From IMG/VR virus record IMGVR_UViG_3300005589_000092, positions 1 through 26,411 of that record: a stretch of DNA of 26,411 nucleotides. One strand, given 5' to 3'. The notes under the pieces are model-generated. The model made no database searches. It had not been told where the DNA came from and saw nothing but the letters and a program-made list of their open reading frames with translations. This document shows positions 1 through 26,411 of this stretch, one piece after another. The position numbers and the translations under genes are program-made. Positions within the stretch are counted from its first letter, which is position 1; each line of letters opens with the position of its first letter. The DNA comes from a virus.

Positions 1-2
1 AT

Positions 3-998
3 TTGAAAAATATTACAAATGATGCTTACGATGAAAGTTGGCTACAGGATCCAGAATGTTTAAAGAATTTTGCAGAAGGAAAAACAGATGCTATATTTCA
101 ATATGAAAGTAGTACAGCTAAGGAGATCCTAAGAATGATAAATGCTAATAATTTTAAAGATGTAGTTGTAGCCTCAGCTTTAAATAGGCCAGGCCCTTTG
201 AATTTTAAAACTCATGAACTTTATGCATCTCAAAAATTAGATGGTAATTTTGAACATGATCTATTTTATAAATATACAAAAGACACATATGGCACATTAG
301 TTTTTCAAGAACAACTTCAACAAATTTGTGTAAATATTGGAGGCCTATCTTGGGCAGATGCTGACAAAGTAATGAAAGCTTTAAAAAATGTTGGAATTGA
401 AAGTGTAAAGGAAGAAATGGATGCCATTAAATTAGAAATGACAGATAAGTTTGTAATAGGTGCAGTTAAAAAAGGGATTCCTGAAAATGAAGCAAGAGAA
501 ATGTTTACAAAATTATTAGTATATTCATTTAATGAAGGACATGCTACAGGCTATACAATAGTATCTTTTCAAGAAATGTATTATCGTTGTCATTATCCTA
601 TAGAATTCTGGTCAATTAAATTAAAGTATACAACTAATGAAAAGAACATTTTTAAATATAAAGTTAATGCTATTATGGATGGTGCAATTTTATTCCTTCC
701 TCATGTTAATTATTCAGCTTATTCTTCTTTACGGAAAATAGAGGATGATACAGTTATACAAGAAGGGCTAACAGCAATCAAAGGAATTGGAGCAAAAGCT
801 GCTGAATCAATTGAAAAAGAAAGAAATAAGAATGGGCCTTTTAGATCTAAAGAAGAATTTATAAAACGATGTAGAAATAGAGCAGTTCACAAAGGTGTAA
901 TTAAAAAACTAGATGAAAAAGGAGCTTTGGAATTTAGCAAAAAAAGATATATCTCTCGTTGTGTAAAATACAATGCAACATTTTATGCGAAAGGATAA
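3..998 (+). CDS. dnaE: DNA polymerase III alpha subunit (DnaE-type), C-terminal part, 5'-truncated by window
   Basis: Replicative polymerase, C-terminal portion. Family motifs seen in order: IFQYESS (about 31-37), NRPGPL (61-66), YGTLVFQEQLQQI (96-108) and FNEGHATGY (176-184), which correspond to DnaE VFQLES, RPGP, YG..VYQEQ and FNKSHA.aY. A helix-hairpin-helix segment IKGIGAKAAESI lies near 259-270, followed by GPFRSKEEF. The protein stops soon after the HhH region, so the OB fold and tau-binding tail of bacterial DnaE are missing. The PHP and palm domains should lie upstream of the window. The TTG at position 3 is probably an internal codon, since homology runs to the very edge. A recombinase gene follows after 3 nt, so the two are probably co-transcribed. 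The family call is firm; the true start is unseen. Confidence 0.9.
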   Translation: MKNITNDAYDESWLQDPECLKNFAEGKTDAIFQYESSTAKEILRMINANNFKDVVVASALNRPGPLNFKTHELYASQKLDGNFEHDLFYKYTKDTYGTLVFQEQLQQICVNIGGLSWADADKVMKALKNVGIESVKEEMDAIKLEMTDKFVIGAVKKGIPENEAREMFTKLLVYSFNEGHATGYTIVSFQEMYYRCHYPIEFWSIKLKYTTNEKNIFKYKVNAIMDGAILFLPHVNYSAYSSLRKIEDDTVIQEGLTAIKGIGAKAAESIEKERNKNGPFRSKEEFIKRCRNRAVHKGVIKKLDEKGALEFSKKRYISRCVKYNATFYAKG

Positions 999-1001
999 TT
1001 T

Positions 1002-1943
1002 ATGAATAATAAAGATTTAAAGAAAATAATGGATGTGGCTAAAAGTATTACAGTCAAGCAAGGGGAAGGAGCTATATTTCATTTAGGATCGGCGGAAGCA
1101 AATCTTGGAGTCGAAAGATGGTCAACAGGAATTGTGGAATTAGACAATGCTATTGGAGGGGGGATGCCAAAAGGTAGACAAATTGAAATATTTGGCCAAG
1201 AATCTACAGCAAAAACATCTTTAGCTTATCACTTATGTGCCCAACATCCTATTTGTTTATATATTCCAGCAGAAGGTACATTTGATCCTTTAAGAGCAAA
1301 ATCTTTTGGGAATACTCCGAAACAAATGTTGGTATATAGAAACTGTAAATATGCTGAAGATATAATTAATAAGATCTTGGATTTCGCAAGAGCTGGGATC
1401 CCGTTAATAGTTGTAGATTCAGTGCCAGGGATGCAATGTAAATCTGAATATGATCAAGTTGAAAAGGATGCAGAAAAGCAACCTCAATATGGTCAATTAT
1501 CTAGATTATTTAGTAGGACGATGAAAAATATTGAAGATACAATTGAAAGAACAGGAACAACAATTATTTGGGTTAATCAAGTAAGAGCTAAAATAAATGC
1601 TTCAGCTTTTGGAGAACAAGATGACTCCCCAGGAGGAAAAGCATTTAAGCATTATATTTCTTTAAGAATTAAAACTTATAGAAGAGAATGGATCAATGTT
1701 CCTAATAAGAATCCTGCATCATCTTCAACAAATGAAAGATGTGGATTGATTCAAAAAATTAAGATTTTGAAATCAAAAGTTTGTGCTCCTCAAGAAGAAA
1801 GAGAATTACCAATGTTTTTCCTTTATGGATATGTTTCTTTCGATGATCTTCAAGAGAAAAGAAAGATTATTATGAAAGCTAATAATGAGAAATACAAGAA
1901 AAAGAAAGAAGATGAAGAGAATGAAAACTGGGATGACGACTGA
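1002..1943 (+). CDS. recA: RecA/UvsX-like recombinase
   Basis: ATP-dependent strand-exchange protein, 313 aa, slightly shorter than bacterial RecA (about 350). Core motifs: a Walker A-like loop GQESTAKT (65-72), the catalytic-glutamate segment PAEGTFDP (E91, D95), Walker B LIVVDS (135-140), WVNQVRAKI (Q193, the allosteric glutamine position) and GGKAFKHY (211-218). The Walker A loop has Ala where RecA has Gly (GPESSGKT), an unusual change; T4 UvsX also departs from GKT here. The C-terminus is a highly charged Lys/Glu tail instead of the usual RecA C-terminal domain. It starts 3 nt after the polymerase gene. It probably promotes recombination-dependent replication and repair of phage DNA together with the downstream nuclease and resolvase. 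Confidence 0.92.
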   Translation: MNNKDLKKIMDVAKSITVKQGEGAIFHLGSAEANLGVERWSTGIVELDNAIGGGMPKGRQIEIFGQESTAKTSLAYHLCAQHPICLYIPAEGTFDPLRAKSFGNTPKQMLVYRNCKYAEDIINKILDFARAGIPLIVVDSVPGMQCKSEYDQVEKDAEKQPQYGQLSRLFSRTMKNIEDTIERTGTTIIWVNQVRAKINASAFGEQDDSPGGKAFKHYISLRIKTYRREWINVPNKNPASSSTNERCGLIQKIKILKSKVCAPQEERELPMFFLYGYVSFDDLQEKRKIIMKANNEKYKKKKEDEENENWDDD

Positions 1944-2193
1944 TAAATATCTTATCTATAAACTAACTGCTAAAGATATACCTGCTGATTTCACAGGAAT
2001 GGTCATTTGTATTCAACCGTGTAGTCCTGATTATTTTATGCATGAATATATTAAAGCAGGAACAGTTTTAACTTGTATAGATGGGATGGTATATATGACA
2101 GATAAATTTGGATTTGATAATATAATTTGTCAAGTGGAATCGGAGTATTTTGAAGAACACTTTGGGATCAAATATTATGGATTAAAATATTAG
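1921..2193 (+). CDS. hypothetical protein (90 aa) overlapping recA end
   Basis: I do not recognise a family. The frame is open from 1885, but the most likely start is ATG 1921 or ATG 1933, both inside the last codons of the recombinase gene, suggesting translational coupling. The purine-rich stretch at 1900-1920 could serve as a weak ribosome site. The protein is acidic and rich in aromatic residues (Tyr and Phe), with three Cys (PCSP, LTCID, IICQV), and has no membrane segment or signal peptide. It is followed after 9 nt by another small gene with a strong AGGAGG site. The reading frame is convincing because nothing else covers this stretch; the exact start is uncertain. Confidence 0.65.
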   Translation: MKTGMTTDKYLIYKLTAKDIPADFTGMVICIQPCSPDYFMHEYIKAGTVLTCIDGMVYMTDKFGFDNIICQVESEYFEEHFGIKYYGLKY

Positions 2194-2202
2194 GAGGATA
2201 TT

Positions 2203-2400
2203 ATGATGAAATTAGACGTAACAATGTATAAAGTTATAGGGGAAGGAGAACCTGCTTTGGAAACTACAATACATGGATCGGCTTGGGTTAAGCCTATAAA
2301 AATTGCAGATAACTTTGGGGAAGTAACGGAAACTCGTGTAATGACAAGAGACAAAGAGGATATTGATAAGTATACAATAGGATATATTTTCTATGTTTAA
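2203..2400 (+). CDS. hypothetical protein (65 aa)
   Basis: Unrecognised small soluble protein. The start is well supported by TAGGAGGATATT immediately upstream of ATG-ATG. It is predicted to be mostly beta-strand (VTMYKVIGEGEP, TTIHGSAWVKPIKI, TIGYIFYV), the kind of small fold common among phage accessory proteins. Its stop overlaps the start of the next gene by 8 nt, so both are likely translated from one early transcript. Confidence 0.7.
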   Translation: MMKLDVTMYKVIGEGEPALETTIHGSAWVKPIKIADNFGEVTETRVMTRDKEDIDKYTIGYIFYV

Positions 2401-2632
2401 ACTTAAAAGAAGTAAATTTATGACAGTATATTTAACATTATCTAATGGACATCGTCATGTTGCCATAATCAAAGAGAATCTATTCAGAAGAATAACGGGA
2501 CATGCAAGACTTCCCAGACTAATTCCAATTTCAGTCTCAAAGAAAGAATATCAAAAAGCATTCATTAGAAGGGCTCATGTAATTAAATATGAGATCTTAT
2601 CATGGGAGGAAAAGCATGACATTAAAAGTTGA
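2393..2632 (+). CDS. hypothetical basic protein (79 aa)
   Basis: Unrecognised. Basic N-terminus (MFKLKRSKF), a beta-rich middle (VYLTLSNGHRHVAII) and many Arg/Lys/His, which could fit nucleic-acid contact, although no motif proves it. ATG 2393 has AGGA 10 nt upstream; ATG 2420 (MTVYLTL) is the alternative start and would match the length of neighbouring genes. It overlaps the next gene by 17 nt, whose own SD lies inside this frame. Confidence 0.6.
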   Translation: MFKLKRSKFMTVYLTLSNGHRHVAIIKENLFRRITGHARLPRLIPISVSKKEYQKAFIRRAHVIKYEILSWEEKHDIKS

Positions 2633-2810
2633 TATCGTACAATGGATTATGGGAAAACCATATGCTATGACAGTATCTGGTAAAGCCATTCCTCTATCTG
2701 TTATTAAAGGAGTAGTTAATCCAGGATGTACATTAATTGAGTTAGATCCTAATGATGAGGATATGTTATTTAAAGTTGGTAACCCTGAAGAAAAGAAATG
2801 TGGAGGATGA
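2616..2810 (+). CDS. hypothetical protein (64 aa)
   Basis: Unrecognised small protein beginning MTLKVDIVQWIMGKPYAM. The start ATG 2616 is chosen because GGGAGG lies 6 nt upstream; the frame stays open back to 2589 but without a site. The middle is beta-rich (SGKAIPLSVIKGVV) and the C-terminus acidic (LDPNDEDML). The tail ends KKCGG. It probably belongs to the same early operon as the neighbours. Confidence 0.65.
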   Translation: MTLKVDIVQWIMGKPYAMTVSGKAIPLSVIKGVVNPGCTLIELDPNDEDMLFKVGNPEEKKCGG

Positions 2811-2834
2811 CCGAATAAGTAAGGAGGCCAAGTT

Positions 2835-2993
2835 ATGGCTAAGGGTATAAAAGGTGATAAAATAAATAAGATTAAAAGAGTTAACAAGAATACAATTCAT
2901 GTTATTTTCAAAAATGGTGCAATATTAGAATTTAAAGCATCAATGGTTGATTATGAAGATTGTGAGTTAATATCTTATGTAGTTGAAAGGTAG
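2835..2993 (+). CDS. hypothetical small basic protein (52 aa)
   Basis: Short gene with a strong site (AAGGAGG, 2821-2827) 7 nt before ATG 2835. It encodes a Lys-rich N-terminus (MAKGIKGDKINKIKRV) followed by beta-strand-like segments (NTIHVIFKNGAILEF) and an acidic stretch (VDYEDCELI). No family recognised. Its stop is 5 nt before the nuclease start at 2999. Placement, spacing and site quality make it a real gene. Confidence 0.7.
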   Translation: MAKGIKGDKINKIKRVNKNTIHVIFKNGAILEFKASMVDYEDCELISYVVER

Positions 2994-2998
2994 GATAT

Positions 2999-3880
2999 AT
3001 GAGTTTAAGGGATCAAATCATAGATCAAATAGAAAAAGACAAGCAGCCTAATAATAAATCAAAAGGCAGTACCAAAAAGCCCTTAGAAGCTAAAATAGCT
3101 ACAAATAGAATATCATCAGCTAATGCTATAAACCTGCTAAGAATAGAGACAGCATTTGATAAATTATTCTATATGAGGGAAAATTTAGAAGAAGAACGGG
3201 CAGGATTACATTGTTCTCATATTATAAAGGGAGATAGTGAATTCTGTTATAGGGCAGCTGTATTATCGTTACTCTTTAAGCAAAACCAAGGGGAACATAT
3301 TAGTGCTGGCTTAAAAAGGATATTTGCTGCCGGTGATAATATTCATGAGAAGTGGCAAGATTTCTTTGATAAATCTGGTAAATCAGAAGGAATGCAGATT
3401 AAAGGTGTAGGAAATGAAGAAAGGGCTTTTAGTAGCATTTATGAAACATATTATACGCCAGATAGTAAAATAATCACCTTGTGGGACATGTATAAATATA
3501 TTCTAGAGATCAAATCAATGAATACATTTGCTTTTAAGAAGGCAGTTGCTGAACCGAACCCACGAAAGAAACATCCCAAAGCCTTCGTGCAGTGTCAAAT
3601 GTATATGCATTTTGAAGGAATTCCTTTTGGAATCATATTATTAGAAGATAAAAATGATCAGAATTACCATGTGATATTCATTCAGTATGATTCTGAGGTA
3701 GTTAAGCCATTCATCCAAAGGGCACAAATGGTTCAGACTCTGAAGCGTGAGTTCCTTTCAGATGGTACTCTACCCCAGAAAAAATGCAAAGGCTGTAATG
3801 ACAAGAAAGCTAAGAAATGTGTGATGAGAGATGCCTGCTTCCAAGTTGGGATAGGCAGGATCAAGTTTAAGGCAAAATAA
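2999..3880 (+). CDS. Cas4/RecB-like PD-(D/E)XK nuclease with Fe-S-type cysteine cluster
   Basis: Probable DNA exonuclease/endonuclease of the Cas4-like branch of the PD-(D/E)XK superfamily, acting on phage replication or recombination ends. Visible features: two N-terminal cysteines (HCSH near 72 and EFCYR near 83), a family-typical histidine (GDNIHEKW, near 116), the catalytic core PDSKIITLW...YILEIKS (Asp near 155-163, Glu and Lys in EIKS near 170-172), the QMYMHF motif near 199, and a C-terminal cluster KKCKGC...KKCVMRDACF. The cysteine arrangement suits a 4Fe-4S cluster as in Cas4 and AddB. A low-complexity Lys/Asn N-terminal 35 residues precedes the domain. No cas1, cas2 or repeats accompany it, so this is a phage recombination nuclease, not CRISPR adaptation. 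Confidence 0.8.
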   Translation: MSLRDQIIDQIEKDKQPNNKSKGSTKKPLEAKIATNRISSANAINLLRIETAFDKLFYMRENLEEERAGLHCSHIIKGDSEFCYRAAVLSLLFKQNQGEHISAGLKRIFAAGDNIHEKWQDFFDKSGKSEGMQIKGVGNEERAFSSIYETYYTPDSKIITLWDMYKYILEIKSMNTFAFKKAVAEPNPRKKHPKAFVQCQMYMHFEGIPFGIILLEDKNDQNYHVIFIQYDSEVVKPFIQRAQMVQTLKREFLSDGTLPQKKCKGCNDKKAKKCVMRDACFQVGIGRIKFKAK

Positions 3881-3963
3881 CTGTTCGATTTAGGCTCACC
3901 TTTTATATATATTATATATATATTTTGGTAATAGATTATTAATAGATTAGTTAGGAGAATACG

Positions 3964-4182
3964 ATGAGTAAAGAAAATGAATTTACAAATATGAGTGACG
4001 GAGTGAATGATGGTTTTGTTTTATTTTATGTGAAAGATGAAAATGTATATCCGATTGCTTTAACCAAAGAACAAATGCAAATGTTAGATATTGTTATACC
4101 AACAGCATTAGGAAGTAAAGTAAATATAGTTGATATGCCAATGGCAACAGTTAAAAATTTAAAGGATGAGAATAATGGGTAG
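3964..4182 (+). CDS. hypothetical acidic protein (72 aa)
   Basis: Unrecognised. Start supported by TTAGGAGAATACG-ATG. The sequence is acidic and soluble (FVLFYVKDENVYPIALT, then a helix KEQMQMLDIVI). It follows an 83-bp gap that contains an alternating TA-rich tract (about 3901-3923), so a promoter could start here, but no convincing -35/-10 pair is present. Its stop overlaps the start of the next gene. Confidence 0.65.
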   Translation: MSKENEFTNMSDGVNDGFVLFYVKDENVYPIALTKEQMQMLDIVIPTALGSKVNIVDMPMATVKNLKDENNG

Positions 4183-4429
4183 AAAGAAAGTTAAAGGAAT
4201 TAAACAAGGAAAGTTTAGAATTGTTGTAGATGGACAAATGATTAATACCCAAGTATATATGGATTATGAGGGTAGATTTATTATGGTTAAAGGAAAAAGA
4301 ATAAAAGTAAATTGGGATCCTGCAGAATCTAGATTTTATACACCAATTATTTGTAGCAGATCAGATGTAGATCCTGAGTATAGAAACAAAATGAAGATAC
4401 TAGAACAAAGGTTATTTGGAAATGCTTAA
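4175..4429 (+). CDS. hypothetical basic protein (84 aa)
   Basis: Unrecognised basic protein. It starts MGRKKVKGIKQGKFRIVV, and ATG 4175 is preferred over ATG 4166 because AAGGA lies 8 nt upstream of it. Several short beta-strands (FRIVVDGQMINTQVYMDY, GRFIMVKGKRIKVNW) suggest a small beta-barrel. The basic charge and the position next to a Holliday-junction resolvase could fit DNA binding; this is inference only. It overlaps the resolvase start by 8 nt. Confidence 0.6.
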   Translation: MGRKKVKGIKQGKFRIVVDGQMINTQVYMDYEGRFIMVKGKRIKVNWDPAESRFYTPIICSRSDVDPEYRNKMKILEQRLFGNA

Positions 4430-5036
4430 TCTGAAACATAAAAAGATTGTTATTGGTTTGGATCAGTCATATGAGAATTGTGGTATATCTATTGCTGTTG
4501 ATGGTAAGTTAAAACGATGTACCTCACTTAGATTTAAAACCACAGATACTAAATCAGAAAAACGTAGATTATTAAGAGAGAGATTGGGTAAGTTATTTAT
4601 TACCTGTTTATTCAGAGCAGGAAACGTGACAGTAATATTCGAAAGAATTAGATTATTTTCTGGAGGTAACATTAATCAATCATATTTAATTGAAACAGGA
4701 AAATTAATTGGATCTATATTGGATAAGGCTTATCAATGTGGCATAACCTGCTACTCAGTTGACACCAGATCTTGGAAATCTAAAATCTTAGGAAGTAGTA
4801 AAACCTTTGATAAGTATGCTGATTGGGAGAAACCTGAGAAGGCAGCAGCTATAGAATTTATTCAGGCTCTAGGATTTGATTGTAGATTACTGGATAAGAA
4901 TGGAAATCAAAAAATAGTCACAAAAGGTAAAAAGAAAGGAACACTGAAATGGAATGATGATATGGCAGATTCTGGTTGTATTGCTCTATATGGATTCCTA
5001 CCTGAATCACAACAGAAACTACAACTTGAAGAATAA
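4422..5036 (+). CDS. RuvC-like Holliday-junction resolvase
   Basis: RNase H-fold nuclease that cuts branched DNA, 204 aa. Acidic residues at the RuvC positions: D14 in VIGLDQS, E74 in VIFERIRLF, and D179/D180 plus D183 in NDDMADSGCIALYG. The segment VDTRSWKSKILG (about 113-124) matches the conserved region before the last acidic pair. The insert KNGNQKIVTKGKKKG is basic and probably touches DNA. ATG 4422 is chosen over a TTG six bases earlier. Together with the recombinase and Cas4-like nuclease it would resolve recombination and replication junctions before packaging. This is the last gene before a promoter and structured RNA region. Confidence 0.85.
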   Translation: MLNLKHKKIVIGLDQSYENCGISIAVDGKLKRCTSLRFKTTDTKSEKRRLLRERLGKLFITCLFRAGNVTVIFERIRLFSGGNINQSYLIETGKLIGSILDKAYQCGITCYSVDTRSWKSKILGSSKTFDKYADWEKPEKAAAIEFIQALGFDCRLLDKNGNQKIVTKGKKKGTLKWNDDMADSGCIALYGFLPESQQKLQLEE

Positions 5037-5047
5037 TCATAAAAGTA

Positions 5048-5075
5048 TGTACATTTCACATCAGTGTGGTATAAT
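5048..5075 (+). promoter_or_regulatory. sigma70/sigmaA-type promoter
   Basis: TGTACA (5048-5053), 16-bp spacer, TATAAT (5070-5075), with TG one base before the -10 hexamer (extended -10). Transcription would start near 5082, at the left end of the structured RNA element. The same design recurs at 9198, 11120 and 22480. Confidence 0.75.
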
Positions 5076-5082
5076 AAGAATG

Positions 5083-5254
5083 TGGATGAGCGGATCGAAT
5101 ATAAAACGTGACACATGTTGTACCCGATAAACTATATAGAACATTGGATCAAAACCTTGATTCAGAAATAATATTCCTTAAGCATTGTGTCCTTAAGGTT
5201 CGGGAAAAAGTAGTCAGATGCCATTTGGCTGACAGGTATTCGAATCCCCATCTA
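5083..5254 (+). ncRNA. candidate structured RNA with tRNA-like ends (function unknown)
   Basis: No open frame with a ribosome site lies between the promoter and 5282. The element begins about where transcription should start. Its ends can pair: TGGATG (5083-5088) with CATCTA (5249-5254). Inside are a 9-bp hairpin (5144-5152 with 5157-5165, loop AACC), a 6-bp hairpin CCTTAA/TTAAGG (5176-5181 with 5193-5198), and a two-part hairpin (GTCA/TGAC, 5213-5233, with inner GCC/GGC). A T-loop-like TTCGAAT (5239-5245) sits just before CCCCATCTA. I could not fold it as a standard tRNA: it is too long and the T stem does not pair. A leader or novel RNA is possible. The stem set is hand-found and not energy-scored. 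Confidence 0.4.
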
Positions 5255-5281
5255 AATCAACCAACAACCTAGGAGGGTAAA

Positions 5282-5440
5282 ATGAGAGAATATTTATTAA
5301 ATCAATTGGAAGAAATTAAAAAGGATATAACTAGAACTTTAGAATCTGGTAAAACAATAAACTTAGATCTTGTAGATTCTTATAATCAAATGTTAAGATC
5401 TATCGAAGATTTAGATAATCAAATTGAAATTTACTGTTAA
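5282..5440 (+). CDS. hypothetical small coiled-coil-like protein (52 aa)
   Basis: Unrecognised. First gene after the structured RNA, with the strong site CCTAGGAGGGTAAA directly before ATG 5282. The product is almost entirely helical and acidic (QLEEIKKDITRTLESGK...MLRSIEDLDNQIEIYC), heptad-like, so it may dimerise. The translation-initiation sequence is repeated nearly exactly in front of the next gene. Confidence 0.7.
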   Translation: MREYLLNQLEEIKKDITRTLESGKTINLDLVDSYNQMLRSIEDLDNQIEIYC

Positions 5441-5461
5441 TCAACTACCTAGGAGGGTAAA

Positions 5462-5635
5462 ATGTTAAATATGAATTTGAAAGAAAAGATATTTACTGAT
5501 TGGAATGAATTTTATGAAAACACAGATTTACTGATAGAGGATTTGGATTTAAATTACTATTATGAAGATATGGAAACTGGAAGATTTTCACTAAGTAAAT
5601 TTAGTGGTGGATCTAAAGTAGCAATCTGGTGGTAA
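5462..5635 (+). CDS. hypothetical acidic protein (57 aa)
   Basis: Unrecognised. Preceded by the same ACCTAGGAGGGTAAA initiation sequence as the gene before it. Acidic, with a Tyr cluster (DLNYYYEDME) and a C-terminus ending AIWW. No motif identified. The next gene's SD overlaps its stop codon (TAAGGAGG), so translation is probably coupled. Confidence 0.7.
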   Translation: MLNMNLKEKIFTDWNEFYENTDLLIEDLDLNYYYEDMETGRFSLSKFSGGSKVAIWW

Positions 5636-5648
5636 GGAGGACGGTAAA

Positions 5649-5771
5649 ATGTTAGAAATATTTATGGAAGGATTTCAAATAGGATTATTTATAGGAGCCA
5701 TTATATTTTCTGTAAGTTTTGTAACTCATAAGCATTTGAGAGGAGATCCAGATGAGAACACTAACTCTTGA
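5649..5771 (+). CDS. small single-pass membrane protein (40 aa)
   Basis: Start at ATG 5649 after AAGGAGGACGGTAAA. One hydrophobic segment of about 18 residues (GFQIGLFIGAIIFSVSFV, residues 8-25) followed by a polar tail HKHLRGDPDENTNS, so probably an inner-membrane peptide with its C-terminus in the cytoplasm. Family unknown; early phage membrane peptides often alter host physiology or exclude other phages, but nothing here specifies a role. It overlaps the next gene by 20 nt. Confidence 0.6.
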   Translation: MLEIFMEGFQIGLFIGAIIFSVSFVTHKHLRGDPDENTNS

Positions 5772-5916
5772 AAGAGACCAATATCAAACTACACCAAACA
5801 AAAATCATTATGATGTATTTACACTTGAAGATATGTATCTAATGTTTGACATAGAAGGAGAATGTTTTGGATATGAATTTGAAGATGGCAAGTTTGCTAG
5901 ACTGATAATTGAATAG
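5752..5916 (+). CDS. hypothetical acidic protein (54 aa)
   Basis: Unrecognised small protein with start ATG 5752 after GAGGAGATCCAG inside the preceding membrane-peptide gene. It is soluble and acidic (TLEDMYLMFDIEGECFGYEFEDGKF). It is the last gene before a strong intrinsic terminator at 5936, so it closes the transcription unit that starts at the 5048 promoter. Confidence 0.65.
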   Translation: MRTLTLERDQYQTTPNKNHYDVFTLEDMYLMFDIEGECFGYEFEDGKFARLIIE

Positions 5917-5935
5917 ATATAACAGGATCTTAAAT

Positions 5936-5984
5936 AAAAAGGCTTTAGCTGACAATCATTGGTGTATTCAGTTAAAACCTTTTT
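5936..5984 (+). terminator. intrinsic terminator
   Basis: Long stem: AAAAAGG (5936-5942) with CCTTTTT (5978-5984), then TTTAGCTGA (5944-5952) with TCAGTTAAA (5968-5976), one internal C/A mismatch and a 15-base loop. The stem ends in a run of T. It closes the small-gene operon started at the 5048 promoter. The A-run on the 5' side makes it potentially bidirectional. Confidence 0.85.
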
Positions 5985-6017
5985 GTTACATAACCTATTA
6001 TTAGAAAGGAGTTTCAT

Positions 6018-6134
6018 ATGATTAGAATAGATTTTATGGATTTAGTTGCATTAGCAGTAATTGGAACAATATGGGTGGTATTCTTAATTGGAATCGCTTA
6101 CTATAATATCAAAGCTAGAATCTTAAGGATGTGA
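6018..6134 (+). CDS. small single-pass membrane protein (38 aa)
   Basis: ATG 6018 with AAAGGAG 8 nt upstream. Almost the whole product is one hydrophobic helix (LVALAVIGTIWVVFLIGIA, about 9-27), followed by a basic tail (YYNIKARILRM). The basic C-terminus favours an N-out, C-in orientation. No family recognised. It is the first gene after the terminator, and no promoter is obvious in the 33-bp gap, so it may be expressed by read-through. Confidence 0.6.
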   Translation: MIRIDFMDLVALAVIGTIWVVFLIGIAYYNIKARILRM

Positions 6135-6162
6135 AGAAAAAACGACAAGAATTGAGGTATAT

Positions 6163-6336
6163 ATGAATATGAAAATTGTACAGGAAACAGTTGAAGGTTT
6201 AGAGAAAAAGATTAAAGAAGAACAAAAATGGTGTGCAGATAATCACCATGATATTGAAGGTAGATCTGAAAGGATCAAGAAAATATTAGATTTCAGATCT
6301 AAAATAACAATCTTAAAGAATAGGAGAAGATTATGA
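6163..6336 (+). CDS. hypothetical charged helical protein (57 aa)
   Basis: Unrecognised. Start ATG 6163 after GAGGTATAT. Strongly charged and helical (ETVEGLEKKIKEEQKWC...), coiled-coil-like, ending in a very basic tail (ITILKNRRRL). The stop codon TGA overlaps the next ATG (ATGA), a classic coupling junction. Confidence 0.6.
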   Translation: MNMKIVQETVEGLEKKIKEEQKWCADNHHDIEGRSERIKKILDFRSKITILKNRRRL

Positions 6337-6614
6337 CTACTCAAAAAGCTTTTGATTTAATTAAAGTAATTACGGAATTAGATGAAGAATACACAATTTC
6401 AGTTATTAGAGGAAATTATGAACATATATTTTGTCCATGTACTAAAAATTTTAATTATTGTATTTCAGAAACTGGGCTTGAACGTACTCAAAAACCTGTA
6501 TCTTTGAAAGATTTAACAAGACATTTAATTCAAGTAAAACATGACAATTATATTGATAGACAAATGCATTATTTTATCTGTCATGATTGTAAAACAGTCT
6601 ATATTGTAGAATAG
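6333..6614 (+). CDS. hypothetical protein with cysteine pairs (93 aa)
   Basis: No family recognised. Start ATG 6333 with TAGGAGA upstream and ATGA overlap with the previous gene. Cysteines are arranged FCPC (about 34-36), NYC, and CHDC near the C-terminus (HYFICHDCKTVYIVE), which resembles a small zinc-ribbon with extra histidines, probably structural zinc. N-terminal helix (KAFDLIKVITELDEEY). Role unknown. Confidence 0.65.
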   Translation: MTTQKAFDLIKVITELDEEYTISVIRGNYEHIFCPCTKNFNYCISETGLERTQKPVSLKDLTRHLIQVKHDNYIDRQMHYFICHDCKTVYIVE

Positions 6615-6624
6615 GAGAGATCTC

Positions 6625-6864
6625 ATGAAAATAAGAAGAGAAATAAAAAGTAAGATGTTGTGGAATATTTTAACATTATATTTTGATATAAAAATAGTAT
6701 TTTTATTTTTAAGTAAAGCTATTATAGCTAAATTGAGAAGGGACTTAGAAAGTTGCAATACAAATATGGCAATCTTGATAATACATTGGACTATGTCTAG
6801 TCAATTGGTGAAATTTGAAACCAAGAATTATATCTTTTCACACCAGGAAAATGAAATTCAGTAA
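6625..6864 (+). CDS. hypothetical protein with hydrophobic segments (79 aa)
   Basis: Unrecognised. Start ATG 6625 after TAGGAGAGATCTC. A basic N-terminus (MKIRREIKSK) precedes a hydrophobic stretch (MLWNILTLYFDIKIVFLFL, about 11-29) and a weaker one (MAILIIHWTM), so membrane association is possible. It overlaps the ligase-like gene by 14 nt. No function can be given. Confidence 0.55.
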   Translation: MKIRREIKSKMLWNILTLYFDIKIVFLFLSKAIIAKLRRDLESCNTNMAILIIHWTMSSQLVKFETKNYIFSHQENEIQ

Positions 6865-7177
6865 TCCATATTTTACTATTGAGGAAAAATTAAGCCTATT
6901 ACAAAGATGGATTTTAGTACATAGTATGTTATATTACAGATTCAATTCTGCAATAGCTACAGATCAAAGATTTGATGATACTTGTAAACAATATTTAGAA
7001 TTAAGAAATACCAACCCTTTTGCTAAAGGAAGATATGATTATGCTTTTGAAGGATTTGACGGATCAACTGGATTTGATTTAGAATCTAAGTTATCTGAAC
7101 ATCATCATTGGTTGGTACAGCAAGATGCTTATCTGGTAATGAAAAATAAAAACAGAAAGGACATAAAATTATGTTAA
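6851..7177 (+). CDS. stand-alone NAD+ DNA ligase Ia-like domain (LigA-related phage protein)
   Basis: Small protein (108 aa) resembling the N-terminal Ia subdomain of bacterial NAD+-dependent DNA ligase. In LigA this subdomain grips NMN; here there is no adenylation, OB or BRCT domain. Matching features: a leading helix EEKLSLLQRW, H24 and the YY pair (HSMLYYR, 24-30), D38 and FDD (41-43), then ELRNTNP. It continues with the phage-typical FEGFDGSTGFDL (66-77). ATG 6851 starts the homology; a TTG at 6815 is possible. AGGA is only 2 nt from the ATG, so translation is probably coupled to the preceding gene. It may bind NAD/NMN or interact with host ligase, but activity cannot be assumed. Confidence 0.7.
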   Translation: MKFSNPYFTIEEKLSLLQRWILVHSMLYYRFNSAIATDQRFDDTCKQYLELRNTNPFAKGRYDYAFEGFDGSTGFDLESKLSEHHHWLVQQDAYLVMKNKNRKDIKLC

Positions 7178-7662
7178 AACAAATTGATGATACAATAGAA
7201 GCAATCAAAGCTTTTTTAAAATTATCTGAAGCTTTATTGGAAGTTCTAGAAGATTTAGTACAAAAAGAATGTATGGGAATTCCAACTAAAGATTATTCAG
7301 AATCAACAATTGAAATGGATTCAAGAGAAAATGGAGGCTATGCAGGAGTTGCTATCAATGTCAAAGATGGAGTAATAGTTAATGGTCAATCATTTGATGC
7401 AGATGATAATGAAAATATTGAAGCTATCAATCAACTCATTAATCAAAATAGAGGAACAGAAGCTTATAATGAATGTAGTTGTCATGGGGATTGTATTTGT
7501 CGTTCTGAATATGATGAAGATTGTGAAGCAGATCAAGAAGAACATATTTGTACATGTACTCATGAGGATCAATGTGACAATTGTAAATGTAAAAAAGGAC
7601 TTACTGAAGGAGAAAAATTTCTTAAAAGAATACAAAACGTTAAAGCAACTTTCGTAGAATAA
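7171..7662 (+). CDS. cysteine-rich hypothetical protein (163 aa)
   Basis: No family recognised. An N-terminal amphipathic helix region (IEAIKAFLKLSEALLEVLEDLVQ, first 30 or so residues) is followed by a beta-like segment (GGYAGVAINVKDGVIVNG). The C-terminal third carries ten cysteines in about 44 residues, in the pattern CSC-HGD-CIC, a lone C, CTC-THEDQ-C, CKC, interspersed with acidic residues and His. This looks like a metal-binding or zinc-knuckle-type cluster, not disulfides, since no signal peptide is present. It overlaps the previous gene by 7 nt and has AGAAAGGAC upstream of its ATG. Confidence 0.7.
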   Translation: MLKQIDDTIEAIKAFLKLSEALLEVLEDLVQKECMGIPTKDYSESTIEMDSRENGGYAGVAINVKDGVIVNGQSFDADDNENIEAINQLINQNRGTEAYNECSCHGDCICRSEYDEDCEADQEEHICTCTHEDQCDNCKCKKGLTEGEKFLKRIQNVKATFVE

Positions 7663-7671
7663 GGAGGATAT

Positions 7672-7803
7672 ATGTTAGGAAGATTACTTTGTAGGATCGG
7701 TATTCATAAAAATGTTAAAGTTTATTTAAAAAGAAATAAACCATATCCAAGAGAGATACATTGTATTAGATGTAAGAGGATTTTAACTAAAAGATTGAAA
7801 TAG
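7672..7803 (+). CDS. DUF1660-like mini zinc protein (43 aa)
   Basis: Start ATG 7672 after AAGGAGGATAT. The sequence pattern LLCRIGIHK...IHCIRCKRIL matches small phage/prophage proteins of the DUF1660 type: an LLCxxxGxH head and a CxxC near the end, likely coordinating one zinc through Cys7, His12 and the CIRC pair. Very basic. Such proteins are common in phages of Gram-positive hosts and their role is unknown. Confidence 0.6.
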   Translation: MLGRLLCRIGIHKNVKVYLKRNKPYPREIHCIRCKRILTKRLK

Positions 7804-7813
7804 AGGTGAGATC

Positions 7814-8134
7814 ATGAAAGAAAATTTATATCAAGCAGAGATTGGATTCTTAGGAATGTTCCCAAAAGAAAAACCAGTATTAACAGAAGTTTTACTTAAT
7901 AAATTAAATACATCTTTTAAAATTATGGTAAACGCATCTCAAGTTACTGCAGATGGGAAAAAAAGTAACTGGATGTTTATGGCTAATAATGATAAATCTG
8001 GGCCATTAACTTTAGACACAGAAAGAGAAGCAATAAAATTTGTTGAATTTTTAGTTAAGCAAGGCATGGATCCTTGGAATGTTAAAATAATTCAAGAATT
8101 ATACTTCAATTATGGAGGTGAGTTCTTTGGTTAA
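7814..8134 (+). CDS. hypothetical protein (106 aa)
   Basis: Unrecognised. Start ATG 7814 after GAGGTGAGATC. Mixed alpha/beta protein (YQAEIGFLGMFPKEKP; SFKIMVNASQVTADGKKSNWMFM; TEREAIKFVEFLVKQGM), with no membrane segment or catalytic motif I can identify. Its last codons overlap the start of the nuclease-like gene. Its layout (LGMF-like opening, beta middle) recalls the gene at 8622, which begins IDIKLLGMFNGMP, but the similarity is too short to claim a duplication. Confidence 0.65.
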   Translation: MKENLYQAEIGFLGMFPKEKPVLTEVLLNKLNTSFKIMVNASQVTADGKKSNWMFMANNDKSGPLTLDTEREAIKFVEFLVKQGMDPWNVKIIQELYFNYGGEFFG

Positions 8135-8618
8135 AGGAAGAGAAAGAACTCAAAAATGGTATTTAGAAAATGAAAAACATGTAATGTCATTTTTGGGATT
8201 AACTCCTTGTAAAGGATCTGGTAATGGAGCTGTTGAAAAAGAGGATGGATATAATGATAAAGTTTTGGCTCAATTGAAATCTACAGATAAAATGAGTTAT
8301 AAAATGGATCATTTTGATTTAGAGAAATTAAGCTATCATGCAATGTATAGCAATAAACTTCCTCTATTTGTTTTAGAATTCTTAAAATATGATGAATTAT
8401 GGCTATGTTGTAAAGTTGAAGATATATTAGCAATAGTTGCATCTTTATTTGAAGAATCACTCATTCAATATTTTAAAGAAGATCCGGACGTAATATTAGA
8501 TCTGGATTTATCTGAGGATCCAGAAGAAGAAATTGAATGGAAACCACCAAAAGCTATTAAATCTGATGGTTTTGATAAATATAATCAGGATCGGAAAAAA
8601 CGTTATGAAAAGGAGTGA
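8127..8618 (+). CDS. putative Hjc-like PD-(D/E)XK nuclease
   Basis: Suggested branched-DNA or repair nuclease, 163 aa. Visible pattern: an N-terminal helix (RERTQKWYLENEKHVMSFLG), a GSG loop (about 30-32), E37/E39/D40, then YNDKVLAQLKSTDK, where D44 and the Q49-x-K51 pair occupy the place of D...ExK. A helix (HFDLEKLSYHAM) and the strand PLFVLEFL follow, as in Hjc-type resolvases. Gln in place of the usual Glu is odd; some family members carry this change. The C-terminal 60 residues are acidic then basic and look disordered. TTG 8127 is preferred because GGAGGTG lies 6 nt upstream; an ATG at 8112 has no site. Call rests on pattern only. Confidence 0.5.
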   Translation: MVKGRERTQKWYLENEKHVMSFLGLTPCKGSGNGAVEKEDGYNDKVLAQLKSTDKMSYKMDHFDLEKLSYHAMYSNKLPLFVLEFLKYDELWLCCKVEDILAIVASLFEESLIQYFKEDPDVILDLDLSEDPEEEIEWKPPKAIKSDGFDKYNQDRKKRYEKE

Positions 8619-8621
8619 CTT

Positions 8622-9005
8622 ATGAAAACTACTAAAATTGATATTAAATTATTAGGTATGTTTAATGGAATGCCTATCGACAAAAAAGGTGGCGTAAAGC
8701 TTAAGATCTTATTCGCTTTTGAAGAAACAGCAAACGCAATTAGAGTCTTTGCTATGAAAAATCAAATTATTAAATTATATGTAAAAGTTGAAGGAATGAA
8801 AGGCAAATTTCTTGGAGAATTTAGTTATGGCGGAATGAATAATGACAAAAATGGCCAATTTCTTTTAACTTTGGAAACAGAATGGGATTCTTTAGAGTTA
8901 ACTAACTATAGAGATCTAATGCCATTGGAAGGCAGTCAACCTATTTTAGCAACATATAGGCTGATAGCTGAAATTGAGCTTGAGGATGAAGAAAATGTCA
9001 ATTGA
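8622..9005 (+). CDS. hypothetical beta-rich protein (127 aa)
   Basis: Unrecognised. ATG 8622 follows AAAGGAGTGACTT. Strongly beta-predicted with alternating strands (GGVKLKILFAFEE, NQIIKLYVKVEGM, QFLLTLETEWDSLEL, ILATYRLIAEIELED), compatible with an OB- or jelly-roll-like small domain; single-strand binding is conceivable but there is no acidic SSB tail motif and no aromatic pattern I can rely on. Overlaps the next gene by 11 nt. Confidence 0.65.
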   Translation: MKTTKIDIKLLGMFNGMPIDKKGGVKLKILFAFEETANAIRVFAMKNQIIKLYVKVEGMKGKFLGEFSYGGMNNDKNGQFLLTLETEWDSLELTNYRDLMPLEGSQPILATYRLIAEIELEDEENVN

Positions 9006-9195
9006 AAAGGATTGCCTTAAGAGGATCTTCCAATTAGTCAGAGAGACTGAGGCGCAAATTAAAGAGCACAAAGAAGATAAAACTTTAGAACATCCAATTG
9101 ATGGAGACTTTATTAAAACAAGAAAAGCAATGGGATATGAAAGAATTTTATCAGAATTAAGACTGTTTAAGAAAAATGTAAAAAGTAATAAATAA
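8995..9195 (+). CDS. hypothetical helical protein (66 aa)
   Basis: Unrecognised. ATG 8995 is chosen because GAGGATGAAGAAA lies just upstream, within the end of the previous gene. The product is mostly helical and charged (KDCLKRIFQLVRETEAQIKEHKED ... ILSELRLFKKNVKSNK) with a basic C-terminus. It is immediately followed by the promoter at 9198, so it ends this operon, though no terminator is visible here. Confidence 0.6.
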   Translation: MSIEKDCLKRIFQLVRETEAQIKEHKEDKTLEHPIDGDFIKTRKAMGYERILSELRLFKKNVKSNK

Positions 9196-9197
9196 GG

Positions 9198-9226
9198 TTT
9201 ACAAATGAAATTACATGCTGTATAAT
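9198..9226 (+). promoter_or_regulatory. strong sigma70/sigmaA-type promoter
   Basis: TTTACA (9198-9203), 17-bp spacer, TATAAT (9221-9226): one mismatch from the full consensus. It lies 64 bp upstream of the SAP/HeH-domain gene at 9290, giving an untranslated leader of about 57 nt. Confidence 0.85.
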
Positions 9227-9289
9227 AAGAATGTACATTGGTAATTGAAAAATATTGGAGAATATACTCAAACAAAAAGGAGGCCACTA

Positions 9290-9871
9290 ATGGCTAATAA
9301 TTATTCACCGGAAGAAGTTGTACAAATCGCAAGAAACATGAGTCAATACCCAACGGAAGTTGTAGAGGATGTTTTAAAAAGATATCCATTCTTAGCAGGT
9401 AATGCTAATACTGAAGCAGGCTTGGTTGCTATCATCTCTGGAATTCCAGCAATGATCTCAGGAAGACAAGTAAACAATGGTATTAAGAATGGTGTAGACA
9501 GAGATTCTGTTTTATCTGATGAAGAAATTGAAGCAGCTGCTCCAGAAACAGAAGAAGAAGCTGAAGTTGAAGTTAAAAAAGAAAAGAAAAAGACTTCTCA
9601 AAAGAAATCAAATGCAAAATCTACCACTAAAACAAAGTCAAAAACAAAAGCAAAACCAGCTCCAGAACCTGTAATTGATGACGATGATGAAATGATCGAA
9701 GATGAAGAAAAAGCTTTAGCAGATATGAGTGTGGATGAACTTAAAGCAAAAGCAAAAGAATTAAAAGTTTCTCTTAAAGGTTTAAAGAAAAAGAGTCAAG
9801 TTGTAGCTGCAATTCAAGAAGCATTAGATGCTACAGCAGGCGAATCTGAAGATGAAGATTGGGACATTTAA
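9290..9871 (+). CDS. SAP/HeH-domain protein with long charged linker (193 aa)
   Basis: Probable DNA-binding accessory protein. It has three parts: an unrecognised N-terminal helical domain (1-70, with repeated YPTEVVEDVLKRYPFL), a low-complexity linker (80-140) alternating acidic and Lys/Ser/Thr runs, and a C-terminal SAP/HeH/Rho-N-like helix-extended loop-helix (about 146-179: MSVDELKAKAKELKV, then GLKKKSQVVAAIQEAL). It ends in an acidic tail. ATG 9290 is set by AAAAGGAGG 6 nt upstream. It has its own near-consensus promoter and its own terminator, which suggests a high, separately controlled dose. It could coat or condense DNA or modulate transcription; the domain points to nucleic-acid binding, the rest is inference. 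Confidence 0.75.
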   Translation: MANNYSPEEVVQIARNMSQYPTEVVEDVLKRYPFLAGNANTEAGLVAIISGIPAMISGRQVNNGIKNGVDRDSVLSDEEIEAAAPETEEEAEVEVKKEKKKTSQKKSNAKSTTKTKSKTKAKPAPEPVIDDDDEMIEDEEKALADMSVDELKAKAKELKVSLKGLKKKSQVVAAIQEALDATAGESEDEDWDI

Positions 9872-9890
9872 GTTCCCAAACAACTCTACC

Positions 9891-9916
9891 AAGGCTGGTT
9901 TAATATCAGCCTTTTT
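9891..9916 (+). terminator. intrinsic terminator
   Basis: Perfect 7-bp stem AAGGCTG (9891-9897) with CAGCCTT (9907-9913), 9-base loop, and a T-run to 9916. It lies 20 bp after the SAP/HeH gene stop and closes that single-gene unit. Confidence 0.9.
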
Positions 9917-9972
9917 ATAATTTTATGAGTAAAATAATTTTAAGAGTTTTGATTTATATTGTTGAGATCCTA

Positions 9973-10110
9973 ATGGATAACAATAAAATGATCAAAGATA
10001 TCCATTTAAAGACAACAAAGTTTGAAAATCCAGGTGATGAGGAAAATTATAATTTAAGAAATAAAGGATATCAATTACTTTGTGATCTTGAAAATGAATC
10101 TAAAAACTAA
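9973..10110 (+). CDS. hypothetical small protein (45 aa)
   Basis: Unrecognised and uncertain. The frame is open from ATG 9925, but that start sits directly on the terminator tail with no ribosome site. ATG 9973 (MDNNKMIKDIHLK) has only a weak GAGATCC upstream. The product is charged and soluble (TTKFENPGDEENYNLRNKGYQLLCDLENESKN). Composition resembles neighbouring coding frames, so a real gene is plausible. Confidence 0.4.
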   Translation: MDNNKMIKDIHLKTTKFENPGDEENYNLRNKGYQLLCDLENESKN

Positions 10111-10146
10111 TTGCAACCGAAAGGTTTATCAGTGAAGGAGATACTT

Positions 10147-10542
10147 ATGTTAGATCAAGCAAAAAAGGATAAAATTGACTTTTTAGTAGGATGTGATATT
10201 GAAGAAAGAGATAATAGAGAGCAGGTTTTAAATGCTATTTGCAAAACTAAATGGTTAAGAAAAAAGAATTATAGGCCTGAAGATATTACTTTGGATTTAA
10301 TGGAAAAATTATACACAAAAGTCAGAAACAAATATCCAGGGCAAATTGGATATATTCAGCAAGCAAGTATAAGATCTTGGAGAATAATGATCAAGACTAA
10401 TGACACTCATCAATGGATCAATTCATTCTTTGCTTTAAATTTCTTTGAATTAATGGCTAAAACATTGATTGTAATTTATGCATATTTTGAATTAGGATAT
10501 TCTCAACATGATGAAAAAGGTAGAGACTATGTACGAGATTAA
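10147..10542 (+). CDS. hypothetical protein (131 aa)
   Basis: Unrecognised. ATG 10147 has GAAGGAG 6 nt upstream; the frame extends to a TTG at 10111 without a site. Basic, mixed helical protein: LDQAKKDKIDFLVGCDIEER, then LRKKNYRPEDITLDLMEKLY, and a hydrophobic patch near 90-120 (INSFFALNFFELMAKTLIVIYAYFELGY) that could be a helical hairpin or a membrane-touching segment. It overlaps the RNase H gene, suggesting coupled translation. Confidence 0.65.
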   Translation: MLDQAKKDKIDFLVGCDIEERDNREQVLNAICKTKWLRKKNYRPEDITLDLMEKLYTKVRNKYPGQIGYIQQASIRSWRIMIKTNDTHQWINSFFALNFFELMAKTLIVIYAYFELGYSQHDEKGRDYVRD

Positions 10543-11053
10543 AATTTATACAGATGGAGCCTGTTCAGTCAATGTAAGATGTGGCGGATGGGCTGCAATT
10601 ATAATAACCCCTAATAAGCGTTATGATATCTCAGGATCTAAAATTGGGACCACAAACAATGCTATGGAATTAATGGCAGTAATACAAGCAATAGAAGAAT
10701 GTTTGAATATGAAGGAAATTAGAGCTACTGAAGGCTTATATCTAAAAATACATTCTGATTCAGCATATGTTGTTAATGGGGTTAATCATCCTAATAGACT
10801 ACCTAAATGGAGACTAAATGGATTTCATACTGTTCAAGGAGATCCTATTGCCAATAAAGAATTATGGATAAAAATGGTAAGTTTCTTACAAATGTGGGAT
10901 CTTAAATTGGAATTGATAAAAGTTAAAGGACATAGTGGAAATCGCTTCAATACTAAAGCCGATAAACTGGCCTCAGGACGTAGAGATGAAGCTAAAAGAA
11001 AACTTGAAAGGAGCAAAGGATATAAATATAAAAGTAAGAAAACTTTTAACTGA
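10529..11053 (+). CDS. rnhA: ribonuclease HI
   Basis: Cleaves RNA in RNA-DNA hybrids, probably removing primers or R-loops during phage replication. All four acidic catalytic residues are visible: D9 (IYTDGAC), E47 (NNAMELMAV), D77 (IHSDSAYVV) and D145 (NTKADKLAS), plus the active-site histidine H135 in VKGHSGN. The handle region includes WRLNGFHTVQGDPIANKELW, as in bacterial RNase HI. A short basic tail (KRKLERSKGYKYKSKK) extends the domain and may bind nucleic acid. ATG 10529 is chosen; ATG 10508 would add seven residues before the first beta-strand. It overlaps the previous gene by 14 nt and is followed by the tRNA locus. Confidence 0.92.
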   Translation: MYEIKIYTDGACSVNVRCGGWAAIIITPNKRYDISGSKIGTTNNAMELMAVIQAIEECLNMKEIRATEGLYLKIHSDSAYVVNGVNHPNRLPKWRLNGFHTVQGDPIANKELWIKMVSFLQMWDLKLELIKVKGHSGNRFNTKADKLASGRRDEAKRKLERSKGYKYKSKKTFN

Positions 11054-11119
11054 GAATGATTTAAACGCATCTAGATATATATTCAAATGTCACCCTGTCT
11101 ATTTAATCACAATAAATGT

Positions 11120-11148
11120 TGTACTTTTAATGAAATAAGCTGTATAAT
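11120..11148 (+). promoter_or_regulatory. promoter for the tRNA locus
   Basis: TGTACT (11120-11125), 17-bp spacer, TATAAT (11143-11148), followed by an AT-rich ATATATATA discriminator. It stands in the 339-bp gene-free stretch between the RNase H gene and 11393, which otherwise holds a tRNA-like element and a tRNA. Same TGTAC-type -35 as at 5048 and 22480. Confidence 0.75.
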
Positions 11149-11193
11149 ATATATATAGGCTTAACCGAGTAAAGGGATGGGTAAAGTTTTATA

Positions 11194-11271
11194 GGGGATA
11201 AGAGAGCGGGGTTCCTGGGATGGACATAGGTTTCCATTCGTAATTCGCTGGTTCGAATCCAGTTATCCCCA
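11194..11271 (+). tRNA. tRNA-like element, non-canonical fold, isotype unresolved
   Basis: Acceptor-type stem GGGGATA (11194-11200) with TATCCCC (11264-11270) and a following A, plus a good T-arm GCTGG-TTCGAAT-CCAGT (11247-11263, one G-T pair). Between them are a 7-bp hairpin GGATGGA/TCCATTC closing an 8-base loop CATAGGTT (11218-11239), and a short GAGC/GTTC mini-hairpin where a D-arm should be. The loop is one base too long, position 37 would be T, and D-loop landmarks are missing. If read, the anticodon would be AGG. No CCA is encoded, unlike the neighbouring tRNA-Ser. It may be a degenerate tRNA or a tRNA mimic. Confidence 0.55.
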
Positions 11272-11280
11272 GTTACATAT

Positions 11281-11370
11281 GGATAGGTACTCAAGTCAGG
11301 ATATAAGAGGTTTGACTGCTAATCAAATAGGCCGTAAGGTGCATGGGTTCAAATCCCATCCTATCCGCCA
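11281..11370 (+). tRNA. tRNA-Ser(GCU), CCA encoded
   Basis: Complete class II tRNA: acceptor GGATAGG (11281-11287) with CCTATCC (11360-11366), discriminator G, and CCA at 11368-11370. D-arm CTC/GAG. Anticodon arm TTTGA-CTGCTAA-TCAAA (11311-11327) with anticodon GCT at 11318-11320. Long variable arm (11328-11342) as expected for serine. T-arm ATGGG-TTCAAAT-CCCAT (11343-11359). It would read AGC and AGU codons. It lies 9 bp after the tRNA-like element and shares its promoter. The CCA end sits 22 nt before the next gene's ATG, so RNA processing would free that mRNA's 5' end. Confidence 0.93.
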
Positions 11371-11392
11371 ACCAACTATCTAGGAGGATATT

Positions 11393-11593
11393 ATGAGAAC
11401 TAAATTTAATTGGAGAGTGAAGTATTATTCAGATTTTTCTACATCAGTAATTTCCGATCCATTCCCAAGTTTGAAAAAAGCTAAAGAAGAAATGGAAAAG
11501 GCAAGAAAAACAAATGAATATGTTAAAGTTACAGTGGTATTATTTGAAAAAGATAATCCAGATCTAACAGAAGTCTTGAAAGACAGGAGATGA
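11393..11593 (+). CDS. hypothetical protein (66 aa)
   Basis: Unrecognised. First gene behind the tRNA, with CTAGGAGGATATT directly before ATG 11393. Basic with a beta-alpha-beta look: FNWRVKYYSDFS, the helix LKKAKEEMEKARKTN, then VKVTVVLFEKDN. This pattern resembles small phage proteins in which aromatic strands flank one helix. Four bases separate it from the next gene. Confidence 0.7.
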   Translation: MRTKFNWRVKYYSDFSTSVISDPFPSLKKAKEEMEKARKTNEYVKVTVVLFEKDNPDLTEVLKDRR

Positions 11594-11597
11594 TGAC

Positions 11598-11837
11598 ATG
11601 AACAGATGGCAATTGCAACTTGATAAACATGAAAGAATTTTAAACATTGATCAAATGGATCCAAACTTAAAAGAGATAACATTGATTACTCATGATAAAC
11701 TTGTTATTGTGAATATTCAAGAAAATCAAAATCCAGCTATCTACAATGATATTTTAGAAATAGTATTACAAGTAGAAACTTACGAATTTGATAATAAATC
11801 TCAATTATTTATTCCAAAAGAATGGAGGAAGATGTAA
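11598..11837 (+). CDS. hypothetical protein (79 aa)
   Basis: Unrecognised. ATG 11598 follows CAGGAGATGATGAC. Mixed composition with hydrophobic beta-strands (LKEITLITHDKLVIVNIQE) and a helix-like ILEIVLQVETYEF; it ends in a basic PKEWRKM. It sits immediately before the Prp-like gene, whose SD (GGAGGAAG) is located in its final codons, so co-translation is likely. Confidence 0.65.
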   Translation: MNRWQLQLDKHERILNIDQMDPNLKEITLITHDKLVIVNIQENQNPAIYNDILEIVLQVETYEFDNKSQLFIPKEWRKM

Positions 11838-11838
11838 C

Positions 11839-12186
11839 ATGAAAATTAGTGTTTTTAAGAAACAAAATTTTGAAGGAGATATAATCGGAATTACAAGAGT
11901 TATTGTTAAAGAACATCATCCAACTCCTACTGTTTGTACTGCTGTATCAACTTTAATGCAAAGTATAGGATTAGAACTTATGGATTATGGATTAGATGCA
12001 TTTTCAAGAAGTCATGATTTTAAATCAAACAGTAATGATGTGAATATGATGATTAATTGTCCAGAAGATCACGAATGTCAAATACTAATGAAATTTTTAG
12101 TTAATTCTTTAATAAATATCAGAAACCAGTTTGGAGCAATTCATTTAGAGATTATCACTTATAGAGATGAAACCAACGTCCATTGA
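11839..12186 (+). CDS. Prp-like ribosomal-processing cysteine protease homologue
   Basis: 115-aa protein matching the fold pattern of Prp, the cysteine protease that trims the N-terminal extension of ribosomal protein L27 in Firmicutes and, in some staphylococcal phages, capsid and scaffold proteins. Visible: an opening strand (MKISVFKK, then GITRVIV), His pair H26/H27, catalytic-type C33 within TVCTAVSTLMQS, equivalent to the Prp DIVCAAVSxL motif, then a strand and helix (VNMMINCPED; ILMKFLVNSLINI) and the closing strand LEIITY. The His-to-Cys loop is only 6-7 residues, against 12 in S. aureus Prp (H22/C34). ATG 11839 is set by GGAGGAAG; upstream ATGs lack sites. Activity is plausible but unproven. 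Confidence 0.7.
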   Translation: MKISVFKKQNFEGDIIGITRVIVKEHHPTPTVCTAVSTLMQSIGLELMDYGLDAFSRSHDFKSNSNDVNMMINCPEDHECQILMKFLVNSLINIRNQFGAIHLEIITYRDETNVH

Positions 12187-12198
12187 AAGGAGAATATT

Positions 12199-12480
12199 AT
12201 GGGTATTACAACTAAAGTAAGAACAATGCATACATGTAGTGATGGAAAGATATTTGGAAATAAAGAAGAGGCTATGTTACATGAGATAAAATTTCTTAAG
12301 GAACAATTTGCAATAAAATTAGCCAACGCAATGGATGAACCGGATCCACAATCTATACTTTTTATTTTAAATAAACCTGAGGCAGATGCATTTATTCATG
12401 AAATTAGTATGATTAATGCACGATATAAAAGAGAATTTGAACAAAATGAAAGTAAATCAACTTGTGATGATGATGAATGA
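12199..12480 (+). CDS. hypothetical protein (93 aa)
   Basis: No named family. The opening MHTCSDGKIFGNKEEAMLHE is a pattern seen in many phage proteins (a CSDGxxF beta-hairpin followed by a helix with a conserved HE). Mostly helical afterwards (FLKEQFAIKLANAMDE; DAFIHEISMINARYKREFE), with an acidic Asp/Glu C-terminus. Start ATG 12199 after AAAGGAGAATATT. Probably regulatory or accessory; function unknown. Confidence 0.7.
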   Translation: MGITTKVRTMHTCSDGKIFGNKEEAMLHEIKFLKEQFAIKLANAMDEPDPQSILFILNKPEADAFIHEISMINARYKREFEQNESKSTCDDDE

Positions 12481-12492
12481 TAGGAGGATCCA

Positions 12493-12828
12493 ATGAAAAT
12501 TTATAGAAAAGCGGATAAATTATATGATAAATTATTCAATAAAATTGAAAAAGCATATGATAAATTCATTAAAGATCATAATTATGTACCAGATACTTTG
12601 GAATTAACAATAAATGAATATCAAATTATATGTGATGGATGTTTTGCTGTACCGACTGCATTATTTGGAATGATAATTAAAGTAATAAATGATTGTAATA
12701 CATGCAGATCTAACACATTAAAATCATATTTTATAAATGTTTATGGTGAAAAGCCTACAATTTGTAGATATTGTAAAAATTATAATAATTACGTTAAGGA
12801 AGGAGATCTTAATGCATATTACGATTAA
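12493..12828 (+). CDS. hypothetical protein with cysteine motifs (111 aa)
   Basis: Unrecognised. Start ATG 12493 after TAGGAGGATCCA. The N-terminal half is helical and basic (KADKLYDKLFNKIEKAYDKF). The C-terminal half has cysteines as ICDGC (about 51-54), DCNTC and ICRYC, which could bind one or two metal ions. The last codons contain the SD of the next gene (AAGGAGATC), giving a 17-nt overlap. No catalytic motif visible. Confidence 0.65.
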   Translation: MKIYRKADKLYDKLFNKIEKAYDKFIKDHNYVPDTLELTINEYQIICDGCFAVPTALFGMIIKVINDCNTCRSNTLKSYFINVYGEKPTICRYCKNYNNYVKEGDLNAYYD

Positions 12829-12982
12829 AACTGAAGGTGATCAAATTTATGGTCGATACACATATGTAAGACTTACAAATCATGATACAGGAGAAGTAAT
12901 TGAATACAAAGATTATGAAAGTATAGGTGCAAAAAAGATTTTTAATAAAATAGGCGTAATGATTAGAAAACATTTTCTATAG
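12812..12982 (+). CDS. hypothetical small beta-rich protein (56 aa)
   Basis: Unrecognised. ATG 12812 (MHITIKTEGDQIYGRYTYV) is selected because AAGGAGATCTTA precedes it; the frame is open from 12737 but with no site. Two or three beta-strands and a basic helical end (AKKIFNKIGVMIRKHFL). No known motif. Confidence 0.6.
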   Translation: MHITIKTEGDQIYGRYTYVRLTNHDTGEVIEYKDYESIGAKKIFNKIGVMIRKHFL

Positions 12983-12996
12983 GATCGGAGGATTTA

Positions 12997-13122
12997 ATGA
13001 AGAAAAAAGTAATCAAAAAGAAATGTGATTTATGTGGTAAAGATTTTAAAACAATTATTCCAGAAAGATTTGCTTGTACAACATGTACTAAACAACATAA
13101 TGAAGATATGAAAAATCAATAA
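12997..13122 (+). CDS. mini zinc-ribbon protein (41 aa)
   Basis: ATG 12997 after CGGAGGATTTA. The product is almost a bare zinc ribbon: KKCDLCGKDFKTI, then FACTTCTKQ, i.e. CxxC, 14 residues, CxxC, flanked by a Lys-rich N-terminus (MKKKVIKKK). Compatible with one structural zinc and with RNA or DNA contact. Such mini ribbons are frequent among phage early proteins; the target is unknown. Confidence 0.65.
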   Translation: MKKKVIKKKCDLCGKDFKTIIPERFACTTCTKQHNEDMKNQ

Positions 13123-13136
13123 GATCGGAGGATCTA

Positions 13137-13340
13137 ATGAATTATGAAAAAATATTTAAAATATTAGTTCCTTTAGGAAACCATACTTTAGAATTAAACA
13201 AAGGAATTGATTTTGATTGGATCAGAAGTGACAAAGATATAACAGGATTAGATGATCTTACATTAGAATTAAATAATGAGGCGGTAATGTTTATACATCA
13301 TAATACAGGAGTTATATTTATATTTGAAAGGAGATCCTAA
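13137..13340 (+). CDS. hypothetical protein (67 aa)
   Basis: Unrecognised. ATG 13137 after GATCGGAGGATCTA, nearly the same initiation sequence as the gene before it (CGGAGGATTTA). Acidic middle with a hydrophobic end (EAVMFIHHNTGVIFIFERRS). Its stop codon abuts the next ATG directly, so the two are co-translated. Confidence 0.6.
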   Translation: MNYEKIFKILVPLGNHTLELNKGIDFDWIRSDKDITGLDDLTLELNNEAVMFIHHNTGVIFIFERRS

Positions 13341-13718
13341 ATGAAAGCAATACAAAAATATTTTGATAATGTATTTAATTCACATGATTCAAGAAAAGAT
13401 AATCTTATATCATGTATGAAATGGTTAACAAAATACGTTATTGGTAAAGAGGATCCAGGAAAAGTATCATATGAGATCCTGTTAGACGAAGAATCAGAAA
13501 CAGGTATAAAACTACAATTATTTGCAGTACTAGATGACACTAAACATTTTAGTATGAGATGCAAAGCGTGCAAGGAATTTCACAATAGTTTCTTTATCAC
13601 GGATAAGAATGATTGTGATAGATGTAATGCTAAAGCATATCGAAAAGATATCAAGGCAACACTGACCACTATCAAATCAGCTAAACAAGAAAAACTAAGA
13701 CGAAAGGTTAAGGGGTAA
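13341..13718 (+). CDS. zinc-ribbon hypothetical protein (125 aa)
   Basis: No named family. ATG 13341 after AAAGGAGATCCTA. The N-terminal helical part (KAIQKYFDNVFNS; LISCMKWLTKYVIG) leads to a central strand region and a zinc-ribbon-type pair MRCKACKE ... CDRCNAK (about 73-96), then a strongly basic tail (KSAKQEKLRRKVKG). Last of the small genes before the packaging module; the basic tail and zinc pair suggest nucleic-acid binding, as inference. Confidence 0.65.
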   Translation: MKAIQKYFDNVFNSHDSRKDNLISCMKWLTKYVIGKEDPGKVSYEILLDEESETGIKLQLFAVLDDTKHFSMRCKACKEFHNSFFITDKNDCDRCNAKAYRKDIKATLTTIKSAKQEKLRRKVKG

Positions 13719-13769
13719 TTATTATAAAAATAAAGTTTAAATAATCATCTCTTAATCGTGGGAGGTTTT

Positions 13770-14429
13770 ATGCCAACGGTATTGAGAGAAATCTATACAG
13801 AGGAATCTGAAGAAGAGCTAATGGCAATGTCTAGGAAAGAAGTCACCCGAGATCTTACAGAAAGACAAAGAAAATTCTGTGAGTATTATACGGGTGATTT
13901 TAATATTAAGACATCAGCTATAAAGGCAGGATATGCCAAAGCATCAGCTCATCTTACTGGATGGCAGGTCCGAAACTTACCAAAAGTCAACAGATATATT
14001 TGTTGGCTTAAATTACGTGTAAGTAAAAGTTGTCATATAAATGCGATGGATCTGGTTGATATGTATGCCAGAATAGCTTTTGCTGATATGACAGATTTTG
14101 TTAAAGTAAAGAATGGAAGATTATCTATAGCAGATACTGAAGACATCGATGGTCAGATTGTAAAGAAAATCAAGAAGGGACGAGATGGAATTACTATTGA
14201 ACTTGAAGATAGAATGCGAGCTATGGAGAAGTTGGAGAATTACTTTGACGTAAGGCCTGCAGACTGGAAACAACGTATTGAAGAACGTAAAGTTAAGATC
14301 CTTGAAGAGAAACTAGCGTTAGACAAAAAACGCTTAGGAGAAGGTGATGAATGGGAAGACGATGGATTCCTAGAAGCTATTGAGGATATAACAGAAGAGG
14401 TGTGGTCAGATGAAGAAACAGAAGATTAA
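13770..14429 (+). CDS. terS: terminase small subunit
   Basis: DNA-recognition subunit of the packaging motor. After a short acidic head, residues from about 30 show the classic terminase small-subunit helix-turn-helix: LTERQRKFCEYYTGDFN, then IKAGYAKASAHLTGWQVRNLPKVNRYI. The next part (DLVDMYARIAFADMTDF ... DRMRAMEKLENYF) matches the oligomerisation region of the Terminase_2 family. The C-terminus is acidic (GEGDEWEDDGFLEAIEDI), where it would contact the large subunit. ATG 13770 is chosen because GGGAGG lies 5 nt upstream; a GTG at 13758 is the alternative. It overlaps the large-subunit gene by 20 nt. Confidence 0.88.
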   Translation: MPTVLREIYTEESEEELMAMSRKEVTRDLTERQRKFCEYYTGDFNIKTSAIKAGYAKASAHLTGWQVRNLPKVNRYICWLKLRVSKSCHINAMDLVDMYARIAFADMTDFVKVKNGRLSIADTEDIDGQIVKKIKKGRDGITIELEDRMRAMEKLENYFDVRPADWKQRIEERKVKILEEKLALDKKRLGEGDEWEDDGFLEAIEDITEEVWSDEETED

Positions 14430-15813
14430 ACAGATAGATAAGAATGACTACATAAACGCAGTAGAGCCAAAGAATACGTATAATAAAAAACGTATGTTTA
14501 AGTGGACTAAACTAAGTAAGAAACAAAAGAAGGTACTAACATGGTGGACTTCTAATTCTCCAGTCAGAGACAAGGATCTACTGATTGCAGACGGAGCTGT
14601 CAGAAGCGGTAAAACATTAATAATGAGCTTCTCCTACGTGATCTGGGCAATGTCAACCTTTAATTATGCTAAATTTGGTATGGCAGGAAAGACAGTTGGA
14701 TCCTTTAGGCGAAACGTAGTATTTCTATTAAAGATTATCTTGCGTTTGAGAGGATATTCAGTAACAGATAAGAGAACAGAAAATATGTTGATCATATCAA
14801 GGAATGATAGAATAAATTACTTCTATATCTTTGGTGGTAATGATGAACGGTCACAGGATTTAGTACAAGGATTCACATCAGCTGGATTCTTCTTCGACGA
14901 GGTAACGTTAATGCCTCAATCATTTGTCAATCAGGCGGTTGCCAGATGCTCTGAGGAAGGTGCTAAAATGTGGTTTAACTGCAATCCAAGAGGGCCATAT
15001 CATTGGTTTAAGTTAGAATGGATTGACAAAGTTAAAGAAAAGAACGGAATCAGATTGCATTTTGATCTAGACGATAACCCATCACTTAGTGAAAAGGTTA
15101 AAGCGAGATATAGAAGAATGTTCAAGGGCGTATTCTATATGAGATATATTCTAGGTTTATGGGTAATGGCAGAAGGATTAATCTATGGTGTATTCAATCA
15201 GGATATGATTATAAATGATCTACCTAGAGGAATTAAAATGAAGAACAAATGGATCGGCATTGACTACGGACAATCTAATCCAACAGTATTTCTATTAATT
15301 GCTTATGGATCAGATCACAGGATCTACATTTTAGATGAGTATATATATGATGGAAAATCAACGGTAGAGTCAAAACAAAAATCTCCATCTATGTTAGCTA
15401 AAGATTTTAAGATCTGGTTGAGAAAGAATGGACCAATGCAGCAAAATATGAAAAGAACTTCTTTAAGATATGATAGAGCATACATAGATCCATCAGCAAA
15501 AGGATTTATATTGCAACTACACGAAGAAGGAGTAGGAAACATCTCTACAGCAAACAATGATGTGAATAGAGGTATTGAATTACTATCATCTCTTATAGAA
15601 AATGATTTATTAAGAGTAATGTCACATTGCAAAAATACGATTAAAGAATTCTTCTCTTATAAATGGGATGAGAAAGCTCAGGAAAAGGGAGAAGATAAAC
15701 CAGTTAAAGAACACGATCACTGTATGGACGCATTACGATACTTTGCTAATGGCCAACGTGAGTTATTACAACGATTGATAGTTGCATACGGATCTATAAG
15801 AAAGGCGGCATGA
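14410..15813 (+). CDS. terL: terminase large subunit
   Basis: ATPase and nuclease that pump and cut concatemeric DNA at the portal, 467 aa. ATPase part: Walker A GAVRSGKT (62-69), the Walker B region GFFFDEV with D163/E164, and the coupling segment WFNCNPRGPYHWFK (188-201). RNase H-like nuclease part: WIGIDYGQSNP with D285, YIDPSAKGF with D360, and EHDHCMDALRYF with D436/D440. All key residues are present. The layout resembles PBSX/SPP1-type terminases. Start ATG 14410 has AGAGGTG upstream inside terS. The organisation small-large-(accessory)-portal is as expected, with seven extra reading frames and one decayed copy before the portal. Confidence 0.95.
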   Translation: MKKQKIKQIDKNDYINAVEPKNTYNKKRMFKWTKLSKKQKKVLTWWTSNSPVRDKDLLIADGAVRSGKTLIMSFSYVIWAMSTFNYAKFGMAGKTVGSFRRNVVFLLKIILRLRGYSVTDKRTENMLIISRNDRINYFYIFGGNDERSQDLVQGFTSAGFFFDEVTLMPQSFVNQAVARCSEEGAKMWFNCNPRGPYHWFKLEWIDKVKEKNGIRLHFDLDDNPSLSEKVKARYRRMFKGVFYMRYILGLWVMAEGLIYGVFNQDMIINDLPRGIKMKNKWIGIDYGQSNPTVFLLIAYGSDHRIYILDEYIYDGKSTVESKQKSPSMLAKDFKIWLRKNGPMQQNMKRTSLRYDRAYIDPSAKGFILQLHEEGVGNISTANNDVNRGIELLSSLIENDLLRVMSHCKNTIKEFFSYKWDEKAQEKGEDKPVKEHDHCMDALRYFANGQRELLQRLIVAYGSIRKAA

Positions 15814-15814
15814 T

Positions 15815-15967
15815 ATGACTAAATTAGAATCATTTTGTAGATTTGATTGTAGATTAAAAGGGCAATATTTAAATGTACTTCTTGAAACAGGTAAGGATAT
15901 TTGCAATATATGCCCTTTAAAGCAATATCTAAAAGAAGAAAAGCAGAAAATCACAAAGGAGAAGTAA
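15815..15967 (+). CDS. four-cysteine mini protein (50 aa)
   Basis: Unrecognised. ATG 15815 starts 1 nt after the terminase stop, with AAAGGCGG in the terminase end as a modest site. Cysteines are C8, C12, C31 and C34 (FCRFDCR ... ICNICP), so CxxxC...CxxC could hold one zinc. Lys-rich C-terminus (KEEKQKITKEK). Confidence 0.6.
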   Translation: MTKLESFCRFDCRLKGQYLNVLLETGKDICNICPLKQYLKEEKQKITKEK

Positions 15968-15968
15968 T

Positions 15969-16229
15969 ATGAGAGTAAGAGTACAAGGGCATTATAATGT
16001 AAGTCCTATTCCATCAGATAATCCAACTAAAGCATATATTAACAGCATTGATGGAGCTCAATTTGATGAGATAATAATTTGTGATAAATTTGAAACACTT
16101 GAAGACATAAAAAATATTCTTAAAAGGGTATATGATATAGCAGATGTAACCATTTATAGAATGCTAACTCCTAGTAATAGGATATTTGCATTATATCATG
16201 CTAAAATTGGTTGGATGATATACGATTAG
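15969..16229 (+). CDS. hypothetical protein (86 aa)
   Basis: Unrecognised. ATG 15969 after AAAGGAGAAGTAAT. Mixed alpha/beta: RVRVQGHYNV, FDEIIICDKFETLEDIKNI, VYDIADVTIYRM, ending in aromatic-rich ALYHAKIGWMIYD. No motif, membrane segment or signal. Confidence 0.65.
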   Translation: MRVRVQGHYNVSPIPSDNPTKAYINSIDGAQFDEIIICDKFETLEDIKNILKRVYDIADVTIYRMLTPSNRIFALYHAKIGWMIYD

Positions 16230-16242
16230 AAAGGAGATCTTA

Positions 16243-16389
16243 ATGAAACTTTTATTAGCAACAGCTTTGATATTCTTATATGGTACAATCATTGTACTAG
16301 GGACACAAGTGTACGCAATAGCATTTATTTTAATCATGATGTGTATAATTGTATATCTTATCTTAAAAAATACTGAGCAATTGGAATGA
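16243..16389 (+). CDS. small two-helix membrane protein (48 aa)
   Basis: ATG 16243 after AAAGGAGATCTTA. Two hydrophobic helices: LLLATALIFLYGTIIVLG (3-20) and AIAFILIMMCIIVYLIL (25-41), separated by a short turn (TQVY) and ended by the polar tail KNTEQLE. Size and shape would suit a holin-like or other phage membrane peptide, but placement between terminase and structural genes is not diagnostic and no endolysin is nearby. A diverged second copy lies directly downstream in the same frame (see next entry). Confidence 0.65.
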   Translation: MKLLLATALIFLYGTIIVLGTQVYAIAFILIMMCIIVYLILKNTEQLE

Positions 16390-16512
16390 CTTGGCGCACA
16401 TGGTAAAACATTGTACAATACAACACAAGTGCTTACCATGTTATTCATTTTAGTAGCTATAATAGCTATAATCTACATGATCCTAAAGAATACAGAGGTA
16501 AGCAAAGAATAA
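16390..16512 (+). pseudogene. diverged tandem copy of the two-helix membrane gene
   Basis: Reading on in the same frame after the TGA of the previous gene gives LYNTTQVLTMLFILVAI, then IIYMILKNTEVSKE, which aligns with LYGT...TQVYAIAFILIMM, then VYLILKNTEQLE of the upstream gene. It keeps the second helix and the KNTE tail but not a proper first helix. Possible starts are TTG 16411 or ATG 16438 (24 aa), neither with a ribosome site, so it may be silent or need coupling or read-through. The DNA also aligns (CATTGTAC, ACACAAGTG, ATTTTA blocks). Tandem duplication followed by decay is the simplest reading. Confidence 0.5.
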
Positions 16513-16525
16513 GGAGGTGAATTTC

Positions 16526-16810
16526 ATGTCTAGGCCGACGGGATTAATAGCAGATAAAATGACACATAGAATTAAAGATTTCAGAAAACTAATCGGCAAG
16601 AAAATAGAATGCAATGGCATGAAATATATAATTGTAAACGTGGGGTACCAACCTGGCACTTATGGCCTTACGTTAGACGGAACAACAAATCCAGGAAATA
16701 GAGGTGTTTGGGTAAAAGGCTTAAATGATCTACATCAATTAAAGTTTATTACAATAAAAGAAATAAATGCACATTATAAATGGATAAGGGAGGATAGAAG
16801 TAATGGTTGA
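16526..16810 (+). CDS. hypothetical protein (94 aa)
   Basis: Unrecognised. ATG 16526 (MSRPTGLIADKM) with AAGGAGGTG 7 nt upstream; GTG 16517 lies within that site and is less likely. Small beta-rich protein: KKIECNGMKYIIVNVGY, GTYGLTLDG, RGVWVKGL, compatible with an SH3-like barrel. It ends with a helix and a basic tail. It overlaps the following structural gene by 8 nt. Confidence 0.65.
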   Translation: MSRPTGLIADKMTHRIKDFRKLIGKKIECNGMKYIIVNVGYQPGTYGLTLDGTTNPGNRGVWVKGLNDLHQLKFITIKEINAHYKWIREDRSNG

Positions 16811-17708
16811 TAACCCTAACAAAACCAGAACATATAGAGCAGGAAAGGCATTTACAAGTGATGGGACATACATCAATATATACGATCTATTCTTTGAACT
16901 ACAACAATTGATAATGTCATGGGAAGCTAATGGAATTCCGATAGATGATAGAGAACCGATAGAAACTTTAGAACAAGACAATACTAATGCACCATTTATA
17001 GCAAATATAAATCAGGTAATAGTTAGAACAACAACAGCATCAATAGCAACAAAGGACACTTTTACAGTTGATATTACTGATATTACAGGATTTTTAGTAG
17101 GAGATTCCCTTGTTATAGGAGATATTCTTGCAGATAGATTTTATTTTGGATCTATACTAGATATTACGGTAAATACAATAACAATGGATACCCCTTTTGA
17201 TTATACATTTCCCTCAGGATCTCCATGCAGTACAAGATCAACAAATATGGCAGTTGACGGAAGTATAACCCCTCAAACGTTTTCTGTTAGAGGAGAAGGA
17301 AGTGAGCAAATACCAACAGTATTTGATATTTCAAGAATAATTATTACATGCCTAACAGACACAGCTTGTAGTTTGATAGAATTTGGTGATATCCCTAAAT
17401 TATTAAGAGGATTAGTTATGAGAAGAGTTAATGGAGATACAAATAATATCTTTAATGTTAAATCAAATCAGGATCTGGCAAACCTTGCATTTGATTTTGA
17501 TATTTATGCATCAACCAATCCAGTACAAGGACAAGACGGATTTACATGCAGACTTACATTTAATGGACAAAGTAAAATGGGAGTAGCAATAAGGATTGGG
17601 CCAGGTGAGGACATTGAATTTATTGTACAAGATGATTTAACTGATATCAACAATTTAAGCATAATAGTGGAAGGACATATAGTAGATGTAGGGTATACAG
17701 GATATTAG
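16803..17708 (+). CDS. putative beta-rich virion protein (301 aa)
   Basis: No named family. ATG 16803 after GGGAGGATAGAAGTA. An N-terminal helical part (YINIYDLFFELQQLIMSW) is followed by almost continuous beta-strand predictions with repeated Thr/Ile/Asp (TKDTFTVDITDITGFLVGD; DITVNTITMDTPFDYTF) and a C-terminal VEGHIVDVGYTGY. Composition (few Lys, many Thr/Asn/Asp, no catalytic motif) is typical of phage structural proteins such as collar, fibre or decoration subunits. Position between terminase and portal, in front of two more beta-rich genes, supports a virion component. Exact location in the particle is unknown. Confidence 0.55.
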   Translation: MVDNPNKTRTYRAGKAFTSDGTYINIYDLFFELQQLIMSWEANGIPIDDREPIETLEQDNTNAPFIANINQVIVRTTTASIATKDTFTVDITDITGFLVGDSLVIGDILADRFYFGSILDITVNTITMDTPFDYTFPSGSPCSTRSTNMAVDGSITPQTFSVRGEGSEQIPTVFDISRIIITCLTDTACSLIEFGDIPKLLRGLVMRRVNGDTNNIFNVKSNQDLANLAFDFDIYASTNPVQGQDGFTCRLTFNGQSKMGVAIRIGPGEDIEFIVQDDLTDINNLSIIVEGHIVDVGYTGY

Positions 17709-17722
17709 GAGGATAATGAATA

Positions 17723-18028
17723 ATGGCAGACGTAACAGTAGGAAACAAAAAGAGAATAGCAGTAGCAACAGGTGTAAAGCAGAGATTAGTATTTGAACCA
17801 CCAATTGATAACTTAATATTAAAAAAGATAGGATCTGGTACAATTGCCTATATGGTAAATGCAATAGAAGCAGATATGGCAGACATTAATGAGGAAGAAG
17901 CTAATTCATTAACTGATGATTTTGCAACTCGTGATCTATATAAACCAAACGGAATTAGACATCTTGTAATTATAAGTGATGCAGACGTTACATTGGAATT
18001 AGACACTGAGAAAACTAAACTACTTTAG
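17723..18028 (+). CDS. putative small virion protein (101 aa)
   Basis: Unrecognised. ATG 17723, with AGGAGG 10 nt upstream at the end of the preceding gene. Starts MADVTVGNKKRIAVATG, then KQRLVFEPPIDNLILKKI, an acidic helix (ANAIEADMADINEEEAN-like stretch, about 47-61) and the end HLVIISDADVTLELDTEK. Alternating strands with one helix; the style resembles small phage structural proteins. Likely partner of the 16803 and 18038 products, since all three are expressed in series. Confidence 0.55.
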   Translation: MADVTVGNKKRIAVATGVKQRLVFEPPIDNLILKKIGSGTIAYMVNAIEADMADINEEEANSLTDDFATRDLYKPNGIRHLVIISDADVTLELDTEKTKLL

Positions 18029-18037
18029 GAGAAGATC

Positions 18038-18493
18038 ATGAAGAATTCATTTGTAAATAAAGGCGGAGGTAATTCCTTCATATCAAAATACATGACTCCA
18101 GCAGCAGGAGGAGGGACTCCGGTTTTATGGGATGGAACATATCCCCAAGGATGGAAAACAAATAACGCTTACATTTTTGTAGATACAACTGATACATTAG
18201 TTAGATCAATATTTATTGATGTATCATCAGTGGCAACTGGTGCAACGATTAGAATAAATACAGATAATGTACCTGGCAAGAATCAATATTGTCAAACAAG
18301 TGAAACAATAGAGGATCTTTTAGCTTGGGCAGATCCATCATTTACAGATACCACGACCATTGCATATGGAGACCTACCAGCTTTTCAAGATTATTTTGAT
18401 ATAGTAAAAGTTGCCGGTACAAATACAATTGTATTTTATACAAATAACGATGGAGCACCATCTGAATATATAAACTCAGTAGAGGTTTTATAA
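18038..18493 (+). CDS. putative beta-rich virion protein (151 aa)
   Basis: Unrecognised. ATG 18038 after TTAGGAGAAGATC. A Gly-rich N-terminus (VNKGGGNSFISKYMTPAAGGG) leads into a domain with many strands (NAYIFVDTTDTLVRSIFIDV; GATIRINTDN; TNTIVFYTNN). Resembles a jelly-roll or immunoglobulin-like decoration domain by composition only. Third of three structural-looking genes ahead of the portal. Confidence 0.5.
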   Translation: MKNSFVNKGGGNSFISKYMTPAAGGGTPVLWDGTYPQGWKTNNAYIFVDTTDTLVRSIFIDVSSVATGATIRINTDNVPGKNQYCQTSETIEDLLAWADPSFTDTTTIAYGDLPAFQDYFDIVKVAGTNTIVFYTNNDGAPSEYINSVEVL

Positions 18494-18507
18494 AATAGGA
18501 GGACAAC

Positions 18508-20088
18508 ATGGCACGATTTAAAGAAGATCTAAGGTTTCCATTAGGTGGAACCCTTTATACAAAGATGAGAGAATATGCTGTGTGGTATAGTGGCGAACCA
18601 GATTTTCTAACGGAATATTATAATACTCTGGATCCGCAAAATATATTTAATACACAGTATCAAGTTAGAAAAAATAATTTCTGGGCGAGACAGGCTTATA
18701 GTGCAGGAACATCAGCAGTTCACATTCCTTTAGCTGGATCAATTGCTGAATTAAGTGCAGATCTTCTATTTGCAGAGGCACCAGCTATTAAATTAGATGA
18801 GGCTTTCAAAGAAGATGCAACTAATGAAGCTAAAGAATCTCAAGAAGAGTTAGATCAATTGCTTAGTAATGTTGAATTAAATAAAGAATGTTTACAAGGG
18901 GCTGAATTGGCTGCGGCTATTGGTGGAGTTTATATGAAAATAGCTTTTGATGAGGATCTTATTGATAGACCAATCCTGCAGTTAGAACAAATGGATAATG
19001 CCATTGCTAAATTTAGATATGGAATATTAACGGAAGTATCATTCTTTAATGCAGTATTTGCGGAATCAGCAAGTGCAGCAAAACAAAATGGAACTACTGC
19101 AAAAGTTTATAGATTGGTTGAAACATATACCAATAAAGGCACAATTGAATATGAATTATATGAAGGTACGTGTGATAAATTAGGTACAGAAATTGGGGTA
19201 GAATCTAGAGAAGAAACAAGTGATCTTGAAGATATCGATACTGGATACGATGAAATTCTTTGTCAGTATGTTCCTAATATGTTACCTAATAGAATTTCTA
19301 GAGATTCATATATTGGTCGTAGTGATCTACAAGGATTGGAAACATTGATGCTTTCATTAGATGAGTCATATAGTTCATGGATGCGTGATATTAAACTTTC
19401 AAAGGCTAAAATAATCGTTCCAGCAACTTGGTTAGAAGAGAGAGTTGGGGATGATTCAGGAACTAAAGAAACTACTTATGATACTGATAGAGCATTATAT
19501 GCTAAGTTGAATATAGATCCTGTATCAATGACAAATCTGAAAGCAGAGGCTGTACAATTTAAAATCCGTGCAGATGAATTTGAAAAGACATGTATGAATT
19601 TAATTGAAAGGGCTGTATCTCTTGCAGGATATGCACCTCAATCATTTGGAATTAATATTGCTGGAAGAGTAGAATCTGGAACAGCATTAGCAAAAAGAGA
19701 AGGTAGATCAGAAAAGAAAAAGGTTAAGAAAGAATCATTCTGGCAAACACCTTTAAATAAAGTGGTACAAGGTTTAATTTTTATTCATAATCAAGAATTT
19801 GGAGGATCCATCATGGAAGATTCAAATATAACAATTGAATTTAGTGATGGGGTAGCTTATGGAATTACTGAACTTGCAGATGCTGTTCAAAAAATAAGAG
19901 CTGCAAAAGCTGCATCAACTAAAACTATCGTTATGATGTTGCATGCTGATTGGACTGATGAGCAAGTTGATAATGAAGTTGAAAAAATTATAGCTGAAGA
20001 TAGAGCAGCAGAATTTGAAGATCCTGCTTTTCAAAGTGAGGTAGATCGTTTTAATCAACTTAAGGATCAAGACAATAACGAAGAATAG
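18508..20088 (+). CDS. portal protein (SPP1 gp6/A118-like)
   Basis: Dodecameric gate at the unique head vertex through which DNA enters and leaves, 526 aa, usual length for the SPP1_gp6-like family. Typical parts: an N-terminal head with YNTLDPQNIFNTQYQ and the NNFWARQAY block, AELSADLLFAEAP (stem/wing start), a central acidic region, WMRDIKLSKAKIIVPATWLE, and the C-terminal stretch SGTALAKREGRSEKKKV (clip/crown region), where the family has SGtAl...r..t...K. The C-terminus is acidic helical (crown). ATG 18508 has TAGGAGGACAAC upstream. Directly upstream of the minor capsid gene, in the family's standard order. Confidence 0.9.
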   Translation: MARFKEDLRFPLGGTLYTKMREYAVWYSGEPDFLTEYYNTLDPQNIFNTQYQVRKNNFWARQAYSAGTSAVHIPLAGSIAELSADLLFAEAPAIKLDEAFKEDATNEAKESQEELDQLLSNVELNKECLQGAELAAAIGGVYMKIAFDEDLIDRPILQLEQMDNAIAKFRYGILTEVSFFNAVFAESASAAKQNGTTAKVYRLVETYTNKGTIEYELYEGTCDKLGTEIGVESREETSDLEDIDTGYDEILCQYVPNMLPNRISRDSYIGRSDLQGLETLMLSLDESYSSWMRDIKLSKAKIIVPATWLEERVGDDSGTKETTYDTDRALYAKLNIDPVSMTNLKAEAVQFKIRADEFEKTCMNLIERAVSLAGYAPQSFGINIAGRVESGTALAKREGRSEKKKVKKESFWQTPLNKVVQGLIFIHNQEFGGSIMEDSNITIEFSDGVAYGITELADAVQKIRAAKAASTKTIVMMLHADWTDEQVDNEVEKIIAEDRAAEFEDPAFQSEVDRFNQLKDQDNNEE

Positions 20089-20099
20089 AGGTGAAATAA

Positions 20100-22205
20100 A
20101 TGCCTGATTTTAATCGAAATGTTGAAGACTTTTTAGAGGAAATAGTAAACCTCTTGAAAGTAGAAGAAAGAGACATGATGAAAGTTGTTAAGAATAGATT
20201 GGCTACAGGCATTGAGGATGATGGTTGGGCAGAGAAGAAATTATCTGAAGTTAGATCTATGAAAAATCAATTAATGTTTGCTCAGCAAAAAGGTGCATCT
20301 AATAAGGTTTATAAAGAAATCCAAGATCTACATGAGCAAGCATATATGTCTGGTGGGATATATGGAGAAACAGGAAAATTCGGAGCTAATTTCACTGCAA
20401 TGACTCCAGATGTTAAACTTCCTAGATCTGTGCAAGCCTTAATTCTTGAAAGGCAACAATCTTTTAAGAATGGCAGACTGTTAATGTTAAGAAATGCAGA
20501 AGATGATTATAGAAACATTATTGCAGAAACTACCCAACTTTTGAGATTAGGAACTAAGACCAAGAAACAGGCTTTACAAATATCCTTAAATAAATTTGCT
20601 GATAAAGGAATAACAGGATTTGTAGATAAAACAGGTAAGAATTGGAATTTACACACTTATTCAGAAATGGCTTTAAGAACAACATCTTTTAATGCTGCCA
20701 GGATCGGCGCATTAGATAGAGTAATTGATGCAGGTTTAAATTATGTACAGGTATCAAGTCATGGTAATCCGTGCCCATTTTGTGCACCGTATGATGGAGC
20801 AGTTTTAGCTATCAATGAATATAACAATCCTGAAAATAGACCTTTGTTATCTGATGCAATTGCTAACGGATTATTTCATCCTAATTGTAAACATATGATT
20901 TCAGGATATGTTGAAGGTGCATCAATTCCAGTTAAGCAACCTTATGACAAACAAGGCTATTTGGATACTCAGACTCAAAGATACAACGAAAGGCAGATAC
21001 GTAAGTGGAAATTACGTCATGAGGTAGCGCTAGATGATGATCTAAAAGGTTTTACTAAAGGCAAGGTATCCTATTATCAAGCTAAGCAAAGGGATCTCTT
21101 AAAGGATTATGAGTCCCGTACAGGCAAGATTTTAAAAAGACGTTATGATAGGGAAGCTCCTTTGAGATTAGGTAAAGAAGGACAAATAAAACCGCTACGA
21201 TCTTACAAGAAAAAAGTAGTAGCACCTAAACCACCAGAAATAGAATTTGAAACAATGGATGATTTTATAAAAAATAGTGGTAGTAAAAAAGTTTCTTATG
21301 GGCCTAGATATAACAAAAAGAGTGGAAAACTTTCTGATGCATTGGATGATTTTGATGATTATCCTTCTAAAGCAAGTGACTTTGTTGAAGATCTTAATTA
21401 TGATTTTATGCTTTTGCATGATCATCAAGAAGATGTGATTATTGAGGAAGCCAGAAGATTATTGGTCAGTAAAACTAAATTAAATTCTAGATTAGATACT
21501 TTAGCTAAAGGGAAAAGAAGACTTAGAGACTTTGAAAATATTGCAGAAGATTTAACTGAAGAATTAAAAGATTATGCTAAGAAAAACAACTTAGGTAGAA
21601 TGAGAGATCTGGTTAGAAAATCGGCACCCGGTGCTGGAGGAGATATTGGAGAAGATGAATTAATGAAACTTTATGCAAAGTTATTCGATAATAGTCTTTT
21701 GGATACTCCTAAAATTATATCTAATGATCTATTTGATAAAATGAGATCCAATGGAGAATTAGAGTTATGGCGTGGTTTTGGATCTAGATTAAATAGAATG
21801 AAGGCTTTTGATCAAGGGGAGAATTATTTTGGTAAAGGAATTTACGGGAATGGGACTTATACTGCAATAGGAAGAGACGTTGCAACATCTTATGATAAAA
21901 CCTATGGAGCTTCAAATATCATGAGTTATATTATTCATCCTAATACACAATTTATTAACTGGGATGATATTCAAGAATTAGCAAATATAGTTAGAAACGA
22001 TAAATCGTTTGGATTTACTAAAGCAACTAGAGAAATATTCGGAGAAGAAGGTAGACTTGCTGCAGCTCTTGGATATGATGGAATCTATATTGATAAAAAT
22101 GAATATTTAGTAATGCTTAATAGATCTAAATTTTTAATGAAACAACCAAGCAAGAGTAAATACACGACAGCCGGTAAGGTTGCTAGAGAAAAGAATGGTT
22201 TGTAG
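20100..22205 (+). CDS. minor capsid protein with C-terminal ADP-ribosyltransferase-like domain
   Basis: Two-part protein of 701 aa. Residues 1-290 match phage minor capsid protein 2 (A118/MuF-like head morphogenesis): helical N-terminus, then SEMALRTTSFNAARIGA, and the metal-type motif NPCPFCAPYDG (C225, C228) with FHPNCKH (H260, C263). A charged linker region (about 300-520) follows. The C-terminal part (from about 525) looks like an ADP-ribosyltransferase: LELWRGF with R558, GKGIYGNGTYTA (578-589), AAALGYDGIYID and EYLVMLNRS (from E668). In other phages such MuF-linked toxin domains are thought to be carried in the head and injected to modify host proteins; that role is inferred here. The start (ATG 20100) has AGAGGTG upstream. 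Confidence 0.8.
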   Translation: MPDFNRNVEDFLEEIVNLLKVEERDMMKVVKNRLATGIEDDGWAEKKLSEVRSMKNQLMFAQQKGASNKVYKEIQDLHEQAYMSGGIYGETGKFGANFTAMTPDVKLPRSVQALILERQQSFKNGRLLMLRNAEDDYRNIIAETTQLLRLGTKTKKQALQISLNKFADKGITGFVDKTGKNWNLHTYSEMALRTTSFNAARIGALDRVIDAGLNYVQVSSHGNPCPFCAPYDGAVLAINEYNNPENRPLLSDAIANGLFHPNCKHMISGYVEGASIPVKQPYDKQGYLDTQTQRYNERQIRKWKLRHEVALDDDLKGFTKGKVSYYQAKQRDLLKDYESRTGKILKRRYDREAPLRLGKEGQIKPLRSYKKKVVAPKPPEIEFETMDDFIKNSGSKKVSYGPRYNKKSGKLSDALDDFDDYPSKASDFVEDLNYDFMLLHDHQEDVIIEEARRLLVSKTKLNSRLDTLAKGKRRLRDFENIAEDLTEELKDYAKKNNLGRMRDLVRKSAPGAGGDIGEDELMKLYAKLFDNSLLDTPKIISNDLFDKMRSNGELELWRGFGSRLNRMKAFDQGENYFGKGIYGNGTYTAIGRDVATSYDKTYGASNIMSYIIHPNTQFINWDDIQELANIVRNDKSFGFTKATREIFGEEGRLAAALGYDGIYIDKNEYLVMLNRSKFLMKQPSKSKYTTAGKVAREKNGL

Positions 22206-22217
22206 AAAGGAGATATT

Positions 22218-22424
22218 ATGCCTACTAGAGAAGAGCACTTTAAAAGAAAAAGAAAAGAAACAGAATATGATAAAGAAGTGGAAATCCTGAAGGGAGAATT
22301 ATTTACTAAAACAAGATTTGATCCTTCATCAACTCAAACAAAGGTATTTTATCAGTTAGTTGAGAAACATTGGAAGGATCTGAACACTAAAGAAATAAAA
22401 GCATATATAGACATGCAAAAGTAG
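22218..22424 (+). CDS. hypothetical charged protein (68 aa)
   Basis: Unrecognised. ATG 22218 after AAAGGAGATATT. Highly charged and helical (EEHFKRKRKETEYDKEVEILKG; VFYQLVEKHWKDLNTKEI). Last gene of the terminase-portal unit, before the inverted repeat and promoter near 22457-22508. It could be a small partner of the minor capsid/ART protein (for example an immunity or chaperone-like partner), but nothing in the sequence shows this. Confidence 0.65.
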   Translation: MPTREEHFKRKRKETEYDKEVEILKGELFTKTRFDPSSTQTKVFYQLVEKHWKDLNTKEIKAYIDMQK

Positions 22425-22456
22425 CCACAATGTGTGCACAATATGTCTGAAAAAAG

Positions 22457-22495
22457 TTGTTTGAATTTTTAAAAATATATGTACAATTCAAACAA
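22457..22495 (+). repeat. 11-bp perfect inverted repeat overlapping a promoter
   Basis: TTGTTTGAATT (22457-22467) and AATTCAAACAA (22485-22495), separated by 17 bp. The right arm overlaps the last base of the -35 and most of the -35/-10 spacer of the promoter below, the geometry of an operator. It could also form an RNA hairpin at the end of the upstream transcript, but no clear T-run follows. Confidence 0.75.
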
Positions 22496-22508
22496 TTTGT
22501 AGTATAAT
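22480..22508 (+). promoter_or_regulatory. promoter for the scaffold/capsid operon
   Basis: TGTACA (22480-22485), 17-bp spacer, TATAAT (22503-22508). It precedes the zinc-ribbon gene at 22582, the scaffold and the major capsid gene, so it would boost capsid expression. Transcription should start near 22515, which coincides with an ATG. Confidence 0.8.
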
Positions 22509-22581
22509 AATACTATGGCAATACCGCCTGTAAACATTGAAGTTATTAGGTCAGAATAACTTATTAAGAAAGGAGGCCGTT

Positions 22582-22959
22582 ATGGCTTTTGTACCAAGTT
22601 TGCCTAAACGAGGAATTAATGTACGATGTGATAGGTGCCCGAATGTTTTTAATTTGTCAAAATCAAATTTAAAAGTTCGCAGAGCTTCAGAGGAAGAATT
22701 GGATGAATATGAGATCCTAAGAGAAAATAAGCATTATAAACTTCACAAGATTTATTATGTATGTCCAAACTGTAAAAAAGAATTCATTGTTGGCTTTATT
22801 GATTCTTATCTTAAAAATACTTTGGGCCCTTTGATTAAAAGGGAATCATTGAAAGAAAAACCTAACAAGGAAAAGCTTGAAATGTTACAAAGTCAATATA
22901 AGACTAGAATGGATAAAATTAATAATAGATTGCCCAATCAAGAAGGCGTAAAAAGCTAG
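22582..22959 (+). CDS. zinc-ribbon hypothetical protein upstream of scaffold (125 aa)
   Basis: No named family, but phages with A118-like heads often carry a small zinc protein here. ATG 22582 (MAFVPSLPKRG) has AAAGGAGG 6 nt upstream; the frame extends to a TTG at 22537 without a site. Zinc pair: VRCDRCPN (C14/C17 region) with YVCPNCKKEF (about 57-64), i.e. CxxC...CxxC. The helical basic C-terminal half (KRESLKEKPNKEKLEMLQSQ) looks like a coiled coil. First gene after the capsid promoter; it may help assembly. Confidence 0.65.
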   Translation: MAFVPSLPKRGINVRCDRCPNVFNLSKSNLKVRRASEEELDEYEILRENKHYKLHKIYYVCPNCKKEFIVGFIDSYLKNTLGPLIKRESLKEKPNKEKLEMLQSQYKTRMDKINNRLPNQEGVKS

Positions 22960-22994
22960 TAGCACGTATGCTTAAATATGGAAGGAGAAAATGT

Positions 22995-23657
22995 ATGAGT
23001 AAAGTTTCAGATGTACTTACTTCTCAATCTTATACCAAGGCAACCGAAGAACAAAAGACTGCATTACAAGTAGCTTATGATTCAATTTCGAAAGCATTGG
23101 AAGGATCTGGATTTAGAGTACTAATCAGTCAAGTTGAAGGAGACAAACAAGAGTTTGTACCATCAGCAAGAATTGATGAAGTCACAGCACAAAAAGGGAT
23201 TTTATCAGGGCAAATTGATAAGTTGAATAAACAACTTTTAAAACTGGAAACAGAAGCATCTGAGAATAATGATCCTACTTTGGTTAAGAAGTATCAAGAT
23301 ATGGTTAAGAAAAATAACAAATTAAAGGCAGACATGAATGCCAAAGAACTGGATCATAAAATTGATCTTGCTGTTAGAGAACTTAAACCACTTGATGTTG
23401 ATGACTTTAAAAAAATGATTGACAGAGATGCAATCACTAGATCTGAAGATGGAGAAATCCTAGGGCTAGACGAGGAAATGACGAGATTAAGAGAGTCCAA
23501 AAGCTACATGCTAGAAAAATCTGATACTAAAGATAAAGATAGAAAGAAAACTTTTGACAAAAATAATAAAAAAGATGTCAAAGAACCTCCTTCTATTAAT
23601 GATATGATTAGATCGGCAGCAGGCAGAGGACGAGCAATGACATCTCAAGATGATTGA
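22995..23657 (+). CDS. capsid scaffold protein (phage GP20-like)
   Basis: Internal scaffold that guides procapsid assembly, 220 aa. Typical features of the GP20 scaffold family: a long heptad-rich helical middle (GILSGQIDKLNKQLLKLETEA; QDMVKKNNKLKADMNAKE), the following LDHKIDLAVRELKPLDVDDFKKMID block, and LGLDEEMTRLRESKSYM, then a charged C-terminus ending with a basic, Arg-Gly containing tail (SAAGRGRAM) that would bind the capsid shell. ATG 22995 is set by GGAAGGAG; the frame is open from 22968. Directly upstream of the major capsid gene, as expected. Confidence 0.85.
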   Translation: MSKVSDVLTSQSYTKATEEQKTALQVAYDSISKALEGSGFRVLISQVEGDKQEFVPSARIDEVTAQKGILSGQIDKLNKQLLKLETEASENNDPTLVKKYQDMVKKNNKLKADMNAKELDHKIDLAVRELKPLDVDDFKKMIDRDAITRSEDGEILGLDEEMTRLRESKSYMLEKSDTKDKDRKKTFDKNNKKDVKEPPSINDMIRSAAGRGRAMTSQDD

Positions 23658-23675
23658 TTTTAACGGAGGTAAATC

Positions 23676-24650
23676 ATGATGAAAAACGTTTTTAGAATTA
23701 TTCTTAATTACTTCGGATATGACGATGTAATTGATAGAACTGGGGCTCAAGCTTTAATGCCAGAAGAAGTATCAAGAGAAATTATTGATGGGGTTGCAGA
23801 ATCTTCAGTGATTATGCAATTAGCAACACGTGCTCCTAATATGAGTAGAGCTCAAAGAAGAATGCCTGTATTATCAGTTCTTCCTACTGCTTACTTTGTT
23901 AATGGAGATACAGGATTAAAACAAACTACTTCTCAAGAATGGGGAAATAAATATTTAGATGCTGAAGAAATTGCAGTTATTGTTCCTATTCCTGAATCAG
24001 TTTTGGCTGATGCAGATTACGATATTTTTGAAGAAATTAAACCACGTTTGATTGAAGCTATTGGTATTGTATTTGATCAAGCTGTTATGTATGGTACAAA
24101 TGCTCCAGCATCTTGGCCAACTGATTTAAAAGCGGCAGCAACTGCAGCAGGAAATGCAGTTACTTTAGGTACTGGTACAGATTTATACGATGATCTTTTA
24201 GGTGAAAGCGGTGTTATCTCTGCTCTTGAATTAGACGGATATATGGCTAATGGTCATGTAGCAATTATGTCTATGAGAGGAAAATACAGAGGATTACGTG
24301 ATGCTGATGGAAATCCTATTTTCAGAACAGGTATGAATGAATCAACTAATTACACATTGGACGGAGCTCCATGTATGTTTCCTAAAAATGGTGCAATGGA
24401 TTCATCAGTTCTTCAATTTTCTGGTGATTTTAAACAAATTATTTATGCTATCCGTCAGGATATCACTTATAAAGTTTTAGATCAAGCAGTTATTACTGAT
24501 GGTGACGGAAACATTGTTTACAACTTAGCTCAACAAGATATGGTTGCTTTGAGAGTTGTTTTGAGAGTGGCTTGGCAAGTTCCTAATCCTATTAATAGAC
24601 TTCAAGAAACTGAAGCAAATAGATATCCTGTTTCTATTCTATTACCATAG
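23676..24650 (+). CDS. major capsid protein (HK97 fold)
   Basis: Shell subunit, 324 aa. The region from about 23 (TGAQALMPEEVSREIIDGV) through VIMQLATRAPNM to RMPVLSVLPTAYFVNGD and IVPIPESVLADADYDIF is the classic N-arm, long spine helix and P-domain start of HK97-fold capsid proteins; GTNAPASWP and the A-domain strands (ITYKVLDQAVITD, MVALRVVLRVAWQVPNP) follow. It lacks the large cleaved delta domain, matching the use of a separate scaffold. The first 20 residues (MMKNVFRIILNYFGYDD) form an unusual hydrophobic leader. Codons with T in third position are frequent, as in a highly expressed gene. GGAGG lies 6 nt before the start codons. Confidence 0.9.
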   Translation: MMKNVFRIILNYFGYDDVIDRTGAQALMPEEVSREIIDGVAESSVIMQLATRAPNMSRAQRRMPVLSVLPTAYFVNGDTGLKQTTSQEWGNKYLDAEEIAVIVPIPESVLADADYDIFEEIKPRLIEAIGIVFDQAVMYGTNAPASWPTDLKAAATAAGNAVTLGTGTDLYDDLLGESGVISALELDGYMANGHVAIMSMRGKYRGLRDADGNPIFRTGMNESTNYTLDGAPCMFPKNGAMDSSVLQFSGDFKQIIYAIRQDITYKVLDQAVITDGDGNIVYNLAQQDMVALRVVLRVAWQVPNPINRLQETEANRYPVSILLP

Positions 24651-24662
24651 GAGTTGACGTAA

Positions 24663-25253
24663 ATGTTTTATCCTAAAGAGAGAACTAGAATACGTGTTCA
24701 ATCTGACATTGCAAAATATCCTCTAGATAGAGTAACATTAGGTATTTTTTCAGTAAGTCCAAGTGCAAAAGCTGTAGCCGATGTTTTGGCTGCGACCGCA
24801 TTATTGGCTGCTGAAACTACTATAAGTACAGGATTCACAGATCCTGATGTTCCAAGAAACGTAAGATTGACTTTGACAGAAACGGCTGCTGATGTAGCTG
24901 CTGTTCAAGGTGTTGTTAATGGAACAGATATGGCAGGCAACGTTATTGCAGAAACTATGCCTGTATTTACTGAAAATACGTTAGGTACCGTAGTTGGATC
25001 TAAAGTATTTGCAACAGTTACTTCAATTGTAATACCAGCTATGGACGGAGCGGGGGTAGAAATATCAGTTGGCTCTGGAGACTTAATTGGGATTCCTGCA
25101 ATTCCTATCTCAGCAGCATTAAAACCAGTTCAGGTTAGTGCCACTGCTATCACAATTACAGCAGATCTTACTAATTTAAATGGAAATAATTTCACATTAG
25201 ATGCAGGTGAGTTTGACGATTCTGAACATGAAGTTTTATTGTATTTAAGCTAG
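24663..25253 (+). CDS. putative capsid decoration/head protein (196 aa)
   Basis: Not a family I can name with certainty. ATG 24663 with GGAG upstream after the capsid stop. The product is Ala/Thr/Val-rich and strongly beta-predicted (VRLTLTETAADVAAVQGVV, GTDMAGNVIAETMPVF, VFATVTSIVIPAMDGAG), with Gly/Asn turns and few charges in the centre, as in Ig-like or jelly-roll decoration proteins. The adjacent position to the major capsid gene and the terminator right after it suggest stoichiometric co-expression with the capsid. Confidence 0.6.
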   Translation: MFYPKERTRIRVQSDIAKYPLDRVTLGIFSVSPSAKAVADVLAATALLAAETTISTGFTDPDVPRNVRLTLTETAADVAAVQGVVNGTDMAGNVIAETMPVFTENTLGTVVGSKVFATVTSIVIPAMDGAGVEISVGSGDLIGIPAIPISAALKPVQVSATAITITADLTNLNGNNFTLDAGEFDDSEHEVLLYLS

Positions 25254-25259
25254 ATTAAT

Positions 25260-25282
25260 AAAGGGAGGAAACTCCCTTTTTT
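25260..25282 (+). terminator. intrinsic terminator behind the capsid gene pair
   Basis: AAAGGGAG (25260-25267), GAAA tetraloop, CTCCCTTT (25272-25279), followed by more T to 25282. Perfect 8-bp stem with a stable GNRA-type loop. Placed in mid-operon between the capsid/decoration genes and the connector genes. Confidence 0.9.
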
Positions 25283-25305
25283 ATAATATCTGAAAGGAGA
25301 TATTA

Positions 25306-25560
25306 ATGAAAGTTAAAGTGTTAAAACAAACAAGAATTTATAATGAACCAGCAAGAATTGGTGATGTTATTACTATTCCTGATGTTAATCATGGTTTAGA
25401 AAATGCAATCTTTCATCGAATTGTTGAAGTTATTGAAGAACCAAAACTAGTTCAGGAGAAAGACATAGTGGATGACTCTACTGTGGATACTGGCCCGTAC
25501 GAAGAGGATGAAATTATCGACGATACTCCTACTGTAAACAAAGCAACTAAAAAGAAATAG
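25306..25560 (+). CDS. hypothetical small head/connector-region protein (84 aa)
   Basis: Unrecognised. ATG 25306 after GAAAGGAGATATTA. The first 45 residues look like a small beta-barrel (MKVKVLKQTRIYNEP, IGDVITIPD, AIFHRIVEVIEE), as in other short phage proteins between capsid and connector genes. The rest is an acidic low-complexity tail with a final KKK. It follows a terminator, so it depends on read-through or a promoter I cannot see. Confidence 0.6.
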   Translation: MKVKVLKQTRIYNEPARIGDVITIPDVNHGLENAIFHRIVEVIEEPKLVQEKDIVDDSTVDTGPYEEDEIIDDTPTVNKATKKK

Positions 25561-25613
25561 TATATATCGTCGTAGAAGAAAAAACCTATTGAGAGGGAAA
25601 ATAGAGGTGAATA

Positions 25614-26015
25614 ATGGCATCATTATATGAACCTTATGCCGCTCTTTCTGATTATGAAGAATATATAGGGGAAACTATTACTGATACAGATGAGCAGAAT
25701 AGAATTACCCTTCTTCTTTTAAGAGCAAGTGAAATTGTTAATCAACTCACTTATATGAACTACGATTCAGATGATGAAGATCATGTTGAGGCAGTTAAGC
25801 TTTCTACATGTAGCCAAGTGCAATTTTGGGAAGAATACGGATATGGAGCTGATAGTATTATTGGTTTTGAATCTGTTAAGATAGGATCCTTCTCTATCAA
25901 AGGAAAAGGAACAGGATCTAACGCATCTAGTAATCCTTATACTTTACACACAGGCGCTATGAATTACTTGGAAAGAATTTTACTGTTATCAAGAACTGGG
26001 GTTAAGTTAAGATGA
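25614..26015 (+). CDS. head-tail connector (adaptor), SPP1 gp15-like
   Basis: Ring protein that binds below the portal, 133 aa. Family marks: N-terminal YAALSDYEEYIG, helix LLLLRASEIVNQLTY, then VKLSTCSQVQFWEEYG (the Q.....W region of the gp6/gp15 adaptor fold) and, further on, VKIGSFSIKG. ATG 25614 has AGAGGTGAATA upstream. Gene order portal-minor capsid-scaffold-capsid-adaptor-stopper agrees with SPP1/A118-type phages. The 53-bp gap before it shows no extra signal. Confidence 0.8.
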   Translation: MASLYEPYAALSDYEEYIGETITDTDEQNRITLLLLRASEIVNQLTYMNYDSDDEDHVEAVKLSTCSQVQFWEEYGYGADSIIGFESVKIGSFSIKGKGTGSNASSNPYTLHTGAMNYLERILLLSRTGVKLR

Positions 26016-26341
26016 AGATACCTAATTTTATGTTAAAGCATAAATGTTCATTGAAAAACTTTGTTAGTGCAACTCCGACTGGAGATGAATTTGAAACAGA
26101 AGTGGCAAATATAAAATGTTATTTTGAAGATAAAGTTAAATGGAATAAGCAGGATAATAATGATGGACATCAAGATGAATTTTTTACAAGGATTTACTTT
26201 AATAATTCGTCATTACTTCCTGAAGAAATATTAACTGACTCTGAAATAACAATTGTAGGTAAATCTAAAACCTATATAGTTGTTAATGCACAAAAGTTTA
26301 CTCAGCAAAGACATGCGCATTGGGAGTTGATTTGTAGATGA
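26012..26341 (+). CDS. head closure/stopper protein, SPP1 gp16-like
   Basis: Closes the connector channel after packaging, 109 aa. Beta-rich pattern of the head-tail joining family: MKIPNFMLKHKCSLKNF at the start, IKCYFEDKVKW (typical of gp16-like IxCxFe), EFFTRIYFNN, and ITIVGKSKTYIVVNAQKF with the final HWELICR. The ATG overlaps the stop of the adaptor gene (ATGA), so coupled translation is expected. Confidence 0.75.
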   Translation: MKIPNFMLKHKCSLKNFVSATPTGDEFETEVANIKCYFEDKVKWNKQDNNDGHQDEFFTRIYFNNSSLLPEEILTDSEITIVGKSKTYIVVNAQKFTQQRHAHWELICR

Positions 26342-26411
26342 CAGAATTTAGCTTAGAATGGCACGGGGAAGAAATTTCAAAAGAGGTATTAAAAGCTGTT
26401 GAACAGCAAAT
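26338..26411 (+). CDS. start of tail-completion/minor capsid gene, cut by window end
   Basis: Only the first 24 residues are visible (MTEFSLEWHGEEISKEVLKA). ATG 26338 overlaps the stop of the preceding gene (ATGA). A strand with W-H-G followed by a helix is the usual opening of the HK97 gp10/SPP1 gp17-like tail-completion family, and gene order agrees. The remainder lies outside the window, so the call is tentative. Confidence 0.5.
   Translation, partial: MTEFSLEWHGEEISKEVLKAVEQQ

Follow-up and report, generated by a model that had tools for sequence, protein, structure and literature searches.

The window analysed here, a single virus record of 26,411 bases, carries a gene for a 115-amino-acid (aa) protein that is close to certainly homologous to Prp. 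Our preferred reading, to which we assign a probability of about 0.55, is that this protein is a short-loop Prp-type cysteine protease that trims the phage's own capsid and major tail protein at a shifted cut site. C33 would serve as the nucleophile, most likely together with H26, and in the course of virion assembly the protease would trim the N-termini of the capsid protein (IILNYF↓GYDD, the arrow marking the proposed cut) and of the major tail protein (LILDFF↓TKIL). Under this reading, the loss of a Gly/Asp pair from the loop of the enzyme would be matched by Asn and Asp replacing the P3 Gln of the proposed substrates. We infer the catalytic activity of the protein, the cut itself and the change in specificity from sequence comparison and a predicted fold.

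A Prp homologue among small genes

The Prp-like open reading frame (ORF) starts with the ATG at 11839 and directly adjoins the preceding gene (Table 1). A preliminary description, made from the letters of the window, had likened its product to Prp for an AVSxL motif with C33, and this homology was upheld: the stretch CTAVSTL, C33, H26 and H27 are all present, and the profile search proposed at that stage returned PF04327 (Peptidase_Prp) over residues 31-99 at E=1.4e-4, yet with 22.4 bits, short of the curated gathering score of 27 bits. The phrog_4478 profile ("peptidase") matched at E=1.4e-3, and a search of NCBIfam profiles with the protein gave no match. An HMM built from 104 Prps, with the 115-aa protein left out, scored it at 20.7 bits, against a best score of 11.8 bits among 5000 shuffles of the same protein, which argues that the likeness is not due to chance. 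We accordingly consider a chance resemblance extremely improbable: the Pfam score does lie below its cut-off, and no relative was found by direct tblastn of annotated phages or by a viral-contig scan, but the matches from two HMM libraries agree with the outcome of the fold search and of the shuffle control. The searches turned up no second copy of the gene. As it stays below the Pfam cut-off and lacks two residues essential to S. aureus Prp (SaPrp), we do not file the protein as a proven C108 peptidase.

An AlphaFold2 model with 104 relatives in the alignment (pLDDT 80.8, pTM 0.76) predicts the element order ββαββαβ, which is that of the Prp fold, as had been read from the sequence. This model leans on the alignment of Prp relatives; without them, pLDDT is 59, and the same order is seen for the two helices, a strand ahead of the first of them and the final strand. 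All ten Foldseek matches of the model with E up to 0.001 were Prps, and in VIA-align seven Prp entries reached Z 12.1 to 13.6, followed by a designed protein at Z 7.3. A structure prediction had been suggested as a way to see whether a His reaches C33; the predicted model has the Prp fold, with C33 in the first helix (30-49) and H26 in the loop formed by residues 25-29.

Located among small genes, the Prp-like gene precedes the terminase genes and is not part of the head module. The tail genes of the phage were taken from an overlapping record (L075 and L076), which matches the window at 100% and 99.96% identity over 8.6 and 2.6 kb, respectively, and the earlier remark that the phage has no other head protease holds for both records as far as their head and tail proteins were scanned. 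Judged by the terminase, the closest contigs are L002 (98-99% over the terminase, then diverging) and L003, L004 and L010 (58-59%). Along positions 14170-17620 of the window, L002 matches at 98% over the terminase and at 72% after a stretch with other genes, one of them phosphoesterase-like (L002:2175-2999), forming a sharp mosaic border.

Other features of this phage were recorded in passing. The minor head protein (20100-22205, PF06152) has a C-terminal part that is weakly ART-PolyVal-like (E=0.063, below cut-off), and a short ORF at 6815-7177 matches NAD-dependent DNA ligase in its N-terminal Ia domain only (PF22745, 4.5e-17). The 1.3 kb at 5037-6332, which lack ORFs of 60 aa, contain only shorter ORFs and gave no Rfam match. 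In the overlapping record, a carbamoyltransferase gene (PF16861, 1.3e-46) adjoins an ORF that looks thymidylate synthase-like by eye (L075:4043-5857 and L075:5865-7289), a pair that may point to DNA base modification.

Table 1. Coordinates of the Prp-like gene, its candidate catalytic codons and the head genes considered in the window
Feature	Position	Strand	Basis or remark
GGAGG ribosome-binding site of the Prp-like gene	11824..11828	+	Read directly; ten bases 5' of the start
Prp-like gene, predicted protease, 115 aa	11839..12186	+	PF04327 E=1.4e-4, phrog_4478, AlphaFold model, PDB matches
Codon of H26, candidate catalytic His	11914..11916	+	Invariant column, 105 Prps
Codon of C33, candidate nucleophile	11935..11937	+	Invariant column, 105 Prps
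Terminase large subunit	14410..15813	+	Prp of relatives sits between terminase and portal genes; absent there here
Portal protein	18508..20088	+	phrog_533, 4.4e-76
Scaffold protein, no cut-site-like N-terminus	22968..23657	+	phrog_194, PF06810
Major capsid protein, proposed substrate	23676..24650	+	phrog_10, 1.6e-50
Capsid N-terminal extension MMKNVFRIILNYF, proposed cut before GYDD	23676..23714	+	Aligns with Prp sites of related capsids

Catalytic residues and the short His-Cys loop

H26 and C33 occupy the only invariant columns of the 105-row Prp alignment, and the 115-aa protein thus retains both the catalytic Cys and the catalytic His. S37, one helix turn past the Cys, corresponds to SaPrp Ser38 in a column conserved in 90% or more of the sequences. 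Neither the Gly before the His nor the loop Asp of SaPrp is present: Gly21 is replaced by E25 and Asp31 by P30, and the loop pair Gly29/Asp31 is absent. In SaPrp, G21A and D31A each abolish activity, and Gly29 and Asp31 bond the P3 Gln of the substrate (PMC9405229). An Asp three residues before the Cys can be absent elsewhere in the family, as T. maritima Prp and the phage Prp of L084 show.

The spacing to C33 is 7 residues from H26 and 6 from H27, against 12 in SaPrp (H22-C34), and the His-Cys loop had therefore been described as shortened to about half, which is a fair estimate. It is no anomaly, since the spacing of 7 also occurs in T. maritima Prp (TM1457, 1S12), whose loop has already been described as half the length of that of S. 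aureus, with Pro18 letting the His adopt its active pose (PMC9405229). The 115-aa protein has a Pro two residues past H26, matching Pro18, and H26 is the most likely partner of the candidate nucleophile C33. The phage Prps of L084 and L159 share the spacing of 7 as well. How frequent each spacing is cannot be read from our sample, as its 125 distinct spacing-12 Prps were mostly fetched by a pattern that demands 12.

Candidate substrates and competing explanations

When the 76 forward ORFs were scanned near their starts with a relaxed motif ([LIVMF]x[LIVM]xx[FL] followed by a small residue), Phe at P1 was seen in just two matches, those of the capsid and the major tail protein, the candidate sites being MMKNVFRIILNYF↓GYDD and MEKNTMFDLILDFF↓TKIL. 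By our own arithmetic, the chance of both matches falling within the four classes with Prp sites in relatives (scaffold, capsid, the protein after the capsid, and tail protein) is approximately 0.002. In an alignment, the F↓G of the capsid coincides with the Prp-site position of related capsids. The extension is present in all four capsid relatives with their own Prp, as in the window phage, while of 12 larger contigs without a detected Prp, 10 have capsids beginning at the mature site and two carry a Gln-type site. Neither the scaffold nor the product of the gene after the capsid gene has a cut-site-like N-terminus in the window phage. The earlier suggestion that a phage copy could trim its own capsid is thus supported by the position of the extension and by the tail protein sequence, whereas an effect on processing of host ribosomal protein L27, proposed alongside it, is unsupported, as long L27s carry P3 Gln and the Gln-binding loop residues are absent here.

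Several observations stand against trimming of the phage's own proteins, namely the E25 and P30 replacements, a gene outside its usual place, and the siteless scaffold and post-capsid gene. The main rival explanation, which we judge unlikely but ahead of the others, is that this Prp relative is catalytically dead and, by binding the substrate peptide or host Prp, for instance in mixed dimers, blocks or steers cutting. The loss of the two SaPrp-essential residues would fit such a role, as would the very long branch of the protein in the tree of 105 Prps (1.91 changes per column) and the location of the SaPrp substrate at the dimer interface (PMC9405229). H26, C33 and S37 are nevertheless kept, and so are the cut-site-like extensions, which are mostly missing in Prp-less relatives; both argue for an active enzyme.

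The position of the gene among small genes, shared by the Prp of Enterococcus phage EC99P2, which likewise lies outside the head module, would also suit an active protease that acts on a host target, for example L27 or FlhB, in the course of infection, and some bacterial FlhB sites do lack the P3 Gln. We consider this improbable, because the same mismatch with the P3 Gln of long L27s applies and the capsid and tail proteins of the phage itself are better candidate sites. Less probable again is that host Prp trims the capsid and tail extensions and that the 115-aa protein does something unrelated. Related phages L095 and L109 have Gln-type sites with no Prp found in the record, and 80alpha is similar in having Gln-type sites and no Prp of its own (PMC5744158), but P3 Gln, which both candidate sites lack, is preferred by S. 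aureus-type host Prps. Trimming of its own capsid and major tail protein by the phage enzyme remains the reading we prefer.

Phage-encoded Prps and comparison with known systems

That the gene is phage-encoded, as first described, stands, although it is not new in this respect: we found over 100 phage Prps, many of them adjoining scaffold, capsid and tail proteins whose N-termini read LxLQxF↓A. When canonical phage Prps were sought by pattern, at least 120 stretches were returned, and in at least 49 of the 80 loci inspected LxLQxF↓A-type N-termini occurred on nearby ORFs, many of which could be recognised as scaffold, capsid or tail proteins; an L27 gene was nearby in none of these 80 loci. 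The named phages phiFL3A and Fontainebleau and a Latilactobacillus phage are in line with these loci. In L003, L004, L010, L081, L084 and the phage of L086 (L327), Prp lies between the terminase and portal genes, and relatives of the window phage thus have it in the head module next to proteins with Prp sites. Prps encoded in phage head modules are therefore common. The literature found on 80alpha discusses only host Prp, and the literature searched, whose coverage did not extend to the key 2015 and 2017 papers, held no description of a phage-encoded Prp with matched substrates; for this reason we do not regard novelty as proven.

Prps also occur in other phage settings. Half-length forms of about 60 aa (GHEGHAEDGRVCAA) are found in high-GC phages (L172, L157, L166, L158 and others, including Kromp, L339:3501-3689), where the gene sits between scaffold and capsid and a WFxLxRHD sequence near the N-terminus is common to both proteins, possibly representing a further matched cut site. 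The Prp of EC99P2 (L341:5980-6267; GHAGASDGSTYDLVCAAVSA) is annotated as hypothetical and sits among small genes, far from the head genes. A Limosilactobacillus rudii genome (G101) holds two Prps (C57:119640 and C57:187388), one of them in a prophage locus (L182), which shows that phage and host Prps can coexist.

In the tree of 105 Prps, the three short-loop phage forms stand apart from one another, but with few forks resolved and long branches, so that an independent origin is only suggested. The L084 Prp had no match in genome contigs and the L159 Prp none among annotated phages. Across 398 genomes of a single phylum, the short-loop pattern was matched once, in antisense orientation to a chromosomal gene, and we took this match as chance.

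Of 129 relaxed matches beside canonical-loop Prps, 108 had Gln at P3; several of the remainder are clearly spurious, and the plausible exceptions are Arg, Lys, Thr and His. Asp did not occur in any of the 129, and the single Asn looks spurious. Beside short-loop Prps, P3 is Asn (capsid) and Asp (tail) in the window phage, Asn and Asp (scaffold and capsid) in L159, whose two sites come from a separate scan and not from the pipeline used for the canonical-loop set, and Ser, Asn and Gln in L084, where Gln is kept at one of three sites; the trend is thus drawn from three short-loop lineages. As the loop lacks the Gly/Asp pair and the substrates have Asn or Asp at P3, enzyme and cut site apparently shifted together, a pairing that looks new and that recurs in L159, an unrelated short-loop phage Prp. 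A review table gives FlhB sites of T. maritima and Borrelia without P3 Gln (IELLLF↓A, IPLDFF↓S), which are a lead on this trend and not a test of it. We tentatively propose that phage Prps repeatedly and independently shortened the P3-reading loop and that, in parallel, their virion proteins replaced the P3 Gln with Asn or Asp. On the same tentative footing, this would yield a processing system apart from that of the host, with the window phage as the most extreme case found, having also lost the Gly before the His.

Prp is under study as a target for antibiotics, and the textbook example of a phage borrowing the Prp of its host is 80alpha. Many phages instead bring their own Prp beside matching virion proteins, and a few short-loop ones pair with altered cut sites. 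The latter represent natural enzyme-substrate pairs from which Prp specificity could be learned, and a role of the loop Gly/Asp pair in reading P3 Gln can be tested on them directly.

Compared with S. aureus Prp (7KLD, 4PEO), the founding member of family C108, the 115-aa protein has a similar predicted fold (Z 13.2) and keeps the Cys, the His and the helix Ser, whereas SaPrp has a loop about five residues longer, retains Gly21, Gly29 and Asp31, and cuts L27 and the 80alpha scaffold and capsid at LxLQxF↓A. T. maritima TM1457 is alike in predicted fold (Z 13.0 over 91 residues), His-Cys spacing and the Pro two residues past the His, with 21% identity over the aligned part, but it keeps the Gly before the His and is a bacterial gene without a known substrate. 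The head-module Prps phiFL3A gp45 (Enterococcus) and the Fontainebleau "peptidase" (Acutalibacter) are likewise phage-encoded alongside a capsid with a cut-site-like N-terminus, and differ in their longer loop, their gene inside the head module and P3 Gln. The virus contigs L159 and L084 combine a spacing of 7 with at least one site lacking P3 Gln; unlike the 115-aa protein, from which the tree separates them, their Prps keep GHA and are encoded in the head module. Finally, gene 6 of Streptomyces phage Kromp, a 62-aa "protease", also matches the Prp family, in a phage with one altered N-terminal sequence common to scaffold and capsid (GWFQLTRHD, SWFRLDRHD), but it is half-length, its proposed-site sequence is another one, it lies between scaffold and capsid, and Kromp has an additional gene annotated as a capsid maturation protease.
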